IMG/VR virus record: IMGVR_UViG_3300032893_000060
Span: 1-55,388 of that record
Length of the DNA: 55,388 nt
DNA from: a virus
Reading direction: 5' to 3' (one strand)
Under the pieces are notes generated by a model. That model did not search any database. It was not told the origin of the DNA and was given only the letters and a program-made list of their open reading frames with translations. Every line of letters begins with the position of its first letter. The stretch's first letter is position 1. The position numbers and the translations under genes are program-made. Positions 1 to 55,388 of this stretch are shown piece after piece.

Positions 1-127
1 TGTCCACATATCCCCGAATCAGACTATCGGCGAACTATAAGGAATACTCCAGGCGGCGAAAACAGTTCAGTTATTAAGTCTCAGTTCTTCGCCGAATTTG
101 GCACTACTGGTGAAATGGTAGTGATTC
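1..127. repeat. Direct terminal repeat, left copy (identical to 55262-55388)
   Basis: The first 127 bases are identical to the last 127 bases of the window. The repeat lies inside the terminase reading frame, which continues in phase across the join. A length of exactly 127 is a common maximum k-mer size of short-read assemblers, so this is most simply the overlap of a circular assembly. A biological terminal repeat is less likely. Confidence 0.95.
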
Positions 128-927
128 CATCTATATATGTGTGGCGCGCTAGCAAAAGGACTGAAAAAGATTGGGTTCCAGAGCCGCATAATCGTGGTGG
201 ATTAGATCTTAGCGATGGTGGTGATGAGACTGTGTTGGTTGTGAGAAATGGGAATAGGATATTGAAGTTGATTCCATTCCGCTTTGATAATAGCGAAGAT
301 ACTATAGCATTTCTAAATGAAGCTTTCAAAGATAATGGACTTGTTCACAGAGACGCTCTCATCTACGCGGATTGTGGCGGCATCGGCAAACCAATGCTCG
401 ATAGAATGCGTAGACAAGGATGGAGTAATATACGATATTGTGATAATAGAGCGAAAACCTCTAGACCAAAGACTTACCGAAATTGGGGGGCGCAGTCTTG
501 GTTTCACTTCGCCGACTGTATCAAAACTGATCCGATAATTATTCCAGACGACGTCTCATTGATAAAGCAGCTTTCCACTAGATACTATAAGATAATGGAT
601 GGTGCTATCCACCAGCTGTTGAGTAAGATTGAGATGAGGTCTCGTGGATACCATTCGCCAGACAGAGCTGATGCAGTAGTGCTTGCGTTCACAGACTATA
701 AACAGTCGTACGTTTCAGAATATGACAAAGACGAACGAAAGCCTACTCTAGAGGGTGAAGAACCAAAGCCAGAAAAGGTGAGAACATTTGACCTCCGATC
801 CTGGGCTAGAGGATCATCAATGGATTATAATCGAGTATTTACAGTCAATGCAGGTCAGAAGGACTGGAGCGAGATTCAGGATCAACTTAATGAACTAAAC
901 AAACAAGTACTAATGAACAAAGGATAG
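1..927 (+). CDS. terL: Terminase large subunit, C-terminal part (nuclease domain)
   Basis: This is the distal half of the packaging motor. The frame is open from base 1 and continues the segment that starts at 54320, giving about 622 residues in the circular genome. The RNase H-fold nuclease signatures are visible: LDLSDGGDE near codons 65-75 (first acidic residue), ADCGGIGKP about 60 codons later, and SPDRADAVVLA near the end of the domain (final acidic residue). Together with the ATPase half at 54320-55388 this is a confident large-terminase assignment. An internal ATG at 115 is not the true start, because homology-bearing sequence extends upstream of it. The next gene follows after 6 bases. 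Confidence 0.93.
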   Translation, partial: CPHIPESDYRRTIRNTPGGENSSVIKSQFFAEFGTTGEMVVIPSIYVWRASKRTEKDWVPEPHNRGGLDLSDGGDETVLVVRNGNRILKLIPFRFDNSEDTIAFLNEAFKDNGLVHRDALIYADCGGIGKPMLDRMRRQGWSNIRYCDNRAKTSRPKTYRNWGAQSWFHFADCIKTDPIIIPDDVSLIKQLSTRYYKIMDGAIHQLLSKIEMRSRGYHSPDRADAVVLAFTDYKQSYVSEYDKDERKPTLEGEEPKPEKVRTFDLRSWARGSSMDYNRVFTVNAGQKDWSEIQDQLNELNKQVLMNKG

Positions 928-933
928 AACATT

Positions 934-1149
934 ATGGCAGAACAAACACCTTGCCCGCGATGCGGGTATGTAGAAGGAAAGTCGGTCGCTCCAATGAGTA
1001 ATCATATGAATGAGTATGTCGATGAAAAGACAGGTAAATCGTATGGTGTGCTTAATAGCAATGACGACAAAGTGACAGTTGGTACTCAGTCACTGGTAAA
1101 AAAGGCTCTCTACAAAGCTCCAACTCCTGTTGTCCCTCCCAAGAAGTAA
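934..1149 (+). CDS. Small protein with N-terminal CxxC knuckle, unknown function
   Basis: This 71-residue protein begins MAEQTPCPRCGYVEG, a single CPxCG zinc-knuckle-like motif, followed by a polar middle and a Pro-rich tail (VVPPKK). Only one cysteine pair is present, so zinc binding would need a dimer or a partner. It sits between the terminase and portal genes, 6 bases after the terminase stop, so it probably belongs to the packaging operon. I do not recognise a named family. An annotation as a packaging or portal accessory protein would rest on position only. Confidence 0.75.
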   Translation: MAEQTPCPRCGYVEGKSVAPMSNHMNEYVDEKTGKSYGVLNSNDDKVTVGTQSLVKKALYKAPTPVVPPKK

Positions 1150-1162
1150 GTGCACAACTCGG

Positions 1163-1194
1163 TCCTACAGCGGGCCTAAATATTCTGTAGGAGG
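1163..1194 (+). promoter_or_regulatory. Hairpin overlapping the ribosome binding site of the 1206 gene
   Basis: TCCTACAG (1163-1170) is perfectly complementary to CTGTAGGA (1185-1192). The downstream arm contains most of the Shine-Dalgarno core AGGAGG (1189-1194) for the ATG at 1206. When folded, the 8-bp helix would cover the ribosome binding site. The few T residues that follow are too weak to make a terminator convincing. Confidence 0.5.
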
Positions 1195-1205
1195 CTTTTA
1201 ATATT

Positions 1206-1484
1206 ATGAAAGAAAAGAACGAGACAGTCAAAGACGAGCAAGCTGAATCACCTGCTAAGCAAGAGGAAGAAGCGGCTTCCGGTAATGAAGGTGTTATCCT
1301 TCCTGAACAGTTCCAACGTGAAGCTCATGCGTTAGTGCAGAAAGCTACCACAAAGCATCATACTGGACATATCAGACGTCTGGTGGATGACAAGGAGAGC
1401 GAGCACCGAAAAGCTGAGATGGCTAAAGAGAGTAAAGGCAAGGACAAAGTGCCTCAAGCATATAGCACAGAAGGAATGCCATGA
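1206..1484 (+). CDS. Small acidic/charged phage protein, unknown function
   Basis: This 92-residue, highly charged protein (many Lys and Glu, few hydrophobics) looks largely disordered at both ends. The central stretch VILPEQFQREAHALVQKATTKHHTGHIRRLV is the only part likely to fold as a helix. The start is fixed by an AGGAGG Shine-Dalgarno 11 bases upstream. It overlaps the next gene by ATGA. Its place between terminase and portal suggests a role in packaging or portal assembly, but no family is recognised. Confidence 0.75.
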   Translation: MKEKNETVKDEQAESPAKQEEEAASGNEGVILPEQFQREAHALVQKATTKHHTGHIRRLVDDKESEHRKAEMAKESKGKDKVPQAYSTEGMP

Positions 1485-1633
1485 TTCGTAAGACAGTAGG
1501 TGGCTTTCAAGTAGTGTCAGAACATCTAGATAAGCACGGCCACCGTAAAAATCTAGGTAAGAGCAAGACAAAAGCCGGTGCAGTAAAACGGCTTAGACAG
1601 GTGGAATACTTCAAGCATCATCCAAGAGGATAG
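1481..1633 (+). CDS. Small basic protein next to portal (50 aa), unknown function
   Basis: The ATG at 1481 overlaps the preceding stop as ATGA, and the frame runs 50 codons to TAG at 1631-1633, 4 bases before the portal start. The protein begins MIRKTVGGFQVVSEHLDKHG and continues with a basic segment containing SKTKAGAVKRLRQVEYFKHH. Short proteins of this KTKxxAxKRLRQVEYFKH type are common near phage portal genes, but I know no established function. It may bind nucleic acid, given its charge. Confidence 0.8.
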   Translation: MIRKTVGGFQVVSEHLDKHGHRKNLGKSKTKAGAVKRLRQVEYFKHHPRG

Positions 1634-1637
1634 CACT

Positions 1638-3500
1638 ATGCTTGACCGACTGAGCACTGATTATATCAACTCTACCGACTATAAAAAGTTGGAAGACAAG
1701 TTGAAGAACTTAAAAACTCTATTGGATGACCTCACGAATAAATCTGAAGAATCACGAAAGTTGCGGTATGCAGAAGTCGATATTGAAGCAGAGCGTGAAG
1801 CTGGACGATTGCAGCCAGACGAATTGTATATTCCACAACACATCTGTGATACCAACATCCGTCGTGAGCAGTCACCTTATGTTCAATACATTACTCAGTC
1901 ACCAAGAGCAGTGATACTTAAGGACGTTACTGATCCAACATTTGATTTATCAATTCTTGAAAATGACCTTACTAGCAAGTTACGATACGACGGCTGGCAA
2001 TTACCCATGTTCGCCAATATCGACGGATTCCAGGCTAATGGATATGGTATCATGGAAATTGTCATGGATCAAAGTAACCCAGGAGAACTCGCAACTGAGT
2101 TTGTCCAATTCGGAGACTTCGCTTTTACGAGTGACACACGAGACATTCAAGCTGTTGAAATTACGGCGAGAATGTATTACTTTACTCGGACTAAGTTACT
2201 AGCTCTTTGTGGCGATCCATTAGATACTGACAATCCAGACAATTTTGTTAGAGTTCAAGTTGAGAAGGTCATTTCTAAAGATCCTGAGACCAATGCTTCA
2301 ATTGAGTCAGCCGATATAAAAGACAAGTCACTCTATAAGATTGTCAAGTTCATGTTTAGAGTGAATGGAGTGGTGCACGTTGGTTGGGGCTGTCCCGAGG
2401 TATGCGATGATTGGCTTCGGCTTCCACGTCCACTATTCATTGGCAGGAAGAAGCCAGGTCAACCAACTCAAACGGCTAATTCAATGGGACCAGGAATGGT
2501 GCTTGGGCAAGGTCAGCCAATGATGCCACAGATGCCTCCACCACCTGAAAATGATTATGAGAAGAACTTTCCATATATTCTGTTTCCATATCTCATTAGT
2601 GAGAATGATACTATTTCACAACTTAAGGGACGTGTCTTTCTTGACCAGGATTTGCAGGAGGCTGTTTCTAGTCTTATATCTTCTACCTGCACTCAGGCGC
2701 GTCGTGCTAGTGGAATGTACTTCTCGAAAGATGTAAGTGATCCAAACGATGACTTAATGCTTCAAAAGAATATATTCTTCCGAAATGGCTGCGTTGTCAA
2801 TTCAAAGATCACTGCTTTTAAGATTGATGCACCTGATCCTGGCATGTTTAGTGCCATTAACATGCTTGTTTCAGCCAATCAGAATGAGACTTCCCAAGTC
2901 AACTTCGCTGCCACTAATCGAAAAGATAGTCGTAAGACGGCTGCCGAAGTCAATCTAGCTAAGCAAGAAGAACAAATATTGAGCACAGTACAGGTCGTTC
3001 TATTCTCAATTGCTCTTACTCAGATGTATCGGCTGATGATCGACATTATCAAGTCTAGAGTAGCAACTGGGTTGATTCAAGTGTCACCAGCACTTCAAGC
3101 AATGTATGCAAGGCGATTTGCTGTTAAGCCGTCGGGTGATGTGGATGTTATTCAGAAGAATCAGCTTATTCAAGCAATGATGCAAGCATGGGGTGTTGTG
3201 CAGAATACTGCTTGTGCTGTGCTGTTCTTGAGTGATCTACTTGAACTTATGTTTCCTGATCGTGCTGCACGATATGTTCAACTACTCCAGCAACAGCAAC
3301 AACAACAACAGAGTCAGCAAGCACAGATGATGAATCAAGGACTTATGCTTGCGAAACAGATGGCAGATAGTATTATCAGTTTGTCAAAGAAGCCCGAAAT
3401 GTTTAGTGAAACAGGTAAAATCCATGCATTACCAGCAATTGAAGCTGGCGCAGAAAAACTAGAAGGTATAATGAAACAGATGGGAGCAAAACCACAATGA
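1638..3500 (+). CDS. Portal protein
   Basis: This 620-residue protein follows the terminase block and precedes a scaffold-like and a capsid gene, the standard position of the portal. The N-terminus is predicted coiled coil (KLEDKLKNLKTLLDDL). The long central region ends in helices around YRLMIDIIKSRV, and a Gln-rich, coiled C-terminal segment (QQQQQQQQSQQAQ near residues 550-560) resembles the crown or barrel of large podovirus portals of the P22 type. A Pro/Met/Gln-rich low-complexity insert lies near residues 285-300. In the virion it would form the dodecameric ring at the packaging vertex. The family call rests on size, position and composition. Confidence 0.82.
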   Translation: MLDRLSTDYINSTDYKKLEDKLKNLKTLLDDLTNKSEESRKLRYAEVDIEAEREAGRLQPDELYIPQHICDTNIRREQSPYVQYITQSPRAVILKDVTDPTFDLSILENDLTSKLRYDGWQLPMFANIDGFQANGYGIMEIVMDQSNPGELATEFVQFGDFAFTSDTRDIQAVEITARMYYFTRTKLLALCGDPLDTDNPDNFVRVQVEKVISKDPETNASIESADIKDKSLYKIVKFMFRVNGVVHVGWGCPEVCDDWLRLPRPLFIGRKKPGQPTQTANSMGPGMVLGQGQPMMPQMPPPPENDYEKNFPYILFPYLISENDTISQLKGRVFLDQDLQEAVSSLISSTCTQARRASGMYFSKDVSDPNDDLMLQKNIFFRNGCVVNSKITAFKIDAPDPGMFSAINMLVSANQNETSQVNFAATNRKDSRKTAAEVNLAKQEEQILSTVQVVLFSIALTQMYRLMIDIIKSRVATGLIQVSPALQAMYARRFAVKPSGDVDVIQKNQLIQAMMQAWGVVQNTACAVLFLSDLLELMFPDRAARYVQLLQQQQQQQQSQQAQMMNQGLMLAKQMADSIISLSKKPEMFSETGKIHALPAIEAGAEKLEGIMKQMGAKPQ

Positions 3501-3742
3501 GCGCACAACCACAAGATATTCTATTTGACGCATACGAACAGTGGCGTCTACACCCAATAACAGGTGAGTTCATGAAGATTCTAGAACACCACAAGCAAGC
3601 ATTTGTTGATAAGATAGCAGCTGCGGCTTCCACTGGTGATGAGATTTTACTCCGATCATCTGCCAGTGGTATTCGAGATGTTGACACTATTATCAAGTTC
3701 ATGAACAACTACGAGACTTTTAAGGCTCAAATACGAAAGTAA
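3497..3742 (+). CDS. Small portal-adjacent protein, unknown function
   Basis: This 81-residue protein overlaps the portal stop by ATGA, which points to translational coupling. It is predicted all-helical (FDAYEQWRLHPITGEFMKILEHHKQAFVDKIAAAA and later DVDTIIKFMNNYETFKAQI). Short helical proteins of this kind occur between portal and scaffold genes in many podoviruses. Its function is not known to me. Six bases separate it from the next gene. Confidence 0.78.
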   Translation: MSAQPQDILFDAYEQWRLHPITGEFMKILEHHKQAFVDKIAAAASTGDEILLRSSASGIRDVDTIIKFMNNYETFKAQIRK

Positions 3743-3748
3743 ATCATT

Positions 3749-4954
3749 ATGGCCTACGAACCGACATTCACACCACCGAAAACAGTTAATCCGCCGTCAA
3801 TTACTCCACAAGTATCTCATGAACCACCGCCTGAAATCGCGAAGATGGAGTTCAAGTTGGACCCAACTATCAGCACTGAAAGTGATCCAACACGCGTTAC
3901 AGTAGAAGATAAGAGTGGAATTAGCAAACCAGTTGAAACGGCGAAACCAGTCGAACAGGCTGAAGAAAAGAAAGAAACTCCTGAGCGTGGGCCAGATGGT
4001 AAGTTTCTTCCAAAAGAGAAGAAGGAAGAAGTAGTTGAAGAGAAGAAGGAAGAGCCAAATGCCATCCTCAAACCTCCAGCAAGCGAAAAAAAGGAAGCCG
4101 CAAAAGGTGAAGAGAAAGTAAAGCTCTTTGTTCCACCTGGGAAAGAGGAGAAGAAAGCTCGTGACTATTCTGGATTTACACCAGAAGAACAGACTCATCT
4201 CAAACAGATGAGCAATGAGGCATTTACTTTTACTTCAAATCTCATTAAACAGCTAGCGTCGCTCAAAGATGCTTCATTTCTACAGCATCCAGATGCATAT
4301 ACACTGTCACCTGAATATCGCGAGACACAAACAGCAATTCAGTTTGCTGTAAAGGAGGGCAATTATTGGCGTGATGCATTGGCGAATGTGAAGAAAGGTG
4401 AAGCTATTACGCCTATTACTGGATGGGATGATAAGGGAAATCCTGTGTTGGGTGCTGAAATACAGCCCAATGAACAGGTGGAGGAAGCTGTTAGAGCCGC
4501 AATGCAGAATTGTTTTGCTGTTGCGCAACAGAAGCAGGGTTCATTGAATCAGGTTCAAAAGACATTTCAAGATCGTGTTAAGAGCGATCTCCAGATGATT
4601 CAGTCTGAACGCGCTCGCCGATTTGGATGGGTCTCTGATCCAAAGATTCTAGACTATACAATACAGGTTGATGGTATTGGCGAAATGACTGTTGGTCAAA
4701 TAAGGAACTCATTCATTGATCTGTTTCCACCATATCTCCGAAACAATCCTGGCACTGAAACAGCCGCAGACCTGTTCGTAGCATTACGCATTCAAGCGGC
4801 TGAGTTGGCCCAAGCACTTAATGGGAAACAGACAGAGGCGATTAAGAAAGAGGAAGTTGCAAGGGCCGAGCCATCAAGTGAAACAAAACCAGCTAAACAA
4901 GTTGAGCCGGTCGGGAAGGTTAGAGAATTTTCATTGGCTGGACTTCCATCATGA
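3749..4954 (+). CDS. Probable scaffolding protein
   Basis: This 401-residue protein has a low-complexity Lys/Glu/Pro N-terminal third with ERGPDGKFLPKEKKEE, a motif often seen at the N-terminus of phage scaffolds, then a mostly helical Gln-rich body and a basic C-terminal tail. It lies between portal and major capsid genes, as scaffold genes do, with only a homing endonuclease inserted after it. In assembly it would chaperone capsid protein into a procapsid and then leave or be cleaved. The call is by position and composition; no enzymatic motif is visible. Confidence 0.72.
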   Translation: MAYEPTFTPPKTVNPPSITPQVSHEPPPEIAKMEFKLDPTISTESDPTRVTVEDKSGISKPVETAKPVEQAEEKKETPERGPDGKFLPKEKKEEVVEEKKEEPNAILKPPASEKKEAAKGEEKVKLFVPPGKEEKKARDYSGFTPEEQTHLKQMSNEAFTFTSNLIKQLASLKDASFLQHPDAYTLSPEYRETQTAIQFAVKEGNYWRDALANVKKGEAITPITGWDDKGNPVLGAEIQPNEQVEEAVRAAMQNCFAVAQQKQGSLNQVQKTFQDRVKSDLQMIQSERARRFGWVSDPKILDYTIQVDGIGEMTVGQIRNSFIDLFPPYLRNNPGTETAADLFVALRIQAAELAQALNGKQTEAIKKEEVARAEPSSETKPAKQVEPVGKVREFSLAGLPS

Positions 4955-5433
4955 AGATGTTACCACCTTCTAAACGAGATATTATCTGGTTTCATACTCG
5001 ATATGATCGAGGAACTGAAGAGGAATGTTGGAATTGGAAGTTTGGTAGATTTGATAAACGTTATGGGCAGTACTGTTATAATAATTATCCGGTACTAGCC
5101 CATAGATTTGCCTATTTATTAGTTCATCCAGACTTTGACCAGTCGTTGTGTGTTTGTCATAGATGTGATAATCCTTTGTGTGTTAACCCTAGCCATTTAT
5201 TTTTAGGTACTAGCCAAGAGAATACAGCAGACAAAGTAACTAAAGGTAGGTGTGCTATAGGTGAGTTTAACGGTGCTTCTATTATTACAGAAGATATTGT
5301 AAAAGAGATACGAGCCAAACACTTGACTGGTCAATATTCACAAAGAAGACTCGCTAGAATTTTTAAGATAAGCCAAGCATCTATATGGGGTATTGTAAAC
5401 AATAGGTATTGGACACACGTTACTTTGCAATAA
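4951..5433 (+). CDS. HNH homing endonuclease (free-standing)
   Basis: This 160-residue protein has the HNH_3-type core: VLAHRFAYLLVH, CHRCDNPLCVNPSHLFLG (zinc/HNH region around residues 68-88), then SQENTADKVTKGR. The C-terminal part looks like a helix-turn-helix (YSQRRLARIFKISQASIWGI) for target recognition. It overlaps the scaffold stop by ATGA and separates scaffold from the capsid gene, a typical insertion site for selfish free-standing nucleases. It is more AT-rich than its neighbours. It probably cuts related phage genomes lacking the insertion and spreads by repair. Confidence 0.9.
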   Translation: MKMLPPSKRDIIWFHTRYDRGTEEECWNWKFGRFDKRYGQYCYNNYPVLAHRFAYLLVHPDFDQSLCVCHRCDNPLCVNPSHLFLGTSQENTADKVTKGRCAIGEFNGASIITEDIVKEIRAKHLTGQYSQRRLARIFKISQASIWGIVNNRYWTHVTLQ

Positions 5434-5436
5434 ACT

Positions 5437-5452
5437 TGGCATGAAACCTGCT
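5437..5452 (+). promoter_or_regulatory. Sigma-54 promoter of the major capsid gene
   Basis: TGGCATG-AAACC-TGCT matches the -24/-12 consensus TGGCAYG-N4-TTGCW, with GG and GC separated by exactly 10 bases. It lies four bases after the HNH stop, in the only sizeable gap of the head gene block. Transcription would start near 5463, about 130 bases upstream of the capsid ATG. It is one of five sites in this genome sharing TGGCAYG-N5-TGCT. Confidence 0.8.
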
Positions 5453-5462
5453 ATCAATTAGT

Positions 5463-5594
5463 TGCTTCTACGACAAGGGCATGTCACTCTGAGCTACTTT
5501 AGCACAAGGGCATGTGAAGGAGATTGGCCTACGGTTTCCAATCATTCACATTAACAATTTGTGCTACTTTGTAGCCTAAGAGAAAGACAGTTAA
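5463..5594 (+). promoter_or_regulatory. Structured 5' leader of the major capsid mRNA
   Basis: The leader holds two copies of ACAAGGGCATGT (5473-5484 and 5504-5515), each closable as a short hairpin. The flanking pair is G-C in one copy and C-G in the other, a compensatory change that supports RNA pairing. Two further hairpins share GCTACTTT: GCTA/TAGC at 5493-5503 and GCTAC/GTAGC at 5563-5575. GATTGG (5522-5527) pairs with CCAATC (5538-5543). No reading frame is visible. It may stabilise the mRNA or bind a regulatory protein. Confidence 0.6.
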
Positions 5595-6905
5595 ATGCCG
5601 TCATACTATGACGCTCCAAGCGTCTTTGGAAACGCGGTTGTGGAAGACGTCAACCGCTTTAATCAACTTCCTTTCTATCTTGTTCACAACGAGGTTAAGC
5701 AATTTCCTATCTGGAATGAGTTTGATCAAGCATACGGAAAGATCGACTGGGAGACTAATCAAGGTAACATCATGCGTGGTGTTACCCCTCAACGTTCGCC
5801 AGTCGGTCGAGCATTCTTCTTCCCTAATGCGGTAACGCAGGTAGCTAAGAAGGATATCTACCAAGTCACTGAAAGCAAGGAAGAGGCGGCTGTGATGGTT
5901 CATAAGTATGAATCATTCCAGTTTAACTTCATGCCTTCTTTCACGGCTTTCTGGGAAACATACCTTCAATTCGCTAACAAGGACATTGTTGAGAAGATCA
6001 GTATTTCCAACAATCAGTTTATCGAGACAAACATGTGGTTTAATGCCATCAATGTTTATCTCTGTGGCACTGGACTTGTTGGTGGTGCTCCAACAGTAAT
6101 GGGTAATAGTGCTGGTAATGCGGCTGGATCTAAGACGGCTGCATGGCTGGTTGCACTCACTACTGGTGCTCAGGGCAATAATGGTGTTCTCCAGGGTCTT
6201 ACACTTCGCGATCTTTATCGTGCTGTAATGAATCTTCAGGAAGATTTAGCAGCGCCTCCGATGGAAGGTGTAAGGAATATGCCGAAGGATAACGATGGAG
6301 TTAAGGGTCATTACTGGCTCTATCTGTCGTCCGAAGCATTCATGAACTTCACGTTCGATCCAGATGTGGCTGTTTTGAAGCCTCTGAACTTGGACTTGCT
6401 GTTTAATGACTTCAAGGGTTCGCTCTTTGGCACTACTGTTTGTAAGATCAAGAAGTATCCTATCCGCTTCAACATTGTTGATATTAAGGATGCGAATGGC
6501 AATACTCTTTGGGCTGCTGGAATGCCAATAGATCCTGAAATCTTCGATCCGACAGACAATAAGTGGAAGCCGAATCCGTATTGGACTAACCTCACTAGCG
6601 CGCCGTTTGAAATTGCGTGGCTCTGTGGTGAGTCTTATGCGAGAACGATTAAGGTTGGACCTCCGCCCAAGGAGTTCGCAACCACGAACATGTCAGCACA
6701 GAAGTTCTATTCGATGAAGTGGAACGGTGAAGTGCGGCTAACAGATCAAGTGTTGATCACTAATCCTGATGGCACTACTGAATTGAACGTCTATGGTGAA
6801 AACCTGAAGTTCATCAGCAAGCTCACTCATGGTTATCTAGTAGGGGAACGTCGTAATGCGTTTCCGATCTTGCTTCGTAGGAGCCGTCCTGCTGTTCAAC
6901 ACTAA
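5595..6905 (+). CDS. Major capsid protein
   Basis: This 436-residue protein follows the scaffold and precedes the tail genes. Its composition is that of a structural shell protein: mixed alpha/beta, few charges in runs, 4 Cys at most, no enzymatic motif. It would fold as an HK97-type coat protein of the P22-like size class. The gene has its own sigma-54 promoter and a long structured leader, consistent with the need for very high expression. It uses slightly higher-GC codons than the neighbours, as highly expressed genes often do. The assignment is by position, size and dedicated promoter. Confidence 0.82.
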   Translation: MPSYYDAPSVFGNAVVEDVNRFNQLPFYLVHNEVKQFPIWNEFDQAYGKIDWETNQGNIMRGVTPQRSPVGRAFFFPNAVTQVAKKDIYQVTESKEEAAVMVHKYESFQFNFMPSFTAFWETYLQFANKDIVEKISISNNQFIETNMWFNAINVYLCGTGLVGGAPTVMGNSAGNAAGSKTAAWLVALTTGAQGNNGVLQGLTLRDLYRAVMNLQEDLAAPPMEGVRNMPKDNDGVKGHYWLYLSSEAFMNFTFDPDVAVLKPLNLDLLFNDFKGSLFGTTVCKIKKYPIRFNIVDIKDANGNTLWAAGMPIDPEIFDPTDNKWKPNPYWTNLTSAPFEIAWLCGESYARTIKVGPPPKEFATTNMSAQKFYSMKWNGEVRLTDQVLITNPDGTTELNVYGENLKFISKLTHGYLVGERRNAFPILLRRSRPAVQH

Positions 6906-6923
6906 TAGAAAGGATCTAATAAT

Positions 6924-7463
6924 ATGCGTAAGCTTATTTCAATTGGTGTCAGTCTCTTTGCTGGCTTTACAATGTATGCTGGAGTTCTGACATATAGCAC
7001 TAATCTTGCTGCTGCGGCTAAGTGTAACGTTCCTAACCTTAATGGTGGTGGCGTTATATCTTATGTACTTCTGTCAGCGGATACAACTAATGCTGGTTCA
7101 TGCCTTGTGTATGATTCACCTGGCAATTGGATCACGCAGACAAATAGTGGATATTCGTATAATACATATGGTGTTGTAAATACTAACGGTATGTATAGTC
7201 CTACGACTGGTACTGTTGTATACACATACACTAACTATTATGGCGTTACCTATAACGGGACTAACTACATGGGTAATGAGTTGACTGTTACAAGCAACTA
7301 TGTTGCAGGTTCAACTAATGTCCTGACTCCTATGTTGACTCTTGCAACAGCTACGAATACGTCAACAACCTTCATGGGCATCAACAGAACATTTCGGTCT
7401 GGTATTTGTGTGACGAATACTGGTTCCGGAACTATTGGATTGACATTCGGGATCATCCAGTAG
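6924..7463 (+). CDS. Signal-peptide-bearing Thr/Asn-rich structural or decoration protein
   Basis: This 179-residue protein starts MRKLISIGVSLFAGFTMYAGV, a membrane-like or signal-like segment, followed by LAAAAK, a plausible cleavage zone. The rest is beta-rich and full of Thr, Asn, Tyr and Gly (TYTNYYGVTYNGTNYMGN). A strong AAGGA Shine-Dalgarno precedes the ATG. It shares the capsid transcript and is followed by a terminator, so it is probably made in large amounts: a head decoration or secreted virion protein is a reasonable guess. No family is recognised. Confidence 0.7.
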   Translation: MRKLISIGVSLFAGFTMYAGVLTYSTNLAAAAKCNVPNLNGGGVISYVLLSADTTNAGSCLVYDSPGNWITQTNSGYSYNTYGVVNTNGMYSPTTGTVVYTYTNYYGVTYNGTNYMGNELTVTSNYVAGSTNVLTPMLTLATATNTSTTFMGINRTFRSGICVTNTGSGTIGLTFGIIQ

Positions 7464-7481
7464 ATGCGTTAGGGTAGTTTG

Positions 7482-7520
7482 GGCAGCAGGTAGTTCATTG
7501 GTTTCTACCTGCTGCCTTTT
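7482..7520 (+). terminator. Rho-independent terminator after the capsid transcript
   Basis: GGCAGCAGGTAG (7482-7493) and CTACCTGCTGCC (7505-7516) form a perfect 12-bp stem with an 11-nt loop, followed by TTTT. It lies between the capsid/decoration unit and the tail gene block, so sigma-54-driven capsid transcripts would end here. Confidence 0.88.
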
Positions 7521-7534
7521 CCTAGAAAGGAAAT

Positions 7535-7864
7535 ATGATTTTTGATTCGATTGAACGAACTGTAGTAGACACTGGAATTGCTGCACAGACTGTTCCTGAT
7601 AGTGAATCCACTTTAATTATTCCAGATACTAACTCAATGCCAGACGATATCGTCTCTATTGAGCTTTTCAATGCTGGTGATAATAAAGCATATATGGCGT
7701 ATGGCCGTGCTGCTGATAGTGACAAGAATTTTAATGCTTTTCTCTTTCCAGGTGCTGCACTTAATGTAAAGACTAGAATGGCTGTATATTGCTACAGCCC
7801 AGGTGGAACACAAATTGGAATCACTGTTCTTCGCCGCAATAAGGCACTGACTAGCGCACAATGA
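7535..7864 (+). CDS. Small beta-rich structural protein, unknown function
   Basis: This 109-residue protein has no signal peptide and is rich in short beta segments (SIELFNAGDNKAYMAYGRAAD, LNVKTRMAVYCYSPGGTQIGITVLRRN). An AAAGGA Shine-Dalgarno lies just before the ATG, after the terminator. It overlaps the next gene by ATGA. Similar small proteins occur between capsid and tail genes as head-completion or decoration factors. I do not recognise a family. Confidence 0.72.
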   Translation: MIFDSIERTVVDTGIAAQTVPDSESTLIIPDTNSMPDDIVSIELFNAGDNKAYMAYGRAADSDKNFNAFLFPGAALNVKTRMAVYCYSPGGTQIGITVLRRNKALTSAQ

Positions 7865-10050
7865 AAAAGTTACTGTTTCTCTTATTTGGGCTGCCTACTC
7901 TACTGCTAGCACAAGTAGAGAATCCAGTATTTCCACCGGCGAGTTTGAATGATTTATTGTATGGGTCCAATAAGTATTCGTTTGTTAGCCCATATACATT
8001 AAGTCATTATATCCACAGCACCAATCAAACTACATATACTAATTATACTTCAGTTACACAAACTAATGTCATCATTACAAATTTAGTCAATGGACAAACT
8101 ACATCAAATTTAACAGTTCTTGGATCGTTTACAGCTACTGTTTTGCCTGGATCTGTACAAAATCCACCGTGGCTGAATACAAACGGTCTGCCTCAGTCTG
8201 TTGGTGGCGATGTTAAATTCTTTGGAGATGTTACGATAGATAACGACGCCGAATTTGATATTAATGGTGTTAGCTATCTTAATTATTTATCATCATATGT
8301 CCAGGACCAAGGTTCTTTTCTCTATATGGACTCGGGTGGAGCACTAAATGCCTCTACTAACCCAACTTTTGGTGCTTTCACGGCATGGTGGCCGACGCGA
8401 AACACCGGAGGCGGCGGATCAGCAACCAATGCCATTGCGAACGCGAACGGCAGCGGAACCAACACGAGCTTTTACGATGCGTCCGCAACGACGAGCTTTC
8501 TGCTGGTCACCAACGAGGCGGAAATCGGCGGACCGACAAACTGGCTTGAACTGGGATTCGTGGTGGACGCTGCGAACATCGGCAACTTCCGTTGGATGAA
8601 CTCAGACAATCCTCTGGGTTACTTCTTCAACATGCAGTATTGGCCGCATCATGGAAACTCGATAGACCTGAACTGTCCTGAGATGGTGTTCGATGCGGCG
8701 GCGGGCAACGAGTGCCATTACTTTGAGAGCATCCAGTGGGGCTATCCAAGCTCATCCGTAACTCCCTACGAGTGGTGGTCTAACGGAAATACCCCATATG
8801 TGAAGGGCGGAGTGACTAACTGGAACGTGCGGGATTCTCAGGGATTATGGCAGTGGCGGCTCTTGATGACGACTAATAACTGGGCTAACTCATTCTACGC
8901 CGGGTCGGGCAGCACCAGCGACCATACTCAGCCGTCATTCTTGGCCCGGGCTGATGATGACAACAGCGGGGCTGCGCTGCTTGAGTGGTATGCGTCATTC
9001 GATAATACGCCGGTCGGCACCGGAACCAACATGCACCGGAATTACGATACGGCCAGATTGGGGATGCAGCTTAAACTGCCGCTTGGGACGAACTTACCAA
9101 CACTTACGATTCCAGGAACAGTCAATGCAACAGCATTCGTTGGTGACGGGTCTGGATTAACTGGAGTGTCTGGTTCTGGCTCTGGTATCTCCACCAACGG
9201 CGGCACTGGCACGAACAACATTTTCACTAAGCCAACGATTGTTGACGGATTGTACTCCTTCTCAGGCAACGTCACCAGCACCGTGCCGGGGACGCTTACG
9301 TTGATTGGGCCGAACTACACGAACACTTCGGATGCCAATGGCAACTTCACTAGTCCTGCGAGCGCGAACTATGGTGGGACGGTGACGGCAGCGGGTGGGT
9401 TTAGTGGTCCTGGCACGAGCTTAACAGGAACGGCTGCAAGCCTGACGGCAGGACTGGTAAGCAGCATTTCGGGCAACTCGCTCACGCTCAATCAGGTTAC
9501 GAACCCGTTTAGTGCGAATCCTACTTTGCACGTAAGCATTGACGGCGTAGCAGGAGGTGTGGCGGCAAGCAATGTTACTAGTGGAGGTCAAATCCCGATT
9601 GGCACGCTGTTCGACTACACCACGAATGAAGCGGGTGGTTATCTGCTTGAGACGAGTGGAAGCCCCGCAAGCAGGCATAGGACATTCGATGCCGAGAGCT
9701 TGACCAACCTAATCAGCACCAACATCTCCAGTCGTGCTGTTTATGCCACGAACTTAACCAGCGGGGTAGTAGTAGATGCGACCATCCCCTACCAGAACTT
9801 CGCCACCAACGCTGACATGACAGTGACCGGGTTCAGCGGCTTGGTCTCGGGTTATCGGTATGTCCTGAGCGTGTTCTACCTCAACAGCGACACTGGTCCT
9901 CACGTCTGGACCGCGCCGCCTTACTGCCACTTCCCGACCAACGGTGTCTCGACCAATGTCATGACCATCCCGGCAGGACAGGAGATGGGCGTGTCCTGGG
10001 AGATCAGGCCGGGACTGCGGACGAACATGGTCAACCTTTTGATACCGTAA
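7861..10050 (+). CDS. Tail fibre-like protein with signal peptide (729 aa)
   Basis: The protein begins MKKLLFLLFGLPTLLLAQ, a clear Sec signal peptide with cleavage before or after Ala-Gln. A Thr/Asn-rich beta region follows (TNYTSVTQTNVIITN), then a domain with WWPTRN and Trp-rich strands, then GDGSGLTGV (near residue 430), the short repeat typical of trimeric phage fibre shafts, and a C-terminal beta domain. Base composition changes inside the gene: up to about 8370 it is AT-rich like the head genes, after that clearly GC-richer. This looks like a modular swap of the distal fibre. It may be part of the receptor-binding apparatus. Confidence 0.75.
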   Translation: MKKLLFLLFGLPTLLLAQVENPVFPPASLNDLLYGSNKYSFVSPYTLSHYIHSTNQTTYTNYTSVTQTNVIITNLVNGQTTSNLTVLGSFTATVLPGSVQNPPWLNTNGLPQSVGGDVKFFGDVTIDNDAEFDINGVSYLNYLSSYVQDQGSFLYMDSGGALNASTNPTFGAFTAWWPTRNTGGGGSATNAIANANGSGTNTSFYDASATTSFLLVTNEAEIGGPTNWLELGFVVDAANIGNFRWMNSDNPLGYFFNMQYWPHHGNSIDLNCPEMVFDAAAGNECHYFESIQWGYPSSSVTPYEWWSNGNTPYVKGGVTNWNVRDSQGLWQWRLLMTTNNWANSFYAGSGSTSDHTQPSFLARADDDNSGAALLEWYASFDNTPVGTGTNMHRNYDTARLGMQLKLPLGTNLPTLTIPGTVNATAFVGDGSGLTGVSGSGSGISTNGGTGTNNIFTKPTIVDGLYSFSGNVTSTVPGTLTLIGPNYTNTSDANGNFTSPASANYGGTVTAAGGFSGPGTSLTGTAASLTAGLVSSISGNSLTLNQVTNPFSANPTLHVSIDGVAGGVAASNVTSGGQIPIGTLFDYTTNEAGGYLLETSGSPASRHRTFDAESLTNLISTNISSRAVYATNLTSGVVVDATIPYQNFATNADMTVTGFSGLVSGYRYVLSVFYLNSDTGPHVWTAPPYCHFPTNGVSTNVMTIPAGQEMGVSWEIRPGLRTNMVNLLIP

Positions 10051-10883
10051 TGAGAACAATTTTGTTCGCCTTTTCAGTCGCATTGGCACTATCCTGTCGG
10101 GCGCAATTTACGATCAATGACGGGAATCTAACTGGGCAGTTGACGCCGGGGCCGATTACTGGGGGCGGCGGATTGAACGACGTGACCAATCTCGTGGGCT
10201 ATCCCGCATTGTCGTTCTGGCTGCCTGGAACTTCAACCTATCACACCAATGGAACTGGCCCATACACCTGTTGGTTGGACGATCTGATGGGCAAGTATTC
10301 TTTGGGGCCACCGACTAACACATACCACACCACTTATTTCCCGTTTAGAACTATCGGAGGGTTGAACGGTCATGATGTTTTGACATTCAACAACATTGGC
10401 AGTTATCCGCCCTACTTATTTTCCAACAATCTAACGAATACTCAGCCGTGGGAGTTATTGATAGTAGCGCGATATACAGGTTCAGCAACGCCAGCCCAGA
10501 ATCAGAACTTAGCAACCTCAAGCGGTGCTCCTACCGTCTGGATGATTGCTACACAGAGCACGGCTAATTTGATCGTGAACGAATCGGGTGTTTATCAGAC
10601 AGACGGAGCTATTCCAGTGTCGTCCTGGGTTATTTATGACTTCGTGATGTCGGGTGCCAATTCTGCTATTTACACAAACGGAATCCTGGCGCTATCCGGT
10701 AATTTTGGAGCCAACGCTTTGAACGGCATGACGATTGGATCGGGCGGGATAACAGGGTGGATTGGAGATGTGGCTGGCATTGTAATGTACACTAATGGCA
10801 CTGGAGCGGGAGGCATTCCGGGGTTGGATGGCACGGCACGCGCCAAGGTTTACAATGGGCTGAAATTTTACTTTGGGCTGTGA
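10050..10883 (+). CDS. LamG/concanavalin-like secreted or fibre protein
   Basis: This 277-residue protein has a signal peptide (MRTILFAFSVALALSCRAQ). The rest resembles a LamG/jelly-roll lectin domain: WELLIVARYTG, then WVIYDFVMSGANSAIYTNGILA and the strand pair MTIGSGGITGWIGDVAGIVMY, a pattern of WxGxIxxVxxY seen in such folds. Lectin domains of this type bind glycans. The start overlaps the previous stop as TAATG. With its neighbours it forms a polycistronic host-recognition block. Confidence 0.68.
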   Translation: MRTILFAFSVALALSCRAQFTINDGNLTGQLTPGPITGGGGLNDVTNLVGYPALSFWLPGTSTYHTNGTGPYTCWLDDLMGKYSLGPPTNTYHTTYFPFRTIGGLNGHDVLTFNNIGSYPPYLFSNNLTNTQPWELLIVARYTGSATPAQNQNLATSSGAPTVWMIATQSTANLIVNESGVYQTDGAIPVSSWVIYDFVMSGANSAIYTNGILALSGNFGANALNGMTIGSGGITGWIGDVAGIVMYTNGTGAGGIPGLDGTARAKVYNGLKFYFGL

Positions 10884-12328
10884 ACAGAGTGCTGCTGTGC
10901 TTGCTGTTACTCGCGTGTGGCCTGCGAGGTGAAACTCACACAAACCTGACCTATGCCCCGGCACCAGTTGATAATCCGTTGAAAGGAATTGCAGGCAACA
11001 CGTCGCTCTCCACTGGCTCTGGTGGAGCGTTATCAAGGTTCCCGCACAGCCTCATCTATCAAGGCATCCCGCTGAGTTCCATCGTTGTTGCCTCGAACAC
11101 CTATAACTGGGGTCCGCTGGAAACCATTCTGGCCTATGCGACCAACGACAACTATTGCACTCCTGGGGGTTCGGCTGCCGTGGTCAGGTTTGAAATAGAT
11201 GACCCAAACTGGCCCACGAGCGCCATTCCAGCTTATGTGCGAAGCAGTGGTATCTGGACGACTAACTACACGGGAGGGACCTATTGGCCTGACTATACGA
11301 ACACCACACTAATTGATTGTCTGTCCAACTTCATAGTGGCGTTCGCCGCGAATTACGACGGCGACCCGCGTATCGCCTTCGTCGAAATGGGTTTAGTCGG
11401 GTGTTACGGCGAGTGGGACTGCGACAACTGGTGCTCGAAGCTTCTAGCGACACACTTTATCCCAATGACAACCGAGCAAACCCTGTGGCTCACCTGGACT
11501 AATGCGATGCAGAAAACCAAAATCGTCGCCCGTTATCCTAGCGGCCCTGAGAATGGCTACGATGTACCAGTATATCAGACGGGGAACTTGAGTATGGGAT
11601 ACTATGATGATGGATTTACGACCAAAACCCTTCCCAGTGACTACACCGCAGCGAAACCTAACTCAGAGTATTACTACATGTTGCGTTGGGTGCTAAATAC
11701 TGGTTACACCAACAAATGGAAGCAATGGCCCTATGGTGGAGAGACGTATTACGCACAGGGTGCTGGCATATTCAGTAATAATTGTCCAAGCTGCGTTATT
11801 GGAATACAGACCTGGAGCAACTGCGTGAGCGCGTCACATGCCACGTGGATACACGTGCCTTCGGTGTTTTATACCAACTCCTATGACTACCCAGGCCACT
11901 ACACTAACTCTTTAATGGGTGCATATCAGTTGGGCTATGAGTTGTGGGTTCAGTCTATGTCTCAGACCAATTACACTGTTTACGTCACGGTGACCAATAC
12001 GGGAGTCGCGCCGTTCTATTACGACTGGACCGTTCAACTGGCCGCAAGCACCAACGGAACCAGCATCGCCAAGACTTGGAATACCACATGGACTATAAGC
12101 AGCGTAGTGCCGGGAGATGGAGCGGTCACCTATAATTACACCTTGAATGACGCGCCTACTCCCCCTTACACGCTGATGATGCAGGCCGTAAACCCGATGG
12201 CCAATGGCAAGGTGCTCCGCTTTGCCAACGCAAACGAGCACGCGACAGTCACAAACTGGTTGACGCTTGGAACGATAGATCCGGTTTCGCCAACCGCGCC
12301 GCCGTTCCTGATGGGGGTGATGCAGTGA
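10880..12328 (+). CDS. DUF4832/DUF4874-like glycoside-hydrolase-fold protein with signal peptide
   Basis: The GTG at 10880 overlaps the previous stop as GTGA. The 482-residue product begins MNRVLLCLLLLACGLRGE, a signal peptide with a possible lipobox (LLAC). It then follows the layout of DUF4874/DUF4832 proteins, TIM-barrel glycosidase relatives: NPLKG near the N-terminus, a YNWGPLETILAYA repeat-strand, and the hallmark DPRIAFVEMGLVGCYGEWD (about residues 160-178), where the Glu of GEW sits as in GH-A enzymes. A beta-sandwich domain follows, ending PPFLMGVMQ. It may hydrolyse capsule or surface glycans. No activity can be proven from sequence. Confidence 0.75.
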   Translation: MNRVLLCLLLLACGLRGETHTNLTYAPAPVDNPLKGIAGNTSLSTGSGGALSRFPHSLIYQGIPLSSIVVASNTYNWGPLETILAYATNDNYCTPGGSAAVVRFEIDDPNWPTSAIPAYVRSSGIWTTNYTGGTYWPDYTNTTLIDCLSNFIVAFAANYDGDPRIAFVEMGLVGCYGEWDCDNWCSKLLATHFIPMTTEQTLWLTWTNAMQKTKIVARYPSGPENGYDVPVYQTGNLSMGYYDDGFTTKTLPSDYTAAKPNSEYYYMLRWVLNTGYTNKWKQWPYGGETYYAQGAGIFSNNCPSCVIGIQTWSNCVSASHATWIHVPSVFYTNSYDYPGHYTNSLMGAYQLGYELWVQSMSQTNYTVYVTVTNTGVAPFYYDWTVQLAASTNGTSIAKTWNTTWTISSVVPGDGAVTYNYTLNDAPTPPYTLMMQAVNPMANGKVLRFANANEHATVTNWLTLGTIDPVSPTAPPFLMGVMQ

Positions 12329-14388
12329 GGATTGCTGTTCTATTGTTGATTGGATTCTCGCTGTGCCTTCACGCACAGGTCATCCCCACGAACTGTGTCA
12401 TCCCTTGGACTCCCGGCGTCACCGTCGGCGTTCGCGGCGGCATCCCTTCGGTGCCAGTGTGGACGAATGCAGTCACTGGGTCATATCATGTAGATAATAC
12501 GGGGGCGACGGATGCTGCACCGGGTATTCTGGCTGCGTGGACAGACTGCCCAAGCAACGGAGCGGTATTCCTGCCGGATGGCACCTACAACATTACAAAT
12601 GGCTTAAACCTTCCAAACCTTAATGGCAGGGTTCTTCGTGGCAATGGGTCCAACACGGTCCTAGTCGGCTGGATAAACTTCACCAGTAAGGAGACTGACA
12701 CGCCAGTCTGCGAGGTTAACGACATTCTTCCTGTGCACAAAGGCGACACCAACATCACGATGGTTCCAATGCCGTCTTTGTGGTCGTTCGCAGTGGGGGA
12801 TATGTGGGACATTTCAGGCGCTTTCTCGCGGACGAATCAGGCATTCCCGGTGTGCAATGTCGGAATGACGGCCTACACACTTTATCAGACATTGCTAGTC
12901 ACTGCCGTCACTTCGTCCAATATCTCGGTATGGCCCCCGGTGGTGCTGGACTTCACGAATGGCACTATTCTTAAGGACATTGCTGCGCCGTCCGCTATTG
13001 GCAAGAGGATCGGACTGGAGCACTACACCATCGTGCAAAGCAACTCTGTGGTGGTCGGTCCAGTAGCCCCATCCTGTCCGCAAAACTTCGGAGTTTTAAT
13101 GGATTCGTGGATGTATGATGTGACTGTGAAAGACACGGCTGCAAACTACGGCATTGACGGAGGGGCCACTGTTTGCTGCCAGATTGATAGCTGCCAGATT
13201 GGGCCGTGCTCGGCATCGGGCACTTCGACGGGCGGCGCTTTGATGACCGATTGTAGCGGGATGCTGATTCAAAATAATATATTCGATGGCCTGCCGCAGA
13301 ACGGCTTCCAGATATGGGGCGGGTTCTGCGGCAACGCATTCTTTGGAAACTACTTCACCAACGTGTCTGGAAACGGGGACATATTCTACCATGTTGACCA
13401 CTCTGCCATGAACCTCTACGAGCAGAACAAGTTCGCGTGGCAGATTATTCACGACGGATATACCAGCTCGTCTTCGCACGCGATTTACTTGCGGAACCAG
13501 GCTGGGCCGTGGGGGTTTGTACTAAAGCGGTGGGTGAGCAACGTAGCTATCGTGGGGAATGTGGTGCCGACTGGAACAGGGTATCCGATGGTTTACTCAC
13601 GTTATGAGACTGGGAGCGGGTTTAATCAACCTTTTCCAATTATGTACTTCGGTTACCCGAATATCGGCAACAACGCCGCTTCGGACTTTAGTCCGCCGGT
13701 GGACATGAACTATCCCGGCACGAATTGGAACAGCTACGGTGTGAACAACAATGGTTCGACGGTGCTGACCAACACGCAGCTTCTGACAACCAACCTGCAA
13801 GGCAACTTCTCGTGGCTGACACTGATAAATGGTAATCCTGCCGCGACTCCACTGCTATTTCAGGATACGGTTAATACGAATAACTACTACCCATACCCGA
13901 ACACCTTGGGAATCCAGCCGTCTGGTGGCATAGCCACTTGGAATAATGACGGCACGATCTACGCAGAGGCGAACGGTACGTCGAGTAACCTGCTAATTAA
14001 CATACCGCTAACTGTGAGCAATGGTTGGCGGGTGTGGGTCGGCGGCGTTGGGTTCTTCCAGCACATTACTACAAACCTGCTCGCAACGCTTACCGTGACC
14101 GGGAACAGCGTAGTCACAAACGTTGACGGTGTGTCCTCAAATGTTGTGTGGGATGCCAACGGAGTGCAAGCAATCCCCGACTCCTTGCTCTATCCTGGTG
14201 GTCCTAATGCGTGGCCCAGTCTCGCGGCGTGGTGGGGGACTAATAGGTGGCCTGCGATAGGCGTTGATAAGTCACCAATGATCACCCACATCCCGGCTGA
14301 GAACCGGTTTAATGGTCAGCAGAATGGAACAAATGTAGCGCCAGTAGTAATGAATATGCCCCCACACATACTTGGAGTAATGCAATGA
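12325..14388 (+). CDS. Pectate-lyase-like tailspike / depolymerase with signal peptide
   Basis: The GTG at 12325 overlaps the preceding stop as GTGA. The 687-residue product has a signal peptide (MRIAVLLLIGFSLCLHAQ) and the pectate-lyase-3/beta-helix signature: YHVDNTGATDAAPGILAAW, then GAVFLPDGTYNITNGLNL around residues 75-95. Repeated strands containing IQNNIFDGLPQNGF and GNYFTN fit a right-handed beta-helix. Such proteins act as phage depolymerases that cut capsular or exopolysaccharide. The C-terminus NMPPHILGVMQ resembles that of the preceding gene product, PPFLMGVMQ. Confidence 0.8.
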   Translation: MRIAVLLLIGFSLCLHAQVIPTNCVIPWTPGVTVGVRGGIPSVPVWTNAVTGSYHVDNTGATDAAPGILAAWTDCPSNGAVFLPDGTYNITNGLNLPNLNGRVLRGNGSNTVLVGWINFTSKETDTPVCEVNDILPVHKGDTNITMVPMPSLWSFAVGDMWDISGAFSRTNQAFPVCNVGMTAYTLYQTLLVTAVTSSNISVWPPVVLDFTNGTILKDIAAPSAIGKRIGLEHYTIVQSNSVVVGPVAPSCPQNFGVLMDSWMYDVTVKDTAANYGIDGGATVCCQIDSCQIGPCSASGTSTGGALMTDCSGMLIQNNIFDGLPQNGFQIWGGFCGNAFFGNYFTNVSGNGDIFYHVDHSAMNLYEQNKFAWQIIHDGYTSSSSHAIYLRNQAGPWGFVLKRWVSNVAIVGNVVPTGTGYPMVYSRYETGSGFNQPFPIMYFGYPNIGNNAASDFSPPVDMNYPGTNWNSYGVNNNGSTVLTNTQLLTTNLQGNFSWLTLINGNPAATPLLFQDTVNTNNYYPYPNTLGIQPSGGIATWNNDGTIYAEANGTSSNLLINIPLTVSNGWRVWVGGVGFFQHITTNLLATLTVTGNSVVTNVDGVSSNVVWDANGVQAIPDSLLYPGGPNAWPSLAAWWGTNRWPAIGVDKSPMITHIPAENRFNGQQNGTNVAPVVMNMPPHILGVMQ

Positions 14389-14639
14389 CTGAAGCAGAAC
14401 AGAAAACACTAAAAGAAACTCACGATTCCGTGATTCGACTTGAACAAAAGATGATAGATTTGTTCAATGGTGGTCCTGGAACATGGCCTGCATGTAAAAT
14501 CCATGCAGACGCAATAGCTGAACATGCAAGAAAGATCGACGCTCTTTCTACACGTGTAGCTATGGGTATGGGTGGTGTTGGTTTAATTTCGTTACTAGGA
14601 GTTCTAGTTAGTATATGGTCTGTACTTTTTCATAAATAA
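14385..14639 (+). CDS. Holin-like or lysis accessory protein (XhlA type)
   Basis: This 84-residue protein has an N-terminal amphipathic or coiled-coil region (ETHDSVIRLEQKMIDLF) and one C-terminal transmembrane segment, MGGVGLISLLGVLVSIWSVLF, ending in a short charged tail. That layout matches haemolysin XhlA-like phage proteins that cooperate with holins. It overlaps the tailspike stop by ATGA and marks the return to AT-rich sequence and the start of the lysis cassette. Confidence 0.68.
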   Translation: MTEAEQKTLKETHDSVIRLEQKMIDLFNGGPGTWPACKIHADAIAEHARKIDALSTRVAMGMGGVGLISLLGVLVSIWSVLFHK

Positions 14640-14641
14640 TT

Positions 14642-14884
14642 ATGGTAATAGACACAAGCAAAGCAACAGGTTGGGTATGGGATCGATTAGGAGAAACATC
14701 CACATGGCGTGGAATAGTTATTCTGCTCACATGTTTGGGCATTAAAATTAAGCCCAGTGAGCAGGAAAATATTCTTGTAGTTGGTCTTAGTATTGTCGGA
14801 TTAATAAACACCATACGGTCAGAAAATAAGAAAGGAATAAGTGAAAAAGCAAATACTAGCAGTTCTAGTGGCAGCGGGATTTAG
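14642..14884 (+). CDS. Putative holin
   Basis: This 80-residue protein contains STWRGIVILLTCLGIKIKPSEQENILVVGLSIVGLINTI, two hydrophobic segments separated by a short polar turn, followed by a charged Ser-rich tail. The layout (SWRGxxxLLTxxGIxixxE, then a second hydrophobic stretch) is common in small phage holin-like proteins. It would form membrane lesions that release the endolysin. It lies 2 bases after the previous stop and overlaps the lipoprotein gene. Confidence 0.72.
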   Translation: MVIDTSKATGWVWDRLGETSTWRGIVILLTCLGIKIKPSEQENILVVGLSIVGLINTIRSENKKGISEKANTSSSSGSGI

Positions 14885-15110
14885 TGCAGGGTGCACGGCT
14901 CCGAGTGCGAGCTTGGCGAATCTCCATGCAAATGCAGCAATCAATTATGGTGGTCTGTATGGACCTGTAAAAATTGTTGTGCTTGCACCTATGCCAGGAC
15001 AAACATCATCGTATGATTTTAAAAATGATGTTTATAGTGTTACATGGATTGGCACTAATCTGCCATCCACGTATGCACAAACTAACGCACTACAGCTTCC
15101 ACAGAAATGA
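14841..15110 (+). CDS. Phage lipoprotein in lysis cassette (possible outer-membrane spanin)
   Basis: The start is GTG at 14841, preceded by AAGGAATAA. The product MKKQILAVLVAAGFSAGC has a lipoprotein signal peptide with the lipobox SAGC at residues 15-18, then a ~70-residue periplasmic part. It overlaps the holin gene by 44 bases and the peptidase gene by ATGA, as lysis genes often do. An o-spanin role is possible, but the mature part is not Pro-rich and no partner i-spanin is obvious. A superinfection-exclusion lipoprotein is an alternative. Confidence 0.7.
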   Translation: MKKQILAVLVAAGFSAGCTAPSASLANLHANAAINYGGLYGPVKIVVLAPMPGQTSSYDFKNDVYSVTWIGTNLPSTYAQTNALQLPQK

Positions 15111-15718
15111 ACATTACTCGCATCACCAACTATGCTCCATGTCCCGGCATGATCGGGAGCGTGAATCATCATGCTTTCATCAGCGAAGGCATTGAATATC
15201 TTACTCGTTGGTGGCGCGAACACGATGCTCCACCCGTCTCGCATTCACTTGTTGCAAGCAACGCCGTGGGTTGTGTAGAAGCGAATGCGGACGGCGTGGA
15301 CTCTGATCCTTTGTCGATCTATAATGATCCAGCCTACGCACTCTATTGGCGAATACCTTGGTTCTGGACGCCGGAAATAGGTCTAGATATTGCGGCTGCG
15401 GCTGCAAAATATATCGGATACAAGTACAATTTTGGAATGATTGCAGCCGATGCACTTAGTTATGATCTAGTTGGACATTTGGTCAATGGCTTAACTGGTG
15501 ATGCACTAAATGACTTCCTTACGAAGCTGGCAGATAGTCCTCGCCTTCTAATGTGCACAATGGTTGCTGTGAAAGCAATGCAAGATGTTTGTGCTATTAG
15601 AACTATACCACTTCGAGGATCGCTCTTGTTGCCAGCTAGAGAAAATAATCCAGAACGACTATTCTGTGATAATGAGTTGTTCATCCCCGGTGCAACAATG
15701 ACTATTTTTCAACCTTGA
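15107..15718 (+). CDS. Permuted NlpC/P60-like cysteine peptidase, probable endolysin
   Basis: This 203-residue protein follows the YiiX/LRAT-type (permuted) NlpC/P60 order. The His motif comes first (VSHSLVASNAVGCVEANADGV, about residues 44-64), then AAKYIGYKYNFGMIAADAL, the usual conserved tract between the catalytic residues, then the Cys motif RLFCDNELF near residue 187, comparable with the CSEL motif of the family. Expected role: cleavage of peptide bonds in peptidoglycan during lysis. It sits directly after the holin and lipoprotein genes with an ATGA overlap. A virion-associated hydrolase is an alternative. Confidence 0.75.
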   Translation: MNITRITNYAPCPGMIGSVNHHAFISEGIEYLTRWWREHDAPPVSHSLVASNAVGCVEANADGVDSDPLSIYNDPAYALYWRIPWFWTPEIGLDIAAAAAKYIGYKYNFGMIAADALSYDLVGHLVNGLTGDALNDFLTKLADSPRLLMCTMVAVKAMQDVCAIRTIPLRGSLLLPARENNPERLFCDNELFIPGATMTIFQP

Positions 15719-16185
15719 GTACTCCTGCATACATAGTTGGTGATAATGGTGATATTATATTCACCGCTAACATCAAGCGTATCCATCAGGATAACAACAA
15801 AATTGTGATCTTTTATAATGATGGAAGCCAAGCCGAATATAGTGATCCATATGATAATGCGGCTTTGGCATCTGATGCATTTGCGAAGATACTTTCACAA
15901 CTTACAGTACCAGATGTTATACCAAATCCTAATGCTCCAGTTATTACTGGCTGCACACCAAGTAGTGGTGCTTTGACAGATGGATTTGTGATCAATGGAA
16001 CTAATTTAGGCAATGTTGGATATGTGGCATTAGCGTTACCGGCTGAGGCTGAGGATGTGCTTGATACATCAATTACAGTCGATTTTGCAGCAATCTCATA
16101 TCCACAAAGTTTCGATATAGTAGTATTTACATCTGATGGCACGTTAGCAGCAAAGTTACAAGGAGCATACGTAGCAACAAGTTAG
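15715..16185 (+). CDS. IPT/TIG-domain protein, probable virion component
   Basis: The TTG start at 15715 overlaps the previous stop as TTGA. The 156-residue product has an N-terminal part with KIVIFYNDGSQAEYSDP and a C-terminal immunoglobulin-like IPT/TIG domain: PVITGCTPSSGALTDGFVINGTNLGNV (about residues 79-104). Such domains are common on tail and capsid surface proteins, where they bind carbohydrates. Gene position between lysis and further fibre genes supports a structural role. Confidence 0.7.
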   Translation: MSTPAYIVGDNGDIIFTANIKRIHQDNNKIVIFYNDGSQAEYSDPYDNAALASDAFAKILSQLTVPDVIPNPNAPVITGCTPSSGALTDGFVINGTNLGNVGYVALALPAEAEDVLDTSITVDFAAISYPQSFDIVVFTSDGTLAAKLQGAYVATS

Positions 16186-16189
16186 ACTT

Positions 16190-16807
16190 ATGCCAGCACC
16201 AAATTCACCACCATATGGCATCTTTCAGCCGCGTGTGCTGAATAGATGGCTAGATGTTAATAGCCAGAATGGGCCATTAACTAGATGCCAGACATATCTT
16301 ACTATTCCTAGCTTTGCAATAGATATAAATTGGCTTGGGTATAGTGATATTGTACAACGATTTTGTTACACATCACCGAATAACTTTTCTTTGTTACGAG
16401 TTAAGGGCTTTTACGTTCCTTCTAATCTTCCATTTCTACTCTGTATTAGTTGGGTAGATTCTGAAGGTATTACTTGGAGGTATGCTCTTAATAGCAATCC
16501 GAGTGCAGTCATATATTTTAATCTTCCAGCCTACACGAATCAGAAGATTGGAACCAATTTCAACATAGAAATTTGGAGTTGTAATGCTCCAGCCGATTTG
16601 TCGAACGAGATTATCCTTTACACGTCAGTAACGCAAGCAATTGACTATCGGTATGGAGATGACATTGAGCTTGGATTTCAATCAACATGTCCTGTGCTAA
16701 CACCCATAGTATTTGGAATACCAAATGGATTAGCGTATGGAAATCCGGCAGCTGGAATCGGCTTTGGTAATCCAGACGCTGGAATAGGATTTGGACAGCC
16801 AGCATAG
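16190..16807 (+). CDS. Structural protein with C-terminal Gly/Phe repeats, unknown function
   Basis: This 205-residue protein has a beta-rich body with several Trp, Tyr and Cys residues. It ends in a short imperfect repeat: GLAYGNPAAGIGFGNP, then DAGIGFGQPA. I recognise no family. It lies between an IPT-domain gene and a signal-peptide fibre gene, so a tail or appendage role is likely. A weak sigma-54-like sequence lies 38 bases upstream within the previous gene. Confidence 0.62.
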   Translation: MPAPNSPPYGIFQPRVLNRWLDVNSQNGPLTRCQTYLTIPSFAIDINWLGYSDIVQRFCYTSPNNFSLLRVKGFYVPSNLPFLLCISWVDSEGITWRYALNSNPSAVIYFNLPAYTNQKIGTNFNIEIWSCNAPADLSNEIILYTSVTQAIDYRYGDDIELGFQSTCPVLTPIVFGIPNGLAYGNPAAGIGFGNPDAGIGFGQPA

Positions 16808-16808
16808 T

Positions 16809-18233
16809 ATGAAGAAAAAACTTTTTATAATTAGTCTTTTAGTAGCACTTAGTGCTTCTGCAATAACAATCTACTGGTATCATCAGGCACCAGAGACATT
16901 GACATTGCAAGATAACGATATATTTCTGATTGAACGACAATCGGCTAGCACTAATCTGTTCACTCGATGGAGCACGATAAAAGCTAACTTAGCACCACTT
17001 ATTCCAGCCACTGCGGCTTTTCCATTTGTAGCTATTTATCCTAATGGAACATTCGTTGCCGGTGGAGTTACAAATTATCCTGTCGGGTCAACAACGTGTG
17101 GCATTCAAGAAGCTATCCACTATTTGCTCCAAACCAATGGTCCAATGCGTGCTCCAGGTGGAACTATATTCTTTGGACCAGGAACATTTTGGACTTCATC
17201 TACAATACTTATTCCAGGGCCAGATTGGGGAACTAATGTTGTTTCAATTAATTTCGAAGGCTCTGGAAAAATGGCTAGTGGTATTACATATTCGAACTCA
17301 GCAACGAATGAAGTTATATACATAGCACCAAGCACTAATGGTATTCCAGCCCATGTTGATACTGTCAACATTTGCTTTCGTAACATGTTCTTTTCATCTG
17401 AGATTAACGCTTGTACGAATATCATACGCATTCGTGGCGATCTTGGTGGTGCTGCTTATCCAGTTGGATCTATTGAATCAGCTATAATTGATAGATGTTG
17501 GTTCTTTCCTGGAGATGTTAGCACAACTAGATGGTATGGTAATCCAAGTATAACAAATGATAGTCTAATTGGAATTAACATTGATTGCTGTTTTAACGAT
17601 CAGATTACGATTCGAGATAGTACATTTACGGATCTTGATTGTGGTATTGCTTTTGCAGCTGATTGGGGAGCAATCATAAATAATGCTTTTGAAGGTCCAA
17701 GTCCAAAGCCATCAAATTGGCCTACATCATCTCCATTCTATACTGGAGCTCAAATTGTATTTCAGACAACATCAATTGGAACATACAATGATAATCAATG
17801 GTTTATCGCTGGTAATGAATTTGTACATGCTCCATTAAGTTATTTGAATGTATTACCAACTACAACTCCACACTTTACTCTTGCTGCAAGTATCTATGTT
17901 CTTAATGATTCATCCGAATTTGATAGTCATCCAGATGGTGGACCTATTGTGCCTGGACCTATAGCAGGAACTACTGGTGGTTCTATTTGCTTTGTTAATC
18001 CAAAGCCATACTATGCTGCTAGCACAAATGAAAGTCCAAGTGAAAACTTCTTCCCTGGATATTTATTTACTAATACGGCTGACTTCTCTAAACTTACTAC
18101 ATTGACTAATCCAAGCCGTCTTATTCAGATCATTGAGCCTATGAGTCATCCAGCTACATCAATACCAGCAACGAACTACCCAACAGCAGGACAATCGTTA
18201 TCATACGATGGTACTAATCTTTATTGGCATTAA
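16809..18233 (+). CDS. Beta-helix tailspike-like protein with signal peptide or N-terminal anchor
   Basis: The ATG at 16809 is preferred over an upstream TTG at 16791, because it begins MKKKLFIISLLVALSASA, a signal or anchor sequence, and follows the previous stop directly. The 474-residue protein contains pectate-lyase-like elements: TTCGIQEAIHYLLQTNG, GGTIFFGPGTFWTSSTILIPG and repeated strands with DRCWFFPGD and IRDSTFTDLDCGIAF, fitting a right-handed beta-helix. It is AT-rich like the head genes, unlike the depolymerase at 12325. It probably is a second receptor-binding or depolymerase subunit. Confidence 0.72.
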   Translation: MKKKLFIISLLVALSASAITIYWYHQAPETLTLQDNDIFLIERQSASTNLFTRWSTIKANLAPLIPATAAFPFVAIYPNGTFVAGGVTNYPVGSTTCGIQEAIHYLLQTNGPMRAPGGTIFFGPGTFWTSSTILIPGPDWGTNVVSINFEGSGKMASGITYSNSATNEVIYIAPSTNGIPAHVDTVNICFRNMFFSSEINACTNIIRIRGDLGGAAYPVGSIESAIIDRCWFFPGDVSTTRWYGNPSITNDSLIGINIDCCFNDQITIRDSTFTDLDCGIAFAADWGAIINNAFEGPSPKPSNWPTSSPFYTGAQIVFQTTSIGTYNDNQWFIAGNEFVHAPLSYLNVLPTTTPHFTLAASIYVLNDSSEFDSHPDGGPIVPGPIAGTTGGSICFVNPKPYYAASTNESPSENFFPGYLFTNTADFSKLTTLTNPSRLIQIIEPMSHPATSIPATNYPTAGQSLSYDGTNLYWH

Positions 18234-18243
18234 ATAACAACAT

Positions 18244-19374
18244 ATGGCTACTCCATCATTATTGGACATAACTCCGCCGTTCGATCCGTCTAACTATACA
18301 GAAATAACTGGTGCTCAATTATACCAGCTTGTCAGTGGCTTAGTTCCTTTCACTGACAAAGGAATGATTGTATTTACATCTGATGACATTTCTGGTAATC
18401 CAGAAGTGCCAGACGCTAGCACTAACACTAAGTGGAAGCAGTATTTGTGGATACGTCAATCGGCGAATACCACTGGCATCTATGTTTGGTGTGATAATAA
18501 AAGCGACAATTCTGTTGGTGGTGTCGATTATCAGAAATGGTATCCGGTCGGTATTAGTGCTATACCGGCTGGCAGTATTGTTGGTAGTCAGATCGCAAAC
18601 GGCACAATCACTGACATAAATATTAGTGATGTTGATTGGAGCAAGATAACTAATGTGCCAGCATTTGTTCCGGCCACTGGAACTATTACTGCTGCAATGC
18701 TTGCTGATGGATGTGTAACTGCATCTAAGTTGTCAGCCGGTGGATTGACTGGCTATTTGCCACGTATATCGGCTGATGGTGTTAGTATGGAGTTCTTTCC
18801 ACCGAACGTTATTACTCAACTTTCTAATCCTAATGCTAGCATTATTGGAAAGCCAGTAATTGTTAATGGATCTGGAAATGGATTTATTGTTGGTGATTGG
18901 AGTTCAGCTGGCTCTAGCATTGTCATATCACAACGGCTGTTTACTGGCATTGTTACTACCATCACATCACCATCGTCCAATTCATATGCTGTTGGTGCGG
19001 CACCAGTATCCACTAAAGGCAATATTATTGCTGGCTTAAATCAAGCATTTAATCCGGCTGCCAGTAGTCATATAGTGGTTGAAGCAATGCTACAGGTAGG
19101 GCAAGACACATACTTCAATTATCCAGTAGTTGGCGCTATATTTGAAGGAACCACACTTCGTGCTTATGCAATGAGTACTGTGCCAACGCAGTATGGTATT
19201 AGCCAAATACACATCTACTATGAAGTACAGAATTCATCATCATCCGCACGATCATTCGACTTCTATTTTGGATCGAGCTATGCTACTGCTAATGCATATT
19301 TGAACAGATCTGGAAGTGGTGTAGTGTATGGTGGCATTACTTCGTGGTCTAAAGTAACAGAATACATTCCATGA
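18244..19374 (+). CDS. Tail fibre protein
   Basis: This 376-residue protein has an N-terminal domain with ALYQLVSG-like and WLWIRQS-like strands, then IPAGSIVGSQIANGTITDINISDVDWSKI and GTITAAMLADGCVTASKLSAGG, the IxxGxI/T repeats typical of phage fibre shafts, and a C-terminal beta domain of collar or knob type (YTFNYPVVGAIFEG region). It is last in the appendage block. The start of the neck gene overlaps its stop by ATGA. Confidence 0.75.
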   Translation: MATPSLLDITPPFDPSNYTEITGAQLYQLVSGLVPFTDKGMIVFTSDDISGNPEVPDASTNTKWKQYLWIRQSANTTGIYVWCDNKSDNSVGGVDYQKWYPVGISAIPAGSIVGSQIANGTITDINISDVDWSKITNVPAFVPATGTITAAMLADGCVTASKLSAGGLTGYLPRISADGVSMEFFPPNVITQLSNPNASIIGKPVIVNGSGNGFIVGDWSSAGSSIVISQRLFTGIVTTITSPSSNSYAVGAAPVSTKGNIIAGLNQAFNPAASSHIVVEAMLQVGQDTYFNYPVVGAIFEGTTLRAYAMSTVPTQYGISQIHIYYEVQNSSSSARSFDFYFGSSYATANAYLNRSGSGVVYGGITSWSKVTEYIP

Positions 19375-20348
19375 GTGTTAAATACATACTAGCTAGAGCT
19401 GGTGCTAAGATGGGTATTAACCCATCTGATCCTAACCAGCGCAATGTACTCCTACGCTATCTTAATGAAGGCGCAGAAGAATTGTATGCGCAAGCCGATT
19501 TAGCTGGATCATTGATGGAGCAAGTATTTAAAGTTAATGGTGATCAAACACTATCACTTCCACCGTATGTCGGCAAATTGCGTGCTATTCGTGAGTATGC
19601 TAGTATGCAAGTATGGCATATTAACCAAATGCGTCCACGCTACAATCAATTCAACTGGAAAGATATGTGGCGTAATTGGAGATTGATTGGAAAGCGTGCA
19701 TTAATGGTATCTGTTACTAATCAGTCGCTTGGCCGACTTATAGTGCCACAAGTTGAAGATCCACCAATTGTTGTGTCAATCAGTGGTTCTACGCAAGATG
19801 CATCACTCATCAGTGAGCAAGTAATAATGGATTCTACTGAGAAGTTCACAGAAAATAACTTCTTAGATTACACGGCTGTGAAGAAGGATCGAGTCAATAA
19901 CTTTGACATTACTCTTACTGATGTTGATGGCAAAGTATTGACTATTATCCCTAATAACATGCTTGCTGCTATGTATCAGATCATTGACATATCAGCATGT
20001 CCATGGCTTCCAGCGGCTACAAGCAAGTTAGACAACTATGTTGAGATACTCTATAAGAAGACACTGCCAGTATTAGTCAACGATGATGATGAGTTTCCCG
20101 CATTCGACTATGACAATGTGATCGTTAATAAGATCATGCAGCTGTGGAATGAAGAGCAGGCAAAAATTGACGTTGCTACAGCATACGACACGAAGGCAAC
20201 TAGGACAGCTGCACGTATTCATGAGGATCAGAACAGAGAGACTGAGGATGAAGTAGCGTTGATTGCTAATCCGCACGATACGATGCTCAAAAGGATTGGC
20301 ACTGGCCTAAGACGTCGATATAGTCAGTATGCAGGGAGGAAATTCTGA
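19371..20348 (+). CDS. Head-tail adaptor / tail tubular A-like protein
   Basis: This 325-residue protein begins MSVKYILARAGAKMGINPSDP, with LLRYLNEGAEELYAQADL, resembling the gp11/gp4-like or tail-tubular-A neck proteins that start with a short helical bundle. Its C-terminal helices (DYDNVIVNKIMQLWNEEQAKIDVATAYDTKATRTA) match the same class. It is immediately followed by the nozzle-like gene with a one-base overlap. Expected role: the ring linking portal and tail tube. Confidence 0.7.
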   Translation: MSVKYILARAGAKMGINPSDPNQRNVLLRYLNEGAEELYAQADLAGSLMEQVFKVNGDQTLSLPPYVGKLRAIREYASMQVWHINQMRPRYNQFNWKDMWRNWRLIGKRALMVSVTNQSLGRLIVPQVEDPPIVVSISGSTQDASLISEQVIMDSTEKFTENNFLDYTAVKKDRVNNFDITLTDVDGKVLTIIPNNMLAAMYQIIDISACPWLPAATSKLDNYVEILYKKTLPVLVNDDDEFPAFDYDNVIVNKIMQLWNEEQAKIDVATAYDTKATRTAARIHEDQNRETEDEVALIANPHDTMLKRIGTGLRRRYSQYAGRKF

Positions 20349-22162
20349 TGCCCAAGGAGCTGATTACACAGGGAACCTCTGAGTATAACCAGACGTCCTT
20401 CATAGGAGGGATGAATCTGCTCTTAAATGATACTCATCTTCAGCCTAATCAGTACCGAGTATTGTTCAATGGTCGCAATAGGTATGATCGGCTTGACCTA
20501 GTGCTATCATCAGCTGAAGATAAATTAGCACCATTTGGTGTTAAGCAAGGAATGGTTACATTTGGTGAATTTGAGATACTATTTGTGTCAGGCAAGGCCT
20601 ACTACAAGTATTACACAAGCACCAAATGGACTATAATCAACGGCTTTTCAATGTCAGCTGTTGCACCACGATATTGGATGCAGATGGTTCCAGTGTCCGA
20701 GACTAACTATGTGCGTGTTGCGGCATCATATACTAACCCTACTGGGAGTGGAACTCTACAAGCTAACGCGGCTGGAGCCATTGCCAAGAATAATGTTATT
20801 GGAGCCGCAATGGGTGATATACCTGGATTATTAGTGCAAGACAATATCAATCAGCCACGATTCATATTTCTTGGTGATGACGGAATGCCGACTGTCAGGA
20901 CGACTCAGAAGTTTGAACAATGGCATATTACATTTACAGACCCTACTAATACTGTTGTTGCAAAAGATGGTGATCAACGTGAGTATGTGCCTATTGGTAA
21001 TGCAATGGCAATAGTAGATGGGATACTGTATATTACATCGCCGGACACAACATTGATCTATAGATCTGTAGAAGGTCGTCCATTGGACTTTGTAGTAAAC
21101 GTTGTCAATACATTAGCTGACCATACTACATCACCACCTTTTACTCAGTTTGGTGGAGGCGATGCCAATACTACATCATATAGTGTTGGAGTTGGCGGTA
21201 TTACTTGTCTACGCCAAATGTCTGATGGCTCTTTATTTGTTAGTGCAAGCAATGCCAATTTCTCTGTTGCTAAGAACTTCTCGCCTGATGCTCCAAAGAT
21301 ATTCGGTGAATACACATTCATCAGAAAGTTTCTGTTTAATGCCAATTGTTTGTCGGACAGAGCGATTCTTGATTCTGTTGGTGATACGAAGTTTATCGAC
21401 TTGACTGGAGTGCGTTCATTTAATGCTATTCAGCAATCACAGGGAAATGAAGGGCGCAATTCTCCGTTCACAGCTACCATTCAAGCTGCATTTCAGAATA
21501 TAGTCCAGAATCCAACGTTTGTCGCAGCCATCCTCTACGATGACTATGAACTGTATGCAGTCAATACCATCTTTGGGCCAGTAATTGCGGTATATGATAC
21601 TATCAATAGTTGCTGGACAGGATTTGATATTGATCAATGTAAGGGAAAAAGGATAAAGCAGTTAGTTAAGATCGAGCTAGCATTTCAAGCATTGTTTGCT
21701 ATTACTGAAGATGACAAGATCTACCGTCTATACATTGGTCCTGATACTGATAATGGCCAACTAAGGACCGATGCCATCTGTAGTAACATTCTGTATGTTA
21801 ACATAAACATGCGGATGGCTAATCCTAAGCTGGAAGTCAAGTTGACTAAGACTAGGATCATAGTGGATAATATTACAGAAGATTGTTCACTGTCATTTAC
21901 ACCCTACATCAATAATCGTGAAGCGGCTGGTGGTACTCAGACTAAAAACTTTACGTATAAAGAGCCGCTGAAGCCTACAACTAATCAATATCCTCTTCCC
22001 GATGTTGATACGCAGCTAGAGAATGCTTTGTTCAGCACACCTGATTGTGAGCAAGGATGGAAAGTATATGGAGTGATAGAGTGGACGTCAGGAAGTCTAA
22101 CTCAGTTTAGTATGGAACTACAAGACATTACTCCGCAGAATCCTCTCAATTCGCAGCAGTGA
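20348..22162 (+). CDS. Tail nozzle / stabilisation protein (P22 gp10-like class)
   Basis: This 604-residue protein is almost entirely beta and begins with KELITQGTSEYNQTSFIGGMNLLLNDTHLQPNQYRVLFNGRNR, a layout common in podovirus nozzle (tail tubular B / P22 gp10) proteins, which fold as a propeller. Repeated motifs such as GNAMAIVDGILYITSPDTTLIY support this. It directly follows the adaptor gene and precedes ejection proteins, the normal podovirus order. Confidence 0.72.
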   Translation: MPKELITQGTSEYNQTSFIGGMNLLLNDTHLQPNQYRVLFNGRNRYDRLDLVLSSAEDKLAPFGVKQGMVTFGEFEILFVSGKAYYKYYTSTKWTIINGFSMSAVAPRYWMQMVPVSETNYVRVAASYTNPTGSGTLQANAAGAIAKNNVIGAAMGDIPGLLVQDNINQPRFIFLGDDGMPTVRTTQKFEQWHITFTDPTNTVVAKDGDQREYVPIGNAMAIVDGILYITSPDTTLIYRSVEGRPLDFVVNVVNTLADHTTSPPFTQFGGGDANTTSYSVGVGGITCLRQMSDGSLFVSASNANFSVAKNFSPDAPKIFGEYTFIRKFLFNANCLSDRAILDSVGDTKFIDLTGVRSFNAIQQSQGNEGRNSPFTATIQAAFQNIVQNPTFVAAILYDDYELYAVNTIFGPVIAVYDTINSCWTGFDIDQCKGKRIKQLVKIELAFQALFAITEDDKIYRLYIGPDTDNGQLRTDAICSNILYVNINMRMANPKLEVKLTKTRIIVDNITEDCSLSFTPYINNREAAGGTQTKNFTYKEPLKPTTNQYPLPDVDTQLENALFSTPDCEQGWKVYGVIEWTSGSLTQFSMELQDITPQNPLNSQQ

Positions 22163-22509
22163 TTACAATTTACCAACTAGCTGAATGGATCATACGACAT
22201 AGACGAGGACCCGCATTCAAAGGATACTCAATGGCTAAAATATGCGAAGAACTTATGGAATGTGCGCAACATAATACCATGCTGTGTGTCACCGATGAGA
22301 CAGGAACAATAGTTGGTGTATGTGCTGGAAAAGCTGATAGTAATGAAAAAGTATTCTATGTCTATGATGTTCTTACTATTGAGCCTTGGGCATTACGACA
22401 AATGCTTAGTGAATTTCTAATACGATTTCCAGGTTATACATTAACTGGACGCCGTCATAATGTGCAAGAAAGACAATTTAACGTACCTCAACTACTAGAA
22501 AGATTATAA
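22159..22509 (+). CDS. GNAT-like acetyltransferase-fold protein
   Basis: The GTG start at 22159 overlaps the nozzle stop by GTGA. The 116-residue protein shows a shortened GNAT fold: MAKICEELMECAQHNTMLCVTDETGTIVGVCAGK for the first helices and strands, then VFYVYDVLTIEP (beta-4) and a C-terminal RFPGYTLTGRRHN region. The acetyl-CoA loop (R/QxxGxG/A) is not evident, so catalysis is uncertain. Similar proteins sit between tail and ejection genes in other podoviruses, perhaps as structural remnants. Confidence 0.68.
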   Translation: MITIYQLAEWIIRHRRGPAFKGYSMAKICEELMECAQHNTMLCVTDETGTIVGVCAGKADSNEKVFYVYDVLTIEPWALRQMLSEFLIRFPGYTLTGRRHNVQERQFNVPQLLERL

Positions 22510-22510
22510 T

Positions 22511-23515
22511 ATGGGTGGTAACTACTATTCATCAGGAAGCGGCAGCGGCTCACAATACAGCATTTCAAATGGATCGGCTGGCAGTTCTTACATGTCAGGT
22601 AGCAGGAGTGGTCTTACGCCAGCCCAAATACTAAATGCATATTCTCAGTTCTTACCTGGGACACTGAATTCGATTGGTAATGCCAGTGCTAATGCTTTAG
22701 CGCCGACTGGTTCAGGTACGGCAGCCGCGACAGCCGGTAACGCTGTTCAACGTAGTCTTAATCCTGAGTACTATGGTGCTCTTGATACTGCTACTGGTAG
22801 TGCAATGCGTGGTGCTAGAGCAGGCAATCAATTACTTAATGCTATCAATCTTAACGGATTGTCGCCGGGTGAATATAATGCCACGGAGCGTGGACTTAAT
22901 CAGTACAACACCGGAACTGGTAATGCTGGATTAGCGAACCCAACTAACGCTATCACTAATGCAATGAACTTTGGTGGTGCGTTTAACAATAAACTTGGGA
23001 TATTGGGAAGTGCCATTGGTGCGAACACTAGTGCGTCTGGAGCAGCAACTAATGCAGCTGGAGCGGCATCACCAAATACTAGTGGATTCAATCCAGTGCA
23101 GATTGCTCTTGGTAACACTGGCTTTGGTGCTAGTTACATTAACCCGATCACAGCCGTATCGCAACAGAATGCTTCTGGTGCTAGTAGTGCAGCAAACATG
23201 AGCTTTGGTGCTGGTGGATCATCTAATAGTAGTCAGGGATGCTGCTTCATATTTATGGAAGCGTATCACGGAACTATGCCTAAGTCTGTCAGACGTGTTC
23301 GTGATAAGTTCTATCGTGCTCATCCTGAAATTGCTAGAGGATATAAGAAGATGGCTAAGTGGCTTGTGCCATTGATTCGTGATTATGATACAGTCAGGTC
23401 GATAGTGTGGAAATTCATGATCGCACCTGCCACTCGTCATTGTGAAGATTTCACTAAGGCTCGCCGTATATCACATTTCTGGCTTAGAGTTTGGGCTATT
23501 TATGGGAGGATATAG
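22511..23515 (+). CDS. Virion/ejection protein with C-terminal CFI-box-like domain
   Basis: This 334-residue protein starts with about 240 residues of low-complexity Gly/Ser/Asn/Ala sequence. From residue 244 it changes to a compact Cys-containing domain: CCFIFMEAYHGTMPKSVRRVRD, followed by GYKKMAKWLVPLIRDYD and C-terminal helices with a Trp cluster. CFI(A/F)xxAYG, then LRxFRD, is the pattern of CFI-box C-terminal domains of bacterial surface proteins. The gene lies just before the ejection proteins, so a minor virion protein delivered with DNA is plausible. Confidence 0.68.
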   Translation: MGGNYYSSGSGSGSQYSISNGSAGSSYMSGSRSGLTPAQILNAYSQFLPGTLNSIGNASANALAPTGSGTAAATAGNAVQRSLNPEYYGALDTATGSAMRGARAGNQLLNAINLNGLSPGEYNATERGLNQYNTGTGNAGLANPTNAITNAMNFGGAFNNKLGILGSAIGANTSASGAATNAAGAASPNTSGFNPVQIALGNTGFGASYINPITAVSQQNASGASSAANMSFGAGGSSNSSQGCCFIFMEAYHGTMPKSVRRVRDKFYRAHPEIARGYKKMAKWLVPLIRDYDTVRSIVWKFMIAPATRHCEDFTKARRISHFWLRVWAIYGRI

Positions 23516-23517
23516 AT

Positions 23518-23796
23518 ATGTTTAATCTACTACAGGGTTTAATCCAGCCAGGTGGACAGGGAACTGGATTAAATATGTTCGGTCAGGATTCCGGTCTGTT
23601 AGGACAATTCGGGAATCAATTGGGTGGATATGCTTTGGACAATTCTGGACTTACTGGTGGTAACAATAGCATTCCGCCGAAAGACAGATCATTGTCTGAC
23701 TATATGAAAAATGCATATCCCAAGAATAGTCAGCAAAGTGGTGGCCTTGGCAACATGCTTGGTAGTGCTTTGGCAGCAATGATTGTTGGAATCTAA
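23518..23796 (+). CDS. Small Gly/Asn-rich ejection-block protein, unknown function
   Basis: The ATG at 23518 is chosen because GGGAGGATA lies just upstream and the preceding stop is at 23515. The upstream in-frame ATG at 23491 lies within the previous gene. The 92-residue product is rich in Gly, Asn and Leu (MFNLLQGLIQPGGQGTGLNMF) and ends in a hydrophobic stretch GLGNMLGSALAAMIVGI that could insert in a membrane. It is placed among ejection genes. Confidence 0.65.
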   Translation: MFNLLQGLIQPGGQGTGLNMFGQDSGLLGQFGNQLGGYALDNSGLTGGNNSIPPKDRSLSDYMKNAYPKNSQQSGGLGNMLGSALAAMIVGI

Positions 23797-23798
23797 TT

Positions 23799-24920
23799 AT
23801 GAGCTTACTTGATACACTTGGTTATAATTTGCTCAGTTCTATCGTCGGTCAGCAGTCACCACAAGTTAATCCTGATGCTGTTGGTACTGCATATGATCCT
23901 AAGAATCCTGCAACGTGGCCATACAAACAGCCGTCATTTGGAACTAAGTTGCTTCATCCAGAAGTTGCTGCTCAGACTGGCCAACTAAATATAGAGCCAT
24001 ACCAGACAAGTGTAGCAGATCAGACTCGACTACGACTTGGTGGACAACACTCTGATATTGTTCAGCCATATCTAGGGCAAACTCCAACTGAGATACCTAA
24101 TGCTATAGCACGTGGATTACTGTATCCAGATAATAGTGCAACTGGGATTGAATCTGGAGTGCAAGCAGCAGAAAATTATCGTGCCGGTGTTCCAGAAGCA
24201 AGAGCACTATCTAATCTAGCATCAGCTAAGTACGAGTCGCAGTTCTATCCTGAGCACGAAAAACTCATAGCTCCACAAGTAGGATACGATCTAGCGAAGA
24301 TAAAAAGTGGAATGGAGACATTACCGGGTGAAACGGCTGTTACTAAAGCACAGAATCGTTCTGCTCTTGCTCAAATACCAACTCACACTCAATCTGCAAT
24401 ATCAGGAAATATTGCATCACAGCAGGCAGCCGAAAGAGCCATTCAGCTCAATCCACAATTAACTGAATCTGAAAAGCAAGAGATTCTAGCCAGGACTAGA
24501 ACAGCTAGAAGCACAATTGGCGGCCAGACTATAATAGATGACTTCGGCAATGAAATTCGTGCACCACAGATACTGTCACCAATGCAGAGAATGACTGTTG
24601 GTACTAGACCTCAGGAGTTAATTGGATTACCGGGTGGTGGATTTGTGCCAACTGTTCTTAACAATCAATCTACTAAAGCTGGAGTACCAGTAAGGAAAGC
24701 AGTTGGACCAACTTATGGTCCACCTAATAAACCCGCAACAGGACTTATACCCAAAGCCATTGGTGATTTAGGAACACAACTTGGTGAACTAGCTGGCAGT
24801 GAGCCTGGCTCTGAGTTCTTGCGTGGAGCTAAAACAGCTGCAATGCTTCCACGCGACTATATAAACAAGAACCGAGAGCTACTGAGTAATCTTTATCAGT
24901 ATCTGTGGCAAGGACAATAA
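23799..24920 (+). CDS. Internal virion / ejection protein
   Basis: This 373-residue protein begins MSLLDTLGYNLLSSIVGQ, a hydrophobic start, and continues as a Gln/Ala/Pro-rich mostly helical protein (AENYRAGVPEARALSNLASAKYESQFYPEHEKL). Such composition is typical of the inner-core proteins that podoviruses eject to build a channel through the cell envelope. It lies directly before the giant 1560-residue gene with a one-base gap. No enzymatic motif is visible. Confidence 0.68.
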   Translation: MSLLDTLGYNLLSSIVGQQSPQVNPDAVGTAYDPKNPATWPYKQPSFGTKLLHPEVAAQTGQLNIEPYQTSVADQTRLRLGGQHSDIVQPYLGQTPTEIPNAIARGLLYPDNSATGIESGVQAAENYRAGVPEARALSNLASAKYESQFYPEHEKLIAPQVGYDLAKIKSGMETLPGETAVTKAQNRSALAQIPTHTQSAISGNIASQQAAERAIQLNPQLTESEKQEILARTRTARSTIGGQTIIDDFGNEIRAPQILSPMQRMTVGTRPQELIGLPGGGFVPTVLNNQSTKAGVPVRKAVGPTYGPPNKPATGLIPKAIGDLGTQLGELAGSEPGSEFLRGAKTAAMLPRDYINKNRELLSNLYQYLWQGQ

Positions 24921-24921
24921 T

Positions 24922-27900
24922 ATGCCAATCGAACGAGAACTAACACCAGAAGAACTTGATCACTTAGCAGCGAGTGGTGTTGATCCACGACAGTATCGGG
25001 GAGTAAAAGTTCCTGTCTATAGTGCAGATGAAGCCAGAAACTTTAGACCTACTACTGAACAAGCTCCACCACAACCCTCTCGTTCTGCACTGTCAGCCAT
25101 TCTTCCAACACTCAAAGCACACGCAGGACAATATGCTGGTGGCGGAGCAGGAACATTAGGTGGTGCTGCATTAGGTGCAGAACTTGGTGCTTTAGGCGGT
25201 CCAGCCGCACCTGTCACTGTTCCATTAGGTGCTATATTAGGTGCTGTTAGTGGTGGCTTAAGTGGATCATATGTTGGGAATAAGGCTCAACAAGCTATAG
25301 TTCCAACTGACACTGAGCAACGCTTAGAACAGGAAGCCGCACAAGCTAGACAAGAATCGCCGTGGACTTCTATCGGAACAGACATAGTCGCTAGTATGTT
25401 GGCTGCTGGTGGAAAGCCATCGTTGGCTGCGGGAAAAGGATTAGCTGGATTGTTGCGTGGTGGAGTCAAAGCTATTGGAACACCGGCTGAACGTGCTCTT
25501 GCTAGTCAGGTGCCAGAACTAGCACCACAAGTGGCACAGAGATTGTCTGAGTATGGAAAAAATATACAGGCGTTGAGGCAGGCTGGAACTATGGCAGCCG
25601 TTAGTCCAGCGATTCAACTGGGTACTGGACTAGCGACTGGTGAGATGCCTTCTGGGAAGGAATTGGCCGCTTCGTCTATTGGTGGTGCATTGTTTAGTGG
25701 TCTTAATCCACTTGGTAGAAAAGCGTTTGGTGTTCACACTGAACCATCTCCTGAACCCCGCCAATCAACACCGTGGCCAGATAACATAAAGCCAGCTGAC
25801 ATTCCTGGATATGCGCTTGATCCGGACAAAGTCACACCTTGGACGGCGAAAGATGCTGAAGGGAAACCAGTGACGTCTGATAAGATAGTGAAAGCCGCAT
25901 ACAAGAAGTTAGTGCCTCCTCCAGAAAGGGCTACCAGCGAAGATCCAAATGAATATAGAGAGCAAGCAAAAGCAAGGGAAGCATACAATCTCACATCAGT
26001 CGAAGATATGCGGAAGGCTTTACATGAGGCCGAATTGGCGAAAGTTCAGCAACCTACACCTACTGTTGCAATCCCAACGACCGAGCCTACTGCTAAAATT
26101 GAACCTGAGAAAGTTCCTGTGGTTGAGCCTTCTAAGGTAGAGACACAGACTAAGCCTGCTGAGGAAGAGCCAGCATTAACACCTGAGCAGGAAAAGATGG
26201 CAGCGGAGCAAGATCAGAAACGAACTGACTTTGAAAGAGCTAGGGCTGAACAGATTGGCGAAGAACAATGGAATGCTGCACACCAATTAGCTATGGTTGG
26301 ACATGAGCAGCCGCCTAAGCCATTGAATGAGAATGCTGTTAGAATTAGTGCTAACCCAGAGACATTGATAAAGTCAGCTGTTAGCAGGTCAGAATCATTC
26401 GATAGGAATCTTTATGCGCCGCCCCAAAGCTCAGGTGGGGAAGGGAATAAGAGCATTATAGAAGCTATCAGAGTTGGACCTCCAATTCGTGAATTTTCTA
26501 ACAGAGTTAAATTTGAAAATGGTAATTCTGGCACCTCGGTGCAGCATGAATTAACTCGTATTGGTGCACAAAAAGAAAATCTATACAATAAATTAGCTAC
26601 CCATTTGCTAAATATTGCAGACAAAGATGCACTTAAAGTTCCTATAACATTTGATCCAACTGCGCGAAATTCTTACTATCATCCAAAGGGGGATTATATT
26701 CGTATAAAGACAGATAAAGATCACACTATTCTTCATGAGATAATCCATGCTACTACTTCTAAGAAGCTATATGCTGAATTGGGAGATGCTAGCCATAGAT
26801 CTTCTGATCATCCAATGCTAGATGAGTATCTAGAACTTGGTGATAATGAATCAATTAAAGAATTAATCAGATCTTTTAAAGAGGCAAGCAAAGTTGATCT
26901 ATCACCAGATAATTATGGATTAAAAAATCTACATGAATTTGTTTCAGAAACACTCTCTAATCCGAAATTTGCAAACAGACTTAATAATATTAAAACTACC
27001 AAAGGAACAACTGTCTTTGGTCGTATAGTAGAAGCTATTAAAAGATTGCTTGGTTGCAATCCATCTCAAGGATCATTGCTGGAACGTGTTCTTAAGCCAA
27101 CAGAGGAAATAATAAAACAAGAAAGATCTGGTAACAAAGTCGAATCAACATCTAATGAAAATCTCTACGCCCCCCATACTACCAAAGTAGAAGAACATGT
27201 AAGGGGTGGCATTGTAGGACGCGCATTCGAAGATACTGTCAATAAGATTCGGCAGAACAAGGTCAATCCAGAGGGTGCCAACAAGTTTGCTGATGCTGTT
27301 GTCAATACACACAATGACAAGGATGCTTTTAATGGACAGTGGACTCAGCCAATCATAGCGAGAGGCAGAGGATTCTCTGGCACTCAAGAAGAAAGAATGC
27401 AGCAAGCAGCATACTGGCAACTAACACACAAAGCTGTTCCACCTTCTAGCATGTTCCGAACTCCTGAAGAATATCAGCACTTCGTCCAGACGCACAAGAC
27501 TATTAAGAACATTGCTGATACGCACATAGCAATGAAAGAGCCAGTGATGGATGCTAATAGCAACAAGCGGCTGATGCGTAAGGATCCTAACTACTGGCCT
27601 ACACCACCAGCACCTAAGGTTATTGAGACAATGGCTGACTCAACTAAAAGTGCACAACAAGAAGCATATCACAATTCATTTGTAGACTTCAATAAACGCC
27701 TTGGGATGAATGGTGCTGAGGCAGAGAAAGCTTGGACTAACTTTAGGGAAGGCTTGGCACAACTACACAACTCTCAAGTTGGTAGTGCCGATTATTTCAA
27801 TGCCTCTCGCCGTGCTCACAATTCTTCCCTACCACCAGAAATGACTATCAAAGGCTTTACACGCGCTATGAGTTCCTACACAGCTCGTATGGCCGCCGAT

Positions 27901-29604
27901 ATGTCTGCTTACAAGAACATAGAGTCCAACCATGAAGTACTCGCAGCACTTGGTCAGACTCATGATGCATGGGGGTCACCAGTAAAACCGGACCCGTCTG
28001 GTAGGTCGATTGCTGGTGACCCCTCAGTGCAAGCAGCAATGGATGAGATTAGGGGTGAGAGAGGTGGAACTATGCAACAGCATATTGAGAACAAAGCTAG
28101 CGGTTTATTCACGGCTTTCTTCATTGGTCCACAAACGCAGCCACATAGATCAATCAGTGATTTGTTTACTTCAGCCGCACATTATGCCTCTAATCCATAT
28201 CAGATGGTTAGAAACCTGGCATCTACTGTAAGTGGATACAAAGAAGGATTTGACCATGCAATGAAAGGTGGTGCAATCAAAGATAGTGCACTACATCTTA
28301 GAGACTTCTTTGACCGGAATCTTACTGCGGCTGAACGCATTCAGGCATTAACGGCTTCAGTACGTCGTGCATATGGTTCAGAGTTTGTAGATCATCTCAA
28401 CGCTGGAATGCTCCAGACAATGTTTGAAAAGCATGTTATTCCTGAGACCATTGATAAAGCTAACATGGAAGACATGAGCGCAATGCAGCGCTTGCGGAAA
28501 TTAGATCCACAGTGGAACAAAGGAAAGACTTATAGTCCAGAAGAACAACAGCAGCTAGCTAGTAGGCTCATAGGCTATGTGCATGGAACAGGCGATGCCA
28601 GAACGATGCCACCTTGGATGATTCATGACAGTGAAATATCTGGATTCTTTCGCTTGTTTCATTGGGGTGTATCTCAGACAAATAGATTCTTTAGTGAGAT
28701 AGTAACCCCAGCGAAGAATGGTAACATAGGTCCATTGTTTAATGCTCTACTTGGTGGAGTAGCTGGTGGCTTAGCAATTAAAGAAATGAGGGAATTGATC
28801 GGTGGAAAGAAGGGACAGATACCTTCGTTGAAAGAAATGGCTGCAAATCCTAATGGAGGGATATTAGGAAACAAATCTTTGCTTGGATATGAATTGATTT
28901 CAGCTTTGTCATATACTGGCTTTGGTGGAATGCTATCAACCATAAGTAAGTTACCTGTTGACTGGATATACAAAAATACATCACAAGGTGCTACGTTTCC
29001 TCTAGATGAGGTTATCAGCGATACAGGAAAAACAATTAGTGACTTTACAACGGCTGCCGCTAACGATCCTCATTTCGATTGGTTTGATGCTACTAAGATG
29101 TTTTGGGAACATATGCTTACTACTAACTTCCAGCTAGGTCGCGTACTATACAATCAGGCACTTAATACTGGATTGTTTAATGGAACTCCAGAAGCTAGCA
29201 GAAAAGCATTGGCCGATAAGTTGGGTGAGTTACGCCGCTTTAGGATGGTTATTAATACGCCTTATGCTGAAACAGGAGAGCCGAGTAACCCCTATATGAA
29301 CATTGAACAGAAGAAGTTCCATCTAGAAGAAGATCCGATGAAAGCTGTTCAGATGTTGCCTGGGATGATTGCAACAATAATGCAGAAGTATGGTGACAAT
29401 CCTGATGTAATGATGGAAAAGATAAAGGCATTGAAGCAATCACAATATGCTACAATGCCTTCACTTGAGACACTGCCATTGCAGGCGATGAAGTATATTG
29501 GTTACTTACAGCAGAAGGAAGGACCCGAGTATGCCAATGCTGCATTGATGGACTTCATGCGGCATAAGATGCTGAACGAAGCAAAAGCTAGTGTCGTGCC
29601 CTAA
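24922..29604 (+). CDS. Giant ejection/internal virion protein with metallopeptidase motif (1560 aa)
   Basis: This is the largest gene. Residues about 70-130 contain a Gly-zipper membrane segment (GGGAGTLGGAALGAELGALGG, then GAILGAVSGGLSGSYVGN). A Pro/Glu-rich linker follows to about residue 470. Around residues 605-609 lies HEIIH, a gluzincin zinc site (LHEIIHATTSKKLYAEL), with a candidate third ligand in HEFVSE near residue 671. Two long helical regions follow, including a hydrophobic segment near residue 1270-1295 (PLFNALLGGVAGGLAI). Expected role: entry protein ejected with the DNA, with a protease that may process it or cell-wall targets. It ends the late operon. Confidence 0.8.
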   Translation: MPIERELTPEELDHLAASGVDPRQYRGVKVPVYSADEARNFRPTTEQAPPQPSRSALSAILPTLKAHAGQYAGGGAGTLGGAALGAELGALGGPAAPVTVPLGAILGAVSGGLSGSYVGNKAQQAIVPTDTEQRLEQEAAQARQESPWTSIGTDIVASMLAAGGKPSLAAGKGLAGLLRGGVKAIGTPAERALASQVPELAPQVAQRLSEYGKNIQALRQAGTMAAVSPAIQLGTGLATGEMPSGKELAASSIGGALFSGLNPLGRKAFGVHTEPSPEPRQSTPWPDNIKPADIPGYALDPDKVTPWTAKDAEGKPVTSDKIVKAAYKKLVPPPERATSEDPNEYREQAKAREAYNLTSVEDMRKALHEAELAKVQQPTPTVAIPTTEPTAKIEPEKVPVVEPSKVETQTKPAEEEPALTPEQEKMAAEQDQKRTDFERARAEQIGEEQWNAAHQLAMVGHEQPPKPLNENAVRISANPETLIKSAVSRSESFDRNLYAPPQSSGGEGNKSIIEAIRVGPPIREFSNRVKFENGNSGTSVQHELTRIGAQKENLYNKLATHLLNIADKDALKVPITFDPTARNSYYHPKGDYIRIKTDKDHTILHEIIHATTSKKLYAELGDASHRSSDHPMLDEYLELGDNESIKELIRSFKEASKVDLSPDNYGLKNLHEFVSETLSNPKFANRLNNIKTTKGTTVFGRIVEAIKRLLGCNPSQGSLLERVLKPTEEIIKQERSGNKVESTSNENLYAPHTTKVEEHVRGGIVGRAFEDTVNKIRQNKVNPEGANKFADAVVNTHNDKDAFNGQWTQPIIARGRGFSGTQEERMQQAAYWQLTHKAVPPSSMFRTPEEYQHFVQTHKTIKNIADTHIAMKEPVMDANSNKRLMRKDPNYWPTPPAPKVIETMADSTKSAQQEAYHNSFVDFNKRLGMNGAEAEKAWTNFREGLAQLHNSQVGSADYFNASRRAHNSSLPPEMTIKGFTRAMSSYTARMAADMSAYKNIESNHEVLAALGQTHDAWGSPVKPDPSGRSIAGDPSVQAAMDEIRGERGGTMQQHIENKASGLFTAFFIGPQTQPHRSISDLFTSAAHYASNPYQMVRNLASTVSGYKEGFDHAMKGGAIKDSALHLRDFFDRNLTAAERIQALTASVRRAYGSEFVDHLNAGMLQTMFEKHVIPETIDKANMEDMSAMQRLRKLDPQWNKGKTYSPEEQQQLASRLIGYVHGTGDARTMPPWMIHDSEISGFFRLFHWGVSQTNRFFSEIVTPAKNGNIGPLFNALLGGVAGGLAIKEMRELIGGKKGQIPSLKEMAANPNGGILGNKSLLGYELISALSYTGFGGMLSTISKLPVDWIYKNTSQGATFPLDEVISDTGKTISDFTTAAANDPHFDWFDATKMFWEHMLTTNFQLGRVLYNQALNTGLFNGTPEASRKALADKLGELRRFRMVINTPYAETGEPSNPYMNIEQKKFHLEEDPMKAVQMLPGMIATIMQKYGDNPDVMMEKIKALKQSQYATMPSLETLPLQAMKYIGYLQQKEGPEYANAALMDFMRHKMLNEAKASVVP

Positions 29605-29690
29605 CGACCGCCTATAACTAGCCAGCCAACAAAAGCTATACAACCTATACAAAAGATCCAAAATAATAGAAAGCCTATAACATTTAGCAT
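29601..29690 (-). CDS. Tiny single-pass membrane protein (29 aa)
   Basis: The ATG at 29690 overlaps the MazG stop (ATGCTAA) and the frame runs 29 codons to TAG at 29601-29603. The product MLNVIGFLLFWIFCIGCIAF continues as VGWLVIGGR: one transmembrane helix and a short basic tail. Its end overlaps the convergent stop of the 24922-29604 gene. The clean hydrophobic profile and coupled start argue for a real gene, but it is short. Confidence 0.45.
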   Translation of the reverse strand: MLNVIGFLLFWIFCIGCIAFVGWLVIGGR

Positions 29691-30001
29691 TGTCCATTCT
29701 CCTTGTTCTTAACCCAGTCACGCCGCTTTACAGCATCCCATGTTGACATAACAGCGGCTTGTAGGTCGATGTTATTCTGTGTGCAGTAGTCACAGAGGTA
29801 TATTACTATGTCACCAACTGCATCAACCTTAGCCAGCTTGTGCTCTTGTGGTGTTCCACGTATCCCTTGCTCTAGTTTCAAGTGAGCATGGGATAATTCA
29901 CCGACTTCTTCCACTATACCTAGCAATGGCTGATGTGGCTTCTTGTTAAAGAAGTTTCGCTTCTGCCATTCTTCCACTTCCATCTGTAGTGTTCTAATCA
30001 T
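29684..30001 (-). CDS. mazG: MazG-like nucleotide pyrophosphohydrolase
   Basis: This 105-residue protein carries the all-alpha NTP-PPase signatures: LGIVEEVGELSHA (the EExxE metal site near residues 32-37) and LAKVDAVGDIVIYL (the ExxD-like second site, here with DAVGD). Single-domain phage MazG proteins hydrolyse (d)NTPs or alarmones, either to shape nucleotide pools or to blunt starvation signals. The start overlaps the stop of the upstream gene as ATGA. It is the most promoter-distal confident gene of the early strand. Confidence 0.88.
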   Translation of the reverse strand: MIRTLQMEVEEWQKRNFFNKKPHQPLLGIVEEVGELSHAHLKLEQGIRGTPQEHKLAKVDAVGDIVIYLCDYCTQNNIDLQAAVMSTWDAVKRRDWVKNKENGQC

Positions 30002-31350
30002 TTTATTCTCCAGTATATTACTTTCTCTTCCGTGTCTTTGTCTGTCTCTTGTTCTGTTGTTACTTGTCCTGTCTCTTGCAGAAAGCTTATAGCTTCTTCT
30101 AGCTGTAACTTATTCGCGTAGTCATTCATCGCTACCAATATCTCAACCCAATCTTTCCTGCCAGTAGCTAAGAACTCCATTATCTTCCTGCCAATCCGAG
30201 CGATTGGATTCTGACTATCAACGATGATAGCTAAGTTCATGTTCTTTTCTTCAGCTTCAAGATCATCGATTGCTTTCTGTAGTTCGTCTTTAGTCAGTCG
30301 CATCTCCAGCGATTCGCCGAAGTGATTCATCAGGGCTACCTTCATCACATGAATGTTCTTACGGCTAAAATAGTGTTCTAGCTTCGGTGACTTAGTTGCG
30401 TGTCCAATGAAATCATAATTATGCCACCATTCTTCCATCCATGCGCGAGTGTCAGGATCAATTGTGACTGGACCATATAGAGCAGTGAGGTTGCGAATAT
30501 GCTCTAATAACGGTCGCTTTACTTCCAGTTGCTCAGGTGTCATTGGTGGGATGAAGCATTGAGACTTTCGATTCTTCTGAGCATGAATGAAGAAGGCACG
30601 TGATGAAAAACCGTCGCCGATTAAGTGATCATTAAATATAGTCTCCATATTACTAGGAGTGATACCACCCAACAAGTTGAGGCAACCACGACGAACCCTA
30701 TCTGTTCCTTGAGTTTTGGTTTTGTATGTGTAGTCAGGAGGACAATCATATAACCCAAGCATATAATTAACAGTGTCATCAGTACGCTTGCGCAACAAAG
30801 ATACAAGCTCTGGCAAACAGAAACAAGGTGATGAGTGTCCATATATTTTTACAGTCTGTTTATTAGTGTTCTCGTCATATTTTAAATAGTTAATTCGTCT
30901 GTAAGATTGTGCGACGGCTTCAACTAGTGCTTCGTATGAAGTAGCGTCAGCCGCAATAGGTATTAGGAGTGGGTCAATTAAGTCTTGCTTCTTATTCTTA
31001 ACTTGTAGTTCTGCATTCTGAGCATTCTCAATATCGGATGCTAGTATTGCCTCAACTAACTTCTTATCTTCTTCACGTGTCTCTCCGTTCATCTTGATAC
31101 TATCTTTCAATTTCCAGAAGGAGAGAAAGTTCTTGACTGTATTGATAACTAAGCTTTTTCCTATTCCCGGCTTCCCGACTAGAACTACATATGAATTGGC
31201 GAACAGCGCATGTTCATCTGGACTATCGCCACCTATCCAAACACGTCTTTGAAGTGATGCACCTATTAAGTAACGATATCCCCATTCGATGTAGTTCTGT
31301 GGGGAGGACAGTCCATCTGTGTATAGTAGCCATCGGTCTAGGTTCGTCAT
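29998..31350 (-). CDS. DUF3987-type helicase-like ATPase
   Basis: This 450-residue protein has a Walker A motif LVGKPGIGKS (residues 57-66), a candidate catalytic acidic tract further on, and PCFCLPELVSLLRKRTDDTVNYMLGLYDCPPDYTYKTKTQG, all typical of the DUF3987 family. Those proteins are DnaB/primase-associated helicase-like ATPases widespread in phages and mobile elements. The C-terminal part is a small winged-helix-like domain. It lies downstream of the polymerase gene and probably unwinds the fork. It lacks an obvious primase domain, and no separate primase is seen in the window. Confidence 0.75.
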   Translation of the reverse strand: MTNLDRWLLYTDGLSSPQNYIEWGYRYLIGASLQRRVWIGGDSPDEHALFANSYVVLVGKPGIGKSLVINTVKNFLSFWKLKDSIKMNGETREEDKKLVEAILASDIENAQNAELQVKNKKQDLIDPLLIPIAADATSYEALVEAVAQSYRRINYLKYDENTNKQTVKIYGHSSPCFCLPELVSLLRKRTDDTVNYMLGLYDCPPDYTYKTKTQGTDRVRRGCLNLLGGITPSNMETIFNDHLIGDGFSSRAFFIHAQKNRKSQCFIPPMTPEQLEVKRPLLEHIRNLTALYGPVTIDPDTRAWMEEWWHNYDFIGHATKSPKLEHYFSRKNIHVMKVALMNHFGESLEMRLTKDELQKAIDDLEAEEKNMNLAIIVDSQNPIARIGRKIMEFLATGRKDWVEILVAMNDYANKLQLEEAISFLQETGQVTTEQETDKDTEEKVIYWRIK

Positions 31351-31360
31351 AGTTCATAAG

Positions 31361-31897
31361 TCACTTGGACAAAGAAAACTTAAGTGTTTGTTTGTTGTGA
31401 GGAAATTGAACTTTGCAATATGGATAGAGGATAAGACAGTCAATAGTGGATGACTTTGTCTTAATTGGAAACCATCTGGTGATATGTAAAAGCCGCTTTA
31501 TGTGTGCAAAGCAATCCCATTCGAATGTTACTTCTAGCCGAGTCTTGTCGGATAAGCACCACAATTTCACATCACAAAAATACTTATGTAACCACTCTTG
31601 TCTAATAATCTCAGTATTATTTATTATTGCATTATCCAATTCGTATTCATGTATAAACTGTGACACAGGAACTTCTAGTCGTCGACTTCGTAATGACTCA
31701 GCATAGTCCACTTCTTCTACACCTATGCCAAACATTCGTGGAGTAGAACTGTATGCTTGTTGTACTTGATAGTGGTATCCATAATCACGCACCAACTCCA
31801 TTACTTCAACTTTGGAGATTGGAATAGTTTTCGGTGCTTCACCCCATTTTCGCATAACTTCATGAATCCACTTCTGTATATCTTGTATAGTAATCAT
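31361..31897 (-). CDS. Protein of unknown function downstream of DNA polymerase
   Basis: The start is taken at the ATG at 31897, which overlaps the polymerase stop as ATGA, giving 178 residues. An upstream ATG at 31903 is in frame. The protein is mixed alpha/beta: an N-terminal helical part (TIQDIQKWIHEVMRKWGEAPKTI), a central DYGYHYQVQQAYSSTPRMFGIGVEEVD, and several Trp and Cys. No motif is recognised. Its place in the replication operon suggests a replication accessory or nucleotide-metabolism factor. Confidence 0.7.
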   Translation of the reverse strand: MITIQDIQKWIHEVMRKWGEAPKTIPISKVEVMELVRDYGYHYQVQQAYSSTPRMFGIGVEEVDYAESLRSRRLEVPVSQFIHEYELDNAIINNTEIIRQEWLHKYFCDVKLWCLSDKTRLEVTFEWDCFAHIKRLLHITRWFPIKTKSSTIDCLILYPYCKVQFPHNKQTLKFSLSK

Positions 31898-33444
31898 ATC
31901 CACTTTAATTCTCTTAGCCCAAGATCATTGATATCTTTTTTATACGGCCCCCAATTAAACCCCACACCCACCTCACTCCGCATGTTAAACTCTGACCCAT
32001 CAGTAGGACTCACAAAGTGCTGGTTCATGTATTCTTGCATTTTATCTTTACATTCTTTGACTTCTGGGAGTGGGCATTGAACGAGGTAGCTATCGTGAGT
32101 ATCGGCGAGGATATCCCATCTTCTTTTAGCTCCTTCAATAAAACCTTGAAGTCTCGTAAAAGCGATGCGAGTAATTTCTCCAACCGTCGATTGCGGACAC
32201 CACGCATAGAATTCTTTGTAGGTAAGCTCATTGATGTTGTAGTTAGTTATTGTGTATGGATGACCAAAGAAATTGAAGAGCATGTGAGTCTTGTCCACTT
32301 GACGGCGGACTCGTTCACAGCGAGCGGGGATTTCTGGAAAGAGACCACGATATATCTGTAGGAATGTGTCCGCTTCATCCCGGGAGATGTTGATCTTACC
32401 GCCGGACTTCTCTAAGATATTCATCTGGAATGTGAAGCCTTCGATTCCGTAGTTGGCTGAATTGTGTGTAACTGAAACTTTTCCTTCTCGTCTTATCAAG
32501 AAATATCCAGTTGATGTAGTTGGACACCTTACTGTTTCTGCTTTGTTATTGCAGTTGTGTATACGTCTTATATTACACAATAACTTATCACCAAAATTTG
32601 CATTAGGAAGAACTGAAACTAAAGTTCTTTCATACAAATGTTGAGCTTCCTGATAACTTACTATATTATTATGTGTTGGATCACAATAATATAACACATT
32701 ATGATTCGGCGTTACACATTGACTTACGTTTGGGCCATGTAAATAATACATATCACCAGTGTGTTCATACTCATTCCAGTAAACTCTTTCCAAGAAAGTA
32801 GACCATGTCCTCAAGTCCATTACCTGAATATGATCTGGCTTATACTTAACTTTTACCCAATCACTACCATTAAATACTTCCGTTTTCTCGTCCACACAAT
32901 GACAGGTCTGCTTCGCTAGATAATAGTATCGTTCAGACGACTTCCAATTGTCAGATGACTTAATCAGTTTGTCAACCTGTGACCAGTTAGGGTCGTTTTT
33001 TAGCTTGGGGATTGGAGTAAGATCTAGTATATCAATGTCTGATTCACCAATCGGCAAATTGTACTCTTTGCATTTCTTAGACCAGATATTCTTAAAGAGC
33101 TTAAGTGCTACATAGACATGTGGTTTGACTCCATGTATGAATAGTTGGCGATAGTCAGCCGCTTCGGCTTCGTAGGCAACTATTAGTGCTTCTGCTCCTG
33201 ATTGATCGCATTGTAGCATCACTCTTAACTTGTCTAATTCTTCTGGAGTGAATACCGAATGATCGCCAGTCTCTAGCCAATATTTACACCTGCCACGCAG
33301 GTCATCACTATATCCATCGGCTTGATATATAGCACGCTGAGACTTTTCAACGTTCTGTAGATTGCTACCCCACTTCTTAAATATCTGTCGTGAGGAACGA
33401 CGGAAAGTCTTTGGGATGTTATGATAGATGGTGGTGTTTCTCAC
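31894..33444 (-). CDS. DNA polymerase I family, palm/fingers part, interrupted by a mini-intein
   Basis: The GTG start at 33444 overlaps the previous stop (GTGA). The extein begins in the template-binding motif (TFRRSSRQIFKKWGSNLQNV), followed by motif A (VMLQCDQSGAEALIVAY, Asp near residue 80), then motif B of the O-helix split by the intein: ERYYYLAKQTCH before it and SANYGIEGF after it. Motif C (ADTHDSYLV) lies near residue 450. The intein occupies residues 183-328. The exonuclease and thumb half is the separate gene at 33670-35232, so the polymerase is encoded in two pieces. Confidence 0.88.
   Translation of the reverse strand: MRNTTIYHNIPKTFRRSSRQIFKKWGSNLQNVEKSQRAIYQADGYSDDLRGRCKYWLETGDHSVFTPEELDKLRVMLQCDQSGAEALIVAYEAEAADYRQLFIHGVKPHVYVALKLFKNIWSKKCKEYNLPIGESDIDILDLTPIPKLKNDPNWSQVDKLIKSSDNWKSSERYYYLAKQTCHCVDEKTEVFNGSDWVKVKYKPDHIQVMDLRTWSTFLERVYWNEYEHTGDMYYLHGPNVSQCVTPNHNVLYYCDPTHNNIVSYQEAQHLYERTLVSVLPNANFGDKLLCNIRRIHNCNNKAETVRCPTTSTGYFLIRREGKVSVTHNSANYGIEGFTFQMNILEKSGGKINISRDEADTFLQIYRGLFPEIPARCERVRRQVDKTHMLFNFFGHPYTITNYNINELTYKEFYAWCPQSTVGEITRIAFTRLQGFIEGAKRRWDILADTHDSYLVQCPLPEVKECKDKMQEYMNQHFVSPTDGSEFNMRSEVGVGFNWGPYKKDINDLGLRELKWI
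32461..32898 (-). other. Mini-intein in the polymerase O-helix (146 aa)
   Basis: The intein starts with Cys (CVDEKTEVFNGSDWVKV, block A) and contains the block B motif VTPNH. It ends with block F/G (GYFLIRREGKVSVTHN) followed by extein Ser. All catalytic residues for splicing are in place: Cys1, the block B His, penultimate His, terminal Asn and +1 Ser. At 146 residues there is no room for a homing endonuclease, so it cannot move by itself. Removing it restores the family-A motif LAKQTCH-SANYG. It lies exactly in the polymerase active site. Confidence 0.93.
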
Positions 33445-33668
33445 TTCAGTCTAAGAACTAATCCAATAAACGAATAGTAATCGTGTAGTTCTAATAGTGG
33501 AATACCAAGCAATGTTCTAGCATCTTTATCAAATTGTGGTGGATTTGTAGATTGATCGTTATGTTCAAGAAGATCAATTTCATATACACCTAAAACAATA
33601 TAATTTATGTTTGACAATAAGTGTTGCTGTGCTAATATACATGTAATTATTTTATCTGCTTCACTCAT
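33441..33668 (-). CDS. 75-aa protein wedged between the two DNA polymerase halves
   Basis: The ATG lies 1 base after the stop of the exonuclease half, and the stop overlaps the start of the polymerase half (GTGA), so translation of the three genes is likely coupled. The sequence (MSEADKIITCILAQQHLLSN, later LLGIPLLELHDYYSFIGLVLRLK) shows no nuclease, intein or polymerase motif. It sits precisely where a contiguous polymerase chain would continue from DGKV to RNTTIYHN. It may be an insertion that caused the split, or a subunit bridging the halves. Confidence 0.65.
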   Translation of the reverse strand: MSEADKIITCILAQQHLLSNINYIVLGVYEIDLLEHNDQSTNPPQFDKDARTLLGIPLLELHDYYSFIGLVLRLK

Positions 33669-33669
33669 A

Positions 33670-35232
33670 TTATTGTTCTAACCATCTCTCAATATCCACT
33701 ACTTTACCATCGTTATCTCGCCAAGGTATAAACGAAAGGTTGCTGTATTCTTTCTGCACTTTCCTGTATAGGTTGATGAATGTAATCACTGGATTGTCAT
33801 GCTTAAGTGCAAGTTTATACATCACTTTCTTTCCCAACGATGGCTTACCAGTTTGCTTAGAACGGAATACAACTGGATAGCCTAGTTGTCTGTGGAAGTA
33901 ATCACAGCATTGGGCGTTACTACTAGCGATAGATGACTTGCTCTTACCACTCTTTAAAGCCGTCAGGCACTCCTTAAGTCCAGTAGGACCAATAAGCATA
34001 TTGATAATGCGCAAGTACTGCATCATCAATTTGTCATTCTCGCCGCACAGTTCTTTAACGCGTGCCTCCGAATACTTAATTCCCTGCAATGTGCATATAA
34101 GATACGGACATATAGAATCATTTGCACAACGTATAGAATCAGATAACCCAGGAATAGATACTTCATACTTTTGAATTGCTTTCCTCACTAGATGCATTCC
34201 AAATACATCCTTTGCACAATACTTCAGCTTACGAATCATGTCATCCGTTGTCCGATATGATTGTGGATTCGTGTCTTTGTGGAATTTCTGGTAAGTCCAG
34301 TATGACATGCAGTGGCCTAACGACTGCTCTACATCTGGGAAGCAACGGTGAAACGCTATCATTGTGTCGTAGACACGATAGACTGGTATGTGGTATTTAT
34401 AGCCTAGTACTAGGAAATCGAAAGCCGCACCGTTGTGAGCGACTAAGATGTTGGATTCGATGGCCTTAACCAAACTACGAATAATAAAAGAAAGAGAACT
34501 ATAAGCTGGTTGATAGTTAGTGTTGAGGACAGGAACAGAATAAACAGTATAACCATTGAAAGTAAATGCGAAACAAAGTAAATTCTGCTCTTCATAATCC
34601 GTCTCAATATCGAAATCCATCCATTTGTCATGATTACTCTCCAATACATTTATCACTTCATCCGCCGACGGATAGATGCGATACTCTGGTTGCTGTTCAA
34701 TAGGCCATACTTTAGCTTGGCTTCGTAATAGTTCTTTAACTTTTCTAATGTCACTTTTGAACCAAAAAGCATAATTTGATCGTTTAGTACGAGAATGACT
34801 TTTAACATCTCCCTCCTCTTCATCATCTCCGTCTGTATCATTGTCAGTTTTTTCGGCTTCATTGTATGCCTCTTCATAATTCTTTAGATCAACACAATCT
34901 TGTGGACTGAATGAACATATAGTTGGAATGTCGTTTATGTAGAATGGACTACCTCTCATCTCATTCAATGTATTACCACCACACTCAGGCAACCAGTCGT
35001 GCATCGCCTTAGTTCCAGTAAGAAGTATACAGTGCGTTCCATCTATCCAAGGTGACTTATCTTCAGTCACTCGTATGTCACACTGCATAGAATTAAATTC
35101 AGGGCGTAAGCAATCTTGATTAAAGAAACAGCCGCCATTAGCAGACAATAAATTTAACTTATCAAACCTACTTGGCTGTGATAATACAACAGTTAGCCCA
35201 CAATACTTTAACTTTGGTTTACTTCTTAGCAT
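33670..35232 (-). CDS. DNA polymerase I family, UDG-like and 3'-5' exonuclease part
   Basis: The ATG at 35232 is preferred to one at 35277, because the intervening codons lie in a GC-rich hairpin. The product is about 520 residues. The N-terminal part is UDG-like (ILLTGTKAMHDWLP, NEMRGSPFYINDIPTICSFSPQDCVD). The DEDD exonuclease follows: Exo I MDFDIETD, Exo II VAHNGAAFDFLVL, Exo III LKYCAKDVFGMHLV. The C-terminal helices match the thumb and stop at NLSFIPWRDNDGKV plus a nine-residue tail. The palm and fingers are encoded by the gene at 31894-33444. Confidence 0.85.
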   Translation of the reverse strand: MLRSKPKLKYCGLTVVLSQPSRFDKLNLLSANGGCFFNQDCLRPEFNSMQCDIRVTEDKSPWIDGTHCILLTGTKAMHDWLPECGGNTLNEMRGSPFYINDIPTICSFSPQDCVDLKNYEEAYNEAEKTDNDTDGDDEEEGDVKSHSRTKRSNYAFWFKSDIRKVKELLRSQAKVWPIEQQPEYRIYPSADEVINVLESNHDKWMDFDIETDYEEQNLLCFAFTFNGYTVYSVPVLNTNYQPAYSSLSFIIRSLVKAIESNILVAHNGAAFDFLVLGYKYHIPVYRVYDTMIAFHRCFPDVEQSLGHCMSYWTYQKFHKDTNPQSYRTTDDMIRKLKYCAKDVFGMHLVRKAIQKYEVSIPGLSDSIRCANDSICPYLICTLQGIKYSEARVKELCGENDKLMMQYLRIINMLIGPTGLKECLTALKSGKSKSSIASSNAQCCDYFHRQLGYPVVFRSKQTGKPSLGKKVMYKLALKHDNPVITFINLYRKVQKEYSNLSFIPWRDNDGKVVDIERWLEQ

Positions 35233-35233
35233 T

Positions 35234-35292
35234 AAAGCGTGCCCCGTTATATCCCGACGGGGCCAGCGGTTTAGCAACTAACCTGTGCGAAC
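35234..35292 (-). promoter_or_regulatory. Hairpin leader of the DNA polymerase gene
   Basis: GCCCCGT pairs with ACGGGGC across a 9-nt loop (35240-35262), and a second weaker hairpin based on GGTT/AACC lies just upstream. The first hairpin ends 8-10 bases before the chosen ATG and would block ribosome access. Phage T4 polymerase represses its own mRNA through a hairpin at this position, so autoregulation is an attractive but unproven reading. Confidence 0.4.
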
Positions 35293-35886
35293 CTAAAAAG
35301 CAACCTGCATACCATCACTCGGCGCTAACCCAAAGATCTGACGAATCTTCGGCCAGTAGTTGACTAGAGGCTTTCCAGTAATAGGATTCACCATCACATC
35401 ACCTTCAGCCCTCTTGTTAGCAGCCTTCGCCTTAGCGATCTGTTCAGGGGTAGGATTCTTGCGCCGTTCCTCAATGTCTGGTTCCATTAGACAATAGACT
35501 AACTTGCCGAGGAACGGCTTAGTGTCGATGTTGTCCCAATCAATAGTGGACTTGTCGATACCCATTACCGTAAACAACCCTTCCTCACCAGTCAGCCGAT
35601 TTCGGCACGACTCCGTCTTAGCAACGTTATCTTCACCCTGATTCGTAACCTCAGTAGTGAAGTAACTTTTGCACGTAACACCAGCAATGTTGAATTGCTT
35701 CTCACCAATGTCTACAACTTCCGGCTTAACGACTTCAAACTCTAGCACTAGCATAGGATTACCCTTGCTAGATGGAGTGAAGTCTGCTCCAATAACACGA
35801 CAGATATAGTCACTGTTGGTTGGGAACTGAACTGACGCATTCCATTTTTCTATACTCATTTTGTTTAGTGGTAGGTCACTACCCAT
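35293..35886 (-). CDS. SSB-like / DUF669-type DNA-binding protein
   Basis: This 197-residue protein resembles the phage single-stranded-DNA-binding type of OB-fold proteins: MSIEKWNASVQFPTNSDYICRVIGADFTPSSKGNPMLVLEFEVV, the FTPSxxGNPML pattern seen in DUF669-like proteins, then TVMGIDKSTIDWDNIDTKPFLGKLVYCLM. The N-terminal start could be M1 (35886) or M10 (35859); no strong Shine-Dalgarno decides it. It lies upstream of the polymerase and downstream of a Sak4-like recombinase, which fits a role coating ssDNA. Confidence 0.72.
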   Translation of the reverse strand: MGSDLPLNKMSIEKWNASVQFPTNSDYICRVIGADFTPSSKGNPMLVLEFEVVKPEVVDIGEKQFNIAGVTCKSYFTTEVTNQGEDNVAKTESCRNRLTGEEGLFTVMGIDKSTIDWDNIDTKPFLGKLVYCLMEPDIEERRKNPTPEQIAKAKAANKRAEGDVMVNPITGKPLVNYWPKIRQIFGLAPSDGMQVAF

Positions 35887-35906
35887 TGTTTTTGTTTTAC
35901 CGTAGT

Positions 35907-35925
35907 CTACGATTCCGTATCGTAG
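35907..35925 (-). promoter_or_regulatory. Inverted repeat between SSB-like gene and upstream ORF
   Basis: CTACGAT and ATCGTAG form a perfect 7-bp stem around a 5-nt loop, in the 42-base gap before the SSB-like gene. It can be an RNA hairpin or an operator. No T-tract follows, so it is not a classical terminator. Confidence 0.4.
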
Positions 35926-35928
35926 AAA

Positions 35929-36108
35929 TCATCTCTTAACAATCTTAAGCATCTCATCCGCAGGCCATATTGTCTTAAGCACAACTATAGTTGCCGCTAA
36001 GTCAGCACAATATGTTGCTCTCTGTTGTGGTTGTTGGTTTAGTGGATTGATGCTGTTTACTGCTACTATCCAGCCATTACTTATTTGGGTGATTTGTATT
36101 TGTATCAT
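35929..36108 (-). CDS. Small protein (59 aa), unknown function
   Basis: The ATG at 36108 overlaps the previous stop as ATGA. The frame runs 59 codons to TGA at 35929-35931. The product begins MIQIQITQISNGWIVAVNSI and continues with a helix ATYCADLAATIVVLKTIWPADEMLKIVKR. The beta-turn-helix layout is that of a small DNA-binding or regulatory protein, but no family is recognised. Confidence 0.68.
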   Translation of the reverse strand: MIQIQITQISNGWIVAVNSINPLNQQPQQRATYCADLAATIVVLKTIWPADEMLKIVKR

Positions 36109-36296
36109 GATATTGGAATTGAGTTTAGAACTGTCTCACCGCGTTTAGGTTTTGCACTCGATAAAGCTTCATTCATATCACAATTAACTTGCTTTATTCT
36201 AATGTAATATGGAACTTGCTTTTGTCTAGAAACTAATCTATGGACATTGGATAACTTCTTAAATGAACCATAGAGAATGAACGATCTTGTTTTCAT
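36105..36296 (-). CDS. Small basic protein (63 aa), unknown function
   Basis: This 63-residue protein is basic (MKTRSFILYGSFKKLSNVHR, SRQKQVPYYIRIKQVNCDM, AKPKRGETVLNSIPIS). It overlaps both neighbours by four bases (ATGA), so it sits firmly in the operon between the Sak4-like gene and the 59-aa gene. Net charge suggests nucleic-acid binding. No family is recognised. Confidence 0.65.
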   Translation of the reverse strand: MKTRSFILYGSFKKLSNVHRLVSRQKQVPYYIRIKQVNCDMNEALSSAKPKRGETVLNSIPIS

Positions 36297-37162
36297 TTTG
36301 TCTTTCTATATTTAAGGAACGATGAATAATTAGCTAACACATACTTAGGAGCATGGAACATAGTGCTTGTTCCACAGTCACAGAGGTCATCCGATTGGGT
36401 CTGCCATAAGTGAATCGCTCTATAGTCTGGTGGTGATGCAGCAATCCATTCGTCTAATGTCGTATCATCTACTTTAGCCCAATCTAATACTTTCTTTCTC
36501 TGCTCCTTATCGGCTGGCTTTCCGATAACTATAGAGCGAAACCAATCCGAGAAATTCCCAGCGATCTTGTCACCGACTTGTCCTGTCAATAGTGCACGTA
36601 GTTTGCCCGTTGATTGGCCGTCTTTCGTTTTTTCAGACTCATGACAGATGTAAATAACGTTGCCGGGTATTGTCTTTAGGCAAGCGAACAGTTCACCGAA
36701 GTATGATTTCTTTAGATTCCATTGGACGAAGCCGTCGATCTGTCCTGACTTGGACAATGCTAGTTCGTTCTCATTAAAGTTATACCAGATGTGGAATGCT
36801 TCTTCGATTGAAGTCGAACCATCTAGTATCAATGTTTGATTCGGCTTAAGCTTAACACCCTCTGTCATCAGCCATTTAATGATAGCATCTTTAGTTGATG
36901 GTGGTGCCTGCACTCCCGGTCGTTTAACAATGCTATCAATAAACTTCACATCGTAGAATGGAACTACAATTACATTGTCGTTGCCATGTGCTGAGACCTT
37001 GCGGTCCAATGACAGGACTATTGGATTTGGAAATGTTAGTGTGCTAAATGTCTTGCCAGTAAATGGCGCTCCCTGTATCCCAAGCCGTATTTGTGTGTCT
37101 GGTAACTCATTTGGATTTATGCAACCGGGTGGTTTGTATATTTCATTCATTTGATTTCTCAC
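36293..37162 (-). CDS. Sak4-like recombinase / RecA-type ATPase
   Basis: This 289-residue protein has a Walker A motif GIQGAPFTGKT (residues 28-38), a Walker B LILDG (111-115) and the surrounding strands of a RecA core, as in phage Sak4-type AAA ATPases (also annotated as phage ATP-binding proteins). Those proteins work with SSB in annealing or strand exchange. An ATG at 37150 is an alternative start to the GTG at 37162. It is followed downstream by an SSB-like gene and preceded by a Cas4/RecB-like nuclease, a typical phage recombination cluster. Confidence 0.78.
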   Translation of the reverse strand: MRNQMNEIYKPPGCINPNELPDTQIRLGIQGAPFTGKTFSTLTFPNPIVLSLDRKVSAHGNDNVIVVPFYDVKFIDSIVKRPGVQAPPSTKDAIIKWLMTEGVKLKPNQTLILDGSTSIEEAFHIWYNFNENELALSKSGQIDGFVQWNLKKSYFGELFACLKTIPGNVIYICHESEKTKDGQSTGKLRALLTGQVGDKIAGNFSDWFRSIVIGKPADKEQRKKVLDWAKVDDTTLDEWIAASPPDYRAIHLWQTQSDDLCDCGTSTMFHAPKYVLANYSSFLKYRKTK

Positions 37163-37472
37163 TCTTATGTTTAATGTAGGCGGCTAACAGAATAGAATAG
37201 TTTACTATGTCTAGACAAGCATCATAGGCTGACTCATTCTTAACCTCTAACTTACCACAGTCAGTGAATGTGTTAAGCCGTTGAATCTTGTCAAGCATAC
37301 GAATCAACATACCCTTCTCAGTGGTAGTAACACCCACTCGTTCAGTTGTCTCAAAGTTAGCGAATGGAGTATTACCTGACTCACCAGCATAGTCATGGTT
37401 CTTCTTAACCATTATAGCTTTGGCCTGAGCACAAAGCTTATCGTGAAATCGTAATAGTTGTTCAGCGTTCAT
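37143..37472 (-). CDS. DUF1599-family protein (nucleotide-modification-associated)
   Basis: This 109-residue protein fits the DUF1599 pattern: KKNHDYAGESGNTPFANFETTERVGVTT, then GMLIRMLDKIQRLNTFTDCGKLEVKNESAYDACLDIVNYSILLAAYI. The family occurs widely in phages and has been linked by neighbourhood to nucleotide modification. Its biochemical role is unsettled. It overlaps the nuclease gene (37469) by ATGA. Nothing else in the window shows a base-modifying enzyme, so I do not infer hypermodified DNA from it alone. Confidence 0.8.
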   Translation of the reverse strand: MNAEQLLRFHDKLCAQAKAIMVKKNHDYAGESGNTPFANFETTERVGVTTTEKGMLIRMLDKIQRLNTFTDCGKLEVKNESAYDACLDIVNYSILLAAYIKHKSEKSNE

Positions 37473-38437
37473 TGGTCATCATTGTGGAAAGGATCATAAG
37501 GTCTGCGCGTAAAGTCACGATTGAGCAATACCTTACCTACATTGTCGTTTACTGCACATACGTTATAGAATCGGCACAGGCCATACATACCTGAGCATGA
37601 CTCATTGAGAATGCCTTGTTTGGGCCAGTAGTTTAATGAAACATGACCAGATAATATAATGCAGAAGTTAGTTAGTTGTAACTTGAAAGCCGCAATATCA
37701 TCCTCACTATACTGATACACTTCGCCCCGTGCATACTCATTGTTATTAGAGTTAGACTTAAGGAAGATGGCATCAATGAAAGCACCCATCTTTGTAGCAC
37801 CTATACGACCCAATATGCTATCTGGATTGTTCTGCGCCTCCAGCTTACATGCTAATGTATATACTCGTAGTTGTCTGCTAAGACGAAACTTAGCCATGTA
37901 TTCATCTTTCTTGTATGATGCTGTAGTCTTCCAATCACGTATAGCGAAGCAGCCATTTTTGAACTTGCCGATTGTGTCGATGGTGCCACACAACCATACT
38001 CGAATGTGATTGTCTTCGTAGAATAGAATCCGAAATGTTATCTCAGTTGCTGGGCCATCACTAACAGTTCCATCTGGCTTTTTAACTGGAATAGTAATAA
38101 CGTCGAAAGTGCTCTCACTCTCTATCTGTTGCCATAGGTTGTAGCATGTGGAAACTAAATGTTTGGAGTCAGCCATCCATTGTTGTGTCTCTTTCGGTGG
38201 TAACTTACGCCGCTCAAATGCTTTCTCAGCCGCCTCTCTTGCGGCAGGAAAGTAGCCACCAGACTTATACATTGTGTCTATGAACTTATGGACTGCGCTT
38301 CCATATACTATAGATGCGTTTGGGATGCTGTGGTATGCACCTAGATTGTCGCCTATTTCTCCGATGGTTGTGCGACGGAAGTTGAGGATACAACCAGATG
38401 TGGATAGGACAGTGGTGCCTATGTTGAATTCGATCAT
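37469..38437 (-). CDS. PD-(D/E)XK nuclease, Cas4/RecB-like, with four-Cys cluster
   Basis: This 322-residue protein has the RecB-family nuclease signature: GSAVHKFID (motif I His), GTIDTIGKFKNGCFAIRDWKTTAS (the D...D-x-K core, residues about 160-185) and QLRVYTLA (the QxxxY motif). Cysteines near the N-terminus (SGCILNF) and in CSGMYGLCRFYNVC near the C-terminus suggest a 4Fe-4S cluster as in Cas4/AddB. Probable role: 5'-3' or ssDNA-processing exonuclease in recombination-dependent replication. No CRISPR array or Cas1 is present. Confidence 0.82.
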   Translation of the reverse strand: MIEFNIGTTVLSTSGCILNFRRTTIGEIGDNLGAYHSIPNASIVYGSAVHKFIDTMYKSGGYFPAAREAAEKAFERRKLPPKETQQWMADSKHLVSTCYNLWQQIESESTFDVITIPVKKPDGTVSDGPATEITFRILFYEDNHIRVWLCGTIDTIGKFKNGCFAIRDWKTTASYKKDEYMAKFRLSRQLRVYTLACKLEAQNNPDSILGRIGATKMGAFIDAIFLKSNSNNNEYARGEVYQYSEDDIAAFKLQLTNFCIILSGHVSLNYWPKQGILNESCSGMYGLCRFYNVCAVNDNVGKVLLNRDFTRRPYDPFHNDDQ

Positions 38438-38439
38438 AG

Positions 38440-38664
38440 CTAGTCAGGTTGAATACCATTTGCTAAACATGAGGCAGTATTTGCTGCATATGAAAGAGAC
38501 CTATCCATGTCTTCAATCTTATGCTCAAGAACAAATATTCGGTCTACCAATAATGTTAGTGCCTGAACAATTATTTCTTTATCAGCATGATCGTTAACAG
38601 TAACTACAGGTGCATTTAGGTTCTTAATACAGTTAAGCAATTTGGTTTTATTTAGATCACTCAC
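38440..38664 (-). CDS. Small protein (74 aa), unknown function
   Basis: This 74-residue protein has two predicted helices (KTKLLNCIKNLNAP and KEIIVQALTLLVDRIFVLEHKIEDMDRSLSYA), the second coiled-coil-like. It lies 2 bases upstream of the nuclease gene and overlaps its own upstream gene by ATGA. No family is recognised. Confidence 0.65.
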   Translation of the reverse strand: MSDLNKTKLLNCIKNLNAPVVTVNDHADKEIIVQALTLLVDRIFVLEHKIEDMDRSLSYAANTASCLANGIQPD

Positions 38665-38903
38665 TTCTTTCTCCTTTTAATTATAGCATCCACATCTACT
38701 CCATTCTCTCTCAATAACTCTAACGCCAACTTCTTTTGTGGCGATAAGTAAATTGGTGGTTGTGCTGGTTCTTGTTTCACTCTATGTTGAACCATCTCAG
38801 GACGAGTCACAGTATAATATGGCTTGAGGATTTCATCTAATTCTTTGTCGGATAACTTCTCAAGCTTGTCGGCAGTTAAGTCGGCTAGCTCGTCGATTGT
38901 CAT
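38661..38903 (-). CDS. Small acidic/basic two-part protein, unknown function
   Basis: This 80-residue protein starts MTIDELADLTADKLEKLSDKEL, acidic and helical, and ends with a basic KKLALELLRENGVDVDAIIKRRKK. It overlaps both neighbouring genes by ATGA. The Pro-rich centre (KQEPAQPPIYLSP) may be a flexible linker. Function unknown. Confidence 0.65.
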   Translation of the reverse strand: MTIDELADLTADKLEKLSDKELDEILKPYYTVTRPEMVQHRVKQEPAQPPIYLSPQKKLALELLRENGVDVDAIIKRRKK

Positions 38904-39526
38904 ACGTTAATCTTAATGACTTTGACCGACTCACTCTTAATGCTAGCCTTCACATTAGTCAATTGCTGCATCTCGATCTTAAGCCGCAGTATCTCATCAG
39001 GTGTTAGTGTCAACCCTTCTTGACAGAATGGAACTGTATTGTCTGACTCAAGCCAATTGTCTAGATCACGCCGCCATTTTGGCTGGTCAACCGTTGGTAC
39101 AGTTTCTTCGGCTGACAGTTCAGCACCATCAGCTAGTCCCATGATATACTCAATGATGATACCTACCTTAATCTTCTTTCGAATCTTGACAATCTCATAC
39201 CAACGCTTATACTTCCCATCTGGATCTAGCTTCTCGCAGAGATAACGGATTGATTGATTGATGCGAGTGTAGAGAGTATTGGGAGTCATCCCATCTTCTG
39301 TGCACCAGATGTTGTATCGAAAGGTCAAGCTGTTTCCAGACTGAATCATCTTGTCAATTTCTTTCTTCATCTGGATAGCGTATATCTCCTTATAGTATGG
39401 GGCATTGGAATGCCGTGACCAGCCGTGAGGGCGGTTCGAGACGATCATGTCCACAAACTTGCTGGCTACTTCTGGTGAAGGAAAGATACTGTCGGCAGCT
39501 TTCTTTATTTGTTCATTATCATCCAT
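38900..39526 (-). CDS. Protein of unknown function next to the tRNA-like element
   Basis: The start is taken at the ATG at 39526 (208 residues). An upstream frame reaches into the tRNA-like T-arm (reading LQVQILPRS, the familiar readthrough of a tRNA 3' end) and is rejected. The protein is mostly helical and charged (KKAADSIFPSPEVASKFVDMIV, YLCEKLDPDGKYKRWYEIVKIRKKIKVGII). The C-terminal part looks coiled-coil. No family is recognised. Confidence 0.7.
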   Translation of the reverse strand: MDDNEQIKKAADSIFPSPEVASKFVDMIVSNRPHGWSRHSNAPYYKEIYAIQMKKEIDKMIQSGNSLTFRYNIWCTEDGMTPNTLYTRINQSIRYLCEKLDPDGKYKRWYEIVKIRKKIKVGIIIEYIMGLADGAELSAEETVPTVDQPKWRRDLDNWLESDNTVPFCQEGLTLTPDEILRLKIEMQQLTNVKASIKSESVKVIKINV

Positions 39527-39542
39527 AATATTAAAGTTAAGT

Positions 39543-39654
39543 GAGCGTGGCAGGATTTGAACCTGCATGTATCACATTTCCAATACCTTAGGCGACATGA
39601 TACTAGCCCAGTTTACCTGGTAAACATAGCGTCTTTACATTCCGCCACACGCCC
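39543..39654 (-). tRNA. tRNA-Leu-like element with an oversized core
   Basis: Acceptor strands GGGCGTG (39654-39648) and CACGCTC (39549-39543) pair over 7 bp with one G-T. A D-arm (GCG/CGC, 39629-39645) and a T-arm (GCAGG-TTCAAAT-CCTGC, 39550-39566) are clear. Total length is 112 nt, too long for an ordinary Leu tRNA. A 4-5-bp anticodon-type arm with loop ACCAGGT would read CAG (Leu), but it lacks U33. The rest forms a GTATCA/TGATAC helix, an unusually long variable arm. Degenerate, processed or RNA-targeting functions are all possible. Confidence 0.6.
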
Positions 39655-40044
39655 ATAAATCGTTCCCTCTAGTCTCCACCGTGAAGTGAAGGACGCCGAA
39701 GCATCATGTTCCACACACTAGAGGGATGAGTGGTCCGTTACTATTCCACGAACCAGCAGGAAGTCAGACAGTTATTAAGATGAACTGTCGGCAACTATAC
39801 TACCACTAGTTCCCCATCTAGTGAGTGTTAGGCTCGCACCCTTCGCTCACTCTATAGTGGCAGCTAACCAAGCCAGAAGATATTGCTACCTTGCACAGCT
39901 TGGAAATAAACTAGCCGCTTAGCCTTATATGGCATCCCTGTCACAGGATTCTGTTTTTGTAGGTTTGCAGTGACATGCTAAACCACTTTGTTCAGATATA
40001 GAGCAATGCTCCATGCGGCCAAAATCAAAGATCGTCGAGGGCAC
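39655..40044 (-). ncRNA. Structured non-coding RNA A upstream of the tRNA-like element
   Basis: This 390-base stretch has no supportable frame and is dense in helices on the minus strand. Examples are CCAAGC/GCTTGG (39868-39873 with 39898-39903), AGTGAG/CTCACT nested inside CCACTA/TAGTGG, and a 7-bp GACAGTT/AACTGTC stem (39767-39789) whose loop resembles a CUU anticodon loop. A 9-bp CCCTCTAGT/ACTAGAGGG stem (39665-39673 with 39717-39725) encloses a GATGC-TTCG-GCGTC tetraloop hairpin. A sigma-54 promoter starts just upstream at 40055-40070. It resembles large phage RNAs of the ROOL/GOLLD type in position beside a tRNA, but similarity is not shown. Confidence 0.6.
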
Positions 40045-40054
40045 CTAGAATGTA

Positions 40055-40070
40055 AGCATTTTTCGTGCCA
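40055..40070 (-). promoter_or_regulatory. Sigma-54 promoter of non-coding RNA A
   Basis: TGGCACG-AAAAA-TGCT on the minus strand, GG and GC 10 bases apart. Transcription would start near 40044 and run into the structured RNA and the tRNA-like element. The site lies 49 bases downstream of the small ORF that follows the sigma-54 activator gene. Confidence 0.8.
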
Positions 40071-40118
40071 CATTTTTGCTATTGTATTCAGTTGTATAAG
40101 GATGATACAAGAGTAGAA

Positions 40119-40283
40119 TTACTCATCTTCTTCTACAGTTACTAAAGGTTCATACCATTTAATGTTCCAGAACATGGACTTAGATTCTTTTGGTATTACA
40201 GCCTTTGTTATTTCTGATTCTGACCTAGTGTAATTAGGATCTGTTATCTGAACATCTACAATCACATCAATTCTTAATTTCAT
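40119..40283 (-). CDS. Small protein (54 aa) coupled to the sigma-54 activator
   Basis: The ATG at 40283 overlaps the activator stop as ATGA. The frame runs 54 codons to TAA at 40119-40121. The product MKLRIDVIVDVQITDPNYTR continues to a Glu-rich end (YEPLVTVEEDE). No family is recognised. Direct coupling to the activator suggests a functional partner, perhaps a regulator of its activity. Confidence 0.68.
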   Translation of the reverse strand: MKLRIDVIVDVQITDPNYTRSESEITKAVIPKESKSMFWNIKWYEPLVTVEEDE

Positions 40284-41158
40284 ATTCTTCCTAATGTATT
40301 ATACCGAATCACCATACGTTGCAATGATCTTACATTCAAACTCAAATCAAAGCTATCAACCATCGACCTATACTTATCCCAAAACTTATCACCACCTGGC
40401 AATGACAATACTATCGGTTCTATATCACACTTACGTTCTCGGAGTGGATTAACAGTTAGTTCCAACGTGCTTATCCTCGCATATAGATCTTCACGGAATG
40501 TCCCTGCCTTAACCATTGCTTTCAGATCACGATTAGTAGCAAACACAAACTTGCAGTCAACTGGTTCAATCTCTTTCCCTCCCACTTTCCTAACTGTCTT
40601 TTCCTGGATCACTCTCAACAACTTCGCCTGCACCCACATCGGCAACTCTCCTACTTCATCAAGGAACATCACACCACCTGTCGCCGCTTTGATTAGTCCA
40701 TCTGTTGTCTTACCGGCTCCAGTGAATGCACCACTGACATATCCGAACAGTTCACTCTCGACTAGTTCAGAAGGAAAGCCGGCACAGTTTGCAGCTTTGA
40801 TTACACCTGGACGATTGTTGATTTGTGACTTCGCTATTAGTTCTTTACCTGTTCCTGTCTCACCAAAGACTAGCACCTCGTACGGCGTCTTGCTCATCTT
40901 CAGTGCATCTTCTTTCATCTGGATAGTCTCTGGATCGACTGTGACAAATTTTTGGAGCCACAATTCTCCTGCACTGAACTGTGATTGATAGCGCCAGCTA
41001 CCATCAGGATTTGATACGATGATGAATGGAAGATTGTTTCGTTCAATCAGTATGCGGGCTGGGTCCATGCAGTCCGCACCATTAGCTTGTAATGCTTGTA
41101 ACTTCCTTTCAAAGAAGTCTATCTCACTTTGGGTTAGTTGCTTTGTTTGTTGGTCCAT
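40280..41158 (-). CDS. Phage sigma-54 activator (bEBP-like AAA+ ATPase without DNA-binding domain)
   Basis: This 292-residue protein is the central AAA+ domain of NtrC-family activators: Walker A GETGTGKE (99-106), the sigma-54-contacting loop GAFTGA (133-138, inside ELFGYVSGAFTGAGK), Walker B GGVMFLDEVGEL (151-162), ATNRDL (207-212) and FREDLYARI (221-229). The start lacks a receiver or GAF domain, and the end (NVRSLQRMVIRYN) stops where the helix-turn-helix would follow. It is thus shaped like PspF-type minimal activators. Expected role: open-complex formation by host RNA polymerase-sigma-54 at phage promoters. Confidence 0.93.
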   Translation of the reverse strand: MDQQTKQLTQSEIDFFERKLQALQANGADCMDPARILIERNNLPFIIVSNPDGSWRYQSQFSAGELWLQKFVTVDPETIQMKEDALKMSKTPYEVLVFGETGTGKELIAKSQINNRPGVIKAANCAGFPSELVESELFGYVSGAFTGAGKTTDGLIKAATGGVMFLDEVGELPMWVQAKLLRVIQEKTVRKVGGKEIEPVDCKFVFATNRDLKAMVKAGTFREDLYARISTLELTVNPLRERKCDIEPIVLSLPGGDKFWDKYRSMVDSFDLSLNVRSLQRMVIRYNTLGRI

Positions 41159-41471
41159 ATATTTTCTCTCTCCATGCTTTCCATATTGAAACTGCTTTCT
41201 TTCCAGTATATGTTATGTAATGATTAGCTGTTAGTTGTAACACACATACTGGAGTCCATCTGTCTAATATATCCATTCGCTTAGCTCTTTCTAGCATTGT
41301 CTCACCTGGATATAGTGGATGGAAGTGGGCTATCTCATCTCCTACTACTTGACCTCTTACTGTTGGTGCTTTGGGCTTTGTGTAGAAGACTGATCCCTCT
41401 TGATTGCGATAGAAGAAGGATGCATACTGCACTTTCCCTAGATCTAGGACAGTGCGATTAGAAGTCATCAT
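41124..41471 (-). CDS. Protein of unknown function upstream of the activator (115 aa)
   Basis: This protein is basic and aromatic: QYASFFYRNQEGSVFYTKPK, HFHPLYPGETMLERAKRMDILDRWTPV, and a C-terminal WKAWREKIYGPTNKATNPK. Its last 35 bases overlap the activator gene start in another frame. No family is recognised. It may be co-regulated with the activator. Confidence 0.65.
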   Translation of the reverse strand: MMTSNRTVLDLGKVQYASFFYRNQEGSVFYTKPKAPTVRGQVVGDEIAHFHPLYPGETMLERAKRMDILDRWTPVCVLQLTANHYITYTGKKAVSIWKAWREKIYGPTNKATNPK

Positions 41472-41643
41472 TGTTTGGTTTGTTTAGTGCAGCCAATAGG
41501 ATTGCTTCCATTATACCTGTATCTTGTGCGTTTATCAATAGATTACGCTCACCTTCTTTGATGCTTAGAATGTGGACATAATCATCTGACATTGGATCGG
41601 CTGGATCTGCTTTGGCTGCGTCAACTTCGATTTCGATTGTCAT
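41458..41643 (-). CDS. Small acidic protein (61 aa), unknown function
   Basis: The start is the ATG at 41643, which overlaps the ligase stop as ATGA. An upstream ATG at 41676 would lie inside the ligase. The product (MTIEIEVDAAKADPADPMSDDYVHILSI, later GIMEAILLAALNKPNNDDF) is acidic with one short hydrophobic helix. Function unknown. Confidence 0.65.
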   Translation of the reverse strand: MTIEIEVDAAKADPADPMSDDYVHILSIKEGERNLLINAQDTGIMEAILLAALNKPNNDDF

Positions 41644-42506
41644 ATATCCTTTCTCCAGCACTTGAATACTGGACACCGTGGTTTATCTTTCATTCCATGT
41701 TTCTGATACTTGAACGTTACTACTTTCCCCCTAAAGTAATCTTGGTTATCCCATATATCCTTTCGTTCTTTGTCTGTGAACCCAGAACCTATTTTGAATG
41801 GTCCGTATATATCGTGATGAACCCATAGTGCACCGAGAGTGTCTTCGGGGATCATGCCTGCGTTACAGGATGAATGCTTCGCTAGCCCAAAGTTATCGGC
41901 CGTCTCTGGATTGGCATTGTGCATTCGTTCTTCGAAGTCTGTGACAACTGCTTCGGCATCAAGGAATGGTTTGAGCTTCATTAGATAACCTTCGCGAAGA
42001 GTGGAACGGCCACATTTATATGGAGCATCAGCGCGGCGGAGCATAATGCCTTCATATCCTTCTTGAAGAAATGTTTTCATCTTCATCTGAAGTTGCATCT
42101 CATCATCAACTCTCTCGGGCCACAGGAATTGATGACAAGGAAAATGATGTTCACCAATAAACAATGCAAGTTCGTCAAGCCGCTCGATGTAAGACCATTC
42201 TGGATGAGCCCAACAATCAAATACTTTATAGATGAAGTCTGGTGCACCATCTATAGACATGACGCCAGATGATGTCTCTTGGAAGTTGTTGCCAACTACT
42301 AGTTCTCCGTCTAAATATCGTAAGCTAGCAGAAGATAAACATTTGCATATAAAGTTATTCGCTATTGGTTTAAATGTTCTACTAACTACTCGACCATCAC
42401 CAAGAACCAAGCACCTGATCCCATCAATCTTTGGTGTCGCTAATAGTGGATATTCTAGCTTGCTAACATCTTCAATGGTCGCTGCTAACATTGGTCTCGT
42501 TATCAT
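41640..42506 (-). CDS. ATP-dependent DNA ligase
   Basis: This 288-residue protein has ligase motif I with the adenylated lysine in PKIDGIR (Lys 26), motif III-like YLDGELVV, motif IV EGYEGIMLRR (about residues 143-152), then motif V with YLMKLKP. The small size is normal for phage ligases (T7 type). It seals nicks after replication and recombination and sits between the helicase and the activator genes. Confidence 0.9.
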   Translation of the reverse strand: MITRPMLAATIEDVSKLEYPLLATPKIDGIRCLVLGDGRVVSRTFKPIANNFICKCLSSASLRYLDGELVVGNNFQETSSGVMSIDGAPDFIYKVFDCWAHPEWSYIERLDELALFIGEHHFPCHQFLWPERVDDEMQLQMKMKTFLQEGYEGIMLRRADAPYKCGRSTLREGYLMKLKPFLDAEAVVTDFEERMHNANPETADNFGLAKHSSCNAGMIPEDTLGALWVHHDIYGPFKIGSGFTDKERKDIWDNQDYFRGKVVTFKYQKHGMKDKPRCPVFKCWRKDI

Positions 42507-42657
42507 GTCGTATTACTTTCACTTCATTGATTTCGAGCTTGTGCTCACTATTGTTTAGTGGACTGTCAAGCAGATAACGCTCTATGTGCTCACAGATTGT
42601 GAAGTTATCTACGCCAGTCACTACAGTTAATTCAATCCGGATTGTTTTCTTTTCCAT
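42472..42657 (-). CDS. Small protein (61 aa), unknown function
   Basis: The ATG at 42657 is preceded by GAGGAAG and replaces an upstream in-frame ATG at 42711. The product is MEKKTIRIELTVVTGVDNFT followed by CEHIERYLLDSPLNN and a charged C-terminus, a beta-alpha-beta pattern. It overlaps both neighbours in different frames. Function unknown. Confidence 0.62.
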   Translation of the reverse strand: MEKKTIRIELTVVTGVDNFTICEHIERYLLDSPLNNSEHKLEINEVKVIRHDNETNVSSDH

Positions 42658-42964
42658 AGTTCTTCCTCGATACAAGCATATTCTCGAAGTGAAAGTGAAA
42701 CGGCTTTTCAATTGGAATACTTCCCTCCCAATATGCAGTTAGATATCCATATAAAGCATGAGTTTTGGCTGATTGTATGGTTGCAATACCTTCATAATGT
42801 CCAGTCCACTCTCCTTTCTGGTTACCAATTCTAAGCCGCCATATGAAACCAGTTTTATCATTTATTACATCGACTGTTACTTCTTCATTAGTATCTGGAA
42901 ATAAGTATGTTGATGTATTTGTTATTCGTTTTTCTAATTCTATTTGATCAGTTTTTCTAGTCAT
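42632..42964 (-). CDS. Protein of unknown function downstream of the helicase (110 aa)
   Basis: The ATG at 42964 overlaps the helicase stop and is preceded by GGAAAAG; upstream in-frame ATGs lie inside the helicase. The product (MTRKTDQIELEKRITNTSTY, later GFIWRLRIGNQKGEWTGHYEGIATI) is mixed alpha/beta with aromatic residues near the C-terminus. No family is recognised. Confidence 0.62.
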   Translation of the reverse strand: MTRKTDQIELEKRITNTSTYLFPDTNEEVTVDVINDKTGFIWRLRIGNQKGEWTGHYEGIATIQSAKTHALYGYLTAYWEGSIPIEKPFHFHFENMLVSRKNYGKENNPD

Positions 42965-45305
42965 TTGTTTCTTTTCCATTTCCATTCTCACTTTCTCCTT
43001 CTTCGTCAGTGTCACCCTCATCAATGAGGGATGATTCATCGTTCATTGCGTCTTTGGTTAGGTCAAGCACTCGCTTAACTTCCTCGTCTCTACCACCACC
43101 AAAGATTATTTGTTGCCAACTCTCCCTCTGTCTAACTACCGCACTCAAGCACCTGAGCTTCTGACTATATACTTGCCCCATCCTTACTTCGATCGTGCCT
43201 GCGTAGCAGTAGACGTTTTGGACTGTCGGTGATAGGCTTGTTAATCTAGGAACGCGTCCCACTCCTTGGACGAGTTCAATCGCATTGTAGGTGACAACAA
43301 TGAATGTTTCACGAGGTCGTACTGGAACTTTGGCAATATCTTCTTCAAAGGCATAACCGCTTTCCTTACGTCTGCACTTGAAGCTGGTAAGTTCATCTGT
43401 ATGGTGTAAGGACAGGCCCACCCCTCCAGCCTTAAGTGTATATATACAGTAGAGCGATTCCCCTCTCTGGAACTTGTCGATTTCATTTTGTCTTGTTATT
43501 TGATCTTGTGGACCTAAGCGCCACTCTTCCGGATACTGGACTAGAACTCTGTCCTCTACATCATCTAATCCCATATCTCCAATCATTTCATCTGCTTCTA
43601 ATCCCATTGCTTTGAGCTTATCGCTCAACGCTTTAATCTTTGCTTTAGACTTTTGCTTTTCTGTAAGTTGTGTTTGACCACCACCCCAAATGAGGGAGAT
43701 GTTGTCACGGGACACACCATACTTTTCGATAAGGAGTTTCTGTATCTCAATAAGAGTAGCTTTGAATTTAACTGCTGCAACAGCGGCTTTGCCTCTCTTG
43801 GTGACAGCTTCGTGCATATCGTGAGCAAAATGTTCCGCATGACAGAATTCTGCTGCCATTGCGAACTTAAGAAGTACGACGAGATAGCAAATGCCCGCGT
43901 TATCACCTGCCTCTTTTGCCGCATCAATCTTTGCTTTCTCTTTAAGGAATCTTTCCCATGCATCTTCATAGAATTTACGTTTTGCATCAGACTCGAATTG
44001 AATTATCTTAACACCATTAATTGCATCGAACTGTGGCTTAACACCCTTTACTCTTACTATCCAAGGTTCCAAATCATCTATTAGTCTGTCTACAGCCGCT
44101 TTATTGAAGTCAGTTGGCTTACTTGGACTACTGATCATGGATGCGTATGCATTCCAATTGTCGTTTGTGAGTATGCTACCCTTTGGAAACCCCAAATGCT
44201 CTAGTGGTCTGTGAGTTGCGACTGCGAATGCTTGTGCTTCGGAGACGCGAGCAAATGGAGTAGCACTAATGCAAACCAGACAAGACTTCCCAAGAGGAAG
44301 TTCATTATACTTATAGATGATTCGTGACTGCTTCGATTTTTTGTTCTTTGCTCCTTGTGATTCATCTAGATAGAGTGGGACTGGCTGAAGGCCATTCTTC
44401 CACTGTAGGTCCATTATTTCTTTGCCATTCTGAACTACTAACTTCTCACGCAACCAATACTCACCAGCGGCTGAACGCAACTGTTCAATGTTTGTAATCT
44501 CTGTGTCGACATTGGGCTTAAGATTAAACAAGCCACCAAATACACGATGTGTCTGAGTGAGGATAGTTGCTTTAGTTACATAGAGACTTTTAATGTGAGA
44601 CCATGTGCGGCTGTCACTCCAACCTATGTCCCTAAGGTGTCGCTCAATCATTGCGACAATGAATGTCTTGCCAGTCCCTGTCGGTGCAAGAATCAATAGC
44701 CCTGTCTTCCCTTCATCAACGATCTTCCTTATTGCTTCTGCCGCTGCTTTCTTTTGGAACCAGTATTCATAGAGTGCGACACTGACATTCGGTGAACGGG
44801 TATAGCCATAATTGTCTTCTGCCTTAAGGATAATTTTCGGAGCTTCTTGGATAGGTGTGCTTTGTATAGTGCGGTTTGTATCGCCCACTCGAAGCGGCGC
44901 TGACTCCACAGTAGTTTGGCTCTTTCCATTCTCACTTTGGCTTTCAGTTCCCGAGCCGATGGGACGTTGAGCTTCTTCAGTTCGAGCAGGAAGCTCAACC
45001 ACATTCTGTCTATCTGACTTTGGCTTTTCATATGTTGTATCTATTGCTGTTTGTACTATCTCACTCTGTAATTTGGTTTCTAATTCGTCTACTTGTTTCT
45101 TGAGAAATTCTTTTAGTTCTGGGAATGTCAGCGGACGATTGGCTGTCTTGGTAATCTCAGTATCAGGGATGCCTAAGTGTCGCTGTAGATCATGCCAATC
45201 TTTGATTTGGTGAAACGAGAATGCGGAGACTATGCGTGCGTGAAGCAATCGTAGATTGTCACGTTGACGACGTTTTATGGTTTCAGGTGAGGGAGGACGG
45301 GCCAT
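42957..45305 (-). CDS. SF2 (SNF2-like) DNA helicase, 782 aa
   Basis: This 782-residue protein has helicase core motifs: Walker A LAPTGTGKT (206-214), a DEXD-type box LYLDESQG (311-318), motif III SATPF (347-351), motif V TLKAGGVGLSLHHTD and motif VI LVQGVGRVPRL (about residue 690). An N-terminal ~170-residue domain carries a basic tail and low-complexity Ser/Gln region, and the C-terminal tail is acidic. Large phage SF2 helicases of this shape act in replication-fork restart or D-loop processing. It is the largest early gene after the ejection block and heads the ligase/activator sub-operon. Confidence 0.85.
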   Translation of the reverse strand: MARPPSPETIKRRQRDNLRLLHARIVSAFSFHQIKDWHDLQRHLGIPDTEITKTANRPLTFPELKEFLKKQVDELETKLQSEIVQTAIDTTYEKPKSDRQNVVELPARTEEAQRPIGSGTESQSENGKSQTTVESAPLRVGDTNRTIQSTPIQEAPKIILKAEDNYGYTRSPNVSVALYEYWFQKKAAAEAIRKIVDEGKTGLLILAPTGTGKTFIVAMIERHLRDIGWSDSRTWSHIKSLYVTKATILTQTHRVFGGLFNLKPNVDTEITNIEQLRSAAGEYWLREKLVVQNGKEIMDLQWKNGLQPVPLYLDESQGAKNKKSKQSRIIYKYNELPLGKSCLVCISATPFARVSEAQAFAVATHRPLEHLGFPKGSILTNDNWNAYASMISSPSKPTDFNKAAVDRLIDDLEPWIVRVKGVKPQFDAINGVKIIQFESDAKRKFYEDAWERFLKEKAKIDAAKEAGDNAGICYLVVLLKFAMAAEFCHAEHFAHDMHEAVTKRGKAAVAAVKFKATLIEIQKLLIEKYGVSRDNISLIWGGGQTQLTEKQKSKAKIKALSDKLKAMGLEADEMIGDMGLDDVEDRVLVQYPEEWRLGPQDQITRQNEIDKFQRGESLYCIYTLKAGGVGLSLHHTDELTSFKCRRKESGYAFEEDIAKVPVRPRETFIVVTYNAIELVQGVGRVPRLTSLSPTVQNVYCYAGTIEVRMGQVYSQKLRCLSAVVRQRESWQQIIFGGGRDEEVKRVLDLTKDAMNDESSLIDEGDTDEEGESENGNGKETND

Positions 45306-45306
45306 A

Positions 45307-45697
45307 TTATATCTTGTCTGTTAATACAACTTCATTAAGTATATCATGAAGTCTATCTGATGGTAAGAGATAGCTTGGTGCAGATTGATAACGTTCAACT
45401 GCATCTCGTATCCCCTGTTTCCAAGCATCGAGTTGGATTTGTTTTATATGATCTATGCAAGATTGATCTGTTGGAAATGTATTATCATGAATTTCCTTGA
45501 ACCACTCTTCTGCTGTTTTTATGTTTATTTAATATATTTTCTATATCCTTGCCATTAAATCTTTCTCTAATCTGTTGCGGTGTCTGTTGCATTAATTGAC
45601 GATGCTCAATCTCTTCTAGTTGAGTAAGTGAGTAGAAGTATCCTACTTTGCCATCGTCTAGTTCGATAATGGTTGGTGAGAGGTCAATGGGGTTCAT
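45307..45697 (-). CDS. Small gene with a likely frameshift (about 130 aa if joined)
   Basis: The frame from the ATG at 45697 closes at 45485 after 70 codons (MNPIDLSPTIIELDDGKVG to a C-terminal VVQGNS). Another frame without any ATG, GTG or TTG continues with clearly protein-like sequence (TAEEWFKEIHDNTFPTDQ, AWKQGIRDAVERYQSAPSY, LPSDRLHDILNEVV) to TAA at 45307. Skipping one base in the A5 run at 45526-45530 (minus strand) joins them as ILNKHKTAEEW. This is a +1 slip, a homopolymer sequencing error or a real frameshift mutation. Function unknown. Confidence 0.6.
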
Positions 45698-46137
45698 AGC
45701 TCACTCTCTTTCTCAATTAGTTTCTTTACTCCACATTGCGCTACTTTCAGATGCATAGTCTTACACTTAATGATTGACAAAGCACACAAAGTCGATCTCT
45801 CAATGGGCATATTGTATTTGTAGGTAATTTGCTTTGCTACAAGCTTCACATTAGCCTCGAAGATGAATCTCGCAACCCGCTCATCATTCGCCCTTTTCCT
45901 CTGTCTCTCCCAAAGATCAACTGACTCTATCCATGCTTTGTAACGCCAGAGAAGTGGACGTTTTAAGTCTGGATTGTATTTGTCTGGCCATTGGACATAA
46001 TAGGTCAACCGATTCTTGAGCTTAATGTCTAGTATCTCTGCTACCGACGCTCGAATTGGGACAGAATGATTCTCACCTAATGTGTCTTCGAGATACTCGT
46101 CGAGTGGTAGAGTGATTGTGTCGGGTGGCTTTTTCAT
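45694..46137 (-). CDS. Protein of unknown function (147 aa)
   Basis: This protein begins MKKPPDTITLPLDEYLEDTLGENH and is mostly helical with conserved-looking aromatic and charged clusters (YYVQWPDKYNPDLKRPLLWRYKAWIESVDLWERQRKRANDERV). It overlaps the downstream gene by ATGA and starts one base after the preceding stop. No family is recognised. Confidence 0.7.
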   Translation of the reverse strand: MKKPPDTITLPLDEYLEDTLGENHSVPIRASVAEILDIKLKNRLTYYVQWPDKYNPDLKRPLLWRYKAWIESVDLWERQRKRANDERVARFIFEANVKLVAKQITYKYNMPIERSTLCALSIIKCKTMHLKVAQCGVKKLIEKESEL

Positions 46138-46308
46138 TCATCTTGTGGTGCCTTGAATGATGTTGATTATCTCAACGAGAGCAGCATTATAGTTGCGAAC
46201 TCCAAAGCTTAATGCTCGTATCTTATCCAAGACGATCTGTCGCTCTTGCTCTAGTTTCGCAATCTTTTGGCGAAGATTGTCAACCTCTTTTTGCTCTTCG
46301 GGAGTCAT
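46138..46308 (-). CDS. Short coiled-coil protein, unknown function
   Basis: The ATG at 46308 is preferred over a GTG at 46320 in the same frame. The product (MTPEEQKEVDNLRQKIAKLEQERQIVLDKIRALSF) is almost entirely a coiled coil with a short C-terminal tail. It lies in a run of small genes just downstream of a structured RNA stretch. Function unknown. Confidence 0.62.
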   Translation of the reverse strand: MTPEEQKEVDNLRQKIAKLEQERQIVLDKIRALSFGVRNYNAALVEIINIIQGTTR

Positions 46309-46332
46309 ATGATTAAACACAAATACGCCGAC

Positions 46333-46421
46333 TAGGTTACATCACCCATCGGCTTTTCGGTTGTTATCCGAAGTCTGGAGCCTAAGCGAGTGGCCTAAGC
46401 TCCAGGTGTTCGACTAACCTA
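46333..46421. ncRNA. Structured intergenic element (three-way-junction shape)
   Basis: A 7-bp outer stem (TAGGTTA 46333-46339 with TAACCTA 46415-46421) encloses a perfect 7-bp hairpin CTGGAGC/GCTCCAG (46375-46381 with 46399-46405) and a shorter TCGG/CCGA pairing. No T-tract follows. It could be a leader, processing signal or small RNA. The last bases overlap the stop codon region of the 46414-46815 gene. Confidence 0.45.
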
Positions 46422-46815
46422 TACCCAGAGCAGCACGCTCTTCTGCCGTTAATTTGGCGATTGCTTGATCTTTTATTGAAAATTGCTTTTGTCTTACTTC
46501 TCGTCTTTGTTTCATTTGCAAATAGTGTTCTCTTTTAAACTTAAGCAACTGTTGTTTAGTTGGTCGTAGTGATATTTGTAAATCAGTTAATAATTTCTGT
46601 TTATTAACCGAACCATCAATTTCTATTTGATCCAAACAAATATCCATGCATAATGCACGAAGATGCCGATTAAGCACTTTAGCTAATACAGGTTTTGAGA
46701 ATAGCTTTAGTGCTCCGTTAATATTATTCTCGGTCACCTTATAACCAAGAAATGTCCTACCATAATTAAAACTTTTCTTTCCTATTGTTTGTATTGTTAG
46801 TTTCATTTTACTCAC
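46414..46815 (-). CDS. Basic protein of unknown function (133 aa)
   Basis: This protein is strongly basic and helical (LNRHLRALCMDICLDQIEIDGSVNKQKLLTDLQISLRP, QLLKFKREHYLQMKQRREVRQKQFSIKDQAIAKL). A second ATG at 46806 is possible. The C-terminal helices look nucleic-acid-binding. It lies after a bidirectional terminator hairpin. No family is recognised. Confidence 0.65.
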   Translation of the reverse strand: MSKMKLTIQTIGKKSFNYGRTFLGYKVTENNINGALKLFSKPVLAKVLNRHLRALCMDICLDQIEIDGSVNKQKLLTDLQISLRPTKQQLLKFKREHYLQMKQRREVRQKQFSIKDQAIAKLTAEERAALGIG

Positions 46816-46840
46816 TTTTTGTTAGTTGTTAACTGAAAGA

Positions 46841-46866
46841 AAGGGACTGAAATTATTCAATCCCTT
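46841..46866 (-). terminator. Hairpin terminator between early genes
   Basis: The arms 46841-46851 and 46856-46866 form an 11-bp stem (one G-T) with a 4-nt loop, just after the stop of the 46887-47516 gene. A short T-rich tract (TCTTTC) follows on the minus strand, so it may terminate weakly in either direction. Confidence 0.6.
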
Positions 46867-46886
46867 CTGTTTTAACTAACGACTGA

Positions 46887-47516
46887 CTACTTGGTGGCAG
46901 TAGTAGCTTTTTCCTCTTCCTCTTCTTCCTTCTGGCGTTGCTGGCGCTTCGCAACTCTCTCTGCATACTTCGCATCAAGAGCGGCCTTACTGATCTTCAA
47001 AGGCTGGATCAATGCAGCCAATTCGATCATCCTGTTTTCCAATACAATGGCACGAGCCGTCTTAGGCGTGGCAGGAGTTCCATCCTCCGTAGCGCCGAAG
47101 CTATCGTCATTGATGATAGACTGCTGCTCATCAACATAGACACTAATCTGGCCGATAATGTCTTTCAGCTTCTCAACACCCGCTGTAAACTGACTCCACT
47201 CAACCATCATATTCTCCTCATTGAGGAGACCAGTAGTCTCATTGATATTGTCCAAGTAAATGTCTTGAAAAATACCACGAGCCTCGCGAGTGAGGGCAGT
47301 TGCCGCATCTTTCAAACCGAACCACAGAAGATCAGCAATGTTGGTTAGACATTGGAGTGTGCTTCCATTCTTCAGTTCTACCTCTGAAAGGATAGGAGGT
47401 TCGATGGTTGGAAAATAGAAGGACTTGCCGAAGTTCTTCTTGTTCTTCTTACCGAATTTACCCTCAACGAGAGTCTTATTGACTCCATTACGTTCTACAT
47501 TTAAGTTCAGACTCAT
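46887..47516 (-). CDS. Protein of unknown function with acidic Glu-rich tail (209 aa)
   Basis: This 209-residue protein has a basic N-terminus (KFGKKNKKNFGKSFYFP), a mostly helical body (WFGLKDAATALTREARGIFQDIYLDNINE, WSQFTAGVEKLKDIIGQISVYVDEQQ) and a highly charged end (KRQQRQKEEEEEEKATTATK). It looks like a structural or scaffolding-type accessory protein. It is followed by a terminator hairpin, so it closes a transcription unit. No family is recognised. Confidence 0.7.
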   Translation of the reverse strand: MSLNLNVERNGVNKTLVEGKFGKKNKKNFGKSFYFPTIEPPILSEVELKNGSTLQCLTNIADLLWFGLKDAATALTREARGIFQDIYLDNINETTGLLNEENMMVEWSQFTAGVEKLKDIIGQISVYVDEQQSIINDDSFGATEDGTPATPKTARAIVLENRMIELAALIQPLKISKAALDAKYAERVAKRQQRQKEEEEEEKATTATK

Positions 47517-47574
47517 TTGTTTTGTTTCTATTTGTTGTTTACTGTTTTACCGTGCAACTAGCTTCACGTGCGAG

Positions 47575-47718
47575 CTAGTTGGAAATCTTGCAGAATCTCT
47601 TGTTGATCCATTCTCCGCGATCATTGTCTTTCCATGTGACAAGATAGAAAGATGAACCAACTTGAATGACTTTGCCTTCGAACGAATGTCCGTTTGGTAG
47701 TGCTACTGTGATTTTCAT
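47575..47718 (-). CDS. Small SH3-like protein (47 aa), unknown function
   Basis: The ATG at 47718 overlaps the preceding stop as ATGA and the frame ends with TAG at 47575-47577. The product MKITVALPNGHSFEGKVIQV continues with SFYLVTWKDNDRGEWINKR, a compact five-strand SH3-like pattern. Its function is unknown. It belongs to the operon behind the perfect sigma-54 promoter. Confidence 0.66.
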   Translation of the reverse strand: MKITVALPNGHSFEGKVIQVGSSFYLVTWKDNDRGEWINKRFCKISN

Positions 47719-47972
47719 TGTATTACATTCTTTGGTGGACGAGTTGCAACCGGACGGCGAACTACTAGATTGATTTGTCCTTTCTCGTATCGTCCGGCCT
47801 TCTCACCGAAATACTTTTCGCTGACTAAAATCCAACCATGATTTGATTCATCATTTGGATCAACCTCAGCGAATGTCTGAATGTCGGGATCAAAATTATT
47901 CATTGTGTTAATCTGATCTTCTGCTTTGATTGTCTCATTTGGTCTTAGTATTCTGTATCTCATAATGCTCAC
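47715..47972 (-). CDS. Small protein with a dedicated sigma-54 promoter (85 aa)
   Basis: This 85-residue protein begins MSIMRYRILRPNETIKAEDQ and contains SNHGWILVSEKYFGEKAGRYEKGQINLVVRRP, a small beta-rich layout. It is the first gene after the perfect sigma-54 promoter at 48004-48019, with a ~20-base leader. Its function is unknown; late or stress-time expression is implied by the promoter. Confidence 0.68.
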   Translation of the reverse strand: MSIMRYRILRPNETIKAEDQINTMNNFDPDIQTFAEVDPNDESNHGWILVSEKYFGEKAGRYEKGQINLVVRRPVATRPPKNVIQ

Positions 47973-48003
47973 TCTTTCATTGGTTTTGCCGTGCTAGGTA
48001 TAT

Positions 48004-48019
48004 AGCAATTTGCGTGCCA
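48004..48019 (-). promoter_or_regulatory. Sigma-54 promoter with a perfect consensus
   Basis: TGGCACG-CAAAT-TGCT on the minus strand is an exact fit to TGGCACG-N4-TTGCT. It lies between the stop of 48085-48288 and the start of the 47972 gene, and transcription would start near 47993. Confidence 0.85.
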
Positions 48020-48084
48020 AGTGCATCTCACTAGAAGCAGTCGAATTGATATAACCTAGTATAGGGTTAGTGGCTACTATTTAA

Positions 48085-48288
48085 CTAGCGCAACAGTTCG
48101 TGAAATATACTATTGACATGTCGATTGCGTGTATCGCGTGCTTCATTTAATTGATGGCTGATTTCATCTACTTTTTGCTGTGCAATAGCTAATTGGTGAA
48201 CTGTTTCAGGTGTTAGCATACAAACAAGGTTTGATGCCGACTGTTGAACACAACGAATCGCATTATTGACTTCGTATCTGTCATTCAT
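48085..48288 (-). CDS. Small helical protein (67 aa), unknown function
   Basis: The ATG at 48288 is preceded by GGAGAGA and is preferred to an upstream ATG at 48330. The product MNDRYEVNNAIRCVQQSASN is helical and continues with QLAIAQQKVDEISHQLNEARDTR, a coiled coil. It is the last gene before the sigma-54 promoter of the next unit. Function unknown. Confidence 0.62.
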   Translation of the reverse strand: MNDRYEVNNAIRCVQQSASNLVCMLTPETVHQLAIAQQKVDEISHQLNEARDTRNRHVNSIFHELLR

Positions 48289-48289
48289 A

Positions 48290-48481
48290 TTAGTCTCTCC
48301 TATACTGTAGGATTGTATTCGTAGTATCATCGCCTAATATCTGGCGAAGATGCTCTACTTTGTCTTTGTGCTTGATTTTGATTTCAGTTAACGACATTGC
48401 AAACGGCTGGATTGGAATACGAATCCAATGTCCATTTACTAATGTTCGCCTATCTGTTCGGCCACCGATTAGTGTTCTCAC
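48290..48481 (-). CDS. Small protein (63 aa), unknown function
   Basis: The GTG at 48481 starts a frame that ends just before the next gene. The product (MRTLIGGRTDRRTLVNGHWI and later MSLTEIKIKHKDKVEHLRQILGDDTTNTI) is basic. It overlaps the upstream gene by 32 bases, so the real start may be the ATG in MSLTE at 48397. Function unknown. Confidence 0.55.
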   Translation of the reverse strand: MRTLIGGRTDRRTLVNGHWIRIPIQPFAMSLTEIKIKHKDKVEHLRQILGDDTTNTILQYRRD

Positions 48482-48650
48482 TTGTTAATTGCTTTCTTAG
48501 ACTATTTATTTGCTTGTGAATAGCAAGACAATCTTTAGGCATCATTAGTGGAAATGTCTTTGGATTGTCTAAGTCTATCCCTTGTTCAGCCAATTTAGTC
48601 TCTAATTGGTCGAACAAATCCATTATTTGGCTTATGGTCGATTTCTCCAT
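48450..48650 (-). CDS. Small helical protein (66 aa), unknown function
   Basis: This protein (MEKSTISQIMDLFDQLETKL, later LAIHKQINSLRKQLTSENTNRW) is predicted all-helical and resembles small phage regulatory or anti-CRISPR-size proteins without a recognisable family. It overlaps both neighbours. Function unknown. Confidence 0.62.
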   Translation of the reverse strand: MEKSTISQIMDLFDQLETKLAEQGIDLDNPKTFPLMMPKDCLAIHKQINSLRKQLTSENTNRWPNR

Positions 48651-48751
48651 ATTCGTATAATGTCACAGACGGCTTTCGTAATGATCCAGAAAGAAATGGA
48701 GAGCATTAAGATTGTAATGCTCATGTATTGAGGAGAGTAGTACTTGGGCAT
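48632..48751 (-). CDS. Tiny single-pass membrane protein (39 aa)
   Basis: The ATG at 48751 opens a 39-codon frame ending at TAA 48632-48634. The product (MPKYYSPQYMSITILMLSIS continuing FWIITKAVCDIIRIWRNRP) has one transmembrane helix and a basic C-terminal tail. It overlaps the next gene start. The Shine-Dalgarno is weak, so confidence is moderate. Confidence 0.45.
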   Translation of the reverse strand: MPKYYSPQYMSITILMLSISFWIITKAVCDIIRIWRNRP

Positions 48752-48784
48752 ATGTTTGTTGGAACCTGTTGCTTTCGCTAATGA

Positions 48785-48997
48785 TTAGTGCTTGTCAGCC
48801 ACGCCAAGCTTTTTGCTGACAGTTTCGATTAGCAGATTTTGTGCGTGATCTTCGTCTGCTTTTAGCGTGGTATGCACTTGCTTAATTGTTTCGTCATCGA
48901 ACGCTTCTTTTCGATACTCGAACCAAACTCTAACCTTTCGAAGATTGTTCAATGTTGTGATTGTATTTGACAGTTCTTGATCTAATTGTGTTTGCAT
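48785..48997 (-). CDS. Small coiled-coil protein (70 aa), unknown function
   Basis: This protein (MQTQLDQELSNTITTLNNLRK, VWFEYRKEAFDDETIKQVHTTLKADEDHAQNLLIE) is almost entirely helical and charged. Its gene follows a hairpin-rich intergenic stretch. Function unknown. Confidence 0.62.
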   Translation of the reverse strand: MQTQLDQELSNTITTLNNLRKVRVWFEYRKEAFDDETIKQVHTTLKADEDHAQNLLIETVSKKLGVADKH

Positions 48998-49267
48998 ATG
49001 TTTTGGACTTAACGCTTAGTGCTTAGTGCTTGGAAATTGATTGTTTGAAGCCGCACTATTAGTGTAATGCGGCGTCAACCAACCTATATATCAACCGGTG
49101 CAAAATGGTATTCATCATTGATGGCATCAAGATGATTTTATTAAGGCATACCACCAAACATCTTCTTTATAGTGTCGCCCTTGCCTAATGGCTTCACAAC
49201 CGGTGCTTGCTAAATCTTAATAGGCAGAAAGCTATGCACTGATAGTATCAGTGAATAGCATGATTAA
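48998..49267. other. Intergenic stretch with a strong hairpin and short repeats
   Basis: No frame is supported here. TTGA-GCCGCA (49045-49055) pairs with TGCGGC-TCAA (49068-49078) as a 10-bp stem with one bulge each side. CTTAGTG occurs in tandem just upstream, and AACCGGTGC occurs twice. No T-tract makes it a convincing terminator; a leader or RNA element of the 48785-48997 gene is possible. Confidence 0.45.
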
Positions 49268-49903
<636 letters not shown>

Positions 49904-50128
49904 AGCTTTCTACCTACTAAGATTTGTGCTTATTGGATAATGAAATGAGAGGGCTACTCCGTTATATGGAATATATCAATCAGAACACTTGTTCATCGCC
50001 GCTCATTGTATCCAATAGTCGTGAGGTAATTTTCACGATAGTTAATGACGAAGGATAGTCGGGATGTAGACTGATAATAGACGACGGAATGCTATGCAGT
50101 TAGTTACTTCCTGAATAGCAATTAGGAA
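49904..50128. other. Intergenic stretch without a supported gene
   Basis: The 225 bases upstream of the Ala-repeat gene contain no convincing frame and no clear sigma-54 site. Short inverted segments occur but no long stem. It may be a leader or a weak promoter region. Confidence 0.4.
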
Positions 50129-50467
50129 CTAGTCAATGTGCAAATAATTTTCTACAAAAGTTTTGGCTGCACCAAGCCCCATAGTTGGGGTGAATGGAGT
50201 GCCATCAGGATTGTGGTCAACAATGCACTTCGACTTATTGTAAGCTGCAATGGCTCCACGAATCATCTTAATGCAGAAGATTTTGTTAGCCTTTGCAACC
50301 TCGTAGTTATGCAATGAATAGTCGATATCTTCGACTGGCCGTTCTATGGATACTTGCACGCTGTCAACTTCAAAAGGCAAAGTATTACTTTGCTTATGTG
50401 CTTCGAGGATAGACTGTTGAACGATCTCAACAGCTTGATATTCCAACATGCTAATGTTTAGTTTCAT
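50129..50467 (-). CDS. Protein of unknown function behind the second sigma-54 RNA (112 aa)
   Basis: The start is the ATG at 50467 (MKLNISMLEYQAVEIVQQSI), preferred over an upstream ATG at 50500. The protein is helical with an acidic middle (VSIERPVEDIDYSLHNYEVAKANKIFCIKMIRGAIAAYN). It follows the long structured RNA B whose sigma-54 promoter lies at 50943-50958, so the RNA may be its leader. Function unknown. Confidence 0.66.
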   Translation of the reverse strand: MKLNISMLEYQAVEIVQQSILEAHKQSNTLPFEVDSVQVSIERPVEDIDYSLHNYEVAKANKIFCIKMIRGAIAAYNKSKCIVDHNPDGTPFTPTMGLGAAKTFVENYLHID

Positions 50468-50933
50468 AGCATTCCGCCGTCTAAAACAGTTTGACACCAC
50501 TGCTTATTGCTTTCGCCAGTGGGGTATGTGGACTACCACTAGTCAAACTCTTATAGCTAATCTACCCATGAGGCAAGTCCTAGGTTTAAACTTGCTCTTA
50601 TCCGTCTTGTTCTTATTCATTCGAATGAACAGCATTTAACTAATCCAGTGTTTCTGAATCGAATTCAAGATAGCAAGCCTAAGACTTGCCACGCCGTTCG
50701 AGACTCACATTAGGGGAATTAACTTTTTTCCGCTAATGTGTTGACTCCGCAAATACCATGCCCGTATTTCAGGATACATGGATCATTGGACGCGTCCGAT
50801 TGCGAGGCAGTATCTAATGTCAAAGCGTCGGATACTATATGACTAATCAGGGATAAGTCTTTTCGTATTCTTCGTCTCGTGTGACTTGCCTAATGGATAG
50901 ATTAACTACGTTACATAATGTTCGCTCGATGCT
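50468..50933 (-). ncRNA. Structured non-coding RNA B / leader behind a sigma-54 promoter
   Basis: About 465 bases without a supported frame, dense in helices. GTTTGAC (50489-50495) pairs with GTCAAAC (50542-50548) around the CCACTG/CAGTGG hairpin (50497-50502 with 50517-50522) and a GTGG/CCAC hairpin, a three-way junction. CACATTAG/CTAATGTG (50706-50713 with 50733-50740) forms a long hairpin, and GGCAAGTC-type segments can pair with GACTTGCC 300 bases away. The 12-mer ACTACCACTAGT occurs here (50532-50543) and in RNA A. It may be a long leader or a stable RNA. Confidence 0.55.
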
Positions 50934-50942
50934 TATTCTATT

Positions 50943-50958
50943 AGCATTTATCGTGCCA
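50943..50958 (-). promoter_or_regulatory. Sigma-54 promoter of non-coding RNA B
   Basis: TGGCACG-ATAAA-TGCT on the minus strand, GG and GC 10 bases apart. Transcription would start near 50933 and run through the structured stretch into the 50129-50467 gene. Confidence 0.8.
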
Positions 50959-51230
50959 ATCGAAAGCAAAAAGAAAACACTATGCCAGCTTGCGTTTTCG
51001 CTGGTATTTAGGGCCGTGTTCTATTTACCCTTTACGCTCTAAGTCAGATTGTGCTCCGTATTCCTATCGCGTCATAGACTAGCCTACGCCTAAGCTGCCT
51101 TGTCTCACCTGTAGTGGACACACTCACCTAGTGCGTAGTGTTTTCCTATGCTGGCGTCTGACTTCTAATGAGGGTTTAACGCTCCCATTGAACTATTGCT
51201 AGCCCAATGGAAGCAACTGACTACTTGACC
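50959..51230. ncRNA. Structured stretch downstream of the 51231-51608 gene
   Basis: No frame is supported. AGTCAGA (51042-51048) pairs with TCTGACT (51157-51163) over 110 bases, and CTACGC (51084-51089) pairs with GCGTAG (51133-51138) inside it. ATGCCAGC/GCTGGTAT forms another hairpin just before the sigma-54 site. The 23-base segment 51167-51189 is an inverted copy (21/23) of 51728-51750. It may be an mRNA 3' region or a separate RNA. Confidence 0.45.
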
Positions 51231-51750
51231 TTAACTGGCCTTTGCCGTCTGGACTGGCAGCTTGGCAAACTTGTCCAGCCAAGTCTTGAATACGGCGGGA
51301 AGCGTGACCTCTGTAGCCGCAAACGAATTGGCCCGGACCATTGCGCTGCACCAAGCGTAGAACTTATTGGGGATTGTGTTCTCTAACTGGCACCGTTCGC
51401 CGGTCTTGGTCTTGGCAATGATTACTTGCCGCTCGTTTCCGTCGTCATCCTTGACGGTTTTCCAATCCTGTGTTGCAGCAGTCTTGGACGCGAGAATTGT
51501 TCCTGCATTAAGGTCGGACTGCACAGCATTGATGACCTTGTTTTCGTCATAGTCACCCATGATATTCGCAACGCAGTTTGGGATGTTGAAACGAATGATT
51601 GTTGCCATATATGTTTGCTCTCATTTCCTGCTCGCTAGTGACATTTGAACGTCCGTATGGGCATCCAACTATAGGTGGCGTATCTAAACGCGCTATAGGC
51701 TATTGTAGCGGCACTAAACGGGTATGTAATAGGAGCGGTAAACCCTCATT
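51167..51750. repeat. Inverted repeat flanking the 51231-51608 gene
   Basis: Segments 51167-51189 and 51728-51750 are inverted copies with 21 of 23 bases identical. They bracket one complete gene. I see no transposase, so a mobile origin is not supported. Base pairing of the mRNA ends or a duplicated regulatory segment are the alternatives. Confidence 0.55.
51231..51608 (-). CDS. Protein of unknown function flanked by inverted repeats (125 aa)
   Basis: This 125-residue protein (MATIIRFNIPNCVANIMGDYDENK, later NSFAATEVTLPAVFKTWLDKFAKLP) is mixed alpha/beta, with AVQSDLNAGTILASKTAATQDWKTVKDDDGNERQVIIAKTK in the centre. It lies between two strongly structured non-coding stretches whose ends can pair with each other. 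It is the most promoter-proximal confident gene of the early strand, so an early host-takeover or regulatory role is possible. No family is recognised. Confidence 0.7.
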   Translation of the reverse strand: MATIIRFNIPNCVANIMGDYDENKVINAVQSDLNAGTILASKTAATQDWKTVKDDDGNERQVIIAKTKTGERCQLENTIPNKFYAWCSAMVRANSFAATEVTLPAVFKTWLDKFAKLPVQTAKAS

Positions 51751-52140
51751 TACTTAACCGAGCTAACCTGTGTTCTTACCGGGATGTAACTATTAAGCTG
51801 CACCCTAATCTTACTTACCGGATACATACCTCAGAGCTTTTGTTATCACGGCTAGGGTTTACGATGCACATCCGATGGTCCGTTGCTAATAGGAGACTAC
51901 TAGCCTTTTAGCGTTCGTCATACCTAAGACTGGTTGCTAGTTCCATTCAAGCCTGCGGATCGCTGCCTGAACATTCGTTATCGCATTTCGCCAACCAGAC
52001 CATATTCAATGCTAACCTAGTGGCTGCCCTTATTGGTTGCCTCAGTTATCACTGCAAAACTGGTCAAAGAACTGAGGTCAATATACCAGTGCCACGATTG
52101 ACCGCAACACTAATCTGCTATTTTGTTCTACTTGACTTGT
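51609..52140. ncRNA. Structured stretch upstream of the first early gene
   Basis: About 530 bases with no supported frame. CCTCAGTT/AACTGAGG (52040-52047 with 52070-52077), GTAAACCCT/AGGGTTTAC (51738-51746 with 51854-51862) and GGTCAA/TTGACC pairings make it highly folded. TTACCGG-type segments recur three times. The 51728-51750 segment is complementary to 51167-51189 across the 51231-51608 gene. It may be a long leader or an untranslated RNA. Confidence 0.4.
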
Positions 52141-52565
52141 CCCATGGTATTTTGATTGTATTGTATCAGGGTTTATATATGTGTAATTTCCATTATAGTA
52201 TATATAGATATAAATTATATAAAATATATTACTATATACTATTATGTATAAGGTGATACAATATAATACAATCTGATATAATTTAATAAACTATATATAC
52301 GGGCCACTAAGAAAAAATCATTTGATACAATCTAATACATTTTGAATTATATCATAATAGGTATATGAGCTATACTACTATAATACAAACTACTATTATC
52401 CTATCTATCATTAGCTTTGCTTCTATAAGCATAACTAATAGTCACCCAATTTGATTGAGTATTGAAATGACGATGACGGGTAGACCCCCAGAAATGAAAA
52501 TGCGAACTGGAACTATACTAATCTCCCAATACAACAATTTCCAATTTCAGACCGATACAATCCAG
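52141..52565. other. AT-rich region with GATACAAT repeats, candidate replication origin
   Basis: This is the most AT-rich stretch of the genome, with long runs of TATA/TAATA. GATACAAT occurs three times on the plus strand (52255-52262, 52324-52331, 52554-52561) and once inverted (52160-52167), in similar contexts. It separates the leftward early genes from the rightward late genes. Such AT-rich, repeat-bearing gaps often act as origins or divergent promoters. The replication initiator that would bind the repeats is not identified. Confidence 0.5.
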
Positions 52566-52614
52566 TAGAGAGCCAATGAAATAATAATGACTAGTGGTTT
52601 CGAGGATGAGAGAT

Positions 52615-52630
52615 TGGCATGAGAATTGCT
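52615..52630 (+). promoter_or_regulatory. Sigma-54 promoter of the packaging (terminase) operon
   Basis: TGGCATG-AGAAT-TGCT matches TGGCAYG-N4-TTGCW exactly, GG and GC 10 bases apart. Transcription would start near 52642 and read the small gene at 52.7 kb, the membrane protein, DnaQ-like exonuclease, small terminase and large terminase. It is the partner site to the capsid promoter. Confidence 0.85.
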
Positions 52631-52695
52631 ACATATCTATGGAATGAGTGGATTTGAGATATGTGCGAAGTATACGCAGTGGCCTCCTAAAATAT

Positions 52696-52881
52696 ATGAG
52701 ATACAGAAAGGTGTACGGAAGTCCGATGAAGGGCGAAGTGACGAGAAGAGTGAGCAAGAGAGAATTGCCAGAGCCGACAGTAGAACAAACGATGAGTCCA
52801 GAACAGCTGAGGCATCTTCATAAGTGCATCCATTACACTAAGACGTTTTTGCAAGATGAGGCGAATAGGAGGATGGAGTGA
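52696..52881 (+). CDS. Small protein at the head of the packaging operon, unknown function
   Basis: The frame ends with GTGA overlapping the next gene, which supports it. A GTG at 52648 would leave only a few bases of leader behind the sigma-54 promoter, so the ATG at 52696 (or 52726) is preferred. The C-terminal half is protein-like: PEPTVEQTMSPEQLRHLHKCIHYTKTFLQDEANRR. Other frames of the region (e.g. one from 52626) are not supported. Function unknown. Confidence 0.5.
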   Translation: MRYRKVYGSPMKGEVTRRVSKRELPEPTVEQTMSPEQLRHLHKCIHYTKTFLQDEANRRME

Positions 52882-53123
52882 GATTACGAATACTACTATT
52901 TAGTATTGCTTGGTTACTTGTTATCTTTGGCATTATATATTTATTTGCTATTCCAAAACTAGTCAACACTTATGTTCACTTTTGGAAATTTAAGCCATTT
53001 TCTGAAGTCCAAAATGCATATGGTGATATTACGGCTGACACTAATCATGTCATTCTAGGCCTTCGATCAGATGGCGTAGTAATTTGGCGCATGGCCACAA
53101 CCAATGATTCAAAATCAAAATGA
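52878..53123 (+). CDS. Single-pass membrane protein (81 aa)
   Basis: The GTG at 52878 overlaps the previous stop as GTGA. The product MRLRILLFSIAWLLVIFGII has one N-terminal transmembrane helix followed by a small soluble domain (FKPFSEVQNAYGDITADTNHVILGLRSDGVVIWRM). It overlaps the exonuclease gene by ATGA. No family is recognised; an inner-membrane accessory protein is likely. Confidence 0.7.
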   Translation: MRLRILLFSIAWLLVIFGIIYLFAIPKLVNTYVHFWKFKPFSEVQNAYGDITADTNHVILGLRSDGVVIWRMATTNDSKSK

Positions 53124-53773
53124 AACTTTTCTTTGATACTGAAACTACAGGATTGCCTAGATGGGATACTAATGAAACAAGTCCACTTCAACCACGAATG
53201 GTACAACTTGGGATGATTGTAACAGAGGATGATGGAAATGTAGTGTTCAGTCTTGGAAGCATTATAAGGGTTGAAGAGCCAATACCTGATGCGGCTGCCG
53301 TAGTCCACGGCATAACGACTGAAATATCACAAAGTAGAGGACTTCCAATAACAATTCTTCTAGATTTATTTTACGGTTGGGCTAGACGTTGTGATGAGAT
53401 AATTGCTCACAATATTAAATTTGATCGACTAGTAATTTCCAGTGAGTTAAGCCGTCTTGGCCTTACATTTCCACCTAAAGCCCAATTCTGCACAATGCTT
53501 GCATCAACTGGCCTTTGCAAGATTCCAAAGCGAAATGGGTATAAATGGCCGAAGTTGTCTGAAGCATATGAATTTTTCTTTGGTGAGCCATTAAAAGATG
53601 CTCATGATGCGCTAGTTGACGTGCAAGCGTGCAAACGAATATATTTTGAAGGATTGAAACCTCAGAACGACTGCGGAGCAGCAAATAGTCTCAAAGGAAG
53701 CTTTAATGCACCAATCTTTGAACCGCCTAAATCACTAGTAAGTGTTCTAATCGAAGCAACTAAGCCTGTGTAA
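53120..53773 (+). CDS. DnaQ-like 3'-5' exonuclease (DEDDh)
   Basis: This 217-residue protein has the DEDDh motifs of DnaQ-type exonucleases: FDTETTGLP (Exo I, residues 5-13), AHNIKFDR (Exo II) and AHDALVDVQA (Exo III with His). It probably processes DNA ends or ssDNA during packaging-time replication. It lies between a membrane protein and small terminase, an unusual place, and overlaps both by 1-4 bases. The polymerase has its own exonuclease, so this one is extra. Confidence 0.88.
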   Translation: MKLFFDTETTGLPRWDTNETSPLQPRMVQLGMIVTEDDGNVVFSLGSIIRVEEPIPDAAAVVHGITTEISQSRGLPITILLDLFYGWARRCDEIIAHNIKFDRLVISSELSRLGLTFPPKAQFCTMLASTGLCKIPKRNGYKWPKLSEAYEFFFGEPLKDAHDALVDVQACKRIYFEGLKPQNDCGAANSLKGSFNAPIFEPPKSLVSVLIEATKPV

Positions 53774-54207
53774 TGTCCGCCGCCATTCAACAGATTAAGA
53801 CTGCTTACGAAGTCAACAACATGAGTCCAGAAGAAATAGCTTCGGACTTTGGATTTGACGTGACTGTTGTTAAAGCGGCTTTGACTAATGGGTCGTCAAA
53901 GTATAGGAAAGATTGTGGTCTTGAAGAATCGTTGGGTACTGAGGATAGACTTAATTTCACTGATGAGCAGTTAGAAGATGTTAATCGAGTAATCTATGAA
54001 ACGGCCCTTTCAGCCGAACATTCGGACGGGACTGTGGATTACAAGACACGGTTGGCAGCAGCTACATATATACGTGATGACAAGAAGGGCAGAAAAGAGC
54101 TAGCGCGTCAATTAGGTGGTAATACATTCAATCTGTTTCAATTTAACCAACAATTACAGCTAGCAAGAGGAAAAGCACAAGAGATGAGAAAGGCTTTGGA
54201 AGTGTGA
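53773..54207 (+). CDS. terS: Terminase small subunit
   Basis: This 144-residue protein has an N-terminal helix-turn-helix (AYEVNNMSPEEIASDFGFDVTVVKAALTNG), the DNA-binding layout of TerS, and a helical oligomerisation part with a C-terminal FNQQLQLARGKAQEMRKALEV. It directly precedes the large terminase, apart from a 39-codon frame. Position and size support the call; no sequence comparison is possible here. Confidence 0.78.
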   Translation: MSAAIQQIKTAYEVNNMSPEEIASDFGFDVTVVKAALTNGSSKYRKDCGLEESLGTEDRLNFTDEQLEDVNRVIYETALSAEHSDGTVDYKTRLAAATYIRDDKKGRKELARQLGGNTFNLFQFNQQLQLARGKAQEMRKALEV

Positions 54208-54323
54208 AAGTCATTGAATACTATGTTGTATGCCCATTCTTTTACTTCCATTTTCATTCTTACGATAATTGGATAATCGCCCAATATGATCATACACAGT
54301 TTGCTTTGTTTTGTCTAAATTGA
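54204..54323 (+). CDS. Tiny overlapping protein between TerS and TerL (39 aa)
   Basis: The GTG at 54204 overlaps the TerS stop (GTGTGA) and the frame ends at TGA 54321-54323, where the large terminase TTG start overlaps (TTGA). The product MKVIEYYVVCPFFYFHFHSY continues DNWIIAQYDHTQFALFCLN, hydrophobic and aromatic. Its coupling at both ends argues that it is translated, if only to hand ribosomes to TerL. Function unknown. Confidence 0.5.
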   Translation: MKVIEYYVVCPFFYFHFHSYDNWIIAQYDHTQFALFCLN

Positions 54324-55388
54324 ACTTTGACGACTACAACAAACTTTCTCCTACTTCCCAAGAGGACTACATAAACTCTGGTGGAGTAGTAGAATATCCA
54401 ACGGCTGAGCAAAAGGAGATGGTTAGTGACCTACATGCTGAGGCGCGAAAGTCGGCTGAGCCGTTGGAAAGCTTTGCTCCAGAAGATGATCTATCTCACT
54501 CGATCACTTCTGTTGAGCCGCAGATGGGTACTTCACTCTCAGAAGTTAAAGAGTCTGCGGACTCCCCATCTGCTTCCTATATTGACGGATTCGACATTAA
54601 AGATCCACTCGAACTCGTGATTCTGCTTGACGACGACATACGAACTGGAAAGATAACATTACATCCATGGCAAATTCAATTCCTGATAGACTTTTCAAAT
54701 CCAGCCAACATAGCACAGTTTCCTTTTCAAGCCTTGATGAGAGCATGCAATGGTTCAGGGAAGGACAAATACATACTCGCACCTTGCGCTGTTTGGCTAA
54801 ACATGAGATACAGGAAAGCCCGTGGAGTAGTAACCTCATCCTCTGGTGTGCAATTGGACAACCAGACTTGCGCATATATTACACTATTGTGCAATGAGGC
54901 TAACCGAAAATGGGGCAATATATGGAAGTGCAACTATCGGTACTATGAATGCTTACCAACCGAAGCACCAATCATCTGTTACGCCACTGACGAACCGGGT
55001 AAAGCCGAAGGTTTCCATCCATTAGAAGCTGGTGCTCGGATGGGTATATACATGTCTGAAGACAAGACTATTCCAGATGAAATCAACACTGCAATCAATA
55101 GATGTTCTGGGTATACTCATCGTATTCATGTATCTACTCCCGGTGACACTTCTGGTCATTTCTTTGATTTGTGTAGCACGGCGGTCAGCCGAAAAGAAAT
55201 CAAGAATGTTAAGGAAGTAAGACCAGAAGACTATATTCAGTATGTCGTCACATACAAAGAGTGTCCACATATCCCCGAATCAGACTATCGGCGAACTATA
55301 AGGAATACTCCAGGCGGCGAAAACAGTTCAGTTATTAAGTCTCAGTTCTTCGCCGAATTTGGCACTACTGGTGAAATGGTAGTGATTC
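54320..55388 (+). CDS. terL: Terminase large subunit, N-terminal ATPase part
   Basis: The start is a TTG at 54320 overlapping the upstream stop as TTGA, as elsewhere in this genome. Residues 141-148 are RACNGSGK, a Walker-A-like terminase loop, preceded by LHPWQIQFLIDFSNPANIAQFPFQALM. Further motifs are IICYATDEPGKAEGFHP, the Walker-B-like MGIYMSEDKTIPDE, and RIHVSTPGDTSGHFFDL (motif III/coupling). The first ~95 residues are an acidic, low-complexity extension. The frame continues across the join at 55261/1 to 927 and totals about 622 residues. Confidence 0.92.
   Translation, partial: MNFDDYNKLSPTSQEDYINSGGVVEYPTAEQKEMVSDLHAEARKSAEPLESFAPEDDLSHSITSVEPQMGTSLSEVKESADSPSASYIDGFDIKDPLELVILLDDDIRTGKITLHPWQIQFLIDFSNPANIAQFPFQALMRACNGSGKDKYILAPCAVWLNMRYRKARGVVTSSSGVQLDNQTCAYITLLCNEANRKWGNIWKCNYRYYECLPTEAPIICYATDEPGKAEGFHPLEAGARMGIYMSEDKTIPDEINTAINRCSGYTHRIHVSTPGDTSGHFFDLCSTAVSRKEIKNVKEVRPEDYIQYVVTYKECPHIPESDYRRTIRNTPGGENSSVIKSQFFAEFGTTGEMVVI
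55262..55388. repeat. Direct terminal repeat, right copy (identical to 1-127)
   Basis: Exact duplicate of the first 127 bases, in the same terminase frame. See the left copy for interpretation. Confidence 0.95.

Follow-up and report, generated by a model that had tools for sequence, protein, structure and literature searches.

How could a phage make use of a sigma-54 activator that has no domain for binding DNA? The question is raised by a gene at 40280–41158 on the minus strand of the window, by which we mean the whole 55,388-nucleotide stretch of IMG/VR record IMGVR_UViG_3300032893_000060 that was analyzed. The stretch opens and closes with the same 127-nt direct repeat (1–127 and 55262–55388), so that the complete genome measures 55261 bp and is circular or circularly permuted; several relatives carry terminal repeats of 97 to 127 nt. 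Phages redirect transcription by capturing the sigma-70 polymerase, by supplying a sigma factor or polymerase of their own, or by antitermination, and the sigma-54 holoenzyme is locked until an ATPase opens it. The original prediction for this locus was that a complete AAA+ activator core, stripped of its sensor, its receiver, and its C-terminal helix-turn-helix (HTH), lets the phage reprogram host sigma-54 RNA polymerase without an enhancer-binding step, a strategy not known as an established one in phages.

Sequence and predicted structure together confirm that the 292-aa product is a genuine sigma-54 activator AAA+ core of the bEBP clade, preceded by a novel N-terminal module of ~60 aa. A Pfam profile search placed PF00158 (Sigma54_activat) over residues 75 to 234 with an E value of 6.6e-54, in line with the anticipated family, and all 23 members of the protein family match this AAA+ domain. 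The NCBIfam bEBP models also match the core, with scores below their full-length cut-offs, and the closest solved structures in a PDB sequence search are FleQ, NtrC1/4, NifA, FlrC, and PspF. The motifs expected of a complete core were all found and are kept in relatives: Walker A (GETGTGKE, residues 99 to 106), the GAFTGA loop (residues 143 to 148, codons at 40715–40732 on the minus strand, placed by translation and alignment), Walker B (GGVMFLDE, residues 161 to 168), sensor I (ATNRDL), two arginine fingers (R222/R228, FREDLYAR), and sensor II (NVRSLQ, arginine R277). Residues G102, G104, K105, D167, E168, R222, R228, and R277 are invariant in the alignment, and the loop, GAFTGA in the window, reads GAFTGA, GSFTGA, GSYTGS, or GAYTGS among relatives.

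The AlphaFold (AF2) model, built with 23 sequences, has a mean pLDDT of 93.3 and a pTM of 0.80. Its residues 66 to 292 align to sigma-54 activator cores in a structure search, and its best fold matches are all sigma-54 activators, among them FleQ (6j7e; Z 27.1, rmsd 1.5 over 223 residues), NtrC4 (Z 27.1), and PspF (Z about 25). A library of viral protein predictions returned generic AAA matches only (best E 3e-9, 18% identity). Fold and family searches both put the protein in the bEBP clade and not in a different clade of AAA+ proteins; hexamer formation and ATPase activity are predicted for it.

The protein ends ~15 residues past R277, directly after the AAA+ lid, and the anticipated loss of the C-terminal HTH is upheld across the lineage. 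No HTH_8 match at E<=1 was found in the window phage and 15 related phage genomes (16 in total), and a search 3' of the activator stop for a frameshifted or separate HTH, or a C-terminal extension, yielded nothing in any frame. The same C-terminal end recurs in 19 full-length close relatives (43 to 60% identity to the window protein) and in three distant relatives (36 to 40% identity) from other uncultured phages, which rules out a chance ORF, a pseudogene, or a frameshift and indicates that the truncation is ancestral. The other half of the predicted truncation fared unevenly: the receiver is indeed absent, but loss of a sensor is more than the evidence supports, as a conserved module sits in the receiver's place. 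Residues ~7 to 60 make up this module (LxxLLANGxxxxVQxLIxxxKLPYxIxDGKLxDxL) and are modeled as two helices and a hairpin at a pLDDT of about 87 to 92. Neither a Pfam family nor a sequence match in PDB (best E 1) was found for the module, and the structure-search list for the whole model was filled by AAA+ domain matches, which hid the fold of the module. Its role might be to regulate the protein, or it might bind DNA or a partner. Judged against AAA+-only bEBPs (type Ic, FleT-like), the phage protein likewise has neither receiver nor DNA-binding domain and carries the N-terminal module in addition.

IMG/VR scans with the activator retrieved 22 loci, and capsid-based searches added more. Proteins are mostly 35 to 65% identical across the related genomes, and every capsid-positive record longer than 45 kb carries the activator gene. 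Our promoter counts come from 17 near-complete genomes, window included, and the earlier matrix and spacing tests from five genomes. No isolated phage with a related capsid or 620-aa gene was found that would point to a host. A GTDB scan returned one contig of the lineage, L061 (JACTVG010000014.1), in a Methanoregulaceae MAG from peat; to our knowledge archaea have no sigma-54, and the contig is therefore probably misbinned. Many activator matches in GenBank phage collections (for example, CAKLQ, OR84/OR85, AGRM, and AFYI records) look like fragments of bacterial chromosomes, and most GenBank "phage" matches were set aside as bacterial chromosome contigs deposited under a phage label.

If the protein is a sigma-54 activator, on which promoters does it act? 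We scanned the window with the consensus TGGCAC(G/A)-N4-TTGC(A/T), in which GG and GC lie one turn apart. One site has no mismatch (48004–48020, minus strand), two have a single mismatch (50943–50959, minus; 52614–52630, plus), and those with two mismatches include 40055–40071 (minus) and 5436–5452 (plus). Because the loose count at three mismatches was barely above chance (54 versus 42), stricter promoter tests were applied. A weight matrix approximating the published sigma-54 consensus found, above a cut-off of 16 bits, 5 to 8 sites per genome in five genomes, against 0.2 to 0.5 in second-order Markov simulations. The pattern TGGCAYG-N4-WTGCT occurs 25 times in these five genomes and once in total over 13 other gaps; TGGCAY-N5-HTGCW occurs 111 times in 17 genomes, compared with 4 to 17 (about 9) at each of 15 other gaps. 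Occurrences of the latter are ~16-fold denser between genes (78 in 111 kb) than in coding sequence (33 in 764 kb). Sigma-70 hexamers were not enriched (33 found, 37.9 expected). A sigma-54 factor encoded by the phages themselves was excluded, since Sigma54_DBD is absent from all 16 phage genomes tested and was detected in controls such as E. coli and B. subtilis. At the level of sequence, the evidence that these phage genomes hold a sigma-54 regulon is strong.

These sites recur at homologous places, where they head four operons. P1 (TTGGCATGAGAATTGCT, 52614–52630, plus strand) is a predicted sigma-54 promoter upstream of a rightward operon through which transcription would reach a conserved ~610-aa gene, and its position is kept in 13 of 17 genomes. 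That gene spans the artificial ends of the record, is intact across the join, and is possibly the terminase. P2 (TTGGCATGAAACCTGCT, 5436–5452, plus strand) is predicted 143 nt before the putative major capsid or structural protein gene (5595–6905, plus strand; 436 aa), identified by position and conservation; this gene is the most conserved of the lineage (65%), with products of 436 to 441 aa. All 23 capsid-gene loci have a P2-type site upstream of this gene; it lies between −124 and −176 relative to where the match starts and nearly always scores best in its locus. The names capsid and terminase are inferred from conservation and gene order, as family searches returned no family match for either protein. 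An HNH endonuclease gene directly upstream of P2 (4951–5433, plus strand), present there in G002 and represented by a homologue elsewhere in G003, is probably a mobile insertion.

P3 (GTGGCACGAAAAATGCT, 40055–40071, minus strand) lies 208 nt past the activator gene and precedes a leader RNA and a recombination/replication operon. Of 17 genomes, 15 have a strict site here, and the other two have a weaker or shifted one; P3 is found in each of the 18 close loci whose sequence continues downstream, a set that includes two near-duplicate pairs. Its distance from the activator stop is 24 to 45 nt in most loci and about 210 to 260 nt in a few, the window among them. P4 (TTGGCACGCAAATTGCT, 48004–48020, minus strand), the site without mismatches, lies upstream of a leftward operon that holds a helicase (42957–45305), an ATP-dependent DNA ligase (41640–42506), and the activator. 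Helicase and ligase (together 41640–45305, minus strand) are codirectional with the activator and upstream of it; the former is conserved in 17 of 17 genomes and the latter in 15. The P4 position is kept in 14 of 17 genomes, window counted, and from this arrangement the activator should drive its own expression. A further predicted sigma-54 promoter (TTGGCACGATAAATGCT, 50943–50959, minus strand; 1 mismatch, 19.1 bits) falls in a region of small genes. Within the ORF at 49268–49903 (minus strand), positions 49331–49510 consist of low-complexity AGCAGCATC-type repeats. The spaced, conserved promoters at the heads of four operons support the predicted use of host sigma-54 RNA polymerase, and they imply a host with a sigma-54 gene.

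The outlier of the lineage is G023 (L095–L097), which has a divergent activator and only weak sigma-54 sites. Its weaker sites stand where the other genomes have theirs, one before the capsid gene (TTGGCACGAATAAAGCT) and another 24 nt past the activator (TTGGTCCTAGAAATGCT); the −12 element of the former reads AAGC in place of TTGC. Co-evolution with a different host sigma-54 is a possible source of this drift. Upstream of the window's activator, a candidate sigma-70 promoter (TTGATA-N17-TATAAT, 41510–41538, minus strand) matches its consensus at 11 of 12 positions and is not conserved in relatives; it might conceivably allow some early expression of the activator.

P3 opens not directly onto a gene but onto a noncoding leader of some 260 to 700 nt (17 genomes), which in the window is expected at 39570–40043 on the minus strand and in relatives is a structured RNA with a pseudoknot and an AGTAA-loop hairpin. 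Comparing the window with L099–L112, we found a perfect H-type pseudoknot in the leaders of 11 of 17 genomes. Its stem 1 covaries (TATAGTT/AACTATA, TATAGTCT/AGACTATA, TATAGAT/ATCTATA, TATAGACA/TGTCTATA, TATACCT/AGGTATA), and it scores 10.5 to 14, whereas shuffled versions of these leaders do not exceed 10.5. In several genomes a hairpin comes after the pseudoknot; its 7-bp stem varies, and its loop, which ends in AGTAA, is conserved. The window keeps the hairpin and not the perfect pseudoknot. Rfam, even at permissive E values, recognized no family in the leader besides tRNA. That match is a tRNA-like element at the leader's 3' end (39542–39654, minus strand; RF00005, 32.3 bits, gathering 29), with similar elements in L104 (471–579, plus) and L105 (90–163, minus), the scores ranging from 32 to 50 bits. 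ARAGORN missed the window's element, which overlaps the upstream start of ORF 38900–39568; the true start of this ORF is probably the ATG at 39526. Judging by its sequence, the leader seems to be a sigma-54-driven phage RNA of an undescribed kind; its structure is independent support for P3 as a real promoter.

We consider it likely that in this protein the phage has a natural activator of sigma-54 that needs no enhancer, and that it uses host sigma-54 RNA polymerase to switch on its genome in a positive-feedback loop. Its timing and its independence of enhancers are what we infer, the latter from the missing HTH, from the lack of shared upstream words among the promoters (a weak test), and from the published precedents of DctD250 (PMC3844500) and FlgR. 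After entry, the sigma-70 promoter or a leaky or host-activated P4 would supply a low initial level of activator, which would assemble into hexamers in solution. The GAFTGA loops would then dock on the sigma-54 of host RNA polymerase held as closed complexes at phage promoters, and ATP hydrolysis would open them. Opening of P3 would yield the replication and recombination genes and the leader RNA; opening of P1 would serve packaging and that of P2 the capsid; and opening of P4 would yield the activator itself, closing a positive-feedback switch. Having no DNA-binding domain, the activator should not choose among promoters; that choice would be set by the −24/−12 elements and by the activator dose, and sigma-54 genes of the host should fire as well.

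The main rival, which we regard as unlikely, is that the activator serves the phage promoters but needs a DNA-binding partner. This could be a bEBP of the host with which it forms mixed hexamers, or a DNA-binding protein of the phage that tethers it by way of the N-terminal module. FleT, the best-known natural activator without both domains, acts with FleQ in Rhodobacter (PMC7277832); the N-terminal module is conserved; and by eye the protein of the P3 operon encoded at 38900–39568 has an HTH-like stretch. Against such a partner, the neighboring genes have no recognized HTH, and enhancer words shared upstream of promoters within a genome did not rise above background, in a comparison that had no positive control and would miss degenerate sites. 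Moreover, G015 and G023, in which the N-terminus is shorter or different, still keep the system in a weaker form.

It is also conceivable, albeit very improbable, that the main role of the protein is to turn on host sigma-54 genes (stress, nitrogen, envelope) while host activators serve the phage promoters. An AAA+-only core is promiscuous toward host promoters (PMC3844500), yet every near-complete genome has both the activator and the phage promoters, most have one promoter no more than ~50 nt from the activator gene, and a phage dependent on host activators would find its own superfluous. That the AAA+ protein has some other job, such as that of a DNA-replication or recombination ATPase, with the −24/−12 sites bound by another factor, is scarcely credible: the gene does sit among replication genes and the core fold is common to other AAA+ proteins, but the GAFTGA loop, fold matches confined at the top to sigma-54 activators, and sites with the exact sigma-54 consensus and spacing speak against it.

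How does the enhancer-independent activator that we favor compare with known systems? As a protein type it is already known in cells, from FleT, FlgR, and CtcC. FleT has been described as the only known bEBP without both accessory domains (PMC7175178; also PMC3162934). Like the phage protein, FleT of Rhodobacter (Cereibacter) sphaeroides is an AAA+ core without receiver or HTH; it differs in being cellular and flagellar and in working as a hetero-oligomer with FleQ (PMC7277832), whereas the phage protein carries a conserved N-terminal module in addition and serves a viral regulon of its own. FlgR of Helicobacter and CtcC of Chlamydia also activate sigma-54 without an HTH, but neither is viral: CtcC keeps its regulatory domain, and FlgR is the response regulator of FlgS. 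The title of a paper on H. pylori FlgR calls it an enhancer-independent activator (Brahmachary 2004, as listed among the references of PMC9449129). The AAA+-only core of DctD (DctD250) was able to activate sigma-54 promoters from Salmonella and E. coli and did so without an enhancer as well (PMC3844500); it shares the domain content of the phage protein but is an engineered truncation, of which the phage family is the natural equivalent. PspF and the NtrC-family bEBPs have the AAA+ fold and catalytic motifs in common with the phage protein (Z about 25 to 27) and differ in their own C-terminal HTH, with which upstream enhancers are bound. Among phages, PHROG 7998 is a sigma-54-activator-like AAA+ protein listed as of unknown function, and the human gut phage MT121960.1 (L098, 2770–3684) encodes a 304-aa activator-like AAA+ ORF that, like the window protein, has no obvious HTH. 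Its Walker A, however, is altered (GETGTDKE), and no consensus sigma-54 sites were found in the MT121960 genome. Phage takeover is classically represented by MotA/AsiA and gp55/gp45 of T4, the sigma factors of SPO1, and T7-type polymerases. In these systems, too, a phage factor redirects transcription to phage genes; they replace or modify sigma or the polymerase, whereas here a phage ATPase would open the closed complex of host sigma-54.

No report of phage sigma-54 activators or promoters was found in the open-access journal literature searched, and within that literature the original prediction's claim of an unestablished phage mechanism stands. The combination of a phage-encoded AAA+-only activator with an autoregulated, phage-wide sigma-54 regulon has no counterpart there. 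With somewhat less assurance than for the activator itself, we favor a broader reading, in which host sigma-54 RNA polymerase, opened under positive feedback by a phage-encoded, enhancer-independent AAA+ ATPase, transcribes the greater part of the genome in a widespread lineage of uncultured phages: the genes for replication, packaging, and the capsid, the structured noncoding RNA, and the activator gene. This would constitute an undescribed class of takeover, with collateral firing of the host sigma-54 regulon. The sigma-54 holoenzyme is a tight ATP-driven switch that we have found no phage reported to exploit, and its use here would narrow the likely hosts to bacteria bearing sigma-54. As natural analogues of DctD250, these proteins can teach how control is exerted when the activator has no domain for binding DNA, and the family may offer a simple tool for firing whole sigma-54 regulons.

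Follow-up and report, generated by a model that had tools for sequence, protein, structure and literature searches.

A candidate leader RNA behind a sigma-54 promoter of a conserved regulon in an uncultured phage, with neighbouring genes enclosed by long inverted repeats

In hok-type type I toxin mRNAs, pairing between the 5' and 3' regions keeps the message translationally closed (fold-back inhibition), hok being a short toxin message that is accompanied by an antisense RNA. The 16S and 23S rRNAs are enclosed by RNase III processing stems. In the icaR mRNA of Staphylococcus aureus, the start region pairs with sequence located after the stop codon, which blocks initiation and makes a substrate for RNase III (PMC3868564). 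Here, a phage locus is described in which a non-coding RNA and several small genes are each enclosed by long complementary arms.

The window, that is the whole stretch of DNA analysed, is IMGVR_UViG_3300032893_000060, a circularly assembled phage contig of 55,388 bases with a 127-base overlap between its ends. The end repeat (1-127 / 55262-55388) was of the same length in several relatives and measured 97, 98, 123 or 126 bases in others; as these sizes resemble an assembler word size, it appears to reflect circular assembly and not a terminal repeat of biological origin. Portal- and capsid-type proteins are kept in ~25 uncultured IMG/VR phages at a mean protein identity of roughly 28-50%, and the gene labelled major capsid (5595-6905) had no match among 50,697 GenBank phage records. 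Position and conservation supplied the working names portal, capsid, terminase and helicase, and the only proteins identified by profile were a sigma-54 activator and a Sak4-like protein. A Methanoregulaceae archaeon was considered as the host and rejected; the sole match in the genome collection was a 14.9-kb contig in a bin of that name, and since an archaeon does not fit sigma-54 this contig was probably mis-binned. A DNA-polymerase-like protein encoded at 31894-33444 (minus strand) is seemingly split by a small intein-like segment (CVDEKTEVFNGSDWVKVK ... VSVTHNS).

The elements of the region under study, termed RNA B, are as follows.

50943-50958, minus strand: putative sigma-54 (-24/-12) promoter of RNA B, TGGCACGATAAATGCT, near-consensus, the motif being intergenic in ~25 related phages
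50468-50942, minus strand: RNA B, candidate structured leader of 475 nt, coding signal absent
50883-50909, minus strand: 5' arm of the RNA B closing helix, 27 nt
50553-50579, minus strand: 3' arm of the RNA B closing helix, 27 nt

An earlier note on this DNA had proposed a sigma-54 promoter of the form TGGCACG-N5-TGCT at this position, and the proposal was borne out. The site carries a single mismatch to the consensus TGGCAC-N5-TTGC(A/T), with GG and GC correctly spaced, and the RNA B transcript would begin near 50932. The exact pattern was found three times in the window, on every occasion on the minus strand and between genes, while the reversed pattern was not found and ~0.02 sites were expected from base composition. 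In 18 relatives the exact pattern TGGCAYG-N5-TGCT generated 58 matches against one for the reversed control, and a weighted scan placed 96 sites in the ~12% of the DNA that is intergenic and 49 inside genes. Most of the ~25 related uncultured phages have exact intergenic sites. Recurrent positions are upstream of the capsid-type gene (107-210 nt away in most relatives), of x46, a conserved gene of the left arm, and of the rightward operon, and immediately behind the activator gene. The last of these, which precedes a further structured RNA (RNA A), was present in 18/18 genomes in which the activator and x39 are close, a count that includes two lower-scoring sites found by pattern. The corresponding features of the window are listed below.

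5437-5452, plus strand: sigma-54 site before the gene labelled major capsid, from the weighted scan
40055-40070, minus strand: sigma-54 promoter of RNA A, from the sequence pattern, conserved behind the activator gene
48004-48019, minus strand: further sigma-54 site of the regulon, from the sequence pattern
52615-52630, plus strand: divergent sigma-54 site of the rightward operon with the conserved gene 53773-54207
40280-41158, minus strand: sigma-54 activator (AAA+, GAFTGA), PF00158 E 6.6e-54 and alignment
39730-39804, minus strand: RNA A conserved core (pseudoknot and hairpin family), covariance model R1, 42.9 bits

The putative promoter at 50943-50958 is a member of a conserved phage sigma-54 regulon, no description of which was found in the literature searched. 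The GAFTGA motif required at sigma-54 promoters is carried in the window by the protein encoded at 40280-41158, in which a DNA-binding domain was not detected, the protein ending soon after the AAA+ domain. The phage protein seems to turn on promoters that depend on host sigma-54. In one relative (L001) the activator reads GSYTGS instead of GAFTGA.

The earlier note had also regarded RNA A and RNA B as two RNAs under one regulator with a shared function, and had advised a covariance comparison. The core of RNA A, located at 39730-39804 and in the equivalent place behind the activator gene in ~15 relatives, is in effect a new RNA family. Across this family UAUAGUU pairs with AACUAUA, located in the loop of the hairpin that follows, and the pairing is kept through two-sided changes (UAUAGAU/AUCUAUA, UAUAGCA/UGCUAUA and UAUACCU/AGGUAUA). 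In an alignment of 14 sequences 83.6% of the cells pair and 32 cells were changed on both sides, compared with 12.1 in shuffles (0/500), and sliding the partner abolished the signal. Model R1 detected one site per genome, including one outside the training set (L137:11031-11103, E 0.025) that again sits between the activator and x39; in the window's own copy the hairpin is retained and its loop has changed, no longer matching the pseudoknot. The same model that finds RNA A misses RNA B, generating no match in 50468-50958 at E up to 5, and homology between the two was rejected. A 12-mer, ACUAGUGGUAGU, is found in both without shared structure alongside. The strong sigma-54 sites of both RNAs and the presence of the activator gene are consistent with part of the original proposal, and RNA A and RNA B probably share a regulator; they are not one RNA family, and a function shared through kinship was not upheld. 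The RNA A region carries, at its 3' end, a tRNA-like gene (39542-39654, minus strand) whose variable arm is very long and which was read by hand as tRNA-Leu(CAG); it is missed by ARAGORN and falls just above threshold in Rfam.

RNA B was predicted to fold with -143.7 kcal/mol (z -6.1, 0/100 shuffles). The description of ~465 non-coding bases followed by a small gene proved accurate, as 475 nt lead to the ATG of the gene at 50129-50467 (b50); no ORF over 40 aa is present on the minus strand of RNA B, and blastx against the proteins of the phage family found no convincing similarity (best E 7.4). Long-range pairing had likewise been claimed and was confirmed. The arms 50909-50883 and 50579-50553 form a closing helix that scored 26.1, compared with 11.2 +- 1.4 and a maximum of 17.2 in dinucleotide shuffles (0/400), and its mean pair probability was 0.99 when 2 kb from the inferred start were folded. 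On the sense strand, the interruptions over 26 core positions (counted by hand) are two G-U, one mismatch and no A-C. A three-way junction had also been described; the interior is indeed multibranched, with MFE and centroid structures that differ, and three-way is one possible form of the junction. No such closing helix was found in the other sigma-54-driven leaders tested within the family. From ~48.2 to 51.3 kb, structure is stronger on the minus strand than on the plus strand.

Searches of 25 related phages (nhmmer --max and blastn with word 7) and of some 50,000 phage records turned up no sequence relative of RNA B, and it had no Rfam match, including GOLLD, ROOL and tmRNA (RF00023), at gathering and permissive thresholds. 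Because it is without a homologue, its fold rests on one sequence and the shuffles of that sequence. Lack of conservation is what would be seen in a decayed gene or a functionless intergenic remnant, yet such a region would hardly combine so low a folding score with a 27-nt closing helix and a strong promoter that has been retained, and this origin is considered very improbable. As a long structured leader immediately upstream of a gene start, RNA B could also be an ordinary riboswitch-like or attenuator leader, a local switch on b50, with the long duplexes playing no part in it. The search for an alternative terminator was negative, neither a conserved ligand-binding core nor an Rfam match was found and the long duplexes far exceed chance, which makes a switch of this type very unlikely.

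The 3' boundary of RNA B at 50468 is merely the start codon of b50. No intrinsic terminator was found on the minus strand near 50468, and pairing extends past it (50483-50465 with 50096-50078, 19 bp). Since no terminator was found and the start region of b50 is part of the fold, read-through into b50, which the earlier note had set against a separate RNA, is the likelier outcome on sequence grounds; release of RNA B by processing is possible. The pairing beyond 50468 encloses b50, and comparable arms enclose the following gene, c49, and a gene on the other side of the promoter, b51.

50465-50483, minus strand: 5' arm closing the b50 unit, 19 nt, spanning the start codon and the bases directly before it (GGCGGAATGCTATG)
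50129-50467, minus strand: b50, open reading frame for a small protein of 112 aa
50078-50096, minus strand: 3' arm closing the b50 unit, 32 nt past the stop codon
49901-49925, minus strand: 5' arm closing the c49 unit, 25 nt, comprising the region just upstream and the start codon
49268-49903, minus strand: c49, open reading frame for a 211-aa protein with an Ala/Asp/Tyr repeat
49212-49236, minus strand: 3' arm closing the c49 unit, 31 nt past the stop codon
51728-51750, minus strand: 5' arm closing the b51 unit, 23 nt
51231-51608, minus strand: b51, open reading frame for a 125-aa protein, start codon inside the loop
51167-51189, minus strand: 3' arm closing the b51 unit

The closing duplex of b50 consists of 18 Watson-Crick pairs and one G-U and that of c49 of 23 Watson-Crick pairs and two G-U, each with a mean pair probability of 0.99 in the 2-kb fold. 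As in icaR, the start regions of both b50 and c49 are complementary to their 3' UTRs to a degree not expected by chance, and long enclosing duplexes resembling those of rRNA were found for all four units, with arms of 27 nt in RNA B, 19 in b50, 25 in c49 and 23 in b51. The b51 unit lies upstream of the RNA B promoter and is therefore not on the RNA B transcript; its helix is also further from the start of the gene and, because the start codon of this class is located in the loop, a duplex that covers the start does not account for every unit. The b50 protein had no relative in IMG/VR, Pfam or PHROGs, and a single-sequence AlphaFold model was uninformative (pLDDT 40). The long Ala/Asp/Tyr repeat of c49 is encoded by a near-tandem DNA repeat of the GCAGCATCA type. 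Beyond b51, a divergent intergenic region at 52150-52450 is AT-rich and repeat-bearing; many relatives have a weakly conserved counterpart in the equivalent position, and the region may be a replication origin.

Helices between the start region and the post-stop region, or flanking the gene, were compared with a control in which the start region was paired with the post-stop region of another gene from the same genome. Helices scoring at least 22 were found for 11 genes against 0 in the control and at least 20 for 15 against 1; several thresholds were tried and the individual class counts are exploratory, though the contrasts are large. A gene-blind scan with symmetric mismatch scoring found 22 long inverted repeats in the genomes and two in block-shuffled copies, ~19 of the 22 lying in the left arm by reading of coordinates. 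Arms that include a start codon read GCTATG or GCTGTG in six of seven cases, while GCT precedes the start in only 16 of 1532 genes. At least seven relatives have stem-closed units in this arm as well, with differing arm sequences, and a similar unit order beside the divergent intergenic region was seen in G009, G014 and G017 and partly in G003, G013 and G025. Read from that region, a gene of the b51-like class comes first, followed by start-codon-closed genes and enclosed non-coding units. Two of the latter (G025 28017-28275 and G017 6390-6635) have inner motifs conserved between both; homology of RNA B with this unit could not be demonstrated.

The signal is confined to a particular kind of helix. 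General pairing between start and end across all genes was rejected (mean -18.9 kcal/mol, compared with -18.8 in the control), and loosely defined long-range MFE helices were uninformative (130 versus 133 in the control region); only long, near-uninterrupted helices were unusual, with 10 of at least 26 pairs against 0 in the control region. The duplex is absent from the c49 relatives in G018 and G019 and in three of five genomes with fam33 genes. Judged by these contrasts, the class of stem-closed units is genuine.

Inverted repeats of this kind could also act as DNA, as invertible switches, ends of mobile cassettes or sites of replication or recombination, and the RNA fold would then be a by-product. 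They do flank genes, lie in one hypervariable arm beside the AT-rich divergent intergenic region and enclose genes that vary from phage to phage. If only DNA were selected, G-U and A-C interruptions would be expected in equal numbers; the gene-enclosing repeats carried 19 G-U, 3 A-C and 12 other interruptions on the sense strand (one-sided binomial p about 4e-4 for the excess of G-U over A-C), which pairing at the DNA level would not produce. Together with an arm sequence that varies from unit to unit, a single orientation for all enclosed left-arm genes and no recombinase identified adjoining the repeats, this makes a purely DNA-based role quite unlikely. Differing arm sequences, combined with G-U rather than A-C, point to selection on the sense RNA for the enclosing duplexes.

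The main rival to a leader role for RNA B is a free-standing, trans-acting structured RNA resembling GOLLD or ROOL, with its own sigma-54 promoter, cut at the closing helix and with the genes behind it as passengers. The fold is strong and compact and has a closing helix of its own, relatives also contain enclosed non-coding units, with common inner motifs in those of G025 and G017, and sibling sigma-54-driven regions hold tmRNA (G009/G013) and tRNAs (G002, G017), which keeps a released RNA in consideration; GOLLD and ROOL are likewise phage RNAs found near tRNAs (PMC12286853). No Rfam match was obtained, though, RNA B, unlike RNA A, is not conserved in sequence in its own phage family, and its end has no terminator, the start region of b50 falling within the adjoining fold. 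A released RNA is accordingly considered possible but rather unlikely. The tmRNA genes of phages G009 and G013 (RF00023, 110-112 bits; L077:2997-3287 and L093:9551-9844, both minus strand) encode a long predicted tag (ANQDYAMSVAQADAVLAHYGYVDAGLVTV) and lie within a non-coding stretch behind a sigma-54 site. The non-coding regions of G004 (sigma-54 site 49345) and G017 (site 5398) contain degenerate tRNA-like structures, read by hand, with acceptor, D-arm and T-arm-like stems, in which insertions of ~100 nt replace the anticodon arm.

Of the roles considered, a cis-acting leader and processing module is the most likely for RNA B. The specific form preferred, in which a sigma-54-dependent transcript has RNA B as its 5' leader and runs through b50 and c49 as successive units closed by long-range duplexes, is held with about evenly balanced confidence. 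The phage activator would turn on host sigma-54 RNA polymerase, and the transcript, starting near 50932, would begin with RNA B, which would fold first and insulate the 5' end. Translation of b50 and c49 could then take place on the nascent RNA, ahead of the synthesis of their 3' arms. On appearance of a 3' arm the duplex would close over the start region and initiation would be shut; the closed duplex, a long double-stranded RNA, may be a substrate for RNase III, so that the units would be limited in output, separated from one another, or both. The start point, read-through, translational closing and RNase III processing are all predicted steps, those after transcription by analogy with icaR, hok mRNA and rRNA processing stems.

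More broadly, and more tentatively, one arm of the genome may be a chain of stem-closed coding and non-coding RNA units under the phage sigma-54 activator, in which the duplex structures are conserved as the sequences turn over, each small gene closes itself and RNA B takes its place in the chain as a non-coding member. No description of such a chain was found in the literature searched. Pairing between the start and far end of a message is known from single cases; here it would be a repeated design in a phage family, and the preference for G-U over A-C interruptions, the differing arms and the similar unit order make that design testable. The link to a phage sigma-54 regulon and to an RNA with a covarying pseudoknot suggests a heavier than usual reliance on structured RNA.

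Compared with known systems, RNA B resembles GOLLD and ROOL as a long structured non-coding phage RNA with tRNAs or tmRNA in sibling regions (PMC12286853); it differs in being shorter (about 360-475 nt), in having no Rfam match and in its position as the leader of small genes. The regulon shares consensus -24/-12 promoters and an AAA+ GAFTGA activator with bacterial sigma-54 regulons of the NtrC/PspF type, but is phage-encoded, has an activator with no detectable DNA-binding domain and serves a capsid-type gene, a divergent operon and structured RNAs. Unlike hok, b50 and c49 encode proteins of 112 and 211 aa; neither a toxin signature nor an antisense gene was identified for them. As with the rRNA stems, every unit of a polycistronic transcript is enclosed by a long-range duplex of ~20-30 bp, although most of the phage units enclose protein genes and cleavage by RNase III is predicted only. 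The closest likeness in arrangement is to icaR, as the start regions of b50 and c49 also pair with post-stop sequence of the same message; blocking and cleavage are described for icaR and predicted for the phage duplexes. The phage duplexes, of 17-25 bp, further differ from that of icaR in taking in the start codon, in being present in several consecutive genes of a single arm, in lying behind a closed non-coding unit and in recurring across phages with unrelated arm sequences.
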